Positions 1 through 64,000 of a stretch of DNA of 64,000 bases are shown in pieces (positions within the stretch are counted from its first letter, which is position 1; each line of letters opens with the position of its first letter). Below the pieces are notes generated by a model. It did no database searches and was not told the DNA's origin. It saw only the letters and a program-made list of their open reading frames with translations. This DNA is from Dehalococcoidia bacterium (GTDB lineage: Bacteria; Chloroflexota; Dehalococcoidia; DSTF01; JALHUB01), in NCBI GenBank assembly GCA_030018455.1, contig JASEFU010000001.1, forward strand, positions 125,545 through 189,544, read 5' to 3'. Position numbers and translations under genes: made by a program.

Positions 1-1254
1 CTGGAGGCGCTCGCCGGCATAGCCGACCGCTTCCTGGCCCACAACCGCCCTATTCAGCGGCACGTCGACGACTCAGTGGCGCGCGTGCAACTGGGCCGCG
101 AGACCCTCCTGCGGCGGGCGCGCGGCTACGCGCCTCTCCCCGTCGCGCTGAAGCAGCAGATGCCGCCCCTGCTCGCGGTCGGCGCCCACCTCAAGAACAC
201 CGTCGCGGTCTCGCGACGAAACGAGGTCATCGTCAGTCAGCACGTCGGCGACCTCGAGACGGCGAAGGCCTACTTCGCTTTCCGGCGAGTGATCGATGAC
301 CTGCTCGCGCTCTACGAAGTCAGGCCGCTTGCCGTCGTCCACGACATGCACCCCGACTACCTGTCGACCCAGTACGCCCGCGAGAGCGGCTACCCGACGG
401 TCGCCGTTCAGCACCACCACGCCCACCTAGCGTCCTGTATCGCGGAGAACGAGATCGAGGGCGAGGTGCTGGGCGTCACCTGGGACGGCGCCGGATACGG
501 CGAAGACCGCACCCTCTGGGGCGGCGAGTTCTTGCTCGGCGACGCGAAGGCCTACCGGCGGGTGGCGCACTTCCGGTCCTTCCGCCTCCCCGGCGGCGAG
601 ATGGCGATCAAGGAGCCGCGCCGCGCGGCGCTCGGCCTCCTGTACGAGCTGCGAGGGTCGGAGGCGCTGGAAAACGGCCTCTACCTGCCCCCCGAGAAGC
701 TCGCCGGCGAAGGCTTTCCGTCGTCGACCGCGCGCCTGCTGCGCCAGATGCTGGAGAAGGGGACCAGCGCCCCCATCACCACAAGCGCCGGCCGCCTCTT
801 CGACGCCGTGGCCGCGGTCCTCGGCGTGCGCTCCGTCTGCTCCTTCGAAGGCCAGGCGGCGATGATGGTCGAGTTCGCCGCCGAAGAAGCGGTCGACGAC
901 GCATATCCCATCGAAGTGAGCGGGAGCGGACCGCTTGTCGTTGACTGGGGCCCGATGTTCGAAGAGATACTGCGGGAGCGAGACCGCGGGACGCCGCGCG
1001 GCGTCGTCTGCGCTCGCTTCCACAATACGCTCGCAGAGGCGATACTGGTAGTAGCCCGACGCGTGGGCGCGAAGGCCGTCGCGCTGACGGGAGGCGTGTT
1101 CCAGAACCGCTACCTGACGGAGCGCGCCTTCCGCCGGCTGGAGCAGGCCGGCTTCAAGCCCTACGTTCACCAGCGCGTGCCCCCCAACGACGGCGGCATC
1201 GCTCTGGGGCAGATTGCGGTCGCGGCAGCGAGGATGAATGGAACATGTGCTTAG
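1..1254 (+). CDS. hypF: HypF C-terminal half, carbamoyltransferase (partial, 5' end outside window)
   Basis: The open frame runs in from base 1, so the true start lies to the left; 417 residues of a protein that is usually about 750 are visible. HypF makes carbamoyl-AMP from carbamoyl phosphate and passes the carbamoyl group to the HypE C-terminal cysteine, feeding CN ligand synthesis for [NiFe]-hydrogenase. The visible part is the Kae1/TobZ-like carbamoyltransferase module: the metal-binding HHHAH run near residue 138, DGAGYGED near 162, GGVFQN near 364 and PPNDGGIALGQ near the end. The acylphosphatase and YrdC domains are outside the window. The last codons overlap hypC by 10 bases, so the genes are translationally coupled. 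Identity is secure. Confidence 0.95.
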   Translation: MEALAGIADRFLAHNRPIQRHVDDSVARVQLGRETLLRRARGYAPLPVALKQQMPPLLAVGAHLKNTVAVSRRNEVIVSQHVGDLETAKAYFAFRRVIDDLLALYEVRPLAVVHDMHPDYLSTQYARESGYPTVAVQHHHAHLASCIAENEIEGEVLGVTWDGAGYGEDRTLWGGEFLLGDAKAYRRVAHFRSFRLPGGEMAIKEPRRAALGLLYELRGSEALENGLYLPPEKLAGEGFPSSTARLLRQMLEKGTSAPITTSAGRLFDAVAAVLGVRSVCSFEGQAAMMVEFAAEEAVDDAYPIEVSGSGPLVVDWGPMFEEILRERDRGTPRGVVCARFHNTLAEAILVVARRVGAKAVALTGGVFQNRYLTERAFRRLEQAGFKPYVHQRVPPNDGGIALGQIAVAAARMNGTCA

Positions 1255-1473
1255 GAATACCCGGCGAAGTCATATCGATTGAAGAGAACGGCGAGCAGAT
1301 GCGGCGGGCGAAGGTGCGCTTCGGCGGCATCACCCGCGACGTCTACCTCGACCTTGTGCCGGAGGCGCAGGTCGGCGACTACGTCATCGTTCACGTCGGC
1401 TTCGCCATAAGCAAGGTCAACGCCGAAGAGGCGGAGCGCGTCTTCGAGCTCCTGAGCCAGTTGGAGGGCGACG

Positions 1474-1490
<17 letters not shown>
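1245..1490 (+). CDS. hypC: HypC/HupF hydrogenase maturation chaperone
   Basis: 81 residues, typical for HypC. It starts MCLGIPG; after Met removal the cysteine becomes the N-terminal residue, which with HypD holds the iron that receives CN and CO before transfer to the hydrogenase large subunit. The rest is a small beta-barrel ([23 protein letters not shown] region). The start lies inside the end of hypF and the stop overlaps the start of hypD by 17 bases, so hypF-C-D-E is a tightly coupled operon. No hypA or hypB is seen here; they and the structural genes presumably lie upstream of the window. Confidence 0.95.
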
Positions 1491-2570
<1,080 letters not shown>

Positions 2571-2574
<4 letters not shown>

Positions 2575-3614
2575 CGATCTTCCCTGAGTGCCCGATACCG
2601 CTCACCGAGTACCCGCGGGTCCTGCTCGCCCACGGCGGCGGCGGACGCCTCACGCAGAGCCTCATCGAGAAGATGCTCGAGCCTTCATTCGACAACCCGT
2701 ACCTCGCGCCCCTGCACGACGGCGCCCTGATTTCGCTCGACGGGACGCGCCTCGCACTCAGCACCGATTCCTACGTCGTGCACCCGCCCTTCTTCCCCGG
2801 CGGCGACATCGGCCGTCTGGCCGTCTTCGGCACCGCCAACGACCTGGCGATGTGCGGCGCCAGGCCCCTCTTCCTGAGCTGCGGCCTGATACTGGAAGAA
2901 GGACTCCCCATGGACGACCTCTGGCGCATCGTGCTCTCGATGAAGGAGGCGGCGGACGAGGCGGGCGTCCAGATAGTCACCGGCGACAGCAAGGTCGTCG
3001 AGCGGGGCAAGGGCGACGGCGTCTTCATCAACACATCGGGGGTGGGCGCCGTCCTGCCGGGCGCGGACATTGCGCCCGAACGCGTGCGCCCCGGCGACGA
3101 GATCGTGCTCAGCGGTCCGCTCGGGCTGCACGGCATCGCCATCATGGCAATGCGCGAGGGGCTTTCGCTGGAGGCCGAGGTGAGGAGCGATTCCGCACCC
3201 GTCTTCCCCCTGGTCGAAGCCCTCGCGCAGGCAGGAATCGAAATCCACATGCTGCGCGACCCGACCCGGGGCGGCCTCTCCTCGGCGCTGAACGAGATAG
3301 CGAAGAAGAGCGGCGCCGGCATCGTCATCGACGAGGAGCGGCTCCCCGTCAGCCCAGAGGTGCAGGGCGTCTGCGAGATGCTGGGCCTCGACCCCCTCTA
3401 CGTCGCCAACGAGGGGAACTTCGTGGCGCTGGTCGCGGAGGGACAGGGCAAGAAGGCGGCGGAACTGCTACGGCGCTTCCCTCTGGGCAGCGAAGCCGTC
3501 CTCATCGGGCGCGTGGTCGATACCCACCCCGGGACAGTTGTCATGCGAACGCGCATCCGCGGCGAGCGCATAGTGGACGTGATGAGCGGCGAACAGCTCC
3601 CACGAATATGCTAG
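2571..3614 (+). CDS. hypE: HypE, thiocarbamate dehydratase of hydrogenase maturation
   Basis: 347 residues. HypE receives the carbamoyl group from HypF on its terminal cysteine and dehydrates it with ATP to thiocyanate, the CN donor. The PurM/AIR-synthase fold is recognisable from [12 protein letters not shown] near the start, STDSYVV, and the DPTRGG motif in the second half. The protein ends in PRIC, the required C-terminal Cys. The ATG at 2571 overlaps the hypD stop (ATGA); longer upstream frames merely overlap hypD. It overlaps the following membrane protein gene by 7 bases. Confidence 0.95.
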
Positions 3615-4213
3615 ACAGGCTGAAGGCCCTCGGCACAAACGGGCGGTGGCTCTGGATGTGGACGCCGGTGCTCGCCGTCTCCGCCATCGCTGTCGCGCTC
3701 CTGGCGATGGACCTTACGTTCGGCGGCGCCGACGAGACGGAGCCGATGAACCTCGCCCCGCCCACGTCTGAGGCCGGCGTCACGCCCAGGCCACGGACAA
3801 TCGTGCCCCGCCCGCCGACGGCGACGCCCGTGCCGACGGCGACGGTCGAGGCCGGGCCGGCGGCCCACATCCGCGATTCCACCCGCCTCGGTCATTTGGA
3901 AACGTTGAAGGACGGCCTCGAGGAGTACCGCGAGGAGGAGGGACGGTATCCGACCACCGACGGCAACGTTCAGACCGCCTGCGTTTACGATATCGACGCG
4001 CTCTGCGAGTTGAAGAAGTTCGTCGACCCCTTCCCCAACGATCCCCTCGGCGACCCCGGCAAGAACGGCTACTGGTACGTCTCGGACGGCAAGACCTACC
4101 TGCTAATAGCGGCGATGGAGGCGCCGGAGAACGCCTCGCCGCCTGAGAATTGCCCTGAAAAGGTGAGGGAGTTCACCGGCAAGAGCCAGCTTCTCTGCCT
4201 CGCGGGCCCGTAG
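3608..4213 (+). CDS. Single-pass membrane protein with GspG/pseudopilin-like C-terminal domain
   Basis: 201 residues. A transmembrane segment near residues 16-36 ([17 protein letters not shown]) is followed by a Pro/Thr-rich linker of about 50 residues ([20 protein letters not shown]) and a C-terminal domain. That domain resembles the soluble part of type II pseudopilin Gsp[19 protein letters not shown], then [27 protein letters not shown]. It lacks the N-terminal prepilin motif (G followed by FTLIE), so it is not a classical pilin; more likely the domain is displayed on a stalk outside the cell. The ATG at 3608 overlaps the end of hypE, so it is probably cotranscribed with the hyp genes. A link to hydrogenase is not evident from sequence. 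Confidence 0.7.
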
Positions 4214-4220
4214 CTCCAGC

Positions 4221-5450
4221 CTAAAGCGAGAGGATGTGGACGCAGGTGGCAGCGGCCTCGTTTCGCACCATGCCGCCGCCGTTCTCCGTCAGCCCCACCT
4301 TCGCCCCCTCGACCTGGCGCTCGCCCGCTTCGCCGCGCAGTTGCACGAAGATCTCGTAGATCTGCGCCACGCCCGTCGCTCCTATGGGGTGCCCCTTGGA
4401 GATGAGGCCGCCACTAACGTTCACGGGAAGCTTTCCGCCGAGCCGCGTGCAGTCGCTATCGATCAGACGGCCGCCCTCGCCGGGGGCGCAGAAGCCCAGC
4501 TCCTCGTACAGCACAAGCTCCGCGGGGGCCGTCGCGTCGTGGACCTCCGCCACGTGGATGTCTTCCGGCCCCAGCCCGCTCGCCTCGTACGCCGCCCGCG
4601 CAACGCGCTCCGAGATGCCCGGATCGTCCGGCCCGTGGTCCATGCCTGAGCCCAGCGCGCTCGCCCGCACGAACACCGGCTTCGTTGTGTACTTCCTGGC
4701 GACGTCGGCTGAGCAAAGTATCGCTGCCGCCGCCCCGTCCCCGATGGGCGAGCACATCAGCCGCGTCAGGGGCTCAGCCACCGGCGGCGACTCCAGTATC
4801 TCCTCCAGCGTGTACACCTCGCGGTACTGGGCGTGAGGATTGAGGCTGCCGTGGTAGTGGTTCTTCACCGCCACCTTCGCGAATTGCTCTTTTGTCGTGC
4901 CGTAGCGCTGCATGTGGGCCCGCGCCACCGCGGCGTACAGGTCCATGAACACGCTGCGCGACTGTCCCGCGCCGCCTGAGCCGCCTTCCGACGGCTTCTT
5001 CTCCCCCTGCGACGCCTGCAACTGCGCCATCACCCTCTGCAGCAACTCCACATCCACAGCGGCGCCGAGGGCGGCGAACGAACGGCGCTTGTCCTCGTGG
5101 TACAGCTTCTCCATGCCCAGAGCCAGAGCGATGTCGTAGACACCGGAGGCGACATAGAGCCACGCAAGATGGAACGCCGTCGACGAGCTGGCGCACGCAT
5201 TCTCCGTGTTCACCATCGGTATGCCCCCTATCCCCATCTCCCGCAGCACGACCTGCGCCCGCACCATCTCCTGCCCGGTGATGAGACCGGCGGCAGCGTT
5301 CCCGACCGCTGCTACCTGCAACGCCGACTTCTCCATTCCCGCCGATTGGAGGGCGTCCTCGACCGCTTCCCGCGCCAGCTCCTTCAGCCCGCGGTCAAGG
5401 AACTTGCCGAACTTCGTCATCCCGGCGCCGACGACCGCCACCTGCCTCAT
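4221..5450 (-). CDS. Thiolase of the SCP-x / lipid-transfer type (acetyl-CoA acetyltransferase family)
   Basis: 409 residues. The fold and catalytic residues of an active thiolase are present: the nucleophile in NACASSSTA, the HDATAPAEL element, and GHPIGATG plus ENGGG near the C-terminus. SCP-x type thiolases cleave or form beta-ketoacyl-CoA, often with branched or sterol-like chains. It sits next to a CoA-transferase gene on the same strand (about 40 bases apart), suggesting a catabolic acyl-CoA pathway. Substrate cannot be told from sequence. The 3' end is convergent with the hyp operon, only 7 bases away. Confidence 0.85.
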   Translation of the reverse strand: MRQVAVVGAGMTKFGKFLDRGLKELAREAVEDALQSAGMEKSALQVAAVGNAAAGLITGQEMVRAQVVLREMGIGGIPMVNTENACASSSTAFHLAWLYVASGVYDIALALGMEKLYHEDKRRSFAALGAAVDVELLQRVMAQLQASQGEKKPSEGGSGGAGQSRSVFMDLYAAVARAHMQRYGTTKEQFAKVAVKNHYHGSLNPHAQYREVYTLEEILESPPVAEPLTRLMCSPIGDGAAAAILCSADVARKYTTKPVFVRASALGSGMDHGPDDPGISERVARAAYEASGLGPEDIHVAEVHDATAPAELVLYEELGFCAPGEGGRLIDSDCTRLGGKLPVNVSGGLISKGHPIGATGVAQIYEIFVQLRGEAGERQVEGAKVGLTENGGGMVRNEAAATCVHILSL

Positions 5451-5493
5451 ATCGCGCTCCTTTGTCTTTGTTATGCACTCTCGGACACGTTCT

Positions 5494-6699
5494 CTACTTC
5501 TGCCGCCCGTTCCCCAGCACGATCACGTCTTCGTCCGCGAGCCCGCGAATCTCCTCGTCGCTGAAGCCATTCTCAAGCAGCACCTCATACGTGTGTTCGC
5601 CGAAACGCGGCGCAAGCCCCCGGATGCGCGCCGGCGTCCTGCTCATGCGCACCGGCGCCGACACCATCCGCATCGACCCGCGCTCATCGTCGACCACCTC
5701 TTCCAGGTACTCGTTGGCCGCTACCTGCGGGTCGTTCACGACGTCCTCATAGCCCTGGACAGGGGCCGCGATCAGGCCGCGCTCCCCGAACCGTCGCAGC
5801 CACTCGGCTGCCGGCGCCTGCGCGAAGACCTCGTCGAGCAGCGCAGTCAGCCGCTCGTTGTGGCTGCCGCGCGCGTGCGGCGTCGCGAAATCGGGGTCGT
5901 CCTCCAGCTCTGGGCACCCAACCGCGCGGCAGAACTCGCCCCACCAGCGCTGCTCCAGCATCGCCAGCGAGATGTACCTCCCGTCGCCGCAGCGGTACGT
6001 GTTCCACAGCGGTCCGAAGCCGCCGCGCGGCTGTCTCTGGGGCGCCCGTCCGCTCTGCAGGAAAGCGGCGATATTGAACGATTGCAGCGCGAGCTGGCTC
6101 CCCAGCAGCGACGTCTCGACCTCCTGTCCCTCGCCGGTGCGCTCCCGATTGAACAGCGCGAGCACAATCCCATAGGCCGCGACGAACGCGCCCGCTTGGT
6201 CCGCTATGGGAATGGGCACGGGCATCGGCGGGCCGGAGGGGTCGCCGATGGTCGACATCAGGCCCCCGCGCGCCTGCGCCAGCAGATCGAACGAGCCGAG
6301 GTGGGCGTCCGGGCCACGCCGTCCGTACGCGCAGGCGTGGGCGTAGATGATGCGCGGGTTGACGGCCCGGACCGCCTCGTAGTCCAGTCCCAGCCGCTCG
6401 ACAGCGCCCACGCGCAGGTTGTTGAGGAAGACGTCGGCGTTGGCGGCCAGGCGCAGAAAGGCCGCCTTGCCTTTTGGGTGCCGCAGGTCGAGGGCGATCG
6501 CGCGCTTCCCCCGGTTGTGCGTCTCGAAGTAGGGGTTCATCACGCGGCTGCCCAGAAAGCCGCGCCCGGGGTCGGGCTGCTTCGGGCTCTCGATCTTGAC
6601 GACGTCGGCGCCCATATCAGCCAGCATCGTCGAAGCGTAAGTGCCCTGCTGCCAGACCGTCAGATCGAGCACCCGGATGCCGTCCAGCGCCGACGCCAT
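5494..6699 (-). CDS. Family III CoA-transferase (CaiB/BaiF)
   Basis: 401 residues from the ATG at 6699 (MASALDGIRVLDLT), which matches where the family normally begins; an upstream extension to 6798 encodes Arg-rich, non-homologous sequence. LADMGADVVKIESP is the CoA/nucleotide-side motif. The aspartate of IADQAGAF sits where family III enzymes form the acyl-aspartyl anhydride. These enzymes move CoA between carboxylic acids. It is followed by the thiolase gene on the same strand. Substrate unknown. Confidence 0.88.
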   Translation of the reverse strand: MASALDGIRVLDLTVWQQGTYASTMLADMGADVVKIESPKQPDPGRGFLGSRVMNPYFETHNRGKRAIALDLRHPKGKAAFLRLAANADVFLNNLRVGAVERLGLDYEAVRAVNPRIIYAHACAYGRRGPDAHLGSFDLLAQARGGLMSTIGDPSGPPMPVPIPIADQAGAFVAAYGIVLALFNRERTGEGQEVETSLLGSQLALQSFNIAAFLQSGRAPQRQPRGGFGPLWNTYRCGDGRYISLAMLEQRWWGEFCRAVGCPELEDDPDFATPHARGSHNERLTALLDEVFAQAPAAEWLRRFGERGLIAAPVQGYEDVVNDPQVAANEYLEEVVDDERGSMRMVSAPVRMSRTPARIRGLAPRFGEHTYEVLLENGFSDEEIRGLADEDVIVLGNGRQK

Positions 6700-6785
6700 G
6701 CGCCTCTCCTCCTCTCTTTCGCGGCCCCTGAATCGAACGGAGCGCTTTCGCGCTCTGCTGTGGTCTCCATTATCTGGAGATGCAC

Positions 6786-6791
6786 TATACT
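6786..6791 (+). promoter_or_regulatory. Probable -10 box (TATACT) for the enoyl-CoA hydratase gene
   Basis: TATACT lies 13 bases before a strong ribosome site (AAAGGAGG at 6804-6811) in the region between two divergent genes. The -35 region is weak, so this is a tentative call. Confidence 0.4.
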
Positions 6792-6815
6792 GGGTCAAAC
6801 CGAAAGGAGGCCGTG

Positions 6816-7619
6816 ATGGAATACGAGTTTCTGCGCGTCGCGAAGGCGAACCGGGTGGCGATGTGCCGGATATACAATCCGCCGCTCAACATGCTCAACT
6901 CTAAGATGATGACCGAGCTGAGCAGCTTCATCGAGGAAGCGGAGAAGGACAACGACGTGCGGGTCGTGGTCTTCACCGGCGGCGTCCCCAACATCTTCAT
7001 CACCCACTACGACGTCTCCGAGCTGGTGGCGCTCAGCGGCGCGATCCCGGAGCCGCCGCCCGAAATGCCGCGGGCAGCCGATATGCCCCACTATCAGCTC
7101 CACCTCCGGATGCGCAACACGCCGAAGCCTATCATCGCCGCAATCAACGGCGCCTGCCAGGGCGGCGGCTGCGAGTTCACCCTTGCCTGCGATATCCGCA
7201 TCATGGCCAAGGGCGACTTCGGCATCGGCCTGCCGGAGGTGGGCGTCGGCATACTGCCGGGAGGCAGCGGCACCCAACTGATGACGCGGCTCCTCGGCCC
7301 GGGCAAGGCGCTAGAGATGATGCTGTTCGGCAAGGTCATCGACGCCGAGGAAGCGGAGCGCATCGGGCTCGTCCACAAAGCGGTGCCCGCGATTGAGCTG
7401 TTGCCGACGACGCTGACGCTGGCCTACCGTCTGGCGGCGGGCGCGCCGATAGCGCAGGGGCTGATCAAGCGGTGCGTCTACCAGGGCGGGCCGCTGCCGC
7501 TGGAAGAAGGACTGCAGGTGGAGATGGAGGCGTTCGCGGAGACGCTGCGTACGGAGGACGCGCGGGAGGCGATGAAGGCCTACCTCAATTGGCAGCTCTA
7601 CGAGTTCAAGGGCCGCTAG
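6816..7619 (+). CDS. Enoyl-CoA hydratase/isomerase family (crotonase)
   Basis: 267 residues. The ATG at 6816 is chosen because AAAGGAGG ends 5 bases before it. Crotonase features: the oxyanion-hole loops around FTGGVPNIFITHYDV and NGACQGGGCEFTLACDIRI, and the LPEVGVGILPGGSGTQ segment, where the second catalytic glutamate lies. It hydrates or isomerises enoyl-CoA thioesters. It is divergent from the CoA-transferase and thiolase and lies upstream of the acyl-CoA synthetase pair, in keeping with a beta-oxidation-like role. Exact substrate not assignable. Confidence 0.88.
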   Translation: MEYEFLRVAKANRVAMCRIYNPPLNMLNSKMMTELSSFIEEAEKDNDVRVVVFTGGVPNIFITHYDVSELVALSGAIPEPPPEMPRAADMPHYQLHLRMRNTPKPIIAAINGACQGGGCEFTLACDIRIMAKGDFGIGLPEVGVGILPGGSGTQLMTRLLGPGKALEMMLFGKVIDAEEAERIGLVHKAVPAIELLPTTLTLAYRLAAGAPIAQGLIKRCVYQGGPLPLEEGLQVEMEAFAETLRTEDAREAMKAYLNWQLYEFKGR

Positions 7620-7637
7620 CAGCCGGCGCCGCTTTCG

Positions 7638-7666
7638 TTGACTGCAAATCCGACTCCTCTTAATAT
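7638..7666 (+). promoter_or_regulatory. Sigma-70-type promoter for the acyl-CoA synthetase pair
   Basis: TTGACT (7638-7643), 17-base spacer, TAATAT (7661-7666), 41 bases before the ATG at 7707. Spacing and both boxes fit a housekeeping promoter. Confidence 0.65.
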
Positions 7667-7706
7667 TTGACCGCGTCATCCTTTCTAGAACGGAAGCAGG
7701 CTTTCC

Positions 7707-8399
7707 ATGACCACTGCCACCATTATCGATAAGGCCAAGTCCGAAGGACGCACGCTCCTTACTGAAGTAGAGTCGAAGGCGATCCTGGAAGAGGCGGGAA
7801 TCCCCACCGCAAAGGCTCGGCTCGCCACCAGCGCCCAAGAGGCCGCGAAGGCCGCTAAAGAGATCGGCTTTCCTGTCGTGCTGAAGATCGTGTCGCCCGA
7901 CATCACCCACAAGAGCGACGTCGGCGGCGTGAAGCTCGACTTGAAGACGCCCGATGAGGTCGCCGCCGCCTACGACGAGATCGTCGCCGCCGCGAAGAAG
8001 GCGCAACCCAACGCCCGCATCGACGGCGTCGCCGTACAGAAAATGGCGCCTCCCGGCATCGAAGTCATCATGGGCATGAGCCAGGACCCTCAGTTCGGCC
8101 CCGTGCTCATGTTCGGACTCGGCGGCGTACTCGTCGAGGTGCTGAAGGACGTGTCGTTCCGCCTCGTCCCTCTCGAGCCGCGCGACGCCCGCCAGATGAT
8201 CCGCGAGATAAAGGGGTACCCCCTGCTCGAAGGGTACCGCGGCCAGGAACCTGCAGACGTGGAGGCGCTCGAAAAGCTGCTGCTACGCCTTTCCGAATTT
8301 GTCGAAAAGCATCCCGAGATCAGCGAACTCGACCTCAACCCGATATTCGCTTACAAGGACGGGGCGCTGGCCGTGGACGCCCGCATCATCCTTTCCTGA
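7707..8399 (+). CDS. ADP-forming acyl-CoA synthetase, beta (ATP-grasp) subunit
   Basis: 230 residues, the size of the separate beta subunit of archaeal-type acetate-CoA ligase (ADP-forming). It contains the ATP-grasp elements FPVVLKIVSPDITHKSDVGGV and GMSQDPQFGPVLMFGLGG, ending with LSELDLNP-like sequence. It binds ATP and completes phosphoryl transfer via a His on the alpha subunit. The partner gene follows 66 bases downstream. This enzyme class conserves energy as ATP from acyl-CoA, or activates acids, and is common in anaerobes and in archaea. Confidence 0.87.
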   Translation: MTTATIIDKAKSEGRTLLTEVESKAILEEAGIPTAKARLATSAQEAAKAAKEIGFPVVLKIVSPDITHKSDVGGVKLDLKTPDEVAAAYDEIVAAAKKAQPNARIDGVAVQKMAPPGIEVIMGMSQDPQFGPVLMFGLGGVLVEVLKDVSFRLVPLEPRDARQMIREIKGYPLLEGYRGQEPADVEALEKLLLRLSEFVEKHPEISELDLNPIFAYKDGALAVDARIILS

Positions 8400-8465
8400 G
8401 CTTTCCCGCGGGCCCTCTGCTCGCCGAACGGGGGCTCCATTCGAGCGCCGCACTGAGGGAGCCGT

Positions 8466-9902
8466 TTGGACGATATCGTCAGCCGCCTCGACCGTGTTCT
8501 CAACCCCCGGACCGTAGCCGTCATCGGCGATAAGCGCGCCATGGGCTACATGTGGCTCCGCAGCCTCAGCGCCTTCAAGGGAAAGCTGTACTCGGTGCAG
8601 ATCGACCCCAATGAGCTGCCGGGAATACAGGAGCTAGGCGTCCCCAACTACGCCAGCCTCCTCGACGTGCCCGACGAGATCGACTACGCGGTCTGCGCCG
8701 TGCCGCGGACGGTCGCGCCCCGCATCGTGCGAGACTGCGCCGCCAAAGGTGTGGGAGGCGTCTCGCTGTTCACGTCGGGCTTCGCCGAGACCGGCGAGGA
8801 GGAGGGAATCCGTCTTCAAAACGAGATCGCGGGGGTGGCGCAAGAGTCCGGACTCGTCCTGATAGGCCCGAACTGCATGGGCGTCTACAACCGCCGGCTC
8901 GGCGTCCGCCAGGCGATGGACCAGCCCGCAGGCGACGAGGGTCGCGTCGGCTTCATCTCCCACAGCGGGACGCACGCCATCAACTTCAGCCTCCTCGCCT
9001 CCGTTCACGGCATCAAGATCAGCAAGTCCATAAGCGCCGGCAACTCCGTCGTCGTGAACCCCGCCGACTACCTGGAGTACCTGGCCCAGGACGCCGAAAC
9101 GCAAATCATCGCCATGTACCTGGAGGGAATACAGGAGCCGCGGCGCTTCTTCAGACTGCTCAAAGAGACCACAAGGAAGAAACCGGTCGTCGTCTGGAAG
9201 GGCGGGACGTCGGAGTCGGGCGAGAGGGCGATGTTCTCCCACACCGCCGCCCTCGCGACGCCGCTCTCGGTCTGGCAGGCGCTGGTCAAGCAGTGCGGCG
9301 TCATCCCCACCGACAGCCTGGACGAGACCGTCGACGTCGTGAAGGCGCTGCTGTTCACAAAGCCGTGCGCGGGCAGGCGCATGGGCCTCATCGCCCTCAC
9401 CGGCGGCCAGTCGGTAGTGATAAGCGACACCTTTGCCCGCGAGGGGCTCGACGTCCCCCTGTTAACGCAGCGCTCCTACGATGAGTTGAGCAGCTTTTTC
9501 AACATCATCGGCGGAAGTTACCGCAACCCGCTCGACGCCGGAGGCACGCTCGGCTTCGGCGCCCGGCCCGACAATCTGGAGCGCATGCTGCGCATCCTCG
9601 ACGAGGACGAAAACATCGATGCCGTCGTCCTCGAAATAGCGTCGCGGCTGTTGGTCCGCCGTGCGTTCGGCCCTCTGATGCCGCCCGCCGATTGGCTGCC
9701 CGACATGCTCGTCGCCCAGAAGGAGAGGTCGCCAAAGGCGTTCATAGCCATCCTGCATCCCGGGCACCTCGAAGCGCAGGTGATCGAGGAACGCGCGAAG
9801 CTCCTGGAGCGCGGCGTTCCTGTATTCGGCAGCTTTCAGCAGGGGGCGCGCGCGCTCTGCAAGATGATCGATTACTATCGTTTTTGTCGCGGGCTCGATT
9901 GA
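8466..9902 (+). CDS. ADP-forming acyl-CoA synthetase, alpha (CoA-binding, phosphohistidine) subunit
   Basis: 478 residues from a TTG at 8466 with GAGGGAG just upstream. The N-terminal CoA-binding Rossmann domain (residues about 7-130, NPRTVAVIGDKR) is followed by two succinyl-CoA-ligase-like domains with IGPNCMGVYN and SHSGTHAINF. His259 in MFSHTAAL aligns with the phosphorylated histidine of acetate-CoA ligase alpha. With the preceding beta subunit it forms acyl-CoA + ADP + Pi = acid + CoA + ATP. The two subunits are separate genes in beta-alpha order, whereas many bacteria have a single fused chain. Substrate is unknown; the surrounding genes suggest a branched or aromatic acid. Confidence 0.87.
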   Translation: MDDIVSRLDRVLNPRTVAVIGDKRAMGYMWLRSLSAFKGKLYSVQIDPNELPGIQELGVPNYASLLDVPDEIDYAVCAVPRTVAPRIVRDCAAKGVGGVSLFTSGFAETGEEEGIRLQNEIAGVAQESGLVLIGPNCMGVYNRRLGVRQAMDQPAGDEGRVGFISHSGTHAINFSLLASVHGIKISKSISAGNSVVVNPADYLEYLAQDAETQIIAMYLEGIQEPRRFFRLLKETTRKKPVVVWKGGTSESGERAMFSHTAALATPLSVWQALVKQCGVIPTDSLDETVDVVKALLFTKPCAGRRMGLIALTGGQSVVISDTFAREGLDVPLLTQRSYDELSSFFNIIGGSYRNPLDAGGTLGFGARPDNLERMLRILDEDENIDAVVLEIASRLLVRRAFGPLMPPADWLPDMLVAQKERSPKAFIAILHPGHLEAQVIEERAKLLERGVPVFGSFQQGARALCKMIDYYRFCRGLD

Positions 9903-9945
9903 GACGGTAGCGAATACAGAGATTGGACTGGAGGGGGTTCAACCG

Positions 9946-11022
9946 ATGAAAGCAGCAGTCCTCTACGGACCCAACAACCTGGTGGTGGAAGAGATCGAGG
10001 TGGAGGAGCCGAAAGCCGGCGAAGTGCTCGTGAAGATGGCGGCCGCGGGCGTCTGCCATAGCGACCTCCACTTCATCGAGGGGCTCTGGCCCTATCCTGC
10101 GCCCTTCGTGATGGGGCATGAGGGAGCGGGCGTCATCGAAAAGGTAGGACCCGGCGTGACCCTCGTGGCGCCGGGCGATCACGTCATCCTGTCATGGGTC
10201 GCGCCCTGCGGCCTCTGCCGCGATTGCGTCGCCGGCAGGCCGTACATCTGCAAGGCGGGGCCGGTCGCGACCATGAAGGACGGCACGACCAGGTTCCACA
10301 AGGGAGACCAGCGCATATTCCACCAGACGGGCGTGTCTTCCTTCGCCGAGTACGCTGTAGTCCACGAGACGGCTGCGATCAAGGTCAGCAGCGACGCTCC
10401 GCTCGACCGCGTGGCCCTTATCGGCTGCGGCGTCATGACCGGAGTGGGCGCGGTGATCAACACCGCCAACGTCGAGGTGGGCGCCAGCGTGGCTGTCTTC
10501 GGCTGCGGCGGCGTGGGGCTCAACGTCATTCAGGGCGCTGTCCTCGCCGGCGCCATCAAGATCATCGCCGTCGATACCCTCGACAACAAGCTGGAGATGG
10601 CGAAGAAACTCGGCGCGACCCATGTCGTGAACGCTTCCAGGGAAGACCCCGTGGCCCGCATCCGCGAGATGACCGACGGCGGCGCCGACTACGCCTTCGA
10701 GGTAATCGGCTTGCCGGACGTCGTCACTCAGGCGTTTGAAGCGATCGCCACAAGCGGCACGGCCGTGATGGTGGGCATGCCTCCGCTGGGGTCGAACATC
10801 GTCATCAACTCAGTCCCTCTCTTCATGGGCAAGACGCTTAAGGGCGCCCTCTACGGCTCGGCGCGCGTCCGCATCGACATGCCGATGCTCGTCGACCTCT
10901 ACATGGCGGGCAAGCTGAAGCTGGACGAACTCGTCAGCCGCAGCTACCCTATTGAGAAGATCAGCGAGGCGTTCGAAGCCATGAAGAACGGAGAGGTCGC
11001 CCGCAGTATCATCAAGTTCTAA
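9946..11022 (+). CDS. Zinc-dependent alcohol dehydrogenase (MDR family)
   Basis: 358 residues. GVCHSDLH (catalytic zinc Cys near 37) and GHEGAGVIEKVGPGV are the catalytic domain signatures. CGLCRDCVAGRPYIC is the four-cysteine structural zinc lobe (C-x2-C-x2-C-x7-C). GCGGVGLNVIQGA is the NAD(P)-binding turn. It resembles the class III / NDMA-dependent-like medium-chain dehydrogenases that oxidise primary alcohols. The ATG at 9946 follows GGAGGGGG. It is 43 bases downstream of the synthetase alpha gene and may be cotranscribed, consistent with alcohol to aldehyde to acyl-CoA catabolism. Confidence 0.87.
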   Translation: MKAAVLYGPNNLVVEEIEVEEPKAGEVLVKMAAAGVCHSDLHFIEGLWPYPAPFVMGHEGAGVIEKVGPGVTLVAPGDHVILSWVAPCGLCRDCVAGRPYICKAGPVATMKDGTTRFHKGDQRIFHQTGVSSFAEYAVVHETAAIKVSSDAPLDRVALIGCGVMTGVGAVINTANVEVGASVAVFGCGGVGLNVIQGAVLAGAIKIIAVDTLDNKLEMAKKLGATHVVNASREDPVARIREMTDGGADYAFEVIGLPDVVTQAFEAIATSGTAVMVGMPPLGSNIVINSVPLFMGKTLKGALYGSARVRIDMPMLVDLYMAGKLKLDELVSRSYPIEKISEAFEAMKNGEVARSIIKF

Positions 11023-11170
11023 GGGGACGGTTTTTTCACGCCCAGATGAAGGACCTCCAGCGTTTCGTCCTGAGCGTTGACGACCGTGATGGGCACCCGC
11101 AGCGAGGCGAAGTCGTCCTGGCGCGTCGCTGGCACGGTGAATGGGCCAGGGAAACGGCGAGCCGCCAGCC

Positions 11171-11839
11171 ATGAACCTCCTGCGCTCGTTCCTCCGCCGA
11201 CAGCAGTCGCCCGACGCTAACGCCGAGGACGCCGCTCGCCCGGAAGAGGCGCCGTCTCCGCGCCTGATCATCGGCCTCGGCAATCCCGGCCGCGACAACG
11301 CCCACAACCGCCACAACGTCGGCTTCTGGCTCGTCAACCGTCTCGCCCGCCGCTACGGCATCCCGCTGAAGACCCACGCGCGCCTCGCCACAACCGGCGA
11401 AGGGCGAATCGAGGGGCGGCAGGCGGTGCTTGCGAAGCCGAGGACGTACGTGAACCGCAGCGGCGAAGCAGTCGCCGCGCTGGCCCGTCGGCACGGGACA
11501 CGAAAAGAAGAGATACTGATCGTCTGCGACAGCCTCGATCTGCCCGTGGGGGCGCTGCGCATCCGTCTCAAAGGAGGGCACGGCGGCCACAACGGCCTGC
11601 GGTCGATAGTCAGCCGGCTGGGCACGAGCGACTTCCCCCGCATCCGCATCGGCATCGGACGGCCGGTCGTGCGGGGGGAGCCGTCCTACGACCCGGCGGT
11701 GATCGCCGAGTACGTGCTCAGCGATCCGCCACCTGAGGAGCGCGCGGCGCTCGACGGGGCGGTCGCACGGGGAGTCGAAGCCGTCGCCTTGATGATGACC
11801 GAGGGCGTTGAGGCGGCGATGAACCGCTTCAACGAGTGA
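11171..11839 (+). CDS. pth: Peptidyl-tRNA hydrolase
   Basis: 222 residues from the ATG at 11171; an in-frame ATG at 11141 would add 10 residues and cannot be excluded. Pth releases tRNA from stalled peptidyl-tRNA. The family core starts at LIIGLGNPG, about 27 residues in. It carries NRHNVGF (catalytic His region), the CDSLDLP aspartate and the GGHGGHNGLRSI loop. The charged N-terminal extension is unusual, as most Pth proteins begin a few residues before LIIGLGNPG. The gene is otherwise full length. The 148 bases upstream hold no clear promoter. Confidence 0.93.
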   Translation: MNLLRSFLRRQQSPDANAEDAARPEEAPSPRLIIGLGNPGRDNAHNRHNVGFWLVNRLARRYGIPLKTHARLATTGEGRIEGRQAVLAKPRTYVNRSGEAVAALARRHGTRKEEILIVCDSLDLPVGALRIRLKGGHGGHNGLRSIVSRLGTSDFPRIRIGIGRPVVRGEPSYDPAVIAEYVLSDPPPEERAALDGAVARGVEAVALMMTEGVEAAMNRFNE

Positions 11840-11850
11840 AGAGACGCGCG

Positions 11851-12504
11851 TCAGCAGGAGGGCCTGAGGATGACGGTCTCCGTCTCCGCCGGCAACTGCC
11901 CTTTCGACACCTCGATCTCGCTCCCGTCCACCTTCCGCACGCGCTTCCGTTTCTTTTCGAACTCATCGACGGTCGCAACGGGAAAAGTCGGGCAGCGGTC
12001 GTTGTTGAAGTGCATGGGAATGACGATCTTGGGGGCGAGCCGGTCGGCAACGCTGCTGGCCGCCGACGCGTCGATGGTGAAGTTTCCGCCCGTCGGTATG
12101 AGGAGGACGTCGACCGGCCCGATCTCCGACGCCTGCTCGGCCGTCAGCTTGTGGCCGAGGTCGCCTAGGTGGCACACGCGCACGTCGTCGAGCGTGAAGC
12201 AGAAGACGGTGTTAGCGCCGCGCTGTGAGCCGGAGGCTTCATCATGACTCGTGGCGACCCCCTTGAACTCGACGCCCTTCACCTTGTGGACTCCGGCGCC
12301 CGTCACAACCTGCGGGTTCCCCTTCACGTCCTTGACGTTGTTGTGGTCCTGATGCTGATGGCTTACCGTAACGACATCCGCCGTCTCCGACGGAGGGCCG
12401 TAATTGCACCCGAAAGCGCCGGGCGTATACGGGTCGGTGACGACGCGCAGCCCGGAGTCAGACGTTATAAGGAAGCAGGCATGTCCCAGCCATTTTACTT
12501 TCAT
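11851..12504 (-). CDS. UPF0173 metallo-beta-lactamase-fold hydrolase
   Basis: 217 residues. It begins MKVKWLGHACFLI, the signature of UPF0173 metal-dependent hydrolases (YtkL/UlaG-like). The metal motif appears as SHQHQDHN (HxHxDH), with CHLGDLGH later giving further ligands. Substrates in this family are mostly undefined. It is convergent with pth (11 bases apart). An AGGAGG-type ribosome site precedes the ATG at 12504. Divergent from the sigma-like gene. Confidence 0.87.
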   Translation of the reverse strand: MKVKWLGHACFLITSDSGLRVVTDPYTPGAFGCNYGPPSETADVVTVSHQHQDHNNVKDVKGNPQVVTGAGVHKVKGVEFKGVATSHDEASGSQRGANTVFCFTLDDVRVCHLGDLGHKLTAEQASEIGPVDVLLIPTGGNFTIDASAASSVADRLAPKIVIPMHFNNDRCPTFPVATVDEFEKKRKRVRKVDGSEIEVSKGQLPAETETVILRPSC

Positions 12505-12555
12505 CTCACGCCTCCTTTCTCCGCGGGCAATGATAGCATATCTCGCTGTTTTTCT

Positions 12556-12585
12556 TGGACAGATCGGGGCATTGGAGTCTAAAAT
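12556..12585 (+). promoter_or_regulatory. Possible promoter for the sigma-like gene
   Basis: TGGACA (12556-12561), 18-base spacer, TAAAAT (12580-12585), ending 30 bases before the GTG at 12616. The boxes are reasonable but not strong. Confidence 0.45.
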
Positions 12586-12615
12586 GACCGCAATGCCAAA
12601 GTCCGGGACGCGTTT

Positions 12616-13953
12616 GTGACCGAAGAAGAACCTCCGCCTGAGCCCGCCGGCGGCAGCGAGCCTCCCCAGGCGCGCTTCGAGCGCCTTTTCGACGACGCCT
12701 ACGACTTCTGTCTGCGGCTTCTCCTCAACCCCGTCGCCGCTGCCGAAGCGGCCGAAGAAGGGATCGCGCGCTATTCCGCCCTGCCGTCTTCAGGCGCCGA
12801 CTCCGGGCAGGCGAGAGCGTTGCTCTTCCGCGAGGTCCTGCGAGCGGCAGCCGAACGCTCCGCGCAAGCGGCGCGCCCCTTCGCCGACCCCCACGCGCTC
12901 GGCCTTCATGAACTCGATCCCGGCCGTCTTCCAGGCCTCGCGCCGCCCCCCGGCGAATGGGCCGCTATCGCCTGGGAGGCGCTATCGCGGCTCACCCTTG
13001 AGGAATACGCCTTTCTCGACCTGCACATGCGTCGCGGGCTGGGCCCCGAAGAGCTGGCCCTCGTGTATGAAACGAGCGCGCGCTCCGTCCAGGGGAAGCT
13101 GGAAAGACTGGAGCGCGAGGTTCAGGCAGACATCGCCGCGCTGATCACGGCAAGACAGTCGGCGGCAGGATGCGACGCACTGCGTCAGGCGCTGCTCGCC
13201 CTCCCGCTGACAGCCACAATAGGTCAGGTGAGGAGGGCGGTGGAAGCGCACTGCCCGACGTGTCCCGCCTGCGCCGCCTTTCAGCAGAGCCTGACTCCAC
13301 CACTGCACCTCTTCTCAGCGATGGCGGGCGCCGCCATGCCTGCCGACGTCAAGAACAGGGTCTCGCAGCGGATTTCGGCCGCTGCGGCGGCAGCAGCCGC
13401 GGCGCCGGCGACGGCGGTACCCATGCCTGTGCCCCCGCCCACGCCCATTGCCGCAGGACCGACGGCGGTGCGCCCGGCTTTGGGAGAGCGATTCGCACAC
13501 CTGCGGCAAACGCTGGGAGACGCCTGGTCACGGTTCGCGACCGGCCAGCGTCCACTACTGCCGTTCGCCGCCGCGCTGTTCGTCATTGGCACGGCCCTGG
13601 GCATCGCCTGGGGGACCGGCATGTTCGGTGGGTCGGACGGCGTCGCGCCCGTCGCTTCGCCCACGCCGACGAAGACCCCGGAAGCCACCCGTACCATGAC
13701 GGCGACGCCGGCACCGTCCCCAACAGAGATCGCCACTGCAACTCCGACGGAGGAGCCGTCGCCCACGCCGGAGCCCACCGCCTCGCCCACCACAGAGCCG
13801 CCGACACCGACGGAAGCGCCTCCTCCTTCGCCTACTGCGCCGCCTACTGTCGCAGCCACCCACACGCCGCCGCCCTCACCCTCGCCGGTCACGACCCCGA
13901 CGGTCGTTCCCTCTCCGGAGGAGACTCCTCCAGCGCCGTCACCCACGCCATAA
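12616..13953 (+). CDS. Membrane-anchored sigma-factor-like protein fused to an anti-sigma zinc motif and Pro/Thr stalk
   Basis: 445 residues from a GTG start. Residues about 20-85 look like a degenerate sigma region 2. Residues about 116-175 (LSRLTLEEYAFLDLHMRRGL, then a helix-turn-helix ending RSVQGKLERLEREV) look like sigma region 4. Residues 212-219 (H-x3-C-x2-C within AHCPTCPAC) match the ZAS zinc motif of anti-sigma factors. An Ala-rich linker, a membrane helix at about 313-333 and a Thr/Pro-rich tail of about 100 residues follow. This order puts a DNA-binding module in the cytoplasm and a stalk outside. Role inferred: a self-contained envelope signal sensor. Whether it still binds RNA polymerase is unknown, because region 2 is poorly conserved. 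Confidence 0.65.
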   Translation: MTEEEPPPEPAGGSEPPQARFERLFDDAYDFCLRLLLNPVAAAEAAEEGIARYSALPSSGADSGQARALLFREVLRAAAERSAQAARPFADPHALGLHELDPGRLPGLAPPPGEWAAIAWEALSRLTLEEYAFLDLHMRRGLGPEELALVYETSARSVQGKLERLEREVQADIAALITARQSAAGCDALRQALLALPLTATIGQVRRAVEAHCPTCPACAAFQQSLTPPLHLFSAMAGAAMPADVKNRVSQRISAAAAAAAAAPATAVPMPVPPPTPIAAGPTAVRPALGERFAHLRQTLGDAWSRFATGQRPLLPFAAALFVIGTALGIAWGTGMFGGSDGVAPVASPTPTKTPEATRTMTATPAPSPTEIATATPTEEPSPTPEPTASPTTEPPTPTEAPPPSPTAPPTVAATHTPPPSPSPVTTPTVVPSPEETPPAPSPTP

Positions 13954-14007
13954 CAGTCGCCAGGCCCGACCGCCCTGCGAAGGCGCAGCCGGATATCGCA
14001 ATGGGGC

Positions 14008-14826
14008 CTAAGAGTGACGCCTCACGAAGTCGACCACGGCCTCGTTGAAGCCGTCCGCAGCGTCCAGGTTTACCGCGTGGCCCGCGTCGAGCGCCTCGAC
14101 CTCGAGAAAGGGCATATTCGCCTCTGCGAACCGCCGGTGAGGCGCGAACCTCTTCTCCCGCTCGCCCACGACCAGCAGCGCCGGCACCCTGTTCTCGACC
14201 ACGCGCCCGCGCACCGAGGATGGCGGGACGGTGTACAGGCCGGTGCAGGCGATCCCGCGCGGCGAGTGGAGCGCGTAGTCCTCGCGCAGGGCGTCTCGCA
14301 CTTGCGGGCCGAGCCGCTTGTTACGCGCGGGGTTAAGCGGATGTTCCGCCAGAACTCGCCGCCCCTCAGTTTCGAGGCGTCGCGCCTGCTCCTCCATGAA
14401 CGGCCGCACCGCCGCTTCCCAGCCTTCCTCGGCGAGGGCCGAGTTCGAGTTGGTGAATATTTGTGCGGCCACGCGGTCCGGGCAGTCCAGCGCGTAGCGA
14501 ATGGTCAGCGCCGCGCCGAGCGACTGCCCGCACACAAGCCACCTCTCGGCGCCAAGAAGCGTCCGTATCGCCTCGAACTCGCAGCCGTAGTATTCGGGGG
14601 TGTAGCAGGCCGGATCGTCCGGGGTTGGCGACCGCCCATGGCCGAAGAGCTCGACGACGACTGGGCGACAGACGCGGCGCAGCGCGGCGAGGTTGGGCAG
14701 CCACTGGGAGCGGCTCGAGAGCATGCCGTGCACGAGGAGAAGGAACGGCCCACTCCCCTCGTGCACCTCGTAGTAGAGCGAAGGCGTTGCCTGTCCCGGC
14801 GCGCCCACCGGCGTCTCACGCGTCAC
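14008..14826 (-). CDS. Alpha/beta hydrolase, partner of the OsmC selenoprotein candidate
   Basis: 272 residues from a GTG at 14826. Alpha/beta hydrolase fold: HG of the oxyanion region at 33-34, nucleophile Ser102 in GQSLGAA, and His250 in AGHAVNLD. The acid residue is likely within the GEREKRF segment. It starts 4 bases after the stop of the OsmC gene, so the two form an operon. Single-chain alpha/beta hydrolase-OsmC fusions are known in other bacteria, so this is probably the split form of that pair. Substrate unknown; an ester or acylated thiol linked to peroxide defence is possible. Confidence 0.8.
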   Translation of the reverse strand: MTRETPVGAPGQATPSLYYEVHEGSGPFLLLVHGMLSSRSQWLPNLAALRRVCRPVVVELFGHGRSPTPDDPACYTPEYYGCEFEAIRTLLGAERWLVCGQSLGAALTIRYALDCPDRVAAQIFTNSNSALAEEGWEAAVRPFMEEQARRLETEGRRVLAEHPLNPARNKRLGPQVRDALREDYALHSPRGIACTGLYTVPPSSVRGRVVENRVPALLVVGEREKRFAPHRRFAEANMPFLEVEALDAGHAVNLDAADGFNEAVVDFVRRHS

Positions 14827-14830
14827 AACG

Positions 14831-15310
14831 CTACTCCGCCGGTGCTTCCTCTCGCACGTCCGCCGTCCATCTGACCTCTATGGCGCCCTTCACGCTCTGA
14901 TAGCCGGGGCAGGCGTCGAAATGCGTTTCCAGCGCCCGCTGGACGTCGTCCTTCCTGCCGGCGGGCACCGTTAGCCGGTAGTGGATGCCGATCTCCGTGA
15001 TGCCGATGGTCAGCCCCTTCTTCTCGACCCGTCCCTCCACCTGCGCGGTGTAGTCCTCGGTCTTCACCCTGATCCCGCGTGCTGCCAGCACGCCCAACAA
15101 CGTCCCGTACAGTCAGCCTCCAACCGCGGCGACGATATGGTCGAGCGTCGAAGCCATCGAGGGCACCTTGTCCGGCACGCGGTAGTAGTCTCTGAGCGCG
15201 CCCTGGACGCCGTATATCACTGGCTCCTCTATCTCTCCCAAGTAGGCGTGCCGCATCCGGTCTTTCATCTCCAGCCTGGTGCGGGAGATGTACAGGAAAT
15301 CCTTTTCCAT
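14831..15310 (-). CDS. OsmC-family protein with in-frame TGA (putative selenocysteine) at the catalytic Cys
   Basis: The minus-strand frame starts at the ATG at 15310 (GGAGGAGG just upstream), meets TGA at 15115-15113 after 65 codons, and continues in the same frame to a normal stop at 14831, giving 159 residues if TGA is decoded. OsmC/Ohr proteins are thiol peroxidases with two conserved cysteines. Here the first one, in the usual VGGC-L-x-GTL context, is the TGA (VGG-U-LYGTLLG, residue 66); the second is intact as Cys134 (DACPGYQ). The DHIVAAVGG helix before it and everything after it are well conserved, with no other lesion. A hairpin fitting a bacterial SECIS lies 19 bases past the TGA. 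OsmC-like selenoproteins are, to my recollection, known from metagenome surveys. A simple nonsense mutation is the alternative but explains neither position nor hairpin. Confidence 0.83.
15077..15093 (-). promoter_or_regulatory. Putative bacterial SECIS hairpin in the OsmC-like gene
   Basis: On the minus strand GCGTGCT, loop GGC, AGCACGC forms a perfect 7-bp stem. The first stem base is 20 nt after the TGA and the loop lies 27-29 nt after it. Bacterial SECIS elements sit directly downstream of the UGA with the apical loop about 16-37 nt away and a guanine among the first loop bases; both hold here. The stem lies within coding sequence (LLGVLAARG), as expected for bacteria. Confidence 0.7.
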
Positions 15311-15439
15311 AGTCGCCTCCTCCTTTCCTCTGTCTCATCCGAAAGAGGATGCTAAGCGCCGTCGCTCCTCACGTCAACAAGCGAGTATCGAATCGAATGC
15401 CGGCCGTGTTATTCTGGGCTTTCGTAGGGAGACGACCGC

Positions 15440-16123
15440 ATGGAGAATCCCGAGCACAGCACGCCCCGGATTGTGGCGCGCGCCGCCGACCGGCTGCTGG
15501 CCTTCTACGAGAGCGCCGCCCAACGGGTAAGCAGGAGCCGCCGAGCGCAACTCCTCGTGGCGATGATCGCCCTGTTGTTCGTGTTCATCCCCTCGGTTGT
15601 CCTGCTCATCCTGCCGTTCGTGACCGATTTCAGCGAGCAGCGCCTGAAGAGTCTGGGGTACGCAGGGATATTCATCGCCAACCTGGCGGGCACCGCCACC
15701 GTCTTCATTCCGGTGCCGGGGATTACCGCCGCGGGGCAGGCCCTCGTCATTACCGGTGGCAGCGAGCTCAATCCGGTGGCTGCGGGCATCCTGGGAGGAC
15801 TGGGGATGGCGCTCGGCGAGGTCACTGCTTACGCCGCCGGCGCTGTGGGCAGGGAATTCGCGCGTGGGCGGCAGGTCGGCGGCCCGATGTGGTTTCGGAG
15901 GGCGGTGCTGGCGGCCATTGGTGGCGTTGGCTGGCTCATGGCGCGCTACGGGATGCTCACGCTGTTCTTCCTCGCGGCCATACCCAATCCCCTGTTCGAG
16001 GTCGCGGGGCTCACGGCGGGCTCGGTGAGGATGAACTTCTGGCGCTTCATGACGGCGGTAACACTGGGGAAGGTAACCCGGGGCCTGGCGCTCGCTTTCT
16101 TTGGGGCATCGCTCGGCTTCTAA
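15440..16123 (+). CDS. VTT/DedA-like (SNARE-associated) integral membrane protein
   Basis: 227 residues with several membrane segments: about 35-60 (LLVAMIALLFVFIPSVVLL), then a re-entrant region with IPVPGITAAGQ and GGLGMALGEVTAYAAG, and FFLAAIPNPLFEVAGLTAG near the end. The proline and glycine pattern in these loops is typical of the VTT domain (DedA, TMEM41/VMP1), which act in lipid scrambling or transport. An N-terminal polar tail of about 30 residues precedes the first helix. Exact substrate unknown. It is divergent from the OsmC operon (129 bases between). Confidence 0.8.
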   Translation: MENPEHSTPRIVARAADRLLAFYESAAQRVSRSRRAQLLVAMIALLFVFIPSVVLLILPFVTDFSEQRLKSLGYAGIFIANLAGTATVFIPVPGITAAGQALVITGGSELNPVAAGILGGLGMALGEVTAYAAGAVGREFARGRQVGGPMWFRRAVLAAIGGVGWLMARYGMLTLFFLAAIPNPLFEVAGLTAGSVRMNFWRFMTAVTLGKVTRGLALAFFGASLGF

Positions 16124-16129
16124 CGGGCG

Positions 16130-16915
16130 TCAGGCTGCGCCTACGCGCCTTCCCTCGATCGATATCACCTTGAGGGACACCCGCGCGGCCTCCAGCAGCG
16201 AGTCGGGATCGGCCCCGTCGTCGCCTGAGACGATGCCCATTTCGATCATCAGCCTCGACCCATATCCGCGGGCCATCGTCTCCACTTCTTTGCCAAGACA
16301 GCGCCGTATCCGCTCGCTGACTATCTCCAGGCCGGTTGGCGAGGCAGCGGAGACGAGGATGCCGATCTCCTTCTCGTCTATGACGGCGACGAGGTCAGAG
16401 GGGCGCATCTGATTCGCTATCGACATCCCGAGCAGGCGGAACACCTTTTCATCGGCCGGGCCCATCCCGCTCCCGTCTCGCACCGGCTCTTCGACTTTCA
16501 CCAGTATCAGGCCGACGCGGTACTCGGCAAGCTCACGCCCCAACTGGCACTGCACCTTGAGCCGCTCGAAGAAGTACTCCCTGTTCCGCAGCCCGGTCTG
16601 CGCGTCATAGATCGACGACCAGGCGGCAAGCGCTTCTCGCCGCTGCTTAACAATGCCCTTGGTCAACAGGACAGTGGCGGTCACCGCCGGGCACAGCCCC
16701 AGCAGCACGAAGGCAAGCAATACTTCCGGCGAGTAGTCCGTGGATGACAGACCAAGCGGCAGCCACGGGATCAGCCAGAGCACTATCACTAGGATGAGTA
16801 TCCAGAATAAGGCCGTAGCGACGCGGCTCCACCTGGAAACGCGGTGATACGATCGGTACACCTTGTTGAAGCTTTGCCGGTCGCGTACGACTGTCGGGTC
16901 CGGCCCTTTCTCCAT
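16130..16915 (-). CDS. Membrane protein with degenerate GGDEF domain
   Basis: 261 residues. Two membrane helices at about 32-52 and 64-88 are followed by a domain starting YDAQTGLRNREYFFERL, the standard entry of a diguanylate cyclase domain. The GG(D/E)EF loop is lost: the matching place reads VIDEKEIGIL, and no RxxD inhibitory site is seen. It is therefore unlikely to make c-di-GMP; it may bind a nucleotide or dimerise. It is convergent with the VTT-protein gene (6 bases apart). No partner EAL gene lies near. Confidence 0.72.
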   Translation of the reverse strand: MEKGPDPTVVRDRQSFNKVYRSYHRVSRWSRVATALFWILILVIVLWLIPWLPLGLSSTDYSPEVLLAFVLLGLCPAVTATVLLTKGIVKQRREALAAWSSIYDAQTGLRNREYFFERLKVQCQLGRELAEYRVGLILVKVEEPVRDGSGMGPADEKVFRLLGMSIANQMRPSDLVAVIDEKEIGILVSAASPTGLEIVSERIRRCLGKEVETMARGYGSRLMIEMGIVSGDDGADPDSLLEAARVSLKVISIEGRRVGAA

Positions 16916-17104
16916 TCCTGGCCTCCCGGCTCAGCGCAAAAGAAGCCGCCTCGCCCGCACCTCCATTGCGGTGGGCGAAGGATCGTCTGTCGGAATTATC
17001 GGCCGTCACGGCCCCCTGCTACAGCCTAAACCACAGCCCGGGCGACGGAGGGCCGACGGCAAGAACGGGCGGTCTGCCCGGCTGCATATGATGCCGTCGC
17101 AGTG

Positions 17105-17110
17105 TATAAT
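17105..17110 (+). promoter_or_regulatory. -10 box (TATAAT) for the lipoprotein gene
   Basis: A consensus TATAAT stands 38 bases before the ATG at 17149. A matching -35 is weak (CTGCAT at 17082-17087, 17-base spacing). The rest of the 16916-17148 gap holds a few GC-rich hairpins and nothing clearly coding. Confidence 0.5.
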
Positions 17111-17148
17111 GTCGCGAAAGCGGCCCCTTATTGAGAGCTTTGATTGCG

Positions 17149-17526
17149 ATGACAAAGGGCTTGTGCATCCTGTCGCTCCTAGTCTTCGCGGGACTCTTCT
17201 CGTCGGGCTGCCTCTGGGGTGTTGTCCGGGATGCGCGCACGGGCGCGCCCGTCGCCGGAGCGTCCGTCTCATTCCGCGACTCGCGCGGCGTGTCGGCGAA
17301 GACTGTCACCAACGCCGACGGCTGGTACGCCTTCGACGCCTCGAAGGTGGTGGCCCCCGCCCGCGGCACCGTCGACTTCACCGTAAAGGCGGTGGGCTAT
17401 CAGACGTTGAACACTCAGAGGGAAGCTCTTTATGACGACAACGCGGACGGCGACTGGGAAGTGCAGAGCTTCTCGCTTTCCGTTTCCGACATCTCGGTGC
17501 CGAACGTGCCGCCTTCCGGCGGCTGA
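17149..17526 (+). CDS. Putative lipoprotein with carboxypeptidase-regulatory-like domain
   Basis: 125 residues from the ATG at 17149; a TTG at 17131 in frame is less likely. An N-terminal signal (LCILSLLVFAGLFSSGC) ends in a lipobox-like Cys near residue 21, so the protein is probably lipid-anchored outside the membrane. The rest is a beta-sandwich of the carboxypeptidase regulatory type: VRDARTGAPVAGASVSFRDS, then TNADGWYAFDA and VKAVGYQTL. This fold often presents or stabilises cell-surface proteins. Specific role unknown. Confidence 0.75.
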   Translation: MTKGLCILSLLVFAGLFSSGCLWGVVRDARTGAPVAGASVSFRDSRGVSAKTVTNADGWYAFDASKVVAPARGTVDFTVKAVGYQTLNTQREALYDDNADGDWEVQSFSLSVSDISVPNVPPSGG

Positions 17527-17698
17527 GCGCGCTAGGCGGCCGCCGTGCGCGGTCGAGCGGAGAAAGCCGGGGCGGCACCGCGGCCAGCCGTTGGACATGG
17601 CGCGGCGGGAACGGCGCAGCAGTGGTGCTTCCCCGACGACTTCGGTAAACTAACAAGGAGTCCTTCGGCACGACCAGCATTTCCCCTGTAAGGAGACC

Positions 17699-19312
17699 AT
17701 GGCAAAGAACTCTTTTAAAGAAGCGGCCGTAAAGATATACAACGACGCCAAACGCAGCGGCAGGCTGATCGAAAACCTTGGCCTCGACCAGGCGAAGGCG
17801 ATAGCGCTGACCCAGGACGGCGTCATCGAAACGCAGTTAGGCTCTGTCGCAGCCAACTCGGAGCCCATGTCGCGGGCAGCGCCGCATACAAAGAACAGCG
17901 TCGATAGCCCGTTCGGTGAGGAAGAAGAGCTACTGGCGCATCAGGCGGTGCAGGCCTTGAGCTCCGAGAAACTGATATCGCTCGACGTCATGGTCGGCGA
18001 CGGGAAGGACGGCGTGTCGGCGCGCTTCCTTATCCCGCTGGAGCATGCCGTCCTCGCCTACGCGCTCAAGCTTCTCTTCGGCGGGCCCCCTCTCGTCGTT
18101 GAAGACCCCACGTACACGATAATCTACTTCACCGACGAAGCGTTCGAGGCAAACAAGAGCAAGCGCCTGATCGATAAGGACATCCAGGTCCGGCTGTACA
18201 TGGGAGAGAAGAGAGGGGAGCAGGTCAAAATATGCCGCAACACCGCCTACATGGGCGAAGGGAAGAAAGGCGTCTTCCAGTTCGAGAGCTGGCGGGTGAA
18301 GGCCATCGATAAGATGGGCATCTTCCTGCACGCCGGCGCCCGCCGCGACAGGCTATGGGTGTACGACTTTCAGACTGAGCGCCCCGAGCTAATCGAGATT
18401 AATACAACGGTGGGAGGCGCCACGGCAACCGGTAAGACCACCAGCCTCTGCCGCCGTCTGGCGCGCATGCCCAAAGAATCTTCAGAGATGATCGGCGACG
18501 ACGGCGGCACCTTCAACTTCGACGGCAGCTACGCCGCGTTCGAGATGGGCGGCCTCTACGTCAAGACGGAGAACCTCGACTCCAGCCAGCCGGAGATACT
18601 GAGGGCCGCCGAATCGAAGGACACCTTCCTCGAAAACGTTGCCATATCCAAGTACCCGTACATACCCAACTTCTCCGACCTCTCGCTAACGGCGAACGGC
18701 AGGGCGGTAGTGGCCCGCGCCAACCTCGAGATCGCCAGCGCCGGCCTTCGCGCCGACAAGATCGATAGCCTCATCATCCTCACCAGGAATCCGCTGGCGA
18801 ACGTCGTCTCCAAGCTCACGCCCGAGCAGATGACGATGCAGCTCATCTACGGCGAGACCGTCGAAAGCTCAGGCGGCAATCCCGAGGAAGCGGGCAAGTT
18901 CCACCGCGAGTTCTTTCTCGACCCCTTCATCACCGGTGACCGCCTGGAGCACGCCATGATCTTCTATGACGTGGTGAAGCGCAATAACATCAAGTGCTAC
19001 CTGGCGAACACCGGCACCATCGGCCAGGACGAGATCAAGGTCGACCTCCGCCAGTCGCTCTCCGCCTACAACGACGTGCTGCGGAACCTGATGATCTTCA
19101 GCTCCGAACCAGACCACCTGGGGTACCACTTCCCCGTGCGCTGCGATAGGGCGAACCTCGACTATATGCGGGCCGCCCCCCTCTTCCCCGACAAGGCGCT
19201 GCTGGAGAAGAAGATCGAGGACTTCCTGAAAGGCCGGAGAGAGTACCTGGAGCGCTTCGAGAGCGAGTACGGGCAGATTCCCGCCAAGATACGCGACTCG
19301 CTGCCCCACTAG
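17699..19312 (+). CDS. Divergent ATP-dependent phosphoenolpyruvate carboxykinase
   Basis: 537 residues, the usual length of ATP-type PEPCK. It should interconvert oxaloacetate + ATP and PEP + CO2 + ADP. The C-terminal half aligns well in pattern: ILTRNPLANVVSKLTPEQ, HREFFLDPF and CYLANTGTIGQ correspond to the conserved SKLTPEQ, CFGAPF and NTGWTG blocks. The P-loop reads GGATATGKTT instead of the usual GLSGTGKTT, and the metal site region reads IGDDGGTFNFDG. These changes leave open a different substrate. The first 60 residues are not clearly homologous. AAGGAGACC precedes the ATG. It overlaps the end of the opposite-strand gene by 4 bases. Confidence 0.75.
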   Translation: MAKNSFKEAAVKIYNDAKRSGRLIENLGLDQAKAIALTQDGVIETQLGSVAANSEPMSRAAPHTKNSVDSPFGEEEELLAHQAVQALSSEKLISLDVMVGDGKDGVSARFLIPLEHAVLAYALKLLFGGPPLVVEDPTYTIIYFTDEAFEANKSKRLIDKDIQVRLYMGEKRGEQVKICRNTAYMGEGKKGVFQFESWRVKAIDKMGIFLHAGARRDRLWVYDFQTERPELIEINTTVGGATATGKTTSLCRRLARMPKESSEMIGDDGGTFNFDGSYAAFEMGGLYVKTENLDSSQPEILRAAESKDTFLENVAISKYPYIPNFSDLSLTANGRAVVARANLEIASAGLRADKIDSLIILTRNPLANVVSKLTPEQMTMQLIYGETVESSGGNPEEAGKFHREFFLDPFITGDRLEHAMIFYDVVKRNNIKCYLANTGTIGQDEIKVDLRQSLSAYNDVLRNLMIFSSEPDHLGYHFPVRCDRANLDYMRAAPLFPDKALLEKKIEDFLKGRREYLERFESEYGQIPAKIRDSLPH

Positions 19313-20712
19313 CGCCGCCGCCTGCGTCGCCTTCCGCCGGCAACAGCCGTCTCACGCCTGCCACGACTGCGGGCGGGCGCCGCAGTCTCCGCCGACCACA
19401 GCCTGGCAACCGCAGGGATGCCGATCGCCGCCGTCAGCGCCGCCAGCGGCAGTAACGGAATGTGGAAGCGCGGCTCAGCGAAGAATACGACGTGGAACAC
19501 CGCCCACGAAGCGAACACGAACGCCATCCATCGCACGGCCCGCATCCGCCGGCCGGCGACCAGCCCCACGGCCGCGAAGAGCAGCAGCGTCCAGTAGTAC
19601 GCGTCGGCGAGCCAGATCAGGGCGCTACGCACCGCCGACGGCGCCACCGGCTCAGAAGCGTAGTTGGCCCACTCCAGCGCGTCGGAATCGGGGATGAAAA
19701 GATAGTATAGCTTCTTCAGCGACAGCTCGACCTCCTCCGCGGGATGGCTGGTCGCGTACTCCCACGCCAGCTCGCGCCCCTCGCGGCTGAACAGCGCCTC
19801 CCTTTCGGTCTGGTCGATCCCGGGCTCCAGCGCCCAGAGGTCCTTCGGGGTGACGAAGCGGCCGGTGGCGTAAGGGCTGTGTCCGATGCGCAGGTTAAAG
19901 CCATCATTCGCCGAAATGAGGATGGGCTCCTCGAAGGTCAGCACGTTGCGCACCGTCCACGGCAGTATCACGACCAGCATCGCGCCGACGACGACCACCG
20001 TGCGCTTGAACGCCTCCGTCCAGCCCCGAAACGAGCCCCACAGCACCAGCGCGTACACCGGCAGCAGCAGCCCCTGTCCCCGCACCAGCGACGCGGCCCC
20101 GATGACAACGCCCAGCAATGCCGCGGCCCACAGCGAGCGGCTCCCCTCCCAGTCCTTCGTCCTCAGCAAGACGAACAGCGCCAGGCAGAACCAGGCGGTG
20201 AAGTAGACGTCGGCGTAAAGGGTCGAACTCCAGAAGATGTGGTTGGGGTAGAAAGCGATGATTGCCGCGCCGATCAGCCCCACGCGCCGCCCGAACAGCA
20301 ACTCACCGATGCGGTACACGAGGTACACCGTCAGCACGCCGGCAACCACGTTCAACAGCTTACCGGCCGTAAGGCCCGTGCCGAACACGAAGAAGACCGC
20401 CGCCAGCGACGCCGGCCAGCCCGGCGGCCATAGCGTGGTCGGGCTACCGCCGGGCCCGGCCGCGAAGACGGACTGGCGCTCTTCCTCCGACGCTCCCGTA
20501 TCCCTAGGCTCGCTGTCGATCCGCATCGTGAAGCCGCGGCCCTCCGCGAGGTTGGAGGCGACCGCGTAGTACCACTGCGGGTCGACGACGGGAGGCGGCT
20601 CCGACTGCGCGTGTAGCACCCAGAAAAGGCGCAGGACAAGCGCCGCCGCCAGGACTAGGAGCAACAGGCGGTTGCTCCTGATCTTCTCCATATCCGCCGC
20701 CGTCGCGTTCAT
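19309..20712 (-). CDS. GT39/ArnT-like membrane glycosyltransferase
   Basis: 467 residues with about ten membrane helices. The N-terminal helix (LLLLVLAAALVLRLFWVLHA) is followed by a loop with the acidic residue and YYAVASNLAEGRGF, as in PMT/ArnT enzymes that move sugars from polyprenyl carriers. GSPTTLWPPGWPASLAAVF is typical of the family. Acceptor unknown; a cell-surface protein or lipid is likely. An in-frame ATG at 20691 (MEKIRSN) with GGCGGCGG upstream is a good alternative start. A TGCTATGAT extended -10 ends 7 bases before the longer start. Confidence 0.78.
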   Translation of the reverse strand: MNATAADMEKIRSNRLLLLVLAAALVLRLFWVLHAQSEPPPVVDPQWYYAVASNLAEGRGFTMRIDSEPRDTGASEEERQSVFAAGPGGSPTTLWPPGWPASLAAVFFVFGTGLTAGKLLNVVAGVLTVYLVYRIGELLFGRRVGLIGAAIIAFYPNHIFWSSTLYADVYFTAWFCLALFVLLRTKDWEGSRSLWAAALLGVVIGAASLVRGQGLLLPVYALVLWGSFRGWTEAFKRTVVVVGAMLVVILPWTVRNVLTFEEPILISANDGFNLRIGHSPYATGRFVTPKDLWALEPGIDQTEREALFSREGRELAWEYATSHPAEEVELSLKKLYYLFIPDSDALEWANYASEPVAPSAVRSALIWLADAYYWTLLLFAAVGLVAGRRMRAVRWMAFVFASWAVFHVVFFAEPRFHIPLLPLAALTAAIGIPAVARLWSAETAAPARSRGRRETAVAGGRRRRRRR

Positions 20713-20777
20713 GCGCGAATCATAGCACGAACGCGAATCTTGCTCGCAGTGTTCGCAACGTTTTCCTTCCCCGGGGC

Positions 20778-20806
20778 TTGACGAGAAAGACTGTACGCGC
20801 TAATGT
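20778..20806 (+). promoter_or_regulatory. Promoter of the Fur-family/ECF transporter operon
   Basis: TTGACG (20778-20783), 17-base spacer, TAATGT (20801-20806). The operator palindrome begins at the last base of the -10 box, so bound regulator would block RNA polymerase. Confidence 0.7.
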
Positions 20807-20825
20807 GCAACTGCAATTAGTTGCA
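20806..20825 (+). promoter_or_regulatory. Palindromic operator, Fur-family box
   Basis: TGCAACT-GCAATT-AGTTGCA, a perfect 7-bp inverted repeat around 6 bases, fits the 7-x-7 layout of Fur/Zur/Nur-type boxes. It lies between the -10 box and the ribosome site of the regulator gene, which suggests autoregulation and control of the downstream metal transporter. The metal sensed is not shown by the DNA. Confidence 0.7.
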
Positions 20826-20835
20826 GGAGGCCCGA

Positions 20836-21279
20836 ATGAGCTGCGAAGCGGAGATCGCCGATCTTCTGCGGGAAGCGGGCCACAGGCTAACGCCGCAGCG
20901 CCTGACCATCCTTTCCATCCTCCGCCACGCCGGGGATCACCTCACTGCCGCTGAAATCCTCGACCGCGTCAAGGAAACCTACCCGTACGTCGACATATCG
21001 ACCGTTTACCGGACGATGAGCGCGCTGAAAGACCTCGGGCTCGTTTCGGAGACAGACATGGGGAGCGGCGAGCACAGCTACGAGTGGACGGTCCCCGAGC
21101 CTCATCACCACCTGATATGCAGGGAGTGCGGCCTGGAGATATCGCTCAACCATCGTTACCTGGAGGCCATCGAGCGCCGCCTGCTCGATGACTACGGCTT
21201 CGAGGCCGAGCTGGCGCACTTCGCCATTTTCGGCACCTGTCGCGCCTGCCGCGAGAAGAAGGCGGCCGGCGCAAGCTGA
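20836..21279 (+). CDS. Fur-family metal-dependent regulator
   Basis: 147 residues from the ATG at 20836, after AGGAGG. The winged-helix half contains RLTPQRLTIL and VDISTVYRTMSALKDLGLV, both diagnostic. PEPHHHLICRECG is the regulatory metal-site region, and CRACREKK gives the second pair of structural Cys (CRECG / CRACR). It is the first gene of an operon with a CbiMNQO transporter, so nickel (Nur-like) or cobalt control is likely; zinc (Zur) cannot be excluded. The operator overlaps its own promoter. Confidence 0.9.
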   Translation: MSCEAEIADLLREAGHRLTPQRLTILSILRHAGDHLTAAEILDRVKETYPYVDISTVYRTMSALKDLGLVSETDMGSGEHSYEWTVPEPHHHLICRECGLEISLNHRYLEAIERRLLDDYGFEAELAHFAIFGTCRACREKKAAGAS

Positions 21280-21295
21280 CGCGGAAGGAGGCGTG

Positions 21296-21997
21296 ATGGC
21301 CTACGTCAATCCAATTCCCCAAACACTGCCCGAGCCGGCGGGAATGCACATCCCCGACGGCTTCGTAAACGCTCCTGTAGCTGCGGTCGGCTTCGTGCTT
21401 GCCGCCGCAGTCCTCGCGTTCGCGGTGCGAAAGACGAACCGCGACCTGCAAGACAGGATGGTGCCTCTCATGGGAGTGATGGCGGCGTTCATCTTCGCCG
21501 CCCAGATGATGAACTTTCCCGTCGCCGGCGGCACCTCCGGGCACCTGATCGGGGGCGCGCTCGCCGCTATACTGCTCGGCCCGTGGGCAGCCGTCATCGT
21601 CATGACCTGCGTGGTGGGAGTGCAGGCGCTCATCTTCCAGGACGGCGGTCTGGCGGCGCTGGGGGTTAACACCCTCAACATGGCGATCGTCGCCGTCGCT
21701 GTGGGCTACCCCGTCTACAGGCTGCTCACGCTCCTGGGAAACGGACGCCCCACGTCGGGCTACATTGCCGGCTTCGCCGCGGCCTGGCTCTCGGTGCAGT
21801 GCGCCGCCCTGTTCGCGAGCTTTGAGCTTGCCCTGTCGGACACCTCACCGCTGGAAGTGGCGCTGCCGGCCATGATCGGGGTCCACGCCCTCATCGGCAT
21901 CGGCGAGGGACTCATCACCGTCGCTGCCCTCGCCTTCATCGCTGCAACCCGAAGAGACCTGCTATTCGCACAGGAGGCCTCCCTTGAGACAGACTAG
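21296..21997 (+). CDS. cbiM: CbiM/NikM, substrate-binding membrane subunit of a Co/Ni ECF transporter
   Basis: 233 residues from the ATG at 21296, which has AAGGAGG upstream. The core begins MHIPDGF at residue 17. In characterised CbiM/NikM the N-terminal amine and following His of this motif bind the metal, so the first residue should be the Met of MHIPDG. The 16 extra residues (MAYVNPIPQTLPEPAG) are not a signal peptide; either they are removed or the ATG at 21344 is used. Several membrane helices follow, including GGTSGHLIGGALAAILLGP (the His is a further metal ligand). Next in the operon is the N subunit, overlapping by 14 bases. Confidence 0.88.
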   Translation: MAYVNPIPQTLPEPAGMHIPDGFVNAPVAAVGFVLAAAVLAFAVRKTNRDLQDRMVPLMGVMAAFIFAAQMMNFPVAGGTSGHLIGGALAAILLGPWAAVIVMTCVVGVQALIFQDGGLAALGVNTLNMAIVAVAVGYPVYRLLTLLGNGRPTSGYIAGFAAAWLSVQCAALFASFELALSDTSPLEVALPAMIGVHALIGIGEGLITVAALAFIAATRRDLLFAQEASLETD

Positions 21998-22328
21998 GAA
22001 TCTCCTGCTTCTTGTCGCGGTCGGGCTCGGAATCGCCCTCTTGATAACCCTGTTCAGCCCTCTTGCCTCGCCGGAGCCGGACGGTCTCGAGCGAGTGGCT
22101 GAGGACGAAGAGTTCATCGACAAGGCCAAAGACCCGCCCTACGAGGTAATCGCCGACTACGTGTTCCCCTGGGTAGATAACGAGGACGCGGCAACCATCC
22201 TCGCGGGCGCGACCGGCGTGGCAATCGTTGCCGCGATTGTCTTCGCCCTCGGATTCGTCCTCGTGCGGTTTTCGGGACGCGCCGCGCCCTCCCGAGAGAC
22301 TCCCGCGGGGCGCGACAGCCCGTCGTAG
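21984..22328 (+). CDS. CbiN/NikN-like PDGLE-domain subunit of the Co/Ni ECF transporter
   Basis: 114 residues from a TTG at 21984 preceded by AGGAGG. Two membrane helices (about 6-26 and 71-93) flank an outside loop containing PDGLERVAEDEEF, the PDGLE motif seen in CbiN, NikN and some fused NikM proteins. The subunit helps load metal into CbiM. Its start lies inside the end of cbiM, so translation is coupled. The tail after the second helix is polar and not conserved. Confidence 0.82.
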   Translation: MRQTRNLLLLVAVGLGIALLITLFSPLASPEPDGLERVAEDEEFIDKAKDPPYEVIADYVFPWVDNEDAATILAGATGVAIVAAIVFALGFVLVRFSGRAAPSRETPAGRDSPS

Positions 22329-22337
22329 GAGGGTGTT

Positions 22338-23138
22338 ATGTCGATAACCCTTCCGCTGGGGGAGAGATACCTCCCCGGCGGGAGCTTCCTCCACCGCCTC
22401 GACGCCCGCACCAAGGTGGCCGGGGCGTTCGCGTTCGTCTTCACCGCGACGCTCATCCCTTTCGGGCGCTGGCCCGCCTTCGCGGCGATGGCGGCGCTCC
22501 TCGCGCTCATAACGTTCGCCGCCCGCCTCTCGCCTCTACTCGTCTTGCGACGCTCCGCCCTCGCGCTGCCCTTCCTGCTCGTCGCCCTGCCGCTTCTCTT
22601 CCTGAAAGACGGCGACGAATTGTTCTCGATCCCGCTCCTCGCCTGGCGGTTGGAAGTGACCGACGCCGGAGCCATCGCCGTCGGCTCCATTCTCGCGAAG
22701 GCGCTGCTCTCCGTGGCCGCCGCCGTCGTTCTCACCGCGACGACGGCGCCGCTCGATCTTCTGCGCGCGCTGCGGTCGCTCGGGGTGCCGCGCATTATCG
22801 TCGCCACCGTCCTCTTCATGTACCGCTACATCTTCGTCATCGTCGACGAGGCGATGCGCCTGCTGCGCGCGAGGGAGAGCCGCAGCGCCCGCGCCGGACG
22901 CGGCAGCGGCGGCCCCGTGACCTGGCGGGCGCAGGTGCTGGGCAACATGGTCGGTTCGCTGTTCCTGCGCAGCTACGAGCGCAGCGAGCGCGTGTTCGCG
23001 GCGATGACGGCGCGCGGGTTCCGCGGCGAGGTGCGCTCGCTTGCCGCGCCGGCCATGACTCACGCGGACTGGCTCGCTCTGGCGACGCTGGGCGCGTGCC
23101 TCATCGCGCTGCTGACGTACGAAATGGTGCCGAGATGA
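22338..23138 (+). CDS. cbiQ: CbiQ, transmembrane coupling subunit of the Co/Ni ECF transporter
   Basis: 266 residues. ECF T-component: FLHRLDARTKVAG at the start is the classic motif, and the cytoplasmic coupling helices contain ARESRSARAGRG and, near the end, the ERVFAAMTARGFRG element that contacts the ATPases. Five or more membrane helices. GGAGGG precedes the ATG at 22338. It overlaps cbiO by four bases (ATGA). Confidence 0.9.
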   Translation: MSITLPLGERYLPGGSFLHRLDARTKVAGAFAFVFTATLIPFGRWPAFAAMAALLALITFAARLSPLLVLRRSALALPFLLVALPLLFLKDGDELFSIPLLAWRLEVTDAGAIAVGSILAKALLSVAAAVVLTATTAPLDLLRALRSLGVPRIIVATVLFMYRYIFVIVDEAMRLLRARESRSARAGRGSGGPVTWRAQVLGNMVGSLFLRSYERSERVFAAMTARGFRGEVRSLAAPAMTHADWLALATLGACLIALLTYEMVPR

Positions 23139-23851
23139 ACGCCCCGCCCGCAATCGCAATCCGCGACCTCTCTTTCTCCTATCCGGACGGCCATCGCGCG
23201 CTCCACGGCGTGAGCGTGACGGTCGCCCGCGGCGAGAAGGTCGCGCTCGTCGGGCCGAACGGCGCCGGCAAGTCGACGCTGCTGCTCCACTTGAACGGCA
23301 TCCTGAGGGGGAGGGGCCAGATCGAGGTCATGGGCCGCCCGCTCAGGGACGGACATTTCCCCGAGGTGCGGGCGCTGGTGGGACTCGTCTTCCAGAACCC
23401 GGACGACCAGCTATTCTCCCCCACCGTCTTCGAGGACGTTGCGTTCGGGCCCCTCTACATGGGCCTCCCGCAGGAAGAAGTCCGGCGGCGCGTCTCGGAG
23501 GCGCTGGCGCAGGTGGGCATGTCGGAGATGGAGCGAAGGATGCCCCACCACCTCAGCCTGGGGGAACGCAAGCGCATTGCCATCGCCACCGTCCTCTCCA
23601 TGAACCCCGAGATCCTCGCTGTGGACGAGCCGTCGATGGGGCTCGACTTGCGGGCGCGGCGGGCGCTAATCGAATTGCTGCGACGCCTCCCACAGACCAT
23701 CATCGCCTGCACCCACGACATGCACCTCGTGCGTGACCTCTTCCCCCGCACGATCGTCCTCGACCGCGGACGCATTGTCGCCGACCGGCCGACGGCGGAG
23801 CTTCTCGCCGACGCCGCTCTCCTCGAGGCGCACGGTCTCGAAGCGCCCTGA
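23135..23851 (+). CDS. cbiO: CbiO, ATPase of the Co/Ni ECF transporter
   Basis: 238 residues from the ATG at 23135, overlapping cbiQ. Walker A GPNGAGKST, Q-loop VFQNPDDQLFSPTVFEDVAFGP (typical of ECF ATPases), signature LSLGERKRIAIA and Walker B AVDEPSMGLD are all present. It powers Co2+ or Ni2+ uptake, needed here perhaps for [NiFe]-hydrogenase or cobamide enzymes. Last gene of the five-gene operon; a 93-base gap with a 6-bp GC hairpin but no clear T-tract follows. Confidence 0.93.
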   Translation: MNAPPAIAIRDLSFSYPDGHRALHGVSVTVARGEKVALVGPNGAGKSTLLLHLNGILRGRGQIEVMGRPLRDGHFPEVRALVGLVFQNPDDQLFSPTVFEDVAFGPLYMGLPQEEVRRRVSEALAQVGMSEMERRMPHHLSLGERKRIAIATVLSMNPEILAVDEPSMGLDLRARRALIELLRRLPQTIIACTHDMHLVRDLFPRTIVLDRGRIVADRPTAELLADAALLEAHGLEAP

Positions 23852-23944
23852 TCCGTCGATAACGCGCCTGAGCCGGGTCCAGGGCAGACGACGCGACGGG
23901 CGTCGCGCCTCGCTGAGACTACTTGGGGCTTTCCGGGGGATCGC

Positions 23945-26410
23945 CTAGCCCGCCCGCTGGTCGATGCGGCCTGCGGGCACCCGCTCGACCGCCACCAGCC
24001 TCGTCTCCTCGTCCAGCCACACGAGCAGCGGCGGCAGGACGACGAGCGTCGCCATGAGACAGAGGGCCATGTCGAGGACGGTGACCTTGCCGAAGCTCTC
24101 CAGCAGCGGGAAGTTGGAGAAGGCGAGGGCCGCGAACCCGCCGATAACGGTCAGCCCGGAGGCGGCAATCGCCCGCCCGATCTGGAGCGAGGCAATCCTC
24201 ATTGCCGGCCGCGGCTCGTGTCCGTTCTCCCGCTCCTCGAAGTAGCGCGACATCAGCAGGATGGTGAACTCCGTTCCCATGGCGATGATCAGCGGCCCCG
24301 AGACGGAGGTGAGCGGGTTCAGCTCAATCCCCAGCAGGTAGAGGATAACCGACGAGCCGCCCAGAGCGAGGACGATTGGCAGGACGGGCAGTACTGCTTT
24401 CACCGGGTTGCGGTACACGAGGAGAAGGCCGACCGTTATCGCGCCCAGGGCGGCGATCGTCATGAGCCCGCGGTTCTGCGACAGCGCGTTCGCCGTCTCG
24501 GCGCCGATGACCGATAGCCCGCCGGCCGTGATGGACACGCCGGGCGGCAGATCGGTGTCCGCCTCGATTTCGCGCACGATGGCCCGGCGCTCATTCAGCG
24601 ACATGTCGCCCACGCTGAACACGATGCTTGCCTGCCTGTGATCGGCGCTCACAAGCGATTTCAGGACGCTCTCCGGCGTAACGCTCAGCAACGCCTCGAC
24701 GTCCCCGCGGTCTGGGGTCCGACCGTTGCCCGCCTGGGAGACGACCGACGCCAGGCTGTTCGCGCGCTGCAGCTCGGGATGCTGCGCCATCTGCTCCTGC
24801 TGGAACTCCTGCATCCACGACAGCACGTCGGGCCTGAGCACGTCATCCGCCTCGACCAAAATCCCCAGCTCGCTTGTGGAGCCGGCCGTGTCGCGGATGT
24901 AGTACAGGTCCTTCAGCACGGGGCTGTTTTGCGGAATGAACTTCTCGGGGTCGGTCTGGAGAGGAATGCGCTGGTCGAGGAACAACCCCAGCAGCACCAC
25001 AAACAGGCCGATGGCGATTACGGGCAGCAGCCGGCCGACGGTGTTCGCGGTAATGGTGTTGACGACGTTCTCGACCTGCAGGCCGCGTCTCCTGGAAGCG
25101 GTCGTCACGCTTCGAGAGGCGCGCCTTCCTCGCAGGAAGAGAACACTGTGCAGAAAGAGAAGTCCGGCAAAGAAGAGGATGATCGTGCCCACCGCCAGCA
25201 TCGACCCGAAATCGCGAATCATAGGCACGCGCGAGATGTGCAGGACCAGGAAGCCCGCCGACGCCGCCAGGACCGCCACGGCAACCGCCGTCCCGATTCG
25301 CGGCAGCGAGGCCGCGAGCGCGTCGCGCATGCTGCCGGTGCGCCGCAACTCCTCGTCGAACCGGCTGTGGAACTGGATGGCAAAGTCCACCCCCAGGCCA
25401 ATGAGGATGGGCAGGCCTGATATCGTGACCATCGTCAGGGGGAGGCCAAGGAACCCCATCAGGCCGAACGCCCACACGCAGCCGATCAGCACCACCGGCA
25501 GCGACAGCAGCGGCCAGTCGGCCCGGAACACAAGCAGCAGCACGACGACCATCAGCGCCGTCGCCAGGGCGCCCATGCGCACCAGGTTGTCGCGCATGCT
25601 GTCGTTGATCTCCTTGATGAGGATCGCCGGGCCGGAGGGGAGAGTATGGAGTCCATCGAAGGAGTAGCCTCTCACCAGCTCCGTTAAGTCGCCGGCGGCC
25701 GCCGCCTGTTCGTCGATCGACATGTTGCCGTTGAGGCGTATCACCATCAGGCCGTGCTCGCGGTCGGGAACAATGTCGGCCATCTCGGGGCGCACCTGGC
25801 CCGTCGCATCGAAGAGGAGGAACTCAACCAGCCGCGGGTTTTCCAGCGACAGTTCGCCTACCTGCGCAAAGCGTTCCGCGTCGGCGCCCCTCTCGGCGGC
25901 GAACTCCTGCGCCACCTGCGCCCTTGCCGCATCCGCGGCCGCTTCTTGCTCCGCTAGCGACGCTCCCGCGGCCGCCGCCTCGTTGCGCGCCTGCGCCGCT
26001 GCTTCCTCTTGCCTTTCGGCGAGCTGGCGGACCGCAATCTCCTGCTGCAGCGTCATCTGCTCGAGGCCCGTCTGTACTACGGTCAGCGGGCTGACAACCG
26101 AGAAGTAGCGGGAATCGGCGTTGATCGATCCCTCGAGCTCCTCCAGCTTCGAGAGGTTAGACGGTTCGAACAGCCGCAGCACGTCCCCTTCGAAGAGGAC
26201 GAGCATGGGGTCGCCCCCGAACTGGTTCTGATACCGTAGGTTATCCTGATAGACCTTGGAATTGGCGGGCAGCAGCGTGTCCTGCCCGGTCTTGAAGTGA
26301 ATGCGCGGTATTCCCAGCGCGAGGATGATAGTGGCGATAACGGCGGCGACGACAACGGGCAAATGGTAGCGGCTGATGACCGCCGTCAACGGAAGCCAGA
26401 CTCGACGCAT
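23945..26410 (-). CDS. RND-superfamily (MMPL/HpnN-like) exporter
   Basis: 821 residues from the ATG at 26410 (MRRVWLPLTAVISRYH); a frame 25 residues longer starts at 26485 but lacks a ribosome site. Two-fold repeat: an N-terminal helix, a large outside domain (about 40-260, Ala/Glu-rich coiled coil in the middle), five helices with ISGLPILIGLGVDFAIQFHSRFDE, then a second helix, outside domain and five helices with SGPLIIAMGTEFTILLMSRYFEE. These GxxxD-type helix-4 motifs are those of proton-driven lipid/hopanoid RND exporters. Probable cargo is a lipid. It stands alone, convergent with cbiO. Confidence 0.85.
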   Translation of the reverse strand: MRRVWLPLTAVISRYHLPVVVAAVIATIILALGIPRIHFKTGQDTLLPANSKVYQDNLRYQNQFGGDPMLVLFEGDVLRLFEPSNLSKLEELEGSINADSRYFSVVSPLTVVQTGLEQMTLQQEIAVRQLAERQEEAAAQARNEAAAAGASLAEQEAAADAARAQVAQEFAAERGADAERFAQVGELSLENPRLVEFLLFDATGQVRPEMADIVPDREHGLMVIRLNGNMSIDEQAAAAGDLTELVRGYSFDGLHTLPSGPAILIKEINDSMRDNLVRMGALATALMVVVLLLVFRADWPLLSLPVVLIGCVWAFGLMGFLGLPLTMVTISGLPILIGLGVDFAIQFHSRFDEELRRTGSMRDALAASLPRIGTAVAVAVLAASAGFLVLHISRVPMIRDFGSMLAVGTIILFFAGLLFLHSVLFLRGRRASRSVTTASRRRGLQVENVVNTITANTVGRLLPVIAIGLFVVLLGLFLDQRIPLQTDPEKFIPQNSPVLKDLYYIRDTAGSTSELGILVEADDVLRPDVLSWMQEFQQEQMAQHPELQRANSLASVVSQAGNGRTPDRGDVEALLSVTPESVLKSLVSADHRQASIVFSVGDMSLNERRAIVREIEADTDLPPGVSITAGGLSVIGAETANALSQNRGLMTIAALGAITVGLLLVYRNPVKAVLPVLPIVLALGGSSVILYLLGIELNPLTSVSGPLIIAMGTEFTILLMSRYFEERENGHEPRPAMRIASLQIGRAIAASGLTVIGGFAALAFSNFPLLESFGKVTVLDMALCLMATLVVLPPLLVWLDEETRLVAVERVPAGRIDQRAG

Positions 26411-26588
26411 CTCCCAGCGCTCCCCCGGCTTTGTCCTCCCACTCGCTCCGTCTGTCCCGCACAGCCCCTCATCTTCTTCGTACATTAAGAGCTAACGTTT
26501 GTCAAGCGGCGCCGTTACCCCGGAGCACTAGCCCACTCCGAGCCGTCCGTTCCTTCAAAGATTTCGCGTGAAAATGGTCCGGACCTTA

Positions 26589-26617
26589 TTGTCGGCGCAG
26601 GCGCCCGCTGCTATAAT
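26589..26617 (+). promoter_or_regulatory. Promoter of the pyr operon
   Basis: TTGTCG (26589-26594), 17-base spacer, TATAAT (26612-26617). Transcription would start near 26624, about 135 bases before pyrR, leaving room for the leader below. Confidence 0.75.
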
Positions 26618-26643
26618 GTGCTCACTGAAGCGGCAAAACCTTT

Positions 26644-26674
26644 AAGTCCGGTCCCGTGAGGCCGGAAAGGGGAC
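26644..26674 (+). promoter_or_regulatory. PyrR-binding RNA element in the pyr leader
   Basis: AAGTCC then GTGAGGCC within a stem-loop (TCCGG at 26647-26651 pairs with CCGGA at 26662-26666, ten-base loop) matches the AGUCC...GUGAGGCU consensus bound by PyrR. When UMP or UTP is high, PyrR would stabilise this anti-antiterminator and let the terminator at 26726-26757 form. Confidence 0.75.
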
Positions 26675-26725
26675 AAATGGCGGGCATACAGGCCCCGAAC
26701 AAGAGCACCGAAGTAGAGGAGGATG

Positions 26726-26757
26726 CCTCTCGCCGAAGGGCGGCGGGAGGTTTTTTT
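26726..26757 (+). terminator. Intrinsic terminator/attenuator of the pyr leader
   Basis: CCTCTCGCCG and CGGCGGGAGG form a 10-bp stem (one G-T) with loop AAGGG, followed by seven T. The GGGAGG in its 3' arm is also the ribosome site for the pyrR ATG at 26759, so the hairpin could block translation as well as transcription. Confidence 0.85.
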
Positions 26758-26758
26758 C

Positions 26759-27298
26759 ATGCCTGAGAAACTGATTATGTCGCCGGAGGACGTGCGCCGG
26801 GCCATCGTGCGCATCGGACACGAGATCGTGGAGAACAACCGCGGTTGCAAGGACCTCGTCTTCATGGGGATCGAGACGCGCGGCGTTCCCCTCGCCAAAC
26901 GCATCGCCGCCAGCATCGCCGACTTCGAGGGCGAGGAGATCCCCCTGGGCACCCTCGACATCGGGCTCTACCGCGATGACCTCGACGACATGGGCCTCGT
27001 CCAGATTAAGCCCAGCGATATCCCCACGAACATCGCCGGCAAGCGCGTCGTCCTCGTCGACGACGTCCTCTACACAGGCCGCAGCATCCGCGCCGCCCTC
27101 GACGCGCTCATTAGCTACGGACGGCCGGGGCGCATTCAGCTCGCCGTCCTTGTCGACCGCGGCCACCGCGAGCTGCCGATACGGCCCGACTACGTCGGCA
27201 AGAACATCCCCACTTCACGGCAGGACGACGTGCAGGTGCGGCTGACGGAGACGGACGGCAGCGACGCCGTCGTACTCATCACAGCGGAGGGCGAATGA
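26759..27298 (+). CDS. pyrR: PyrR, pyr operon regulator / uracil phosphoribosyltransferase
   Basis: 179 residues. PyrR binds the leader RNA with UMP and also has UPRTase activity. The PRPP-binding segment [21 protein letters not shown], the DIGLYRDDL block and the [13 protein letters not shown]-terminal motif are conserved. The ATG at 26759 is chosen because GGGAGG lies 9 bases before it. An in-frame ATG at 26723 abuts a GAGGAGG but would translate through the terminator stem. It is the first gene of the operon and overlaps pyrB by ATGA. Confidence 0.94.
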
Positions 27299-28362
27299 CA
27301 ATGAGCGCTCACCTCCCCGAGAACAGACAGGGACTGAGCGGCATGGCGATAGCCGCGCGCGAGGCGCCCGCCGCCGTGCTGCCGCCGCGGCCCGCGCCCG
27401 ATATCTGGCGCCACCAGCACGTCCTTGACCTGGACGACTTCACCGTCGAAGAGATCGAACTCGTCATGGAGACTGCCGGCGCCATGAAAGAGGTGCTGGC
27501 ACGCCCCGTGCCGCGCGTCCCAACGCTCCGCGGCACGACCGTCATCACCCTCTTCTACGAGGCGAGCACACGCACACGCTCCTCGTTCGAGCTCGCGGGC
27601 AAGATCTTGGGCGCCGACGTCATCAACATCGCCGCCTCTTCCAGCAGCGTTTCCAAGGGCGAGTCCCTGGTCGATACCGTCCTCACCCTGCAAGCCGTGG
27701 GCGCCGACATATTGGTGATGCGGCACTCCCGCTCCGGCGCGCCCTACCTCGCGGCAAGGCACACGCGCGCGAGCGTCATCAACGCCGGCGACGGCTGGCA
27801 CGCCCACCCCAGCCAGGCGCTGCTCGACCTCTTCACCATCCGCTCCTACCTCGGCGACGCGCGCGGCCGCAAGGTGCTCATCGTCGGCGACATCACCCAC
27901 AGCCGCGTCGCCCGCTCCAACCTCTGGGGGCTGACGCGCATGGGAGCCCACGTGACCGTCTGCGGCCCGCCCACGCTCTTGCCCGTCGGCCTCGAAGGGC
28001 CGCAGGGCGCCGAAGCCGCAAACGAACTCGACCGCCTGCCGCCCGTCGAGATAGAGACTGACCTCGACCGCGCAATCAAGGACGCCGATGTGGTGATGAC
28101 GCTGCGCTTGCAGTTCGAACGCATGCAGAGCGGCCTCATCCCCAGCATCCGCGAGTACTGCAACCTCTACCAGGTGACAGCGAAACGCCTCGCGAAAGCG
28201 CGGCCGCACGCCCTCGTCCTGCACCCGGGGCCTGTCAACGAGGGCGTCGAGATATCGCTGGACGTGGCCCACGGGACGCAATCGGTCATCGAGGAGCAGG
28301 TGGCGAACGGCGTGGCAATCAGAATGGCGCTCCTCTATCTCCTGTCGAGGGCGAAAGCATGA
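27295..28362 (+). CDS. pyrB: Aspartate carbamoyltransferase, catalytic chain
   Basis: 355 residues from the ATG at 27295; the in-frame ATG at 27301 would remove two residues. It condenses carbamoyl phosphate and aspartate. Motifs: [21 protein letters not shown] (carbamoyl phosphate site), [13 protein letters not shown] and [11 protein letters not shown] near the end. About 45 residues precede the family core, an N-terminal extension rich in Ala/Pro. It overlaps both neighbours by ATGA. Confidence 0.95.
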
Positions 28363-29711
28363 GTGATAGCAAGACCAGCGTTTTGATTCGCGGCGGGCGC
28401 GTGCTCGACCCCGCGCGCGGCGTCGACATGACCGGCGACGTGCTGCTTCGCGACGGGCGCGTCGCCGCCGTCGCTCCGCAGATCGACGAGAAGGCGGGCA
28501 GCATAATCGACGCGGCGGGCCTTGTCGTCTGCCCCGGCTTCGTCGACATTCACTGTCACTTGCGCCACCCCGGCCTCGAATACAAGGAGACAATCGAGAC
28601 GGGGACCCTGGCGGCGGCGCGCGGCGGCTTCACCACCGTTTGCTGCATGCCGAACACCGAGCCGCCCATCGATACGCGCTCCACCGTCGAGTACGTCCAG
28701 CGCGTGGCAGCAGCGACGGCAGCCGTGCGCGTGTTGCCCATCGGCTGCGTCAGCAAGGGACGCCGGGGCGAGGAGCTTGCCGAGCTCGGCGACCTCGCGG
28801 CCGCGGGGGCGGTCGCCTTCAGCGACGACGGGAGCCCCGTGTCGGACGCCGCCCTGATGCGCAAGGCGCTGGAGTACTGCCGCGCGCTCGGGCTGCCAAT
28901 CTCCGACCACTGCGAGGACACTGCCCTCTCCCACGACGGCGTCATGCACGAGGGGTGGGTCGCCGCCCGGCTGGGACTTCGCGGCCAGCCCGCCGCCGCC
29001 GAGGAGTCGGCCGTCGCCCGCGACATCGCCCTCGCGGAACTGACGGGCTCGCGCGTGCACATCGCCCATGTCAGCACCGCCGGCAGCGTCGATCTCGTCC
29101 GGCGGGCCAAGGTGCGCGGCCTGCCCGTCACCGCGGAGGTGACTCCCCATCACCTCACGCTTACCCATGAAATCGTTATGTCTAGTCTTTCCACCGCCGG
29201 CCTCGCCTATGACACGAACGCGAAAGTCTATCCGCCCCTGCGCAGCGCCGACGACATCGCCGCCTGCGTCGAGGGGCTGCGCGACGGCACGATCGACGCC
29301 GTCGCCACCGACCACGCGCCGCACGCGCCCGTCGACAAGCTGTGCGAGTTCGACGACGCGCCGGGCGGCATCAGCGGCTTCGAGACGGCGCTGGCGCTGC
29401 TGCTGACGCTCGTACACGAAGGCAAGCTCGACCTGCCGACGCTCATCGCGAGGATGACGGCGGGGCCCGTGGCCGCCTTCGGCCTCGACCGGCACGCGGG
29501 GCTGGCGGGACTGGGCAGCCTAGCCCCCGGCGCCCCGGGTGACGTCGTGGTCTTCGACCCGAACGCGGAGTGGACGGTGGAGCCGGAGCGGTTCGCCAGC
29601 AAGGGGCGCAACACGCCGCTCGCCGGCCGCCCGCTGAAGGGTCTGGTCGTCAAGACGGTGTTCGGCGGCAGGACTGCATTTGCGCGCGACGAGGTGCTGG
29701 CTGATGTCTGA
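28359..29711 (+). CDS. pyrC: Dihydroorotase
   Basis: 450 residues, type I multifunctional-like dihydroorotase. It contains [20 protein letters not shown] (metal-binding HxH and Arg), [18 protein letters not shown] (metal His), HIAHVST and ATDHAPH (catalytic Asp). It closes carbamoyl aspartate to dihydroorotate in the cytoplasm. Translation is coupled to pyrB by an ATGA overlap and to carA by 8 bases. All metal ligands are present, so it is active rather than a pseudo-DHOase. Confidence 0.95.
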
Positions 29712-30798
29712 GAAGGCGTTCCTGGTGCTGGAGGACGGGACTGTATACGAGGGGGAGCCCTTCGGGGCGCCCGTCGCCGCCCACGGCGAGGTCGTCTTCG
29801 ACACGTCGATGGCCGGCTACCAGGAGGCCCTCACCGACCCCTCGTTCGCCGGCCAGATACTCGTCATGACCTATCCCCTCGCCGGCAACTACGGCATCAA
29901 CCGCTTCGACGTCGAATCTAAGCGAATACAGGTGCAGGGCATGGTGGTGCGCGAGCACTGCGACATCCCCAGCCACTGGCAGAGCGAGATGACCCTGCAC
30001 GAGTACCTGGCGCAGGCCGGCGTCCCCGGCCTCAGCGGCGTCGATACCCGCGCCCTCACGCGAAAGCTGCGCCTCAGCGGCGTGATGATGGGCATTATGT
30101 CCAGCGAGGGCGCGCCGGAAGAGGCGCTGAGCCGCCTGCGCGACCTCCCGACCTACGGCGAGACCGACTTCGTGCGGCGCGTCTCCATCGACAAGCCGTA
30201 CCAGTGGCACGAGCAGCCCGACACCGCGAAACATCACATCGTTGTGATGGACCTTGGGGTGAAGTACAACATCATGCGCCTGCTAGCCCGTCGCGGCTGT
30301 CGCGTCACCGCCGTGCCCTGCGCCACCACCGCCGAAGACGTGCTCGCGCTCAAGCCCGATGGTGTCGTTCTCTCGCCGGGCCCGGGCGACCCTGCGCACC
30401 TCGATTACGTCGTGCGCTCCGTCAACGGGTTGCTGGGCAAGATACCGGTCTTCGGCATCTGCCTCGGCCACCAGGTGCTGGCGACGGCGTTCGGCGCGCG
30501 CAACTTCAAGCTCAAGTTCGGGCACCGCGGCGCCAACCACCCAGTCCGTGACTTGGCGACGGGGCGCGTGTACATCACAGCTCAGAACCACGGCTACGCG
30601 GTCGACCCCGACACGCTTTGCGGTGGCACGGAAGTCAGCCATATCAACATCAACGACGACACGGTCGAGGGGCTGCGGCACCGCGAGTTTCCCGTGGTAT
30701 CGGTACAGTACCATTCGGAGGCGTCGCCGGGGCCGCTGGACAACGTCTACTTCTTCGACCGCTTTCTCGAACTCGTCTCGCAGGAAAAGGCCCGATAG
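29704..30798 (+). CDS. carA: Carbamoyl-phosphate synthase small (glutaminase) subunit
   Basis: 364 residues from the ATG at 29704. N-terminal domain with DTSMAGYQEALTDPSFAGQI and YPLAGNYGIN; C-terminal class I glutamine amidotransferase with the nucleophile in FGICLGHQVLA and the His/Glu pair in VQYHSEASPGP. It supplies ammonia to CarB. The large subunit gene is about 2.2 kb away, with three unrelated genes between. Starts inside pyrC. Confidence 0.95.
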   Translation: MSEKAFLVLEDGTVYEGEPFGAPVAAHGEVVFDTSMAGYQEALTDPSFAGQILVMTYPLAGNYGINRFDVESKRIQVQGMVVREHCDIPSHWQSEMTLHEYLAQAGVPGLSGVDTRALTRKLRLSGVMMGIMSSEGAPEEALSRLRDLPTYGETDFVRRVSIDKPYQWHEQPDTAKHHIVVMDLGVKYNIMRLLARRGCRVTAVPCATTAEDVLALKPDGVVLSPGPGDPAHLDYVVRSVNGLLGKIPVFGICLGHQVLATAFGARNFKLKFGHRGANHPVRDLATGRVYITAQNHGYAVDPDTLCGGTEVSHININDDTVEGLRHREFPVVSVQYHSEASPGPLDNVYFFDRFLELVSQEKAR

Positions 30799-31257
30799 AT
30801 GACGCAGATTCAGGCCACCTATCGTCGCGCCGGAGCCGAGGACGCGGAAGCGATCGCCGAGGTGATCGCCCGCCTTGTCGAAGAGGCGCACCCCGTCAGC
30901 TTCGAGCGCGCGCTTTCGCCCGACCAGGTGCGGGCCTGGCTTTCGCGCCTGGGCGAAGGGGGCGCCGTCTTCCTCTGCCTGGTCGACGGCTCCCTCGCCG
31001 GCTTCAGCGCGCTCGACTTCAACACGCAGGAGCCGGACACGGCGACGCTCGGCGTCTGGCTGCTGCCGGCGTACCGGCGTCGCGGGCTGGGAACGGCGTT
31101 GGCGGAGTGGGCGCTCGATTTCGCGCGCGACCGCGGTTACCGGCGCATCCGAGGCCGTTTGCCGGCGGGAAACGAGGTGGCGCTCAGCTTTCTTTCGAGC
31201 ATCGGGGCGCTCGTGCCCATCTACAACCCTGAAATGCGCTTCGAGCTCCCGCTATGA
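30799..31257 (+). CDS. GNAT-family N-acetyltransferase
   Basis: 152 residues starting directly after the carA stop. Acetyl-CoA binding is shown by LGVWLLPAYRRRGLGTALAEWALD (the RRxGxG/A loop, residues about 91-99). The C-terminus IGALVPIYNPEMRFEL is like GNAT proteins with a final beta bulge. Target unknown. Its place in the pyr operon is not explained by the pathway. Confidence 0.85.
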   Translation: MTQIQATYRRAGAEDAEAIAEVIARLVEEAHPVSFERALSPDQVRAWLSRLGEGGAVFLCLVDGSLAGFSALDFNTQEPDTATLGVWLLPAYRRRGLGTALAEWALDFARDRGYRRIRGRLPAGNEVALSFLSSIGALVPIYNPEMRFELPL

Positions 31258-31281
31258 TTCGCGAGCGGAGAAGAACGCTTC

Positions 31282-32415
31282 ATGGATAGAATAGTCATAA
31301 GAGAGGGTGACCGCGTACGGGTGCTCAAGAGCGCGGGCTACGCCTCGGAACAGGAGCTCCAGGACTTCTTGTTGCGATTCCCCGCCCTGATCCCTCTCGA
31401 AGAGGCGGAGGAAGACCCGCTGCCCCTTTTGCCGATCGGGCGGGAGGTGACTCTGGGCTCGGGCTCTGCCGACGTGCTCTTCCTCGACGCGGCGGGCCTG
31501 TTGACGCTGGTCGAGACGAAGCTCCGAAAAAACCCCGAGGCGAGGAGAACCGTGGTCGGTCAGACTCTGGAATATGGTGCGAGCCTTTCCGAATTGTCCG
31601 CGGAGGATGTAGTGAGCCGCGCCAACGCGTACCTCAGGTCCGGCCACGCCGCAGAGGAATACCGGGCGCTGACCCTGCCAGAGGCTATGACAAAGCTGCT
31701 GGAGACGAGCGCGACAGAAGCGGGGCGTGAGCTGCTCCCTCTGAGCGACCTCGAAGCCAGAGTCGGCGAACAGCTTCGCGATGGTCGCATCAGACTCATC
31801 GTCGCAGTCGACGACATCTACGACGAGCTGAGAAAGACGGTCACGTTTGTTAACACGCACAGCAGCTTTGGTATCTACTTGCTGCAGCTAGTGCGCTTTA
31901 AGGACGATGATGACGCTCGCGACATCTTCGTGCCCCACCTCTTCGGCTACGCCCGCAAGTCCCACTCCCTTCCCCCCGTTTTGGATGAGGAGAAGTTTCG
32001 GGAGAAACTGCGAGACTTGCGGGACGAGGAGGACGCACAGATCGTCGAAGAACTCCTCCGGTTCACCGCCGAACGCGACGCCATCGGCTGGGGCAGAGCT
32101 GGGGCCGCCGAAGCCTCGTTCTCCTTCTACTACGTTTTCGACGGGCGACGGATATCGATATTCACAGTCACCAGTGGCGGCCACCTTTGGGTGAACTTCG
32201 CATGGATGAAGAACAAGATTCCGGCCCAACACATCGATCAGTTTCGGCAAGACCTGAACCGTATTCCCGGCGTTGCGTTCGACGAGAGCGTCCTAAGCGA
32301 TGACAAGCGCCCTCCCATCAGATTGTGTCTGCTCTCCGGTGACGGTCTCGCTCTCTTTAAGCAGGCAGTGGCCTCGCTTGGCGACGCGATAGGATGGGGC
32401 GAAGCGTTGGGCTGA
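31282..32415 (+). CDS. Predicted PD-(D/E)XK nuclease-like protein
   Basis: 377 residues. Residues 61-94 show the nuclease core: Asp64 (SADVLFLD), Glu78 and Lys80 (LVETK), then Gln94 (VVGQTLEYG), as in NucS/DUF91 and related restriction-like folds. The C-terminal 250 residues are unassigned but well structured (RIPGVAFDESVL and similar). Function is inferred from the active site only: DNA cleavage in repair or defence. It is out of place between carA and carB; its base composition looks a little less GC-rich than the pyr genes, which would fit later insertion. Confidence 0.65.
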   Translation: MDRIVIREGDRVRVLKSAGYASEQELQDFLLRFPALIPLEEAEEDPLPLLPIGREVTLGSGSADVLFLDAAGLLTLVETKLRKNPEARRTVVGQTLEYGASLSELSAEDVVSRANAYLRSGHAAEEYRALTLPEAMTKLLETSATEAGRELLPLSDLEARVGEQLRDGRIRLIVAVDDIYDELRKTVTFVNTHSSFGIYLLQLVRFKDDDDARDIFVPHLFGYARKSHSLPPVLDEEKFREKLRDLRDEEDAQIVEELLRFTAERDAIGWGRAGAAEASFSFYYVFDGRRISIFTVTSGGHLWVNFAWMKNKIPAQHIDQFRQDLNRIPGVAFDESVLSDDKRPPIRLCLLSGDGLALFKQAVASLGDAIGWGEALG

Positions 32416-32449
32416 CTCAGCGCGGCGAGTCACGCGCGGAAATCAAAAC

Positions 32450-33001
32450 ATGCCAGAAGAGACTGACAGCACCGGCTCAGACGATACAGGCTCAGGCGGC
32501 CCGCGCCGCTGGGTGCAACGACGCCGCCGGCGGCCCCTCGTCCGCCGCGCCGTCGGCCACATAGAGACGCGCCTCGCCTTCAGCGTCCTCACCCTCAGCA
32601 CTATGGGCTTCTCCGCTGCCGTCATACTCGCCGCCACGGCCGTCGCCGGCCTGTTCGTCAACCTGGCGCAGGGCGAGGTGATACGCGCGATCGCCTTCTT
32701 CATCGTCTCGCTCATGCTGGCTGTTCTTGCAGGGGGCTTCGGCTTCAGCATGGGGTTCATCGGCCTGCCTTTCGTCGGCGAGTGGTTCCTCGAGTGGCAG
32801 AATCACGCTATGGGCTGGGGCATCGGCGCCGGAGGATGCGCCTTCCTGGCGGTTCTCCTCTTCCTGACGCCGCTCCCCGCTTACGGAAGCGTCCTCCTCG
32901 TCCTGGCCGTCGTGCTGGGCGGTTCGTACCTGCTCGCATATGCGCTTCGGGTCACGCCCCCCGTCACACCGAGCGCCCCATACACACGGAGAAAGCGGTG
33001 A
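32450..33001 (+). CDS. Uncharacterised membrane protein
   Basis: 183 residues. A polar, Ser/Thr/Gly-rich start and a run of arginines (RRWVQRRRRRPLVRR) are followed by four membrane helices at about 45-68, 77-103, 119-140 and 145-165. No known domain is recognised. The stop is 36 bases before the carB start, so it is cotranscribed with the pyr genes. The Arg cluster suggests the N-terminus is inside. Confidence 0.6.
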   Translation: MPEETDSTGSDDTGSGGPRRWVQRRRRRPLVRRAVGHIETRLAFSVLTLSTMGFSAAVILAATAVAGLFVNLAQGEVIRAIAFFIVSLMLAVLAGGFGFSMGFIGLPFVGEWFLEWQNHAMGWGIGAGGCAFLAVLLFLTPLPAYGSVLLVLAVVLGGSYLLAYALRVTPPVTPSAPYTRRKR

Positions 33002-33037
33002 AGATGTCGTTTGCAGCAATCGAGAGGTCTGGGTCCA

Positions 33038-36375
<3,338 letters not shown>

Positions 36376-36379
<4 letters not shown>

Positions 36380-37146
36380 ATGTCGTCCGAGCGCGCATCG
36401 TCAGCAACGAGCGTCTCTTCGGCCGGACGCACCTCGTCTGGCTGCACGCGCCGCCCCTCGCGAAAGGCGCTTCGCCCGGGCAGTTCCTGATGTTCCGCAT
36501 CCTAAACGGCAGCGACCCTCTCCTGGGCCGTCCCATGAGCTATCACGGCGTTCGCAAAGGGGCCGAGGGCGACGAAGTAGCGCTGCTCTACCAGGTGTGG
36601 GGACGCGCAACGGCGCTCCTGGCAAAGAAGGCGCCGGGCGACGAGGTGCTGGCCTGGGGGCCGCTGGGCCGCGGTTACGCCGTCGCGCCGCGGGCGAGGA
36701 ACCTGCTCCTCGTCGCCGGCGGCATGGGCACGGCGCCCCTCGTCTGGCTCGCCGAGCAGGCGGTCGCGAAGGGCAAGAACGTGAGCTTCATTATCGGCGT
36801 GCGGACGGCGGAGCAGACCGCGCCCGTGCGCTCCTTGCCGCCGCAGGCCGAGCTGGTGATCGTCACGGAGGACGGGTCACTGGGGCGCAAGGGTCTGGTG
36901 ACGGAGCCGTTCGCGGAGTCGCTGTCGTGGGCCGACCAGGTCTTCGCCTGCGGGCCGCGCCCGATGTACGAATCGATGGCGCAGGTGGTCCGGAAAGCGC
37001 GCAGCCGGACGCCGGTACAGGTGCTACTGGAGACGAATATGGCCTGTGGAATCGGTTTGTGCTACGGTTGTGCCATCGAGACGCGCCGCGGCGTGAAGCA
37101 GGTGTGCCGAGACGGGCCTCGCTTTGAATTGCGGGAGATTTTCTAG
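36376..37146 (+). CDS. pyrK: Dihydroorotate dehydrogenase B, electron-transfer subunit
   Basis: 256 residues, overlapping carB by ATGA. FAD-binding barrel (GRPMSYHGV), NAD domain ([20 protein letters not shown]) and a C-terminal [2Fe-2S] site: C-x4-C-x2-C in CGIGLCYGC with the fourth Cys in VKQVC. It passes electrons from dihydroorotate (via PyrD) to NAD+. Its partner pyrD is not adjacent but 3.5 kb away. Confidence 0.94.
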
Positions 37147-37159
37147 AGAGGCGGATGTG

Positions 37160-37315
37160 ATGGAATCGAAGTGCGAGACGTGCGGCATGCGCCTGCGCGC
37201 GGAGAAGAACCCGAAGTCGATCATGGCGAGGATCTGGCGCTGGCACACGAAGTGGTGTCCGGGCTGGAAGGCCTACCAGCGTGAGCTGGCCGCGCAGCAG
37301 CAAGAGGAGGGCTAG
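37160..37315 (+). CDS. Small CxxC protein
   Basis: 51 residues, starting 13 bases after pyrK. MESKCETCGMRLRAEKNP and, further on, WRWHTKWCPGW give a Cys4-type or C2HC zinc site (C-x2-C ... H-x3-C). Basic residues between them could bind nucleic acid. Position after pyrK on the same strand suggests it is the last gene of the operon. No function is claimed. Confidence 0.6.
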   Translation: MESKCETCGMRLRAEKNPKSIMARIWRWHTKWCPGWKAYQRELAAQQQEEG

Positions 37316-37617
37316 CCACAGCACTGCACCCGAACGCAACCATTCGCTCGTCCATGAGACCAGGGCCGGAGGATTCGAGTCGCAACTCTTGCTTTAGAGC
37401 AGCGTCTGTGTGGTGAGTGTAACACGAACGCTTATCTTCCCACCCACCCACCCGCAGACGTGGGTCAAATCAGGGGGGCACCCCCTGAAACCCCCGTCTG
37501 AGGGGGCAAGCCCCCTCAGAGCTCCCCCGGTACGACTGCGCCTCAGCGCTCCGGGCGGACTTTTGGTTGAGACGTTGCCAGACGGAGGCTGAGGGTTTCA
37601 ACCCTCAGAACTGTCCA
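37316..37617. repeat. Intergenic stretch with clustered GC-rich palindromes
   Basis: 302 bases without a supported gene. Two perfect hairpins stand close together: CAGGGGG/CCCCCTG with loop GCA (37471-37487) and CTGAGGGGGC/GCCCCCTCAG with loop AA (37498-37519). A third, CTGAGGGT/ACCCTCAG with loop TTCA, lies at 37589-37608. They look like a REP-type dispersed repeat of the genome. No T-tract follows any of them, so they are not simple terminators. Confidence 0.6.
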
Positions 37618-38397
37618 GTGCTCGCAGAACCTAACGCCAACTCCATCATCGAGGGAGACTGCCTTGAGGTGATGGCCGGCTGGCCGGACGCCTGCATCGA
37701 CCACTGCATCGCCGACCCGCCGTTCGGGATCGCGTCGGGTCGGGGGCGGCGCGGCAAGAAAGGACTCGGCTGGGCATTCTCCTCCCACGTAACGATGCAG
37801 GAGGCCTGGGACCGCTTCTCCCAGGACGACTTCTTCCGGTTCAACGTCCGCTGGCTCTCCGAGGTCTGCCGCGTCGTCAAGCCGAACGGCAACATTCTTG
37901 TCTTCGGCACGTTCCACAACGTCTATCTGCTCGGATTCATCCTTCAGCACGTCATGAAGCGGCGCATCCTGAACTCCATCGTCTGGTTCAAGCCCAACGC
38001 GCAGCCCAACATCACCGCCCGCACGCTTACGGAGAGCACGGAGCAGATCATCTGGGCCGTCAACGGGACTGCAGAGAAGGCGCGCAAGTGGACGTTCAAC
38101 TACTGGGACGCGAAAGAGATGGCGGGCGGACGTCAGATGCGCAACCTCTGGGAGCTCCCTGTAACCCCCAAGAAAGAGCGCGAGAACGGCTATCACCCGT
38201 CGCAGAAGCCGCTCGCCCTGCTGGAGCGCCTGGTGCTAATTGCGACCCGGCCGGGCGATCTCATCCTCGACCCGTTCGCGGGTACGGGCACACTCGCGCT
38301 CGCCGCGCGGCAGCACGAGCGCCGCTGGCTACTCATCGAGAACGATGCGCACTATGTGGAAGTGGCCCGCAAACGGCTCGTTTCCGGCCCGTCCTAG
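37618..38397 (+). CDS. DNA methyltransferase (N4/N6, beta class)
   Basis: 259 residues from a GTG at 37618; a TTG at 37567 is an alternative, and no clear ribosome site decides. Motif IV DPPF (residues 33-36, ADPPFGIAS) comes before motif I DPFAGTGT (about 218-225), the beta-class order, like CcrM/HinfI-type adenine or N4-cytosine methylases. NGYHPSQKPLALLERL is motif X. No restriction gene is nearby, so it is an orphan methylase with unknown target. It lies between two GC-palindrome clusters and a zinc-ribbon gene. Confidence 0.87.
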   Translation: MLAEPNANSIIEGDCLEVMAGWPDACIDHCIADPPFGIASGRGRRGKKGLGWAFSSHVTMQEAWDRFSQDDFFRFNVRWLSEVCRVVKPNGNILVFGTFHNVYLLGFILQHVMKRRILNSIVWFKPNAQPNITARTLTESTEQIIWAVNGTAEKARKWTFNYWDAKEMAGGRQMRNLWELPVTPKKERENGYHPSQKPLALLERLVLIATRPGDLILDPFAGTGTLALAARQHERRWLLIENDAHYVEVARKRLVSGPS

Positions 38398-38427
38398 ACG
38401 CCTAGGGACGGCATCAAGCCGTCGGCG

Positions 38428-38748
38428 CTAGTAGCGATTGCGCGCCGGCGACCGCTTGGCGAAGCAGTCGCGACAGTAGACGGGACGGTCACCCCGCGGC
38501 TCGAACGGGACCTCAGTCTTCTGCCCGCACTCGGCGCACACCGCCGGATACATCTGTCGCGGCGACGAGCTGTAGCCGCCATAACTTCGGCCACCGCCGC
38601 GCTCAGACTTGCGGGCGTCACGACAGGACTGGCAGCGCTTGGGCTCGTTCGTGAATCCGCGGCTGGCGTGATACTCCTGGTCTTCAGCCGAGAAGGTGAA
38701 CGAGGCGCCGCAATCGACGCAGGTAAGGGTTTTGTCTGTGTAGGACAC
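38428..38748 (-). CDS. Zinc-ribbon protein with hairpin-occluded start
   Basis: 106 residues from a GTG at 38748 (MSYTDKTLTC). Four pairs of cysteines are seen: CVDCG, CQSCR, CAECG and CRDC, separated by SAEDQEYHASRGFTNEPKR and a Gly/Ser-rich stretch. This is the zf-trcl-like zinc-ribbon pair that is common in Chloroflexota; its role is not established. A longer frame to 38835 has no ribosome site. GGAGGT sits 8 bases before the GTG, partly inside a 12-bp stem (38746-38790). Confidence 0.75.
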   Translation of the reverse strand: MSYTDKTLTCVDCGASFTFSAEDQEYHASRGFTNEPKRCQSCRDARKSERGGGRSYGGYSSSPRQMYPAVCAECGQKTEVPFEPRGDRPVYCRDCFAKRSPARNRY

Positions 38749-38790
38749 TCGACGACCTCCTTCAGGTCCGCTATTCCTGGTCGTCGAGTG
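38746..38790 (-). promoter_or_regulatory. 5' leader hairpin sequestering the ribosome site of the zinc-ribbon gene
   Basis: CACTCGACGACC (38790-38779) and GGTCGTCGAGTG (38757-38746) are perfect complements of 12 bases around a 21-base loop. The GTG start codon is the end of the 3' arm and the ribosome site straddles its other end. The mRNA would be closed until something opens it. It could alternatively be a DNA operator. Confidence 0.6.
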
Positions 38791-38932
38791 CAAACTGAGA
38801 TGTGGACTCTGAGTTGCAGTTCGAAGACAGGACAACTACTACTTGCTAAGAACCTTAACACACTTTGCAGCGTTTGTCACGCGGCAAGTCGATTCGCCGT
38901 TTTTCCCGAATGCGAACGCGCGTAAGGTGGGA

Positions 38933-39997
38933 CTAGTCGGCTCCGCTGGAGAGGTAGACGACGCTACAGCGGGCAGCCACCCTCTCCGCCAGCGCCCGGA
39001 AGACACGCCCCGCCGCCGACTCGGGCGCCATCTCCACTACCGGCACCCCTTCGTCGCCCGCGGCGCGCGTCTCCACGTCCAGCGGTATCTCGCCCAGGAA
39101 CTCCAGCTCCATCTCCTCGGCGGCGACGCGGCCTCCGCCCTCGCCGAAGACCGCCGTGCGCTTGCCGCAATGCGGGCAGACGAAGTAGCTCATGTTCTCG
39201 ACGATTCCCAGCACGGGCACGTCCATGCGCTGGAACATCGTCACCGCCTTCGTCGCGTCCTCCAGCGATACCTCCTGCGGCGTCGTGACAATCAACACGC
39301 CGCTCAAGGGCACCGACTGCGCCACGCTGAGCGACGCGTCGCTTGTGCCCGGCGGCAGGTCGACCAGCAGATAGTCGAGTTCGCCCCACGACAACTGATG
39401 CAGCAGATCGCGGATCGCCCTGTCGATAAGCGGTCCCCGCCAGATGACAGCCGATGCCTTCGGCAGCACGAATCCCAGCGAGCACACCTTCACGCCGTAC
39501 CGCTCGACCGTCGTCAGCCCGCGCTCTTGTCCCATAAAGCCCGAACGCAGCCCTACCATCAGCGGCACGTTGGGGCCGGTGACGTCGGCGTCCAGCAGCC
39601 CGACCCGCGCGCCCGCTTTTGCCAGCGCCACCGCCAGGTTCACCGCCACCGTCGTCTTGCCCACGCCGCCCTTGTTGCTGGCGACAGCGATTACGTGCTT
39701 GACGTCCTCTATGGGCTGTGGGCCCTTCTGCGGCGCCGCCGCCCGCACCTCAGCGCCCATCTCCAGCGAAACCGACTTCACGCCCGGTAGCGCCTGCAGC
39801 GCCTGCTTCACGTCCGCCTCGATCTTCTCGCGCAGGGGACAGGCGGGCGTGGTGAGAACCATCTTAAGCGAAACGTGCCCGTCTCGCACCTGCACATCGC
39901 GAACCATGTTCAAGGACACGAGGTCGCGCCCGAGCTCCGGGTCCTGCACCCTGGCGAGGGCCGCGTAAACATCTTTCTCAGTAAGTCTTGCCATCAT
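38933..39997 (-). CDS. mrp: Mrp/ApbC-type Fe-S cluster carrier ATPase
   Basis: 354 residues. N-terminal MIP18/DUF59 domain (residues about 1-90, VYAALARVQDPELGRDLVSLNMV) and a P-loop NTPase with deviant Walker A SNKGGVGKTT (about 107-116), DADVTGPNVP and the C-x2-C pair VCPHCGK that binds the bridging cluster. It delivers Fe-S clusters to apo-proteins, possibly hydrogenase or PyrK-type targets. A TATAAT -10 box on the minus strand (40035-40030) precedes it. ATG at 39997 or 39994. Confidence 0.9.
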   Translation of the reverse strand: MMARLTEKDVYAALARVQDPELGRDLVSLNMVRDVQVRDGHVSLKMVLTTPACPLREKIEADVKQALQALPGVKSVSLEMGAEVRAAAPQKGPQPIEDVKHVIAVASNKGGVGKTTVAVNLAVALAKAGARVGLLDADVTGPNVPLMVGLRSGFMGQERGLTTVERYGVKVCSLGFVLPKASAVIWRGPLIDRAIRDLLHQLSWGELDYLLVDLPPGTSDASLSVAQSVPLSGVLIVTTPQEVSLEDATKAVTMFQRMDVPVLGIVENMSYFVCPHCGKRTAVFGEGGGRVAAEEMELEFLGEIPLDVETRAAGDEGVPVVEMAPESAAGRVFRALAERVAARCSVVYLSSGAD

Positions 39998-40095
39998 GAA
40001 CGCCTTTTCGATATTGCAGTTTCCACGTCATTATACGCAGCCCGTCGCGCCCGGGCCAGCTTTGTTAATTAATGACCGTTTTATTATATTAAAGC

Positions 40096-40125
40096 TTGAC
40101 AGCCTGCCCGCGGGCATGATATTCT
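40096..40125 (+). promoter_or_regulatory. Promoter with palindromic spacer upstream of the small CxxC gene
   Basis: TTGACA (40096-40101) and TATTCT (40120-40125, 18-base spacer; GATATT at 16 also possible). The spacer contains the perfect palindrome TGCCCGCGGGCA (40105-40116), placed to act as an operator. An AT-rich stretch upstream (40061-40095) may be an UP element. Confidence 0.65.
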
Positions 40126-40172
40126 TTTCAGTCTGGACACGGACGTGAGGCTAAACGCAAGGAGGTTGGGGG

Positions 40173-40493
40173 ATGGCTAACAGAGGACCCACTACAGAAG
40201 AAAAAGCAGTCGAAGAGCAGGCCGGCGTAGGGACGGCAACCTGCGTCCACCACTGGATCATCGAAAGCCCTTCCGGACGCACCAGCGCCGGTGTCTGCAG
40301 GATATGCGGCGAACGACGCGATTTCCAGAACTACGTCTCCGACTTCATCTGGGAAGGCGACTCCACGGAGAGCTATCAGCCGGGAGGCTGGCGCAAGCCG
40401 GTCACCGAGGTCATCAGACCGACGGGCGACGACAAGGACGAGGACGGATCGTCGTTCGCGTCCCACGAGCGCGCGCCGGAGGTCTTCTTCTAG
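40173..40493 (+). CDS. Small conserved protein with Cys/His zinc site
   Basis: 106 residues. AAGGAGG lies upstream. A compact block CVHHWIIESPSGRTSAGVCRIC gives a C-x-H-H ... C-x2-C metal site (residues about 24-45), followed by RRDFQNYVSDFIWEGDS and an acidic tail (GDDDKDEDGSS). I believe similar proteins occur widely in Chloroflexota and Actinobacteria, without known function. It is the only gene between mrp and pyrD on this strand and ends in a strong terminator. Confidence 0.65.
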   Translation: MANRGPTTEEKAVEEQAGVGTATCVHHWIIESPSGRTSAGVCRICGERRDFQNYVSDFIWEGDSTESYQPGGWRKPVTEVIRPTGDDKDEDGSSFASHERAPEVFF

Positions 40494-40515
40494 CGCAATC
40501 TGCGGATGGAACAAG

Positions 40516-40541
40516 GGGCGGCCTCACGGTCGCCCTTTTTT
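40516..40541 (+). terminator. Intrinsic terminator after the small CxxC gene
   Basis: GGGCGGCC and GGTCGCCC form an 8-bp stem (one G-T) with loop TCAC, followed by six T. Confidence 0.85.
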
Positions 40542-40569
40542 CTTGCTGTGTCGAGGCTCGTCGCATCCC

Positions 40570-40599
40570 TCGACACGCTCCGGCGCTGCCCCCTATAAT
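40570..40599 (+). promoter_or_regulatory. Promoter for pyrD
   Basis: TCGACA (40570-40575), 18-base spacer, TATAAT (40594-40599), 72 bases before the pyrD ATG. It lies just after the terminator of the preceding gene, so pyrD is transcribed on its own. Confidence 0.65.
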
Positions 40600-40670
40600 T
40601 GGCCTGGCCCCGACGTCCTCAGCGCCCCACCGGCGCCGGCGCGGCCCGCAAAGCGCGAATCTGGAGCAGC

Positions 40671-41597
40671 ATGAACCTCTCTGTCGAGATCGGCGGCCAG
40701 CGCAAGCAGGCGCTCCTCCTTCAGAACCCGGTGATGACGGCATCGGGTACGTTCGGCATGGGGCTAGAAGCGACGAAGCTGTTCGATATCCAGCGCCTCG
40801 GCGCCATCGTCTGCAAGGGGACGACGCTCAGCCCACGCACGGGAAACGCGCAGCCACGCACCGTCGAGACAGCTTCCGGCATGCTGAACACCATCGGCCT
40901 GCAGAACGTCGGCGTCGACGCGCTCGTCCGCGATATCGCGCCCGTGTGGGCTGAGTGGCGCGTCCCCGTCGTCGTCAACATCGCCGGCGAGACCGTGGAC
41001 GAGTTCGCGGAACTCGCCGCCCGCCTGGACGGCGTCCCCGGCGTCAGCGCCCTGGAAGTGAACGTGAGCTGCCCCAACGTGGCGGTCGGAGGCATGCTCT
41101 TCGGCCAGGACCCGAAGCAGGCGGCGGCGGTCACGAAGGCTGTGCTGCGCAAGACCACCCTCCCCGTCATTGTCAAGCTCACCCCGAATGTGACCGACAT
41201 CGTCGAGGTGGCGCGGGCGGTCGCCGACGCCGGCGCCGACGCTGTCTGCCTCATCAACACGCTGCAGGCGATGGCCATCGACGTCCGCTCGCGACGTCCC
41301 GTTCTCTCCACCGTCTTCGGCGGGCTCTCCGGCCCCGCGATCAAGCCGCTGGCACTGCGCGCGGTGTACCAGGTCGCGGCCGCGCTCGACATCCCGATCG
41401 TCGGCTGCGGCGGCATCGCGAGCGGCGAGGACGCGGTCGAGTTCCTGCTCGCGGGCGCGACGGCTGTCGGGGTGGGCACCGCGACGTTCATGAACCCGCT
41501 GGCGCCGCTGGAAGTGCTCGAGGGGCTGGAGCGCTACCTCGCGGAGTCCGGCGTGGAGGACGTGCGCGAGCTTGTGGGCGCCGCCCACACACGCTGA
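40671..41597 (+). CDS. pyrD: Dihydroorotate dehydrogenase B, catalytic subunit
   Basis: 308 residues from the ATG at 40671 (CTGGAG upstream). FMN TIM-barrel with [13 protein letters not shown], the catalytic Cys in [11 protein letters not shown] (type 1B), [10 protein letters not shown] and [19 protein letters not shown]. It works with PyrK to make orotate. No PyrR leader is seen before it, so its control probably differs from the main pyr operon. Confidence 0.94.
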
Positions 41598-41675
41598 CCC
41601 CCAGGACCGGGACACATTCACCGCATCCCCTTAACCCCCCGCCTGCGCCGGATGGCATCCGCGCTGCGTGCGGTC

Positions 41676-41681
41676 TATAAT
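41676..41681 (+). promoter_or_regulatory. -10 box (TATAAT) for tRNA-Pro
   Basis: Consensus TATAAT 26 bases before the tRNA; the -35 region is weak. Confidence 0.5.
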
Positions 41682-41706
41682 TTAGGGCGGTGCACCTGTC
41701 CCGCGT

Positions 41707-41785
41707 CGGGGTGTAGCTCAGTCAGGTTTAGAGCGCTTGGTTTGGGACCAAGAGGTCGACAGTTCGAATCTGTCCACCCCGACCA
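41707..41785 (+). tRNA. tRNA-Pro (anticodon TGG)
   Basis: Cloverleaf: acceptor CGGGGTG/CACCCCG, D-arm around AGCTCAGTCAGG, anticodon stem CTTGG/CCAAG with loop TTTGGGA (anticodon TGG), T-loop GTTCGAATC. The discriminator is A at 41782 and the CCA end is encoded (41783-41785). It reads CCA codons and, by wobble, other proline codons. Confidence 0.95.
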
Positions 41786-41816
41786 CCGTCCTCATTTAGT
41801 CCTCTGGAGGCGCGAA

Positions 41817-42482
41817 ATGAACCTCAGCCAGCAGGAGCGGCGAGCCCGCATCAGACTCAACCGTCCCTTCGCCAAAGCCGTCGAAAAGCTGCGCTCCGAC
41901 GCCCTCTCCCGCCCCGACTACGACCCCGCCCAACTCTTCGCCTGGGGTCAGATGATGGCCATCGGCCTCCTCGAAATGCTGAAGGCCGTCGAGGCCCGCT
42001 TCGGACGCGAGGGCCAGGAGGTCTGCACTAAAGCCCTCGCAGACGTCGGCTACCGCCTGATGAAGGAGGGCATGGAGGGCGTCGAGGAAACGGGGGGACT
42101 GTCCGACATCGAAGCGATCTCCCTCGTCGCCACCTGGATCAACGAGCAGCTCTACGCCTCCGTCGAGAAGCCCAGCATCGACGGCCCCGACGCCGCGTCG
42201 TTCCACATACTCTGGTGCCCCCATCAGGACGTCTACGGCCCCTTCGACTGCCGCGTCCAGCGCTACCTTGTGGAAGGGATGATGCGCGCCGCCCAGGAGC
42301 GATGGGGCGCCGGGGGAGAGGGCGGATTCGGCGGCTTCAACGTCCGCTGCGACGCCACGATTCCCGCCGGGGCGCCCACGTGCCATTTCAGCATCTGGCG
42401 CGCGCAGCAGGGCGAGGAGAACGCCTGGACAAGCTACTCCAGGCAACTGGAGGAGCGAGCGCTCGAACGGCGCGAGAAGTAG
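41817..42482 (+). CDS. ATC-hydrolase-like conserved protein
   Basis: 221 residues from the ATG at 41817, after GGAGG. The second half (HILWCPHQDVYGPFDCRVQRYLVEGMM ... CDATIPAGAPTCHFSIW) has the Cys-rich layout and terminal CxF-type strand of the L-2-amino-thiazoline-4-carboxylate hydrolase-like family (PF14196). Members are mostly uncharacterised. The first 90 residues are helical. The match is by pattern only. Confidence 0.5.
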   Translation: MNLSQQERRARIRLNRPFAKAVEKLRSDALSRPDYDPAQLFAWGQMMAIGLLEMLKAVEARFGREGQEVCTKALADVGYRLMKEGMEGVEETGGLSDIEAISLVATWINEQLYASVEKPSIDGPDAASFHILWCPHQDVYGPFDCRVQRYLVEGMMRAAQERWGAGGEGGFGGFNVRCDATIPAGAPTCHFSIWRAQQGEENAWTSYSRQLEERALERREK

Positions 42483-42485
42483 GCG

Positions 42486-43211
42486 CTATGCCCGCGCCCA
42501 CACCGCCAGCGACATCAGCGCCACCGTCAGCCAGTGCACCATGAACGGCCCCGCGATGTGGCCGGTGCGGAGGCGCAGGAACGCGAAGACCAGCCCGCCG
42601 AACGCCGTCCCCGCGAGGCAGAGCGCAATGACCGGCGGCAGCAGCCACCGGATATCGACGAAATCGCTCTCTATGACCGTGCGGCTGGTAATCACGCCGT
42701 GCCACAGCCCGAAGACCGCGCTTGACAGCCAAACCGCCCGCAGCTCGCTTGAGGCGGCGGCGACCTTCGCGTAGAGGACGCCGCGGAACGCCGCCTCCTC
42801 GAAGAACGCCGTGCCCAGCGGCTCCCACAGCGCCATCCGCAGCGCGAACGCGCCCGCCGACAGCTCCCCGATGTCGCCGTACTCGATGGGCTCCCCCGTG
42901 ACGGACGGCGCGACGGACAGGAACGCGACGGGGGTCGCCGCCAGCAGCACGGCGAAACCCGTCCCCAGCGACGCGCTCCGCCACACGTTCGCGCCCCCGA
43001 ACCCGAGCGACGACCAGGAAAAGCCGCTGATACGGACCGCCTCGAACAGGAGGAGCGTTAGCAGCGCCAGGTTAGCGATCAGCAGGTAACGCGAGCGCAG
43101 CTCCCAGGGGACCAACGAATTGAGGTTGCCGTAGGCGAGCAGCAGCACCGACAGCGCGAGCGGGCCCCACCACTGTCGCGTTGCGGGAGCGGGCGCCTCA
43201 CGGGCACCCAA
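42486..43211 (-). CDS. CPBP-family intramembrane metalloprotease
   Basis: 241 residues from a TTG at 43211; a frame to 43283 overlaps arsM by 65 bases and is less likely. About seven membrane helices. EEAAFRGVLYA (EExxxR, about residue 142) and FGLWHG (FxxxH) are the CPBP/Rce1 catalytic motifs, with another His in HIAGPFMVHWLT. These enzymes cut prenylated or bacteriocin-related peptides, or act in self-protection. It may be cotranscribed with arsM (7 bases apart). Substrate unknown. Confidence 0.8.
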   Translation of the reverse strand: MGAREAPAPATRQWWGPLALSVLLLAYGNLNSLVPWELRSRYLLIANLALLTLLLFEAVRISGFSWSSLGFGGANVWRSASLGTGFAVLLAATPVAFLSVAPSVTGEPIEYGDIGELSAGAFALRMALWEPLGTAFFEEAAFRGVLYAKVAAASSELRAVWLSSAVFGLWHGVITSRTVIESDFVDIRWLLPPVIALCLAGTAFGGLVFAFLRLRTGHIAGPFMVHWLTVALMSLAVWARA

Positions 43212-43218
43212 GAGCGCG

Positions 43219-44040
43219 TCAGCCGCGCGCCTTCTCCGCGGCGATGTAGCCGCTGAAGAGGTTCCCGACCGGTGTTTCCGCATCCCCCTTCCGCTCCACG
43301 CGCGCGTTCTGGAAGCCGGCGGCCCGCAGCTTCGATACGTACGCTTCTTCCGTCAGCGCGCCCGCCACGCAAGCCGTCCAGCTTTCGAGGTTGCTGCGTT
43401 CCTCCTCGCTGGGCTCGCGCGTCCACACGATGTCGGATACCCGCAGCCTCCCGCCCGGCCGCAGCACACGGAAACATTCGCGAAGAACTGCGTCCTTGTC
43501 CGGCGAGAGGTTAATGACGCAGTTGGATATGATCACATCGAAGGAGTTGGAAGGGAACGGCATCTGCTCCATCTCGCCGAGCCAGAAGCGCACGTTTTCG
43601 GCGCCCACGCGCTCGGCGTTGCGGCGCGCCAGTTGCACCATCTCGACGCTCATGTCCAGCCCGTAAACAAGGCCGCTGCGGCCCACCTGCCTGGCGGCGA
43701 GAAAGCAGTCCAGGCCGCCACCGCTGCCGAGGTCGAGCACGCGCTCGCCCTCCCGCAGCTCGGCGATCGCCATCGGGTTGCCGCAGCCGAGCGAAACCAG
43801 CGCCTCTTCCGGCAAGTCTTTCAGCTCCTCGCTCGAATAGAGGTGCCGCGCCATATTCAGGTCGGCCTCCGCGGGGGCATCCGAACCGCAGGCGCAGCTC
43901 GACGTTTCGCTCGTCGGGGGCTCAGCCGGCCCGCAGCACGACGCCTGCGACGCCTCCAGTTCGTCCAGCAGCTTGCGCGCGTGCGCCCCGTACCTGGCCG
44001 CGACCGCCCGCTTGATCTCTTCCGCCCCGTTCTCCTTCAT
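43219..44040 (-). CDS. arsM: Arsenite S-adenosylmethionine methyltransferase
   Basis: 273 residues. The SAM-binding motif VLDLGSGGGLDCFLAA (about 95-110) and three arsenic-binding Cys contexts are seen: the N-terminal CCGP, SNCVINLSPDK and ESWTACVAGAL. It methylates As(III) to volatile or less toxic species. The gene lies two bases after a PadR-type regulator on the same strand, so it is probably controlled by it. It has an N-terminal Cys-rich patch (SSCACGSDAPAEAD) that is absent from some ArsM. Confidence 0.92.
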   Translation of the reverse strand: MKENGAEEIKRAVAARYGAHARKLLDELEASQASCCGPAEPPTSETSSCACGSDAPAEADLNMARHLYSSEELKDLPEEALVSLGCGNPMAIAELREGERVLDLGSGGGLDCFLAARQVGRSGLVYGLDMSVEMVQLARRNAERVGAENVRFWLGEMEQMPFPSNSFDVIISNCVINLSPDKDAVLRECFRVLRPGGRLRVSDIVWTREPSEEERSNLESWTACVAGALTEEAYVSKLRAAGFQNARVERKGDAETPVGNLFSGYIAAEKARG

Positions 44041-44042
44041 CT

Positions 44043-44447
44043 CTACACCCTTTCCTTCGTCAATGCACCTGACTCGTCCGCCGTCGCGGGGCAGCATTTG
44101 AGCGCCTCGTTCACAGCCTCGGCCAGCGGACCAAGCATCCGCTGCCAGGCCAGCGCCGCCTCGCGATAGGCCTCCTCGCCCTTCTCCGTCAGCGAGCAGA
44201 CCTTGCGCCGTCTGCCGCCCACCGTCACCTCGCGGCAGACGACCTGTCCCTCGGAGATGAGATCGTGGAGCGCGGGGTAGATCATGGCGTCGGTAGGCTG
44301 GCAGCAGCCGGCGCAGGCGTCCCTGATTGCCCGCGCCAGCTCGTAGCCGTGCATCGGCCGCTCGTGGAGGCCGGCGAGGAGGAAGAAGCGCTGGACGCTC
44401 CGGTTTATGAGCATTTCCCAGTAGCCGTTCTGCTCCCTCTTCTCCAT
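44043..44447 (-). CDS. PadR-family transcriptional regulator, probably arsenic-responsive
   Basis: 134 residues from the ATG at 44447 (MEKREQNGYWEML); a start at 44456 is possible. PadR winged helix: LLAGLHERPMHGYELARAI and MIYPALHDLISEGQV, with the C-terminal dimer helix. It is Cys-rich (CAGCC at about 45, CREV, KVCSL, and CC near the C-terminus), which in an arsM operon suggests As(III) binding by thiols. Regulators of ars operons are usually ArsR, so a PadR here is unusual. Function inferred from context. Confidence 0.78.
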   Translation of the reverse strand: MEKREQNGYWEMLINRSVQRFFLLAGLHERPMHGYELARAIRDACAGCCQPTDAMIYPALHDLISEGQVVCREVTVGGRRRKVCSLTEKGEEAYREAALAWQRMLGPLAEAVNEALKCCPATADESGALTKERV

Positions 44448-44478
44448 CCGCCTCAATACTCCGCGAAGATATGTATAT

Positions 44479-44505
44479 CCTAGCTAGGTATGCTCCTCTC
44501 GTCAA
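44479..44505 (-). promoter_or_regulatory. PadR-arsM promoter with palindrome
   Basis: Minus-strand TTGACG (44505-44500), 17-base spacer, TAGGAT as -10. The palindrome CCTAGCTAGG (44488-44479) overlaps the -10 box, a likely operator for the PadR regulator. Confidence 0.6.
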
Positions 44506-44528
44506 CCCCCGCCGCGCACCCTCTTCGC

Positions 44529-45722
44529 CTAAATGATCTCCAGCCGCCGCAGCTCTTCGATCTCGGCGTCGCTCAGCCCGAGAAGCTCCGCCAGCACGTC
44601 CGCCGTGTGCTCCCCGAGTTCGGGTGAAGGCCCTTTGATCCCGCCCGGACTGCGTGAGAGTTTGATGGGGGTGTTCGGCAAGGGCATCTCGCCGATCTTG
44701 GGGTGGCGGACGGGTACCAGCATCTCGCGCGCTTTCACCTGTGGCTGCGCCGCCGACTGCGCGATATCGTTCAGCGGACCGCACGGCAGCCCTATGGCGT
44801 CGAACTCCCGCACCCATTCCGCCGTCGTCTTCCGGCGCAGCGCCTCGCTGAGCAGCGGCTCGAGCTCCGCGTGGTGCTCGTTGCGGGCCTGCGGCGAATC
44901 GAACCGCGGGTCGTCGATGAGGTCTTCGCGCCCTATCGTCACCAGCAACAGCTCCCACTGGCTCTCCACACCCCAGCTCAGCGCCAGGACGATGTAGCCG
45001 TCCTTCGTGGGGAAGGCCTGGAACGGCGTCGCCAGGGGATGGCGCGTGCCGAGCGGCTTCGGCACCTCGCCTGTCGCGAAGTAGCGCACGAACGCGTTCT
45101 CCAGCACCGCGATCTGGCAGTCGAGCATCGACACGTCGACCATCTGCCCCAGACCGCTGCGCTCGCGTTCGTGCAGCGCCGCCAGCACGCCGATGACGGT
45201 GAAAAGCCCGGCCGTGATGTCGCCCAGCGACGCGCCCGGTCGCACGGGCCTGCCGCCGGGCTCGCCGGTGATGCTCATGATGCCGCCCATGCCCTGCACA
45301 ACGATGTCCAGCGCGGGGCGCAACCGCTCCGGCCCCGTCTGCCCGAAGCCGGACGTCGCGGCGTAGATGAGGCGCGGGTTGCGCTTCTTCAGGACGTCGT
45401 AGCCGAGGCCGAGCGCTTCCATCGTGCCGGGGGTGAAGTTCTCCATCACCACGTCCGCCTTTTCCACCAGCCGCAGGAACAGCTCCCGCCCGCGCTCGCT
45501 CTTGAGGTCGAGGGTGACGCTCCTCTTGCCGCGGTTTATGCTGAAGAAGTAACAGCTTTCGCCGTTGACGAACGGCCCGGTGGCGCGCGCCACGTCGCCG
45601 ATGGGGCGCCGTTCTATCTTAACCACGTCGGCGCCGAGGTCGCACAGCACCATGCTGGCGAAGGGGCCTGCCAGCACCCACGTCAGGTCCAGTATGCGTA
45701 CGCCATCGAGCGGCCCGCTCAT
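44529..45722 (-). CDS. Family III CoA-transferase (CaiB/BaiF)
   Basis: 397 residues, starting MSGPLDGVRILDLTWVLAGPFASMVLCDLGADVVKIE. The Asp in GASLGDITAGLF is at the place of the catalytic acyl-anhydride residue. It stands alone between the PadR gene and the M20 peptidase, with no partner. Substrate unknown. Confidence 0.86.
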   Translation of the reverse strand: MSGPLDGVRILDLTWVLAGPFASMVLCDLGADVVKIERRPIGDVARATGPFVNGESCYFFSINRGKRSVTLDLKSERGRELFLRLVEKADVVMENFTPGTMEALGLGYDVLKKRNPRLIYAATSGFGQTGPERLRPALDIVVQGMGGIMSITGEPGGRPVRPGASLGDITAGLFTVIGVLAALHERERSGLGQMVDVSMLDCQIAVLENAFVRYFATGEVPKPLGTRHPLATPFQAFPTKDGYIVLALSWGVESQWELLLVTIGREDLIDDPRFDSPQARNEHHAELEPLLSEALRRKTTAEWVREFDAIGLPCGPLNDIAQSAAQPQVKAREMLVPVRHPKIGEMPLPNTPIKLSRSPGGIKGPSPELGEHTADVLAELLGLSDAEIEELRRLEII

Positions 45723-45894
45723 CGCTGCCCTCCGAAGCGTCTCATCCGAAGCTGTTCAACACTCAGTTTGGCACCGTCCGGCCATGGCGTCAATTTGCCG
45801 CGTGCCCACGCCTCGTCCTTCAAGGCGCGGTACGGGGAACCACGACAGCTAGCGACCGCATCCGCTCAATCCGCTCCCCATCGCAGACAGGCTG

Positions 45895-45922
45895 TTGACC
45901 CCAGCCCGGCAGGCGCTATGAT
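45895..45922 (+). promoter_or_regulatory. Promoter for the M20 peptidase gene
   Basis: TTGACC (45895-45900), 16-base spacer, TATGAT (45917-45922), 36 bases before the ATG at 45958. The rest of the 45723-45957 gap holds no further gene. Confidence 0.6.
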
Positions 45923-45957
45923 TCGCGTAGCCGCATCCGCCTGCGGACAGAGGCGCC

Positions 45958-47268
45958 ATGACGACATCTCCGGCCATCGACTGGGAAGAGGTGACGAGGG
46001 AGGCCATCGACCTCCTTTCGCGCTACATCGCCATCGACACCAGCAACCCGCCCGGGCGCGAGCAGGCCGCCGCCGACTTCCTGAGCGCCGTCTTGCGCGA
46101 GAACGGCATCGAATGCGAGGTCTTCCCCCTGCCCGACGGCCGCGCCAACCTGGCGGCGCGCCTGCCCGGCAGCGGTCGCAAACCGCCGTTCGTCCTCCTC
46201 AGCCACATGGACGTCGTCCCCGTTCAGCGAGAGTTCTGGCAGGAGGACCCGTTCGGCGGCGTGGTGAGGGACGGCTTCGTGTGGGGCCGCGGCGCCGTCG
46301 ATATGAAGGGCATGGGCGTCATGGAGCTGATGACGCTCCTCCTGCTGCGACGCCTCGGCCTGCCCCTGAGCCGCGACGTCCTCTTCGTCGCCGCCGCCGA
46401 CGAGGAAGCGGGCGGCGAGGCCGGCATCGAGTGGCTGGACGCGAACCACCCCGAGCTGTTCGACGTCGAGTACGTGATCAACGAGGGCGGCTACGGCAGC
46501 AAGGAGATGTTCGGCGTCAAGCGGCCGGTGTTTAGTTGCTCGGTCGGCGAGAAGGGCCCGCTGTGGCTGCGATTGGTGAGCGAGGGCGCGCCGGGGCACG
46601 GCTCCGTGCCCCACCGCGACAACTGCGTCGAAAGGCTGGTGCGCGCGCTCCATCGAATCCAGGAATGGGAACGTGAGCCCGAACTGCTGCCGGCGCTGCG
46701 CCCTATGTTCGATCTGCTCCAGGAAGCGGGGATGATCAAGGGCGATCTGTCGAACGAGACGCTGCGCGAGCTTGCCGCCAATATCCCGCTCCTCAAGGCG
46801 CTCCTTACCGACACCATAAGCACGACGATGGTGAACGCGGGCGTGAAGGCGAACGTCATCCCTGCCCGGGCGGAGGCCGTGCTCGATTGCCGCCTCCTGC
46901 CAGGCCACGAGCCCGACGCCTTCATCGAACAGCTGACCGCCGTCATCGCCGACCCCAAAATACGCATCGAAAAAATACTCGAATCGCAGACGCCGATATC
47001 GCCCGTCGATACGGAGCTATTCGAGACGATACGCGAGGTCGCAAAGCAGCAGGCGCCGGAGGCGCTCCTGCTGCCCTCCATCGCCTCCGGCTTCACCGAT
47101 TCGCGCGCCTACCGCCGCCGCGGCGTCGTCGCCTACGGCTTCATCCCCGCGTTGCTGACCATGAGCGAGCTGGCGTCGGCGCACGGCCACAACGAACGCA
47201 TCTCCATAGAAAACCTGCGCCTGGGGACGCAAATACTCTTCGAAGTCGTCAGGCGCATGTGCGCTTAG
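45958..47268 (+). CDS. M20-family metallopeptidase (ArgE/DapE/CPG2-like)
   Basis: 436 residues. The zinc site motifs are SHMDVVPV, RGAVDMKG and AADEEAGGEAG with the Glu; a second set (NEGGYGS and, at the C-terminus, AHGHNERI) completes it. The inserted lid domain spans about 190-310. It hydrolyses an N-acyl amino acid or dipeptide. No neighbouring gene gives a clear substrate. Confidence 0.87.
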   Translation: MTTSPAIDWEEVTREAIDLLSRYIAIDTSNPPGREQAAADFLSAVLRENGIECEVFPLPDGRANLAARLPGSGRKPPFVLLSHMDVVPVQREFWQEDPFGGVVRDGFVWGRGAVDMKGMGVMELMTLLLLRRLGLPLSRDVLFVAAADEEAGGEAGIEWLDANHPELFDVEYVINEGGYGSKEMFGVKRPVFSCSVGEKGPLWLRLVSEGAPGHGSVPHRDNCVERLVRALHRIQEWEREPELLPALRPMFDLLQEAGMIKGDLSNETLRELAANIPLLKALLTDTISTTMVNAGVKANVIPARAEAVLDCRLLPGHEPDAFIEQLTAVIADPKIRIEKILESQTPISPVDTELFETIREVAKQQAPEALLLPSIASGFTDSRAYRRRGVVAYGFIPALLTMSELASAHGHNERISIENLRLGTQILFEVVRRMCA

Positions 47269-47320
47269 GACATCAGAGACTGTAGACGGTAAGAGAACCA
47301 GCGGAAACGGGAGGACTGCA

Positions 47321-48070
47321 ATGAAGCCTGAAGAGATCAAGACGATAGGCGTGCTGGGCGGCGGCGTAATGGGCGGCGGCATCGCGCAGGTGCTGGCCGT
47401 CGCCGGCTACGACATCGTCCTGCGCGACCTGAACGACGAGCTCCTCGAAAAGTCGCGCAACACCATCGCCGAAGGGCGCTTCGGACTGCGCGGCGGCGTC
47501 GAGCGCGGCAAAATCACGCAGCAGCAGATGGACGAAGCGCTCGCCCGCATCAAGTTCACGACGAAGGTCGAAGACCTGCGCGACGTCGATCTCCTCATCG
47601 AGGCGATCCCGGAAGACCTGGAGTTGAAGAAGAAGGTATTTGCGGAACTCGACGCCCTGCTCCGGCCCGACGCCATAATCGCCACCAACACTTCGGGCTT
47701 CGCCATCGCCGATCTGAACGTGGCCGTCTCCAACAAGTCGCGCTTCGTCGGCATGCACTGGTTCAGTCCGGTGGCGGCGATGAAGCTGATCGAGATCATC
47801 CATGCGCCGGAGACGTCGGAGGAAACGGTGACCGCCCTGGAAGCCGTCGGGCAGCGGGCGGGCAAGGTGACAGTGCGGGTGAAGGACGCGCCCGGCAACT
47901 ACGGCTTTGTCGCCAACCGCATCTACTTCGCGGCGGTCGCCGAAGCGCGGAAGGTGCTGGAAGAGGGGATCGCGAGCGCGGACGACATCAACAAGGCGAT
48001 GATGTACGGCTTCAACTGGCCGGTCGGGCCCCTAGCGATGAGCGCGGGCGCCCGCAGCGGCTGGCAGTAG
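47321..48070 (+). CDS. 3-hydroxyacyl-CoA dehydrogenase, shorter than usual
   Basis: 249 residues against about 280 for 3-hydroxybutyryl-CoA dehydrogenase. The Rossmann N-terminus IGVLGGGVMGGGIAQVLAVAGYDIVLRD and the catalytic region ANTSGFAI/GMHWFSPV are good. The C-terminal domain stops at NWPVGPLAMSAGARSGWQ, before the final helices of the family. This could be a natural short form or a truncation; I see no frameshift that restores it. GGGAGGACTGCA lies before the ATG at 47321. Confidence 0.75.
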   Translation: MKPEEIKTIGVLGGGVMGGGIAQVLAVAGYDIVLRDLNDELLEKSRNTIAEGRFGLRGGVERGKITQQQMDEALARIKFTTKVEDLRDVDLLIEAIPEDLELKKKVFAELDALLRPDAIIATNTSGFAIADLNVAVSNKSRFVGMHWFSPVAAMKLIEIIHAPETSEETVTALEAVGQRAGKVTVRVKDAPGNYGFVANRIYFAAVAEARKVLEEGIASADDINKAMMYGFNWPVGPLAMSAGARSGWQ

Positions 48071-48145
48071 CCCGGGCTCAATGGTCCGCTGAACGTCCCA
48101 TCCGTTTATCCGCTTCCCTTCCGTTGACCGGCCGTCCGCCCCCTA

Positions 48146-48174
48146 TTGAGACGGAATCGGCGAAACGTTATCAT
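48146..48174 (+). promoter_or_regulatory. Promoter for the sirtuin operon
   Basis: TTGAGA (48146-48151), 17-base spacer, TATCAT (48169-48174), 38 bases before the ATG at 48213. Confidence 0.65.
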
Positions 48175-48212
48175 GAGGGCTCGGGAGCCGGTCCCGGAAG
48201 GAGGGCGTCGAG

Positions 48213-49037
48213 ATGGCCACCAACGATCCGCTCGAACAAGCGCTCGACGACGCCGCGCGCATTATCGCCGGGTCCACCTACGTCGTCGCCCTCGTCGGCG
48301 CTGGCATCTCCGTCGAGAGCGGCGTGCCGCCCTTCCGCGGCCCTGGCGGACTGTGGACGAAGCTCGGCGAACCGGCCATGAACGGCTACCAGAAGTTCAT
48401 CGCCGACCCAACGGCCTGGTGGGCGGAACGCCTCGGCCCCCGTGACGAGCTGTCCGAGTTCATAAAGGCGATGGACGCCGCCCGGCCCAACGCCGCCCAC
48501 TTCGCGATGGCCCAGATGGAAAAACTCGGCTTCCTCCAGCACGTCATCACCCAGAATATCGATAACCTCCACCACGAGGCCGGCAGCGAATCGATAACGG
48601 AGATCCACGGCAACCGGCTGAAGCTCCGCTGCATCGCCTGCAACCACCGCGTCCCCCTCAAGGAGTTTCCCATCGAAGAGATCCCGCCCCGCTGTCCGCA
48701 GTGCGCGGGCATCATGAAGACGGACACGGTGATGTTCGGCGAGCCTATTCCCGTCGACGCACTCGAATCGTGCCGGTACCACACCAGCCTCTGCGATTGC
48801 ATGCTCCTCGTAGGCACGTCGGCCGTCGTGTATCCCGCGGCCGAATTTCCGGTAATCGCTGCCCGCAAGGGGGCGCCGCTGGTCGAGGTTAATCCCATGG
48901 AAACCGCGCTTTCCGGCATCTGCTATGCCGTGCTGCGGGCCCCCGCGGGAGAGGTCATGCCCAGACTTGTAGAACGCCTCTGCCAACTTACCGGCAAGGA
49001 GCCACCGCCGCAGCAGGGGGCCGAAGGGACCCGATGA
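48213..49037 (+). CDS. Sir2-family NAD-dependent protein deacylase (sirtuin)
   Basis: 274 residues. GAGISVESGVPPFRGPGGLW, TQNIDNLH and HGN (catalytic His) are the sirtuin motifs. Four zinc Cys are in CIAC and CPQC. It removes acyl groups from lysine using NAD+, fitting a genome rich in acyl-CoA. It overlaps the nitrilase gene by ATGA, a coupled operon. Confidence 0.92.
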   Translation: MATNDPLEQALDDAARIIAGSTYVVALVGAGISVESGVPPFRGPGGLWTKLGEPAMNGYQKFIADPTAWWAERLGPRDELSEFIKAMDAARPNAAHFAMAQMEKLGFLQHVITQNIDNLHHEAGSESITEIHGNRLKLRCIACNHRVPLKEFPIEEIPPRCPQCAGIMKTDTVMFGEPIPVDALESCRYHTSLCDCMLLVGTSAVVYPAAEFPVIAARKGAPLVEVNPMETALSGICYAVLRAPAGEVMPRLVERLCQLTGKEPPPQQGAEGTR

Positions 49038-49981
49038 CACAAGAGACCGTCACCCTCGCAGTCGCGGCCATGACCACCGTCCACGACACGGCGAAGAACC
49101 TCGATAAGTACGCTTCACTCGTGCACGAGGCCGCCGCCAGACACGCCCGCCTGCTCGTCCTGCCGGAGCAAACGCTTCAGGGCTACCTCTATCACCTCAA
49201 CCACGAGGTGTCGATAGACGAGGCGAACTACCACTACGACGCCGCGGAGCCGGTCCCCGGCCCGTCGACGCGCAAGGTCGCGGCCATGGCGCGAGAGGCG
49301 GGCATGTACATCGTCTTCGGCATGACGGAGCGCGTAGACGTCTCCAGCTCGGGCGTGCTCTACAACTCCGCAGTTCTCGTGGGGCCCCGCGGCGTCGTCG
49401 GCGTCTATCGCAAGGTGCACGCGCCCGGCGACGAGTACCACATCTTCCGCCAGGGCAGAGACTGGCCCGTCTTCGACACGGAGATCGGGAAGCTCGGCAT
49501 TCAGATCTGTTACGACCTGCGCTTCCCCGAGGCCTCGCGCGAGCTCGCGCTGCGCGGCGCCCAGATACTCGCCCTGCCGACCGCATGGCCCAAGATCAGA
49601 GGCGACCTCTACGACCTCTTCGACCGCGCGAGGGCGGCCGAGAACGAGTGCTGGTTCCTCTCCGCCGACCAGGTCGGGGCGTGCGACCAGGGCAAGCTTG
49701 TGTTCTACGGCCACAGCCGCATCATCGATCCCCTGGGAAACGTGCTCGCCGATACGGGCGAAGATGAGGGCGTCGCCTTCGCCGAAGTGCCCGCCACCAA
49801 CCTCAAGCGAAGGCAGCTCGGCCCGATGAATTTCGTCCGCGACCGCCGCCCCGAGACCTACAGCACACTCGCCAGCGAGGAGATCTACCACCCGGCCGTT
49901 TCCGAGCCCGGCGGCCATGGGTCGGCCTCCAGACGACCGGCGCGCCGGGCCCGCCGCGAAGCGAGGGGCGAGCGCCGTTGA
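49034..49981 (+). CDS. Carbon-nitrogen hydrolase (nitrilase superfamily)
   Basis: 315 residues. The Glu-Lys-Cys triad is seen as VLPEQTLQG (Glu), VYRKVHAPGDEY (Lys) and GIQICYDLRFPE (Cys). It hydrolyses an amide or nitrile. The last 30 residues are Arg/Ala-rich and unlikely to be part of the fold. The stop overlaps the next gene's TTG start. Confidence 0.87.
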   Translation: MTQETVTLAVAAMTTVHDTAKNLDKYASLVHEAAARHARLLVLPEQTLQGYLYHLNHEVSIDEANYHYDAAEPVPGPSTRKVAAMAREAGMYIVFGMTERVDVSSSGVLYNSAVLVGPRGVVGVYRKVHAPGDEYHIFRQGRDWPVFDTEIGKLGIQICYDLRFPEASRELALRGAQILALPTAWPKIRGDLYDLFDRARAAENECWFLSADQVGACDQGKLVFYGHSRIIDPLGNVLADTGEDEGVAFAEVPATNLKRRQLGPMNFVRDRRPETYSTLASEEIYHPAVSEPGGHGSASRRPARRARREARGERR

Positions 49982-51210
49982 GACTGGACACCCTTGAGCT
50001 ACTGCGCGAGGAGACGCCCCGGCAAACGGAGAGCATTAGGGGGAAGGCCGCCATCGCCGGGCTGGGAATCACCCCCATGGGCCGCATCTACGGCCGCGAC
50101 GTCGTCTACTTCGCGAAAGAGGCGGTGCGCCTGGCAATCGAAGACGCCGGGCTGCAAAGGGAAGACATCGACGGCCTGCTGATAAACCCCGGAACGACGC
50201 CTCTGGGCGGGTTTGCTGGCCTCGCCTTACAGGGCGCCCTCGGTCTGGGCGACCTGCGCTTCGTGAACTCGATGAACATGGGCGGCGCCACCGCCATAAG
50301 CATGGTGCAGTTCGCGGCGATGGCAGTCGTTCACGGCCTGGCCAACTACGTCGTATGTGTCTTCGCCGACGCTCCTCTGCGCGAAGGGCGCGGTGGCAGC
50401 GCAGCCTACGGCGGGTGGGCGCCGGCCCTGCAGCCGCGCGGCCTCTCCGAGCTGTACCTCGCCTACGGCCTCTTCGGCGTGAACGCGCCCTACGCCCTCG
50501 CCGCCCGCCGTCACATGGACCTCTACGGCACGACAAACGACCACTTCGGCGCCATCGCCGTCGCTGAGCGACAGTGGGCGGCGATGAACCCGCTGGCGCA
50601 GGAGCGGGAACCGATCACGATGGAGGACTATCACAACTCCCGCTGGATCGTCGAGCCGCTCCACCTGTACGATTGCTGCCTCGTCTCTAATGGGGGCGTA
50701 GCCGTCATCGTCACCACGGCGGAGCGGGCGCGCGCGCTGCGCCAGCCGCCCGTCTACATCCTCGGAATGGGCCAGGGCCATCGCGGCGTCCTTAGCCGCC
50801 CGGACTGGGACGCCGACACCGTGACCGGCGCCGCCATCTCCAAAGAGATCGCCTTCCGGATGGCCGGCATCACGCTCAACGATATTGACATCTGCGAGCT
50901 GTACGATTGCTACACTTACACGGTGCTTGTGTCGATCGAGGACTACGGCTTCTGCGAGAAAGGCGAGGGCGGGCCCTACGTCGCCGACGGAAAGCTGGGC
51001 CCGGGCGGCACACTCCCCACCAATACCGGCGGCGGCATGCTCTCCGGGTACTACATGTGGGGGATGACCCCCCTGTCGGAGGCCGTGATCCAGGCGCGCG
51101 GCCAGGGCGGCGAGCGCCAGGTCCCCAAGCGCGACGTCGTGCTCGTCGGCGGCAACGGCGGCATCCTCGAGCATCACTGCACGCTTGTCCTGAGCCCGCA
51201 CCCATCCTGA
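49978..51210 (+). CDS. Thiolase-like protein without the catalytic Cys (possible Ltp2-type aldolase subunit)
   Basis: 410 residues from a TTG overlapping the previous stop. Thiolase fold (AGLGITPMG; DIDGLLINPGTT), but the active-site Cys region reads NSMNMGGATAISM, the usual HE element reads ELYDCYTYTVL, and the GHP element reads MLSGYYMWG. The normal Cys, His and His are thus missing. Such thiolase-like proteins with a DUF35 partner include Ltp2, a retro-aldolase of steroid side-chain breakdown that uses Tyr. The DUF35 gene follows by 9 bases. Substrate not assignable. Confidence 0.78.
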   Translation: MRLDTLELLREETPRQTESIRGKAAIAGLGITPMGRIYGRDVVYFAKEAVRLAIEDAGLQREDIDGLLINPGTTPLGGFAGLALQGALGLGDLRFVNSMNMGGATAISMVQFAAMAVVHGLANYVVCVFADAPLREGRGGSAAYGGWAPALQPRGLSELYLAYGLFGVNAPYALAARRHMDLYGTTNDHFGAIAVAERQWAAMNPLAQEREPITMEDYHNSRWIVEPLHLYDCCLVSNGGVAVIVTTAERARALRQPPVYILGMGQGHRGVLSRPDWDADTVTGAAISKEIAFRMAGITLNDIDICELYDCYTYTVLVSIEDYGFCEKGEGGPYVADGKLGPGGTLPTNTGGGMLSGYYMWGMTPLSEAVIQARGQGGERQVPKRDVVLVGGNGGILEHHCTLVLSPHPS

Positions 51211-51218
51211 GGCCGCAG

Positions 51219-51632
51219 ATGACCGAATACAAGAAGCCGGTACCGCTGCCCGGTCCCATCTCAGAGCCCTTCTTCGAGGGGGCGAAGCGTCACGAGCTCA
51301 TGCTCATGCGCTGCTTATCCTGCGGCGCCTACCGCCTCGCCGAGCGTCCCTCCTGCCCCGAGTGCTGGTCGGACGACTACGAATGGGTGAAGGGGAGCGG
51401 GCGCGGCAGCATCTACAGCTACGTCATCATGCACCAGCAGCTACATCCTGCGTTCGCCGATGACATACCCTATAACGTAGCGGTTGTCGAACTGGAAGAA
51501 GGGCCACGCATGGTGAGCAACATCGTCGGCTGCGGGAACGAGGAGCTTCGCGTGGGCCAGCCGGTCGAAGTGGTCTTCGACGCGATCACCGAAGACTGCA
51601 CCATCCCGCGCTTCCGTCCCCGCTCTGACTGA
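51219..51632 (+). CDS. DUF35/OB-fold protein with zinc ribbon, thiolase partner
   Basis: 137 residues. Cys-x2-Cys ... Cys-x2-Cys (CLSCGAYRLAERPSCPEC, about residues 36-53) is the rubredoxin-like ribbon of DUF35, followed by an OB-fold (GSGRGSIYSYVIMH; PYNVAVVELEEGPRMVSNIVG). These bind the acyl-CoA of thiolase-like partners. The gene is directly downstream of the thiolase-like gene, as usual for such pairs. Start ATG at 51219. Confidence 0.87.
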   Translation: MTEYKKPVPLPGPISEPFFEGAKRHELMLMRCLSCGAYRLAERPSCPECWSDDYEWVKGSGRGSIYSYVIMHQQLHPAFADDIPYNVAVVELEEGPRMVSNIVGCGNEELRVGQPVEVVFDAITEDCTIPRFRPRSD

Positions 51633-51725
51633 CGGTCGAACGTCGAATGCGCCCTTGCCCACTGCCGCCGGCTGCCGCACCTGCCGATTCTACTAGAGAC
51701 ACCACCTCACCTTACGGAGCGACGA

Positions 51726-52394
51726 ATGCAGCATAATTGGCGCAACGAGCTGGTAATCGGGAGACAGCGACGTCTTGCCACCGCTTCCCGTGTTTCGTCC
51801 GGAGCCGGCGGCCCGGATGACGCTGAGATGGCGCCGCTCTCCCCCTCCGCCTCCGCCTTTGCCCGCAGTCCCTGGCCGCGGTTGCTGTTTGCCGCCGTAG
51901 CGCTCGCCGTTATCGTCGGGGCGGCGTTCCGTTACCAGGACGTATCGCAGGTTGCGGTGATAGCCGTCTACGCCGCCGTCCTCGTCTCCTGCGCCGCCAC
52001 CGACCTGGCCACCTTCCGTGTCCCGAACGTCATCACCTACCCTGCTATCCTTTTCGCCGTGCTCGTAGCCGCCATCATGCCGGGGGCCGACTTCCTTTCG
52101 GCGATTGCGGGCGGAGGCGTAGCGTTCGGGCTGATGCTGTTCGCGCTCATCGTCTCGCGCGGCGCCATGGGCCTGGGCGATGTCAAGCTCGCCACCTTCG
52201 CCGGCTTTGCCGTCGGCTGGCCGCTCATCGCCCCCACGCTTATCCTCATGGCGCTGGCGGGCGGTGTCTCCGCGTTCATTCTCCTTGTACTGCGGGTGAA
52301 GGGCCGCCGCGACCCGATACCGTACGCGCCGTTCATATCTGTTGGCGCCCTGACGGTCATCCTCTGGCAGGGAACGGCCTTCGCCGCGCTCTGA
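51726..52394 (+). CDS. Prepilin peptidase (A24 family)
   Basis: 222 residues; an ATG at 51828 (MAPLSP) could be the true start as the first 34 residues are not conserved. Two aspartates of A24 peptidases are seen: ATDLATFRVPN (Asp) and GAMGLGDVKLA (GxGD). Six membrane helices, no N-terminal methylase domain, so an archaeal-type/TadV-like or short form. It cleaves type IV pilin-like leaders. No pilin genes are in the window. Confidence 0.83.
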   Translation: MQHNWRNELVIGRQRRLATASRVSSGAGGPDDAEMAPLSPSASAFARSPWPRLLFAAVALAVIVGAAFRYQDVSQVAVIAVYAAVLVSCAATDLATFRVPNVITYPAILFAVLVAAIMPGADFLSAIAGGGVAFGLMLFALIVSRGAMGLGDVKLATFAGFAVGWPLIAPTLILMALAGGVSAFILLVLRVKGRRDPIPYAPFISVGALTVILWQGTAFAAL

Positions 52395-52463
52395 CGCATA
52401 CGCCCTCGACGGGCTGTGCGCGTCGGAGCAGCGCACGGGCAGTTACGTCGTTTGCCTCGGGGG

Positions 52464-52492
52464 TTGCCAGGCGGGCAAACGCGTAGTATAAT
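52464..52492 (+). promoter_or_regulatory. Promoter of the glycosyltransferase gene
   Basis: TTGCCA (52464-52469), 17-base spacer, TATAAT (52487-52492). It leaves a leader of about 110 bases before the ATG at 52609; no clear riboswitch is recognised in it. Confidence 0.7.
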
Positions 52493-52608
52493 CGGTGATG
52501 GTTCCCTCGTTGACCTAGCTTCAGGATAGATCACCCGCGGTCCCCTCGTAATAACTACCGGGTTGCAGGAAGGGGTTACCTTCATCACGCAGGAAAGGAG
52601 GCGTGCGA

Positions 52609-53727
52609 ATGAAGATTCTCCACATTGCGCCTCTCTGGGAGCGGGTGCCTCCCCTTGCCTATGGTGGGACAGAGGCGGTCGTCAGCGTGCTCTGCGAAGA
52701 GTTGGTGCGGCGCGGCCACTCCGTGCGCCTCGCTGCCAGCGGCGACTCCCGGACCAGCGCGGATCTCTTCTCCATCTATCCGCGCAGTCTGCGCACCGCT
52801 GACGACCTCGAAGACAAGCTGCCCTACCAGTTGCTTCACGCGGCGCTCGCCCTCAAAGAAGCGTCCTTATTCGACATTATTCACAACCACAACGCCGAGA
52901 TCGTCATGGCGATGAGCCACCTGGCAGACGTTCCAATGCTCACCACCATGCACAATCTCATCACTCCCGACACGAAGATCATCTGGGACCACTACGACGG
53001 CTGGTATAACACGATTAGCGACGCCGAGAAGGCGAACATGCCAGCAATCGCGAACGAGAACTACGTCGGCACGATCTACAACGCCATCGACGTGGAGACC
53101 TTCCCCTACCAGGAGGAGAAAGACGACTACCTTCTGTTCCTCAGCCGTATCTCCCCCGACAAGGCGCCCCACCTCGCTATCGAAGTCGCGAAACGCCTGG
53201 GCATGCGCTTGATAATCGCCGGCAAGATCGACCCCAACCCGACGGATGAGCTGTACTTCCGCATGCAGGTGGCCCCGCTCATCGATGGGCAGCAGATCAC
53301 GTTCTTCGGCGAAGCGACAGGCGTTCAGAAGCGCGCCCTCTATGCCAGAGCCCGCGCCCTCGTCATTCCGCTGTGCTGGGAGGAGCCTTTCGGCCTGGTG
53401 CTTGCGGAAGCGATGGCCTGCGGCACGCCCGTGGTCGCGTTCCAGCGCGGCGCCGCGCCGGAGGTCGTCGTTGACGGCGAGACCGGCTTCCTGGTCGACG
53501 ATCTCGATTCGATGGTCGAGGCAGTGCGACACGTGCACGACATTGATCCACGTCGTTGCCGTGAGGTCGTGGAGGATCGGTTCTCGCCCGGGAAGATGGC
53601 CGAGGCTTACGAGAGGGCCTACCAGCAGATACTGTCGGGTATCACAGTGAGGCCGCTGCGCGCTCTGACTCCCGTTCCCGCGCCCCTCGCCGGCCAGCCT
53701 GCCGCGAAGGGCGCCATCGTCGCCTGA
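52609..53727 (+). CDS. Glycosyltransferase family 4 protein
   Basis: 372 residues; AAAGGAGG precedes the ATG at 52609. GT-B fold: the N-terminal half starts MKILHIAPLWERVPPLAYGGTE; the C-terminal half has FLSRISPDKAPHLAIEVAKRL and the EPFGLVLAEAMACGTPVVAF donor-site (EX7E) motif. It transfers a sugar from a nucleotide donor, perhaps to a lipid or compatible solute. Acceptor unknown. Stands alone. Confidence 0.88.
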   Translation: MKILHIAPLWERVPPLAYGGTEAVVSVLCEELVRRGHSVRLAASGDSRTSADLFSIYPRSLRTADDLEDKLPYQLLHAALALKEASLFDIIHNHNAEIVMAMSHLADVPMLTTMHNLITPDTKIIWDHYDGWYNTISDAEKANMPAIANENYVGTIYNAIDVETFPYQEEKDDYLLFLSRISPDKAPHLAIEVAKRLGMRLIIAGKIDPNPTDELYFRMQVAPLIDGQQITFFGEATGVQKRALYARARALVIPLCWEEPFGLVLAEAMACGTPVVAFQRGAAPEVVVDGETGFLVDDLDSMVEAVRHVHDIDPRRCREVVEDRFSPGKMAEAYERAYQQILSGITVRPLRALTPVPAPLAGQPAAKGAIVA

Positions 53728-53767
53728 GCGCCGTCCCCCTACGAAATTCTGGCCGCGCCTGCAGCAA

Positions 53768-56239
53768 CTAGCCCGCCGGCGCGGCCGCTGTCTTGCGCTC
53801 TCGGCCTCTCCGGAGCAGGCCATGCACTGCTGTCTTCACGAAGTCCTGCGGCAGGAACAGGGCGAGATCGTAGCCCCACACGAGAGCGGCCCAACGCCAG
53901 TCCAGGGGCTTCATCAGGAACCCCGATACGGCGATTATCGTGGCCAGCACCTGAGTCCCCATAACCGCCGCCACCAGAACGGAGGCCGGCCGCGTCGACC
54001 AGAAAGGGCCCCTCGTGCGGGCGGCGAACAGCGTCAGATGCCCGCCGACCGACAGGTTGAGGTAGACAAAGGTCTGGGCGACCTCGCTGTCAAGGCCGAC
54101 CACCCTTTCCGCCAGCAGGAAAGCGCCGAACGACCGGCCGGCGGCGAACAGGCCAAGAGCAGTAGCCATTCCCAACACCACCCGCATGTCCCATGCTTCG
54201 GGGCGGTTTGAGTAGCGGGCCCTGTCGTAGGCAATCGAGAGTATGGCGCCATCGTTCAGCATCGCCAGCAGCACGATCATGGTCGCCGTCACGGGGCGGG
54301 AGTTGAAGATGAGGATGGAGAGGCCGAGGAAGACAAGCAGCGCGAACGTCTCCGCGATGCGATAGATTGCGTAGTTCGTCATCCGCTGGAATATGCGCCT
54401 GCTCTCCTTGATAGCGTCCACTATCGTCGCCAGGCCCGGCCGCAGCAGCACGATGTCGGCAGCGGCGCGGGCGGCGTCGGTCGCCCCGGAGACGGCGATG
54501 CCCGCGTCGGCCTTCTTGAGGGCGGGCGCATCATTGACGCCGTCACCGGTCATCCCCACGATGTGCCGCTTCGCCTGCAACGCTTCGACGATGCGGTACT
54601 TGTGATCGGGGAAGACCTGTGCGAAGCCGTCCGACGCCGCCACCAGCGCCGCGAGCCGCTCCGGCGAGTCCCGGATGTCGGTGTCGAACACCTTGGCATC
54701 GAGCACGTTTTCGCCCAGACCGAGCTCTCTCGCCACCTCCTTCGCGATGGCGACCTGATCACCGGTCACCATCTTGATCTCAATGCCCATCGCCTCGGCC
54801 GCTTCCACCGTCTCCTTTGAGTCCTCGCGAATCGGGTCGTACAACGGTATGACGCCGAGAAAGCGCCACTCGCTTTCGTCGTCGGCCCGTGCGACCCCCA
54901 GCGAGCGAAACCCACGCCCGGCGAACTCGCCGACCACCGCCGTCACCTTCTCTTCCAACCGGGGCGCTTGCGGGTCCAGTGCCAGAATGACCTGCGGCGC
55001 CCCCTTGGTGACTCTGAACCGTGTTCCGTCTGCCGCCTCCACCGTTGCCTGGGTGCGCTTCCTCACGGGATCAAACGGTTGAAACTCGGTCACGTGAAAT
55101 CCGGGCGCCACGACGCCGTCGGCCCCCCTGAGCACGGCCATGTCTATCGGGTCCTGGTCTTCTTCGCGAGAAGCGAGCGCCGCCGCCAGGAGTATGTCCT
55201 CACGCGCCGGGCCGTCCACAGCCGCCGGGTCGCCCGCCGTCAGCCGGTTCTGGGTGAGCGTGCCCGTCTTGTCGGAACAGAGCACGTCGATGCCGGCGAG
55301 TTCCTCTATCGCCGGCAGGTGCGTAACAACCGCCTCCTGCCTCGCCAGCCTTCGCGCGCCCAGCGCCATGGTCACCGACATGACAGCCGGCATGGCGACA
55401 GGCACGGACGCGATGGTGAGTACGAGCGCCAACTGGATCATCTCCAGCAGCGGGTTCCCTCTGACCGCGGAGACCCCCAGTATCAGAACGGCAAGGGTGA
55501 GCGCGACCGCTATCAGGTAGTTCGCTATCCTTACGACTGCCTGCTGGAAGTGGCTTCGCGTCTCCGCCTCTTCGACAAGTTGCGCCGTCTTGCCGAAGTA
55601 GGTAGCTCGCCCCGTCGCATAGACCAGGGAATCTACCTCGCCCTGCTTCAAGATGGAGCCTGAATAGAGGACGTCCCCGCTCTTCTTGTCCACGGGCAGC
55701 GACTCGCCGGTCAGCGCCGACTGGTCCACCTGCGCCGTCCCTTCGAATAGCCTCGCGTCCGCCGGCACAACGTCGCCGATGCGCAGACGCACCACGTCGC
55801 CGGGCACGAGCTCGCGCGCGGGGATACTTCGCCACTTGCCGTTCCGTTTCGCCCTCGCGTTGGGCGCCAGTTGGGCCTTCAGGGCCGCGATTGAGCTCGC
55901 CGCCTGAAACTCCTCCCGAAAACCGACGACGGCGTTCAGCAGCAGCAGCGCCAGTATGACCGCCAGGTCGGGCCAGTGACGGAGGGTGGCCGAGAGGATA
56001 GCCGCAACCTCGATCATTACGGGGATGGGGCCCCAGAAATAGGAGAGGAACTTGGTGACGAGGTTCTCTTCCTTCTCCGGCAGCTCGTTGGGGCCGTACT
56101 CAGTGAGACGCTTCGTCGCATCCTCGTCGGTTAGCCCTTCCTCGGAAGCGTCGAGACGCGCCCACAGGTCGGACAGCGGCGTCTCAGGAGAGGGGACGGG
56201 GGTGGAATCCGGAGACTCGCCTGCGGGACTCTTCTCCAT
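53768..56239 (-). CDS. Plasma-membrane-type H+-ATPase (P3A P-type ATPase)
   Basis: 823 residues from the ATG at 56239; an upstream start at 56278 adds 13 non-conserved residues. CSDKTGTLTQNRL (phosphorylation Asp), TGES, the hinge GDGVNDAPALKKADAGIAV and FGKTAQLV are the P-type signatures; the transmembrane pattern and PVAMPAVMSVTMALGA match P3A proton pumps of plants, fungi and some prokaryotes. It exports protons using ATP. Divergent from thyX; a TGATAGAAT extended -10 lies upstream on the minus strand. Confidence 0.9.
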   Translation of the reverse strand: MEKSPAGESPDSTPVPSPETPLSDLWARLDASEEGLTDEDATKRLTEYGPNELPEKEENLVTKFLSYFWGPIPVMIEVAAILSATLRHWPDLAVILALLLLNAVVGFREEFQAASSIAALKAQLAPNARAKRNGKWRSIPARELVPGDVVRLRIGDVVPADARLFEGTAQVDQSALTGESLPVDKKSGDVLYSGSILKQGEVDSLVYATGRATYFGKTAQLVEEAETRSHFQQAVVRIANYLIAVALTLAVLILGVSAVRGNPLLEMIQLALVLTIASVPVAMPAVMSVTMALGARRLARQEAVVTHLPAIEELAGIDVLCSDKTGTLTQNRLTAGDPAAVDGPAREDILLAAALASREEDQDPIDMAVLRGADGVVAPGFHVTEFQPFDPVRKRTQATVEAADGTRFRVTKGAPQVILALDPQAPRLEEKVTAVVGEFAGRGFRSLGVARADDESEWRFLGVIPLYDPIREDSKETVEAAEAMGIEIKMVTGDQVAIAKEVARELGLGENVLDAKVFDTDIRDSPERLAALVAASDGFAQVFPDHKYRIVEALQAKRHIVGMTGDGVNDAPALKKADAGIAVSGATDAARAAADIVLLRPGLATIVDAIKESRRIFQRMTNYAIYRIAETFALLVFLGLSILIFNSRPVTATMIVLLAMLNDGAILSIAYDRARYSNRPEAWDMRVVLGMATALGLFAAGRSFGAFLLAERVVGLDSEVAQTFVYLNLSVGGHLTLFAARTRGPFWSTRPASVLVAAVMGTQVLATIIAVSGFLMKPLDWRWAALVWGYDLALFLPQDFVKTAVHGLLRRGRERKTAAAPAG

Positions 56240-56407
56240 GTCACGCCTCGATGGAGGAAGAAGGCCGTTGCCGTCCACGCGCCGTCGACTCTGGCGCTGC
56301 TAAGAGCTATTCTATCACTCGTGCCCACACTAGCCCGTTGACTCGGCCTCACTTACAATACATGTGCGAGTCAGCCATCAGGCTCTCATCACCCGCGGAG
56401 GTCTCCC

Positions 56408-57244
56408 TTGCCGGTCCAGGTCAAGCTCCTCGACCACACCCACGACCCCATACGCTCCCTTTACATCGCCTTCCGTACCGCGTACTCCTCGCTGACGCCG
56501 CAGGAGATAGGCGAGCGCATCGAGGCCGAGCGCATCACGCGACAGCAGATGCTCGACTTCGTCGAAAAGCGGCTACAGACGGGCCACGCCTCGCCGCTCG
56601 AGCAGGTCTGGTTCGAGTTCGCCATCTCGGGCGTAAGCCGGGCCTTCAGCCACCAGTTCGTGCGACACCGGGTCGGCATCAGCTTCGAGCAGCAGAGCCA
56701 GCGCTACGTCGTCTTCAAGGGCGGCGAGTTCCCCCACACGGTGCCGGAGACGGTGCGGCAGGCGGGCTACGAAGACAAGCTGCGGGACGCCTTCGCGGAT
56801 ATCGGGCGCCTCTATCAGGAGATGGTCGACGCCGGCATCCCCGCTGAAGACGCCCGCTTCCTCATACCGAACGCCGCCCACACCAACTTCAAGGTCACCG
56901 TAAATCTGCAGGCGCTCCTTCACATTTGCGATCTCCGTCTGTGCACGCGCGCGCAGTGGGAGTTCCGCAAGGTGGCGTCCCTCATGCGGGCGGAGGTGAA
57001 CCGCGTCGCCCCCGAGCTGGCGCGACACCTCCAGCCGAAGTGCGGGGAGCGTCGCGTGGGCTATTGCGACGAGACGTACGAGGACTGGGAGGCGTGCCCC
57101 ATCGGGCGGAAGCGGCCGCACAAGCGCGACCTGTTCGCCCTGTTCGACGCGCACCGTCGTGGCGAGCTCGCCCCGCTTGCAGAAGAGGAGTTCCGCCTCA
57201 TCGCCGGTGAATCAGAGGCGAGCGAGCGCGAAGAAGCCTACTAA
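56408..57244 (+). CDS. thyX: FAD-dependent thymidylate synthase
   Basis: 278 residues from a TTG at 56408, with GGAGGT six bases before. RHRVGISFEQQSQRY is the ThyX motif (RHRx8SxR region), and NLQALLHICDLRLCTRAQWE is the second conserved block. It makes dTMP with FAD and methylene-THF. Longer than the minimal 220-residue ThyX by an extra C-terminal region of about 50 residues (CDETYEDWEACPIGRK). Common in bacteria without ThyA. Confidence 0.93.
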   Translation: MPVQVKLLDHTHDPIRSLYIAFRTAYSSLTPQEIGERIEAERITRQQMLDFVEKRLQTGHASPLEQVWFEFAISGVSRAFSHQFVRHRVGISFEQQSQRYVVFKGGEFPHTVPETVRQAGYEDKLRDAFADIGRLYQEMVDAGIPAEDARFLIPNAAHTNFKVTVNLQALLHICDLRLCTRAQWEFRKVASLMRAEVNRVAPELARHLQPKCGERRVGYCDETYEDWEACPIGRKRPHKRDLFALFDAHRRGELAPLAEEEFRLIAGESEASEREEAY

Positions 57245-57279
57245 GCGCCATTCTAGACGGCCTTGAGGAAGCGGCCGGG

Positions 57280-58629
57280 CTAGGCTTCGCCGCTTTCTTC
57301 GACGGCGAGCGCCCGCGCTGGCGCGTTCAGCAGGTGATAGTTCGGGTAGAACAGCCGCATCGCCACCATCAGCACTACCAGCGTCACCCCCAGCCCCACC
57401 ACCACCTCCTGCACGCCCACCACATCGGCCAGCGCGGCCACCGGCATCGCCACCACCGGCATCATCGACCACGTCAGCATGTAGACCGCCATCACCCGTC
57501 CGTGATAGCGGCGCTCCGCCGTGGTCAGGACAAGGGTGTTGTTGATGACCATGTAGCTGGTGAAGCTCATCCCCAGAAGAGCCAGCACCGGCAGCGACAT
57601 CGCGAAGCTGCCCGCCAGCCCGAACAGGAACAGCCCGATCCCGAACACCACGCCCGTCAAGAACTGCGCCGTCCCCCGCCGGTTGAAGTCGCCCAGGGAA
57701 CCGATGAGCAACGAACCCGCAGTCGCGCCGATCCCCGCCATCGTCGCCATGGCGCCGAGACCGCCCGGCCCGACACCGTACACGTCTTCGGCGAAGACGG
57801 GCAGCATGATCTGGAACGGCGCCCCCAGGAGCACCGGCAAGAGCGCCAGGATGAGCAGCGCCATCAGCACGTCGTGGCCGGCGATGTAGCGCACTCCCGC
57901 CATCATCCTCGTCGCCAGCGACAGCCTCGAATCCGCGTCCGATATGCCCGTCGATGGGACCTGCAACATACAGAAGAAGACGACGATGTAGAAGCAGGCG
58001 ATCAGGTAGAACGTTCCCGTCATGCCGAAGAAGGGCACGCCGATGAGCGCACCCGCCAGGCCGGGCCCGACAATGCGGGTCGCCTGCATCGCCGCGTTGT
58101 TGAGGGCGATGGCGTTCATCAGCTCGCCCTCTTCAATCAGCTCCGGCACCCACGCCAGCCGGGCGGGAATCGCGAACGAGAAAACGGTGCCCTCGAGGAA
58201 GGCGAGCACCGCCAGGTGCCATATCTGGATCGCGCCGGTGTGGACGAGAACGGCCGCGCTTATGGCAAGCGCGAACAGCGCGGCCTGGCTTCCGAGTGTC
58301 AGCAGACGCTTATCGCTGCGGTCGGCAATCGCCCCGCCGAGCAGCGAGAACAGCGTCATCGGCGCTCCCCAGGCCAGGCTGACGACCCCGAGCGCCGCTG
58401 CCCGTCCCGTGAGATCGAACGCAAGCCAGCCGCGCGCGATCTGCCCCATGTTCATCGCCATGAAGTAGGCCAGCATCCCCATCCAGTACATGCGGAAATG
58501 GGGATTACGCAGGGTGGCGAAGGCCCTCACCCAGCCGCTATCGGTTCGGGGCTTCGCGTCGACGGCGAGGCCCGGTCTGACCCCTTCAGCTAAGAGGGGT
58601 TCGCTGGCTCCTTCCGGGGCATCAACCAT
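57280..58629 (-). CDS. Major facilitator superfamily transporter (EntS/MFS_3-like)
   Basis: 449 residues with 12 membrane helices. GGAIADRSDKRLLTLGSQ between helices 2 and 3 is the MFS motif A. N-terminal LRNPHFRMYWMGMLAYFMAMNMGQIARGWLAFDLTG matches the EntS-like efflux subfamily. A related MFS gene (63766 onward) begins with similar sequence (NYRYMWLGQL). Substrate unknown. Convergent with thyX. Confidence 0.87.
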   Translation of the reverse strand: MVDAPEGASEPLLAEGVRPGLAVDAKPRTDSGWVRAFATLRNPHFRMYWMGMLAYFMAMNMGQIARGWLAFDLTGRAAALGVVSLAWGAPMTLFSLLGGAIADRSDKRLLTLGSQAALFALAISAAVLVHTGAIQIWHLAVLAFLEGTVFSFAIPARLAWVPELIEEGELMNAIALNNAAMQATRIVGPGLAGALIGVPFFGMTGTFYLIACFYIVVFFCMLQVPSTGISDADSRLSLATRMMAGVRYIAGHDVLMALLILALLPVLLGAPFQIMLPVFAEDVYGVGPGGLGAMATMAGIGATAGSLLIGSLGDFNRRGTAQFLTGVVFGIGLFLFGLAGSFAMSLPVLALLGMSFTSYMVINNTLVLTTAERRYHGRVMAVYMLTWSMMPVVAMPVAALADVVGVQEVVVGLGVTLVVLMVAMRLFYPNYHLLNAPARALAVEESGEA

Positions 58630-58765
58630 TCGCTCGTCTCCATGGAGGCTGGTCGGTGGCGGGCTGGGAAAGCGACTCTGAGGACCAGATGGCCGCGCGG
58701 ACGCGTCAACAACGTATAGGATACGTGTTCGCCCGCCGCCGCGTCAACGCGAACGAACGCCGCCG

Positions 58766-58793
58766 TTGACAACGGCCCCGTTTCCGGTAGAAT
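58766..58793 (+). promoter_or_regulatory. Promoter of the CoA-transferase pair
   Basis: TTGACA (58766-58771), 16-base spacer, TAGAAT (58788-58793). This shows that the coding frame before 58838 is not translated. Confidence 0.75.
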
Positions 58794-58837
58794 CTCCTCA
58801 AGGCGGCCGCCGCCCTCGCATTGCGAAAGCAGGAACC

Positions 58838-60121
58838 TTGACCGACGACTCGGCCCTCAACGACATCCGCGTCCTCGACATTTCCGGTGAGATCGGCCTC
58901 TACTGCGCCAAACTGCTCGCCGACCTGGGCGCCGACGTGATCAAGGTCGAGCCGCCGGAAGGGCACCCGGGGCGTCGCTCCGGCCCTTTCTACCACGACG
59001 AAATCGACCCCGAGAAAAGTCTCTACTTCTTCAACCTCACCACCAGCCAGCGCAGCATCACCCTCAGCCTCCAAAACCCGGACGGCCGCGCCCTCTTCAA
59101 GCGGCTCGCCGCCACCGCCGATGTCGTCGTCGAGAGCTTCCCACCCGGCCACCTGGATTCACTCGGCCTCGGCTACGAGCATCTCTGTCGGATCAGACCC
59201 GACATCATCCTCGCCTCCATCACCGGCTTCGGCCAGTGGGGCCCGCACAGCCATTATCAATGGTGCGACCTGGTCGGCCTGGCGATGAGCGGCGTCATGT
59301 GGCTCGCCGGCGAGCCTGACGACCCGCCGAACCGCATCTACGGCAATCAAGGGTACATCTCCGCCTCCATCCAGGCGGCGTCCGGCATTCTCATGGCCCT
59401 CTATCACCGCGACGTGACCGGCGAGGGCCAGCAGGTCGACGTGTCGATGCAGGAGGCGCTCGCGCTCGCCCAGGAGACGGCCGCCCAGACGTGGGACATG
59501 CAGAAGGTGCTGCGGCGTCGCATCGGCGCCTGGCGCGTCCCCATGCTCCAGGTGCCCGGCATCGGCAACTACGCCTGCAAAGACGGCTACGTTTTCTGCT
59601 ACCTCGGCACACCCGGCGGTGCCCCCTGGCCCGTCATGCTCGACTGGATGATCGAGGAAGGGGAAGCGCAGGACCTCACGGAAGAGCCGTACTTCTCCCT
59701 GATCCAGGAGCTGGGCCTGCCGCTGATCACGCAGTCGGTCGCGGACGCGGAGGCGATAGAACGTCTGGCGGCGCCGCTTGCCCGCATCCACGAGGTCCTG
59801 AGCGATTTCCTGGGCCGGCGCACAAAGGTGGAGATATACGACGAAGCGCAGCGACGCCGCCTGCTAATCGGCATGGTCAGCACCCCGAAGGACCTGGTCG
59901 AGGACGTGCAGCTCAACTATCGCCGCTACTTCCAGGACGTCGCGCACCTCGAGCTGGGGGAGACGCTGCGCTATCCGGGGGCGCCGGTCCACCTCTCCGA
60001 GACGCCCTGGCGCATCCGCCGCCGTCCGCCCTTCCTCGGCGAGCACAACGCCGAAGTATACGGCGAGGTGGGCATCGGCCCGGACGAACTTTTGACATTG
60101 ACGGGCGCGGGCGTGATCTGA
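58838..60121 (+). CDS. Family III CoA-transferase subunit, catalytic Asp apparently missing
   Basis: 427 residues from a TTG at 58838 after AGGA; an upstream TTG at 58766 is really the -35 box. Family III fold (IRVLDISGEIGLYCAKLLADLGADVIKVEPPEG). At the place of the catalytic Asp the sequence reads YGNQGYISASIQA, so the acyl-anhydride residue is absent. It overlaps the next CoA-transferase by one base (TGATG). Two-subunit enzymes such as benzylsuccinate CoA-transferase have this arrangement. This is probably the non-catalytic partner. Confidence 0.8.
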   Translation: MTDDSALNDIRVLDISGEIGLYCAKLLADLGADVIKVEPPEGHPGRRSGPFYHDEIDPEKSLYFFNLTTSQRSITLSLQNPDGRALFKRLAATADVVVESFPPGHLDSLGLGYEHLCRIRPDIILASITGFGQWGPHSHYQWCDLVGLAMSGVMWLAGEPDDPPNRIYGNQGYISASIQAASGILMALYHRDVTGEGQQVDVSMQEALALAQETAAQTWDMQKVLRRRIGAWRVPMLQVPGIGNYACKDGYVFCYLGTPGGAPWPVMLDWMIEEGEAQDLTEEPYFSLIQELGLPLITQSVADAEAIERLAAPLARIHEVLSDFLGRRTKVEIYDEAQRRRLLIGMVSTPKDLVEDVQLNYRRYFQDVAHLELGETLRYPGAPVHLSETPWRIRRRPPFLGEHNAEVYGEVGIGPDELLTLTGAGVI

Positions 60122-61398
60122 TGAGCGAGAAGCTGCCACTCGAGGGAGTGAAGGTCGCCGACTTCAGCTGGTTCGGCGTCGGCCCGATCACCGCCAGGCT
60201 GCTGGGCGCGTTCGGGGCGCAGGTCGTGCGCGTCGAGTCGGAGTCGCGCCCGGACGGCCTCCGTTCACTGGCGCCCTTCCCTCCCGATAAGACGGGCTAC
60301 AACGTCAGCGGCTGGTTCAACAACTACAACCCCGGCAAGCTCTCGCTCAGTTTGAACCTTAACCTGCCGAAGGGACGCGAGATCGCCTACCGGCTTGTCC
60401 GCTGGGCGGACATCTTCGTCAACAACTTCACCCCGAGCGTGGTGGAGCGCTGGGGGCTGACGTACGACGACCTTGTGAAGGTGAACCCCGACATCATCGC
60501 CGCCTATACGCCCATGCAGGGTCTCGACGGCCCCCGCCGCGACTACCTGGGCTTCGGCGCCGTGCTGGGACCGGTCGCGGGCTACAACCACCTCAGCGGC
60601 TTCCCCGACCGCGAGCCCGTCGGCCTCGGCACCAACTACCCCGACTACGTCGTCAACCCCGGCCACACGCTCGTCGCCATACTCGCCGCCCTGCGCTACC
60701 GCCGGAAGACGGGGCGCGGCCAGCGCATCGAGCTTGCCCAGATCGAGTCGTCCGTCTCCGCGCTCGGGCCGGCGCTGATGGACTACACAGTGAACGGCCG
60801 CGTCCAGACTCGCGCGGGGAACCGCGTGCCGAACGCCGCGCCTCACAACGCTTTCCCCTGCCAACGGGTCGCCCTCCCGCTGTGGCTCGAATTGGGGCTG
60901 GACGCCCTCGAGCGGCCGGGCGCCGACCGCTGGTGCGCCATCGCGGTATTCACCGACGAGCAGTGGCAAGGGCTCTGCGAAGCGATGGGCAACCCCGACT
61001 GGTGCCGCGACGAGAAGTTCGCCACCCTCCTCGGCCGCAAGCAGAACGAAGACGAGCTGGAGCGGCGCATCGGAGAGTGGACGCGGGACAAGCCCGCACA
61101 CGATGTGATGGATTTGCTGCAGGCCCACGGCGTGCCCGCGGGCGCCGTCCAGACCGCGCAGGACGTGCTGGACAACGACGAGCACCTGAAGGAGCGCGGA
61201 TATTATGTCTACCTGGAGCACCCCGAGGCCGGGCTCACCGCCTACGACGGCCCCGGCTTCCGCCTCTCGAAGACGCCGGGCCGCCTGCGCTCCGCTGCGC
61301 CTTGTCTCGGCGAGCACACGTTCGAGGTGTGCAAAGACATCCTCCAGATGGACGACGGGGAGATCGCCGACCTCGTCGCCGAACAGGTCCTCTTCTAG
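60121..61398 (+). CDS. Family III CoA-transferase, catalytic partner
   Basis: 425 residues. Similar fold to the preceding gene (VKVADFSWFGVGPITARLLGAFGAQVVRVES), but with the Asp in NYPDYVVNPGHTLVAI at the catalytic position. FAALRYRRKTGRGQ-type sequence and GERLF-like C-terminus are standard. The overlap with the upstream gene and the complementary active-site state suggest a heteromeric enzyme. Acid substrate unknown. Confidence 0.83.
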   Translation: MSEKLPLEGVKVADFSWFGVGPITARLLGAFGAQVVRVESESRPDGLRSLAPFPPDKTGYNVSGWFNNYNPGKLSLSLNLNLPKGREIAYRLVRWADIFVNNFTPSVVERWGLTYDDLVKVNPDIIAAYTPMQGLDGPRRDYLGFGAVLGPVAGYNHLSGFPDREPVGLGTNYPDYVVNPGHTLVAILAALRYRRKTGRGQRIELAQIESSVSALGPALMDYTVNGRVQTRAGNRVPNAAPHNAFPCQRVALPLWLELGLDALERPGADRWCAIAVFTDEQWQGLCEAMGNPDWCRDEKFATLLGRKQNEDELERRIGEWTRDKPAHDVMDLLQAHGVPAGAVQTAQDVLDNDEHLKERGYYVYLEHPEAGLTAYDGPGFRLSKTPGRLRSAAPCLGEHTFEVCKDILQMDDGEIADLVAEQVLF

Positions 61399-61451
61399 TC
61401 CGGTCACCGGTGCTTCTGCTACACTGGCATTGAATCTCGATAGGTGAGCTG

Positions 61452-62069
61452 TTGGACTTCGCGTTCCTTTTCAAGGGCATCGCCATTGGCTTTGCCATCG
61501 CCGTCCCCGTCGGCCCGATAGGCGCCATCTGCATCGGGCGCACGCTGAGCGAGGGCCGCGCCGCCGGCCTCGCCAGCGGACTGGGCGCCGCCACCGCCGA
61601 CGCTGCCTTCGCCTCCGTCGCCGCCTTCGGCATCACCGCCGTATCCGACGCCCTCGTCGACCACAGCGACCCTTTCCGGCTCGCGGGCGGGCTGTTTCTT
61701 TGCTTCCTCGCGCTGCGAATGGCCCTCGTCACTCCGCCGCAGGCAGCAGTCGTTCCGTCGAGAGGCGGACTTGTCTCCGCCTACGCATCGACTTTCCTTC
61801 TGACGCTGACCAACCCATTGACCATACTCTCGTTCGCCGCCGTCTTCGCCGGACTCGACATCGTGAGCGAGGGCGGACGGACCGCGCCTGCCGTAGCCCT
61901 AGTCGCCGGCGTATTCGCGGGGTCGAGCGCGTGGTGGCTGGTGCTCAGCGGCGGCGTCGGCGCCCTGCGCTCGCGCCTCGGCCTGCGGGCGCTGCGGTCG
62001 GCGCGTCTGCTGTCGGCGGTTGTCATCGGCGGGTTTGGCGTCGCGGCGCTGGCTTCGCTCGCCCTTTAG
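61452..62069 (+). CDS. LysE-family exporter
   Basis: 205 residues from a TTG at 61452 (AGGTGA upstream). Six membrane helices; the family motif FAIAVPVGPIGAICIGRTLSEG at the start and TNPLTILSFAAVFAGL in the middle. Exports amino acids or related small compounds. Between the CoA-transferase pair and the ThDP enzyme. Confidence 0.83.
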   Translation: MDFAFLFKGIAIGFAIAVPVGPIGAICIGRTLSEGRAAGLASGLGAATADAAFASVAAFGITAVSDALVDHSDPFRLAGGLFLCFLALRMALVTPPQAAVVPSRGGLVSAYASTFLLTLTNPLTILSFAAVFAGLDIVSEGGRTAPAVALVAGVFAGSSAWWLVLSGGVGALRSRLGLRALRSARLLSAVVIGGFGVAALASLAL

Positions 62070-62119
62070 TTCGGGTATACTTGGAGACCGAAGCAACGCG
62101 ACTTCTAAGGAGAGAAGCG

Positions 62120-63760
62120 ATGGCAGAGATTGACGGCGGCGAGCTTGTGGCCCGCGCGCTCGAAGCGGAAGGGATCGATTGCATCTTCACCCTCACGGGC
62201 GGCCACATCATGAACATCTACACCGCCTGCGTCGCTCACGGCATCAAAGTCATTGACACGCGCCACGAGCAGGCAGCCGGCCACGCCGCCGAAGGCTGGG
62301 CGCGAATTAAGCGCCGGCCGGGCGTCGCCGTCGTCACCGCCGGCCCCGGCGTGACCGATATCGTGACCGCCGTCGCCAACGCCTACCACAACCGCAGTCC
62401 GATGCTCGTCATCGGCGGCGCGAGCGCTCTATCGCAGCTCGGGATGGGCGCCCTCCAGGAGATGGAGCAGGTCGACCTCATGAACCCGATCACGAAGTGG
62501 GCGGGCGCCTGCTACCGCACAGAGCGCATCCCTGAGTACCTGGCGACCTGCTTCCGCACCGCCATGACCGGCCGCTACGGCCCCTGTTTCCTGGAGCTGC
62601 CGATCGACGTCCTGTTCGGAAAGGTGGAAGAGGCGTTCGCCCGGATCCGTGAGAACTACCGCCCGGCCGGACGCGTCGCCGGCGACCCCACGCTCATCGC
62701 TGAAGCGGCGCGGCTGCTGGCGAAGGCGGAACGTCCCGTCGTCATCGCGGGCAGCGAGGTCTACTGGTCGGAGGCCCACGACCAGTTGCGACTGCTCGTC
62801 GAGCGGCTGCAGGCGCCTGTTTACCTCAACTCGATGGCCCGCGGCTGCGTCCGCCGCGACCACCCCCTCTTCTTCTCCCGCACGCGGCGCGCCGCGCTGA
62901 CCGAAGCCGACGCCGTCCTCATTCTCGGCGTGCCGCTCGACTTCCGCCTCGGCTACGGCCGCGACGTCCCCGAGGGACGTAGCGTCATCCACGTCGACAT
63001 CGACCCCGCCGAGATCGGACGCAACCGCAGCTACACCGTCGGCATCGAGGGCGATGCGCGGCTCGTGCTCGACGCCCTGCTCGCGGACCTCGGCGAGAAG
63101 ACGGCGCCGCCGCGCGAGTGGGTCGCCGACCTCCGGCATCGCGAGCAGCGGATCGAGGAGGAGCGCCGCCGCTGGCTGGAATCGGACGCCGTTCCTATTC
63201 ACCCGCTGCGCCTCTGCAACGAGATGGCCGCGTTCGTCGACGACAACACGTTGGTCGTCGGTGACGGCGGCGATATCGTCAACCTTGCTTCGCAGGTGCT
63301 GCCGGTCAATAACCCCGGCCAGTGGTTCGACCCCGGCCCGATGGGCACGCTGGGCGTGGGCACTGGCTTCGCCATTGCCGCGCAGATTACGCATCCCGAG
63401 AAGCGCGTGCTCATGGTGAACGGCGACGGGTCCTTCGGCTTGAACGGCTTCGAGTTCGACACCATGGTCCGCTGCGGGCTGCCCGTCGTGTCCGTGGTAG
63501 GGAACGACCGCCAATGGGGCCAGATAGCAATGGCCCAGCTCAAAGCCTACGGCGACCAGGGCGTGATAGGCTCGCTCCTTGCCGACAACGCCCGCTACGA
63601 TAAGGTAGTCGAGGGGCTCGGGGGACACGGCGAGTTCGTGGTGGAGCCGTCGCAGATCCGTCCCGCCCTTGAGCGGGCCTTTGCTTCCGGCAAGCCCGCC
63701 TGCGTCAACGTCTTGACGGACCCCCGGCCACCGGGCGTGACATCTGCCGAACCGGTCTGA
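62120..63760 (+). CDS. ThDP-dependent enzyme (acetolactate synthase / 2-hydroxyacyl-CoA lyase type)
   Basis: 546 residues. The Glu activating the thiazolium is in [17 protein letters not shown], and the ThDP/Mg site is [30 protein letters not shown]. The [18 protein letters not shown] segment resembles oxalyl-CoA decarboxylase and 2-hydroxyacyl-CoA lyase more than biosynthetic IlvB. Next to CoA-transferases this makes a CoA-ester lyase or decarboxylase plausible, but IlvB-like function is not excluded. GGAGAGAAGCG precedes the ATG at 62120. Confidence 0.82.
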
Positions 63761-63765
63761 CCGCC

Positions 63766-64000
63766 TTGGAAACAGAAGCCGAACTGCCCATCGATTCGGA
63801 GGTTGCCGCTCGGCCCGCGGCGGCGGCGAAGCGAGCGCGCGCGGGTGTGCTGCCCAGCGCGGCCACTTTCTCGTCCCTCGCCTACTCCAACTACCGCTAC
63901 ATGTGGCTGGGTCAGCTCGGACACTCCGCTTCGCTGTGGATGGAGCAGGTCGCGAGGCCCGTCCTCATCCTCGACCTCACGGGATCGGCGTTCCTCGTCG
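63766..64000 (+). CDS. MFS transporter, N-terminal part (runs off the window)
   Basis: 78 codons are visible from a TTG at 63766. After a polar start (LETEAELPIDSEVAARPAAAA) the sequence SNYRYMWLGQLGHSASLWMEQVARPVLILDLTG matches the first helix region of EntS-like MFS exporters, as in the gene at 57280-58629. The rest lies outside the window. Confidence 0.75.
   Translation, partial: METEAELPIDSEVAARPAAAAKRARAGVLPSAATFSSLAYSNYRYMWLGQLGHSASLWMEQVARPVLILDLTGSAFLV

Follow-up and report, generated by a model that had tools for sequence, protein, structure and literature searches.

The gene and its surroundings

The window, by which we mean the whole 64,000-nucleotide stretch of DNA that was analyzed, carries on its reverse strand a gene of the OsmC superfamily (14831 to 15310) that specifies 159 amino acids if a single in-frame TGA is read through. 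The frame opens with an ATG at 15310, 5 bases downstream of a Shine-Dalgarno sequence, AGGAGG (15316 to 15321, reverse strand), and closes with a TAG at 14833 to 14831; the TGA, on the same strand at 15115 to 15113, is codon 66, and apart from it the frame contains neither a stop nor a frameshift. An earlier note on this DNA had described two same-frame parts of one OsmC protein divided by TGA alone, with the TGA at the position of the catalytic cysteine, the second cysteine intact and no further lesion, and our analysis bears out this description in full. When the TGA was taken as an amino acid, in the context HIVAAVGG-U-LYGTL, the protein matched the Pfam OsmC profile (PF02566; curated cut-off, 27.5 bits) with 47.2 bits over residues 56 to 148, a match that spans the TGA, compared with 33.6 bits for the C-terminal part alone. 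Codon 134, at 14909 to 14911 on the reverse strand, is TGC and encodes a candidate resolving cysteine that is present in all 27 aligned members of the family.

An alpha/beta hydrolase gene (14008 to 14826, reverse strand; Pfam Abhydrolase_6) lies directly downstream and is possibly cotranscribed with the OsmC gene. It is not conserved beside the OsmC genes of relatives in a neighbor comparison, and no conserved operon partner was found among the relatives beyond one genus-level group; a PHROGs search gave no match. Elsewhere in the window, positions 17699 to 19312 encode a protein resembling phosphoenolpyruvate carboxykinase (ATP), for which the Pfam match is moderate (121.8 bits).

Conservation of the TGA codon

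Matches to the OsmC gene were present in 17 of the 197 related genomes of the class set and in 39 of 400 genomes of the phylum-wide set, and a scan of GTDB genomes yielded 29 loci, including some from Acidobacteria and two contigs labeled Bacillota. At the codon aligned with residue 66, TGA occurs in 66 of 69 distinct relatives drawn from Chloroflexota, Acidobacteriota and the contigs labeled Bacillota, an agreement that, on comparison of the sequences, places the TGA at the OsmC cysteine codon far beyond chance. The exceptions are TGC in L101, TGG in L100 and TGT in L102, a very distant match; the counts of cysteine forms are not systematic for Acidobacteriota. The alternation between cysteine and selenocysteine for which the earlier note proposed to look is heavily one-sided, with selenocysteine prevailing and the cysteine form rare, and random lesions elsewhere in the gene, which it had named as grounds for doubt, were not seen in the relatives. 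Invariant among 27 aligned members are U66, C134, L56, D57, V60, A62, G69, L75, R78, G93, R125, H130 and P135, and R20 is retained in 25 of 26. In close pairs, codons past the TGA vary at their third position far more than at the other two, and the remainder of the protein is therefore made and under selection.

These data bear directly on the proposal that an ordinary cysteine codon has become TGA through decay of the gene or an error of sequencing. Although TGC and TGT are each one change from TGA, the identical codon recurs in 66 of 69 distinct genes, which come from assemblies made independently and represent several phyla, and purifying selection continues past it in a gene with no other lesion; we consider this explanation extremely improbable and rejected it because the TGA is conserved. 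Equally slight is the likelihood that TGA has been reassigned throughout the organism to tryptophan or glycine, a possibility to which the TGG codon of L100 lends some color, since TGA terminates neighboring genes of the window (at 11839, 11851, 16130 and 17526), several of the OsmC relatives themselves end in TGA, and tRNA-Sec and SelB are present; it was discarded because this genome uses TGA to end genes in the normal way. The TGA at 15115 to 15113 is thus almost certainly read as selenocysteine, and the locus, as judged from sequence, would be a true selenoprotein gene.

In selenoprotein families, members with cysteine usually far outnumber those with selenocysteine. In the present subfamily, which by its sequences is almost wholly selenocysteine containing and in which cysteine forms are nearly absent, this ratio is reversed, and the reversal suggests a reaction that requires selenium. 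The branch as a whole is widespread and almost always selenium containing. L100 (G465:C49; Trp) and L101 (G531:C243; Cys) are the sole family members without TGA, and their genomes retain tRNA-Sec and selA. Some genomes hold more than one such gene: G443:C1 has two near-identical copies (L104 and L105) separated by about 20 kb, and G041 has three OsmC-type selenoprotein genes, namely, a very divergent second paralogue (L040; G041:C76), a normal member of the subfamily and a member of the NCBIfam family NF041052.

Selenocysteine machinery

The source genome (2.38 Mb; 97.7% complete) contains all the components that the earlier note had suggested searching for: selA (566 bits), selB (339 bits over both parts), a tRNA-Sec with anticodon TCA (74.7 bits) and selD. 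The selD gene (L001; G000:C7:76281-77216) has an in-frame TGA of its own, in the context CAGUAGKAG, and although its product is unrelated to OsmC, it serves as a control for the use of selenocysteine in this organism. Among the genomes that carry the OsmC gene, tRNA-Sec was detected in 32 of 32 of good quality and in 42 of 50 overall, the 8 that lack it all being less than 90% complete; of 12 additional carriers, 9 also had it, among them 4 of the 5 from Acidobacteriota. Carriers more often had selA than did other genomes, both in the class set (15 of 17, compared with 109 of 180; p = 0.018) and in the phylum set (37 of 39, compared with 286 of 361; p = 0.010), but the test has modest force, since selA is widespread in this phylum and the genomes, being related, are not independent. 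The two carriers in the class set without selA (G039 and G047) are 81 to 86% complete, and tRNA-Sec is present in G039.

A candidate SECIS hairpin

Just downstream of the UGA, at 15077 to 15093 on the reverse strand, the gene can form a candidate bacterial SECIS hairpin, GCGTGCT-GGC-AGCACGC, with a perfect 7-bp stem that covaries in relatives. A stem-loop just 3' of the UGA with a G in its apical loop is the hallmark of such an element; here the stem is closed by a GGC loop that lies 30 to 32 nucleotides from the U of the UGA. In most members of the family, the sequence directly 3' of the UGA can fold into a 7-bp stem capped by a GGC-type triloop, the common form being GCGCGCT-GGC-AGCGCGC. The gene of the window departs from this form by a T-A pair in place of C-G, in which a change from alanine to valine (position 26) is compensated by a synonymous change (position 36). 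Positions 27 and 35 are variously G-C, A-T and C-G and pair in 57 of 63 distinct sequences, compared with a mean of 43.5 and a maximum of 49 in shuffles, a control that ignores relatedness, so that the figure is not a probability. In one subclade, the stem adopts a different register, an 8-bp stem moved toward the UGA. The 7-bp stem is disrupted in both the tryptophan form (L100; 6 of 7 pairs) and the cysteine form (L101; 5 of 7 pairs). Codon-preserving shuffles across the family gave a mean z of -1.12 in the 45 nucleotides after the UGA and of +0.35, -0.39 and +0.20 in the three intervals that follow. For the gene of the window taken singly, the minimum free energy test gave no hairpin signal (z = +1.18), and 24% of synonymous recodings equaled its hairpin; it is the family-wide signal, together with the covariation, that carries the assignment of this hairpin as a candidate SECIS element.

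Predicted structure and proposed function

An AlphaFold2 model of the protein (pLDDT, 94.6; pTM, 0.86) gave top Foldseek matches that were all OsmC or Ohr structures, and the protein is accordingly predicted to adopt the OsmC/Ohr fold. In proteins of this fold, the reactive cysteine lies in a long central helix and the resolving cysteine between two later helices. U66 and C134, respectively, occupy the corresponding places in the model.

From the reading frame, the position of the codon, its conservation, the machinery and the covariation of the hairpin, all of which can be read directly in the genomes, we infer that SelB and Sec-tRNA(UCA) decode UGA 66 as selenocysteine under the direction of the hairpin just downstream. 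The product would be a protein of the OsmC/Ohr fold, presumably dimeric like its relatives, in which Sec66 takes the place of the usual peroxidatic cysteine. Most likely, Sec66 would reduce organic hydroperoxides, or a related electrophile, and be converted to a selenenic acid; this would be resolved by Cys134 to a selenenylsulfide, which a cellular dithiol would reduce again. A peroxidase in which selenocysteine attacks and Cys134 resolves is thus the likely function, and we lean, with some reserve, toward Sec66 as a hydroperoxidase residue.

That reserve has its origin in the active site. In the Ohr of Xylella fastidiosa, the active-site pair Arg19/Glu51 stands beside the cysteine (PMC5962072); here an arginine, R20, is almost always retained, but the position of the catalytic glutamate, 10 residues before the cysteine, is occupied by Leu56, and the invariant acid D57 lies one residue on, nine before U66, so that Ohr-like peroxide chemistry is unproven. 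A less probable but credible alternative is that the selenoprotein is no hydroperoxidase and that Sec66 and Cys134 serve in thiol-disulfide or persulfide exchange or act on a specific electrophile. The leucine at the glutamate position would suit such a role, as would a conserved set (L56, D57, R78 and H130) and a U-x-x-G-T motif that are unlike those of Ohr and OsmC and the distance of the protein from all solved OsmC and Ohr structures (10 to 18% identity), whereas the fold, the Cys/Sec pair and R20 (in 25 of 26 members) match the OsmC/Ohr layout, and the source genome has no other gene of the OsmC family. Because this gene is the only one of its family in the genome, any OsmC activity of the organism would depend on selenium.

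Relationship to known OsmC proteins

Studies of the Sargasso Sea (2005) and the GOS survey (2008) described OsmC-like selenoproteins with the motif UxxT (PMC1088965, PMC2398784), which bears out the earlier note's statement that such proteins have been reported from metagenomes, and a 2026 inventory of prokaryotic selenoproteins has one OsmC entry, also UxxT (PMC13188914); the present gene, however, falls in another OsmC subfamily. The known family (COG1765; NF041052, OsmC_like_Se), which we equate with the published UxxT proteins on the basis of its name and of the UxxT motifs, ULLT and the like, that its members carry, likewise falls in the OsmC superfamily, has selenocysteine for the reactive cysteine, is known from metagenomes and also occurs in the class of the window's organism. 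Plain membership in it would account for selenocysteine at the equivalent position and for the weak match to NF041052 that 24 of the 27 members show (1.8e-6 at best). Against this, the present protein scores 16.5 bits where the cut-off is 95, and other members are weak too; the members of NF041052 with selenocysteine in these genomes are mostly ULLT, whereas the present subfamily has U-x-x-G-T, with UxxT broken by the invariant G69 (U+3), and differs in its other conserved residues; and in a tree built from short domains and rooted at the midpoint, the subfamily forms one clade (100/99 support), apart from the NF041052 group and the cysteine-type OsmC proteins. On score, motif and clade, we rejected plain membership, which is very improbable.

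The remaining relatives are more distant. Ohr shares the fold (Foldseek E about 4e-9), the position of the reactive residue and a second cysteine but has its catalytic glutamate where the present protein has leucine and cysteine where the latter has selenocysteine, and the NCBIfam Ohr model gave 13.1 bits (cut-off, 88.85). Escherichia coli OsmC (TIGR03562; 1qwi and 1nye) is similarly alike in fold, in the position of the Cys/Sec residue and in the second cysteine, but there too selenocysteine replaces cysteine in the present protein, which scored 16.7 bits compared with a cut-off of 85.8.

The NCBIfam OsmC models NF041052, TIGR03561 and TIGR03562 do not cover the present subfamily, nor is it recognizable in the 2026 inventory (PMC13188914), and such genes are therefore probably annotated as two fragments or as pseudogenes. 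Set apart from the published proteins by way of NF041052 and the motif, it is apparently a second, unlisted subfamily of OsmC selenoproteins. We regard it as probable that these genes constitute a family of their own, in which selenocysteine is the normal state, which extends over at least Chloroflexota and Acidobacteriota, which bears the signature D57, U66-x-x-G-T, R78, R125, H130 and C134, and which perhaps has its own chemistry.

A few other OsmC-family genes that score below the NF041052 cut-off also have TGA at the cysteine position (L144 in G098, L147 in G112, L143 in G043, and L146 and L148 in G046 and G073), and two of them sit inside an otherwise cysteine-type clade. On the basis of these sequences, OsmC proteins of this phylum seem to have gained selenocysteine several times.
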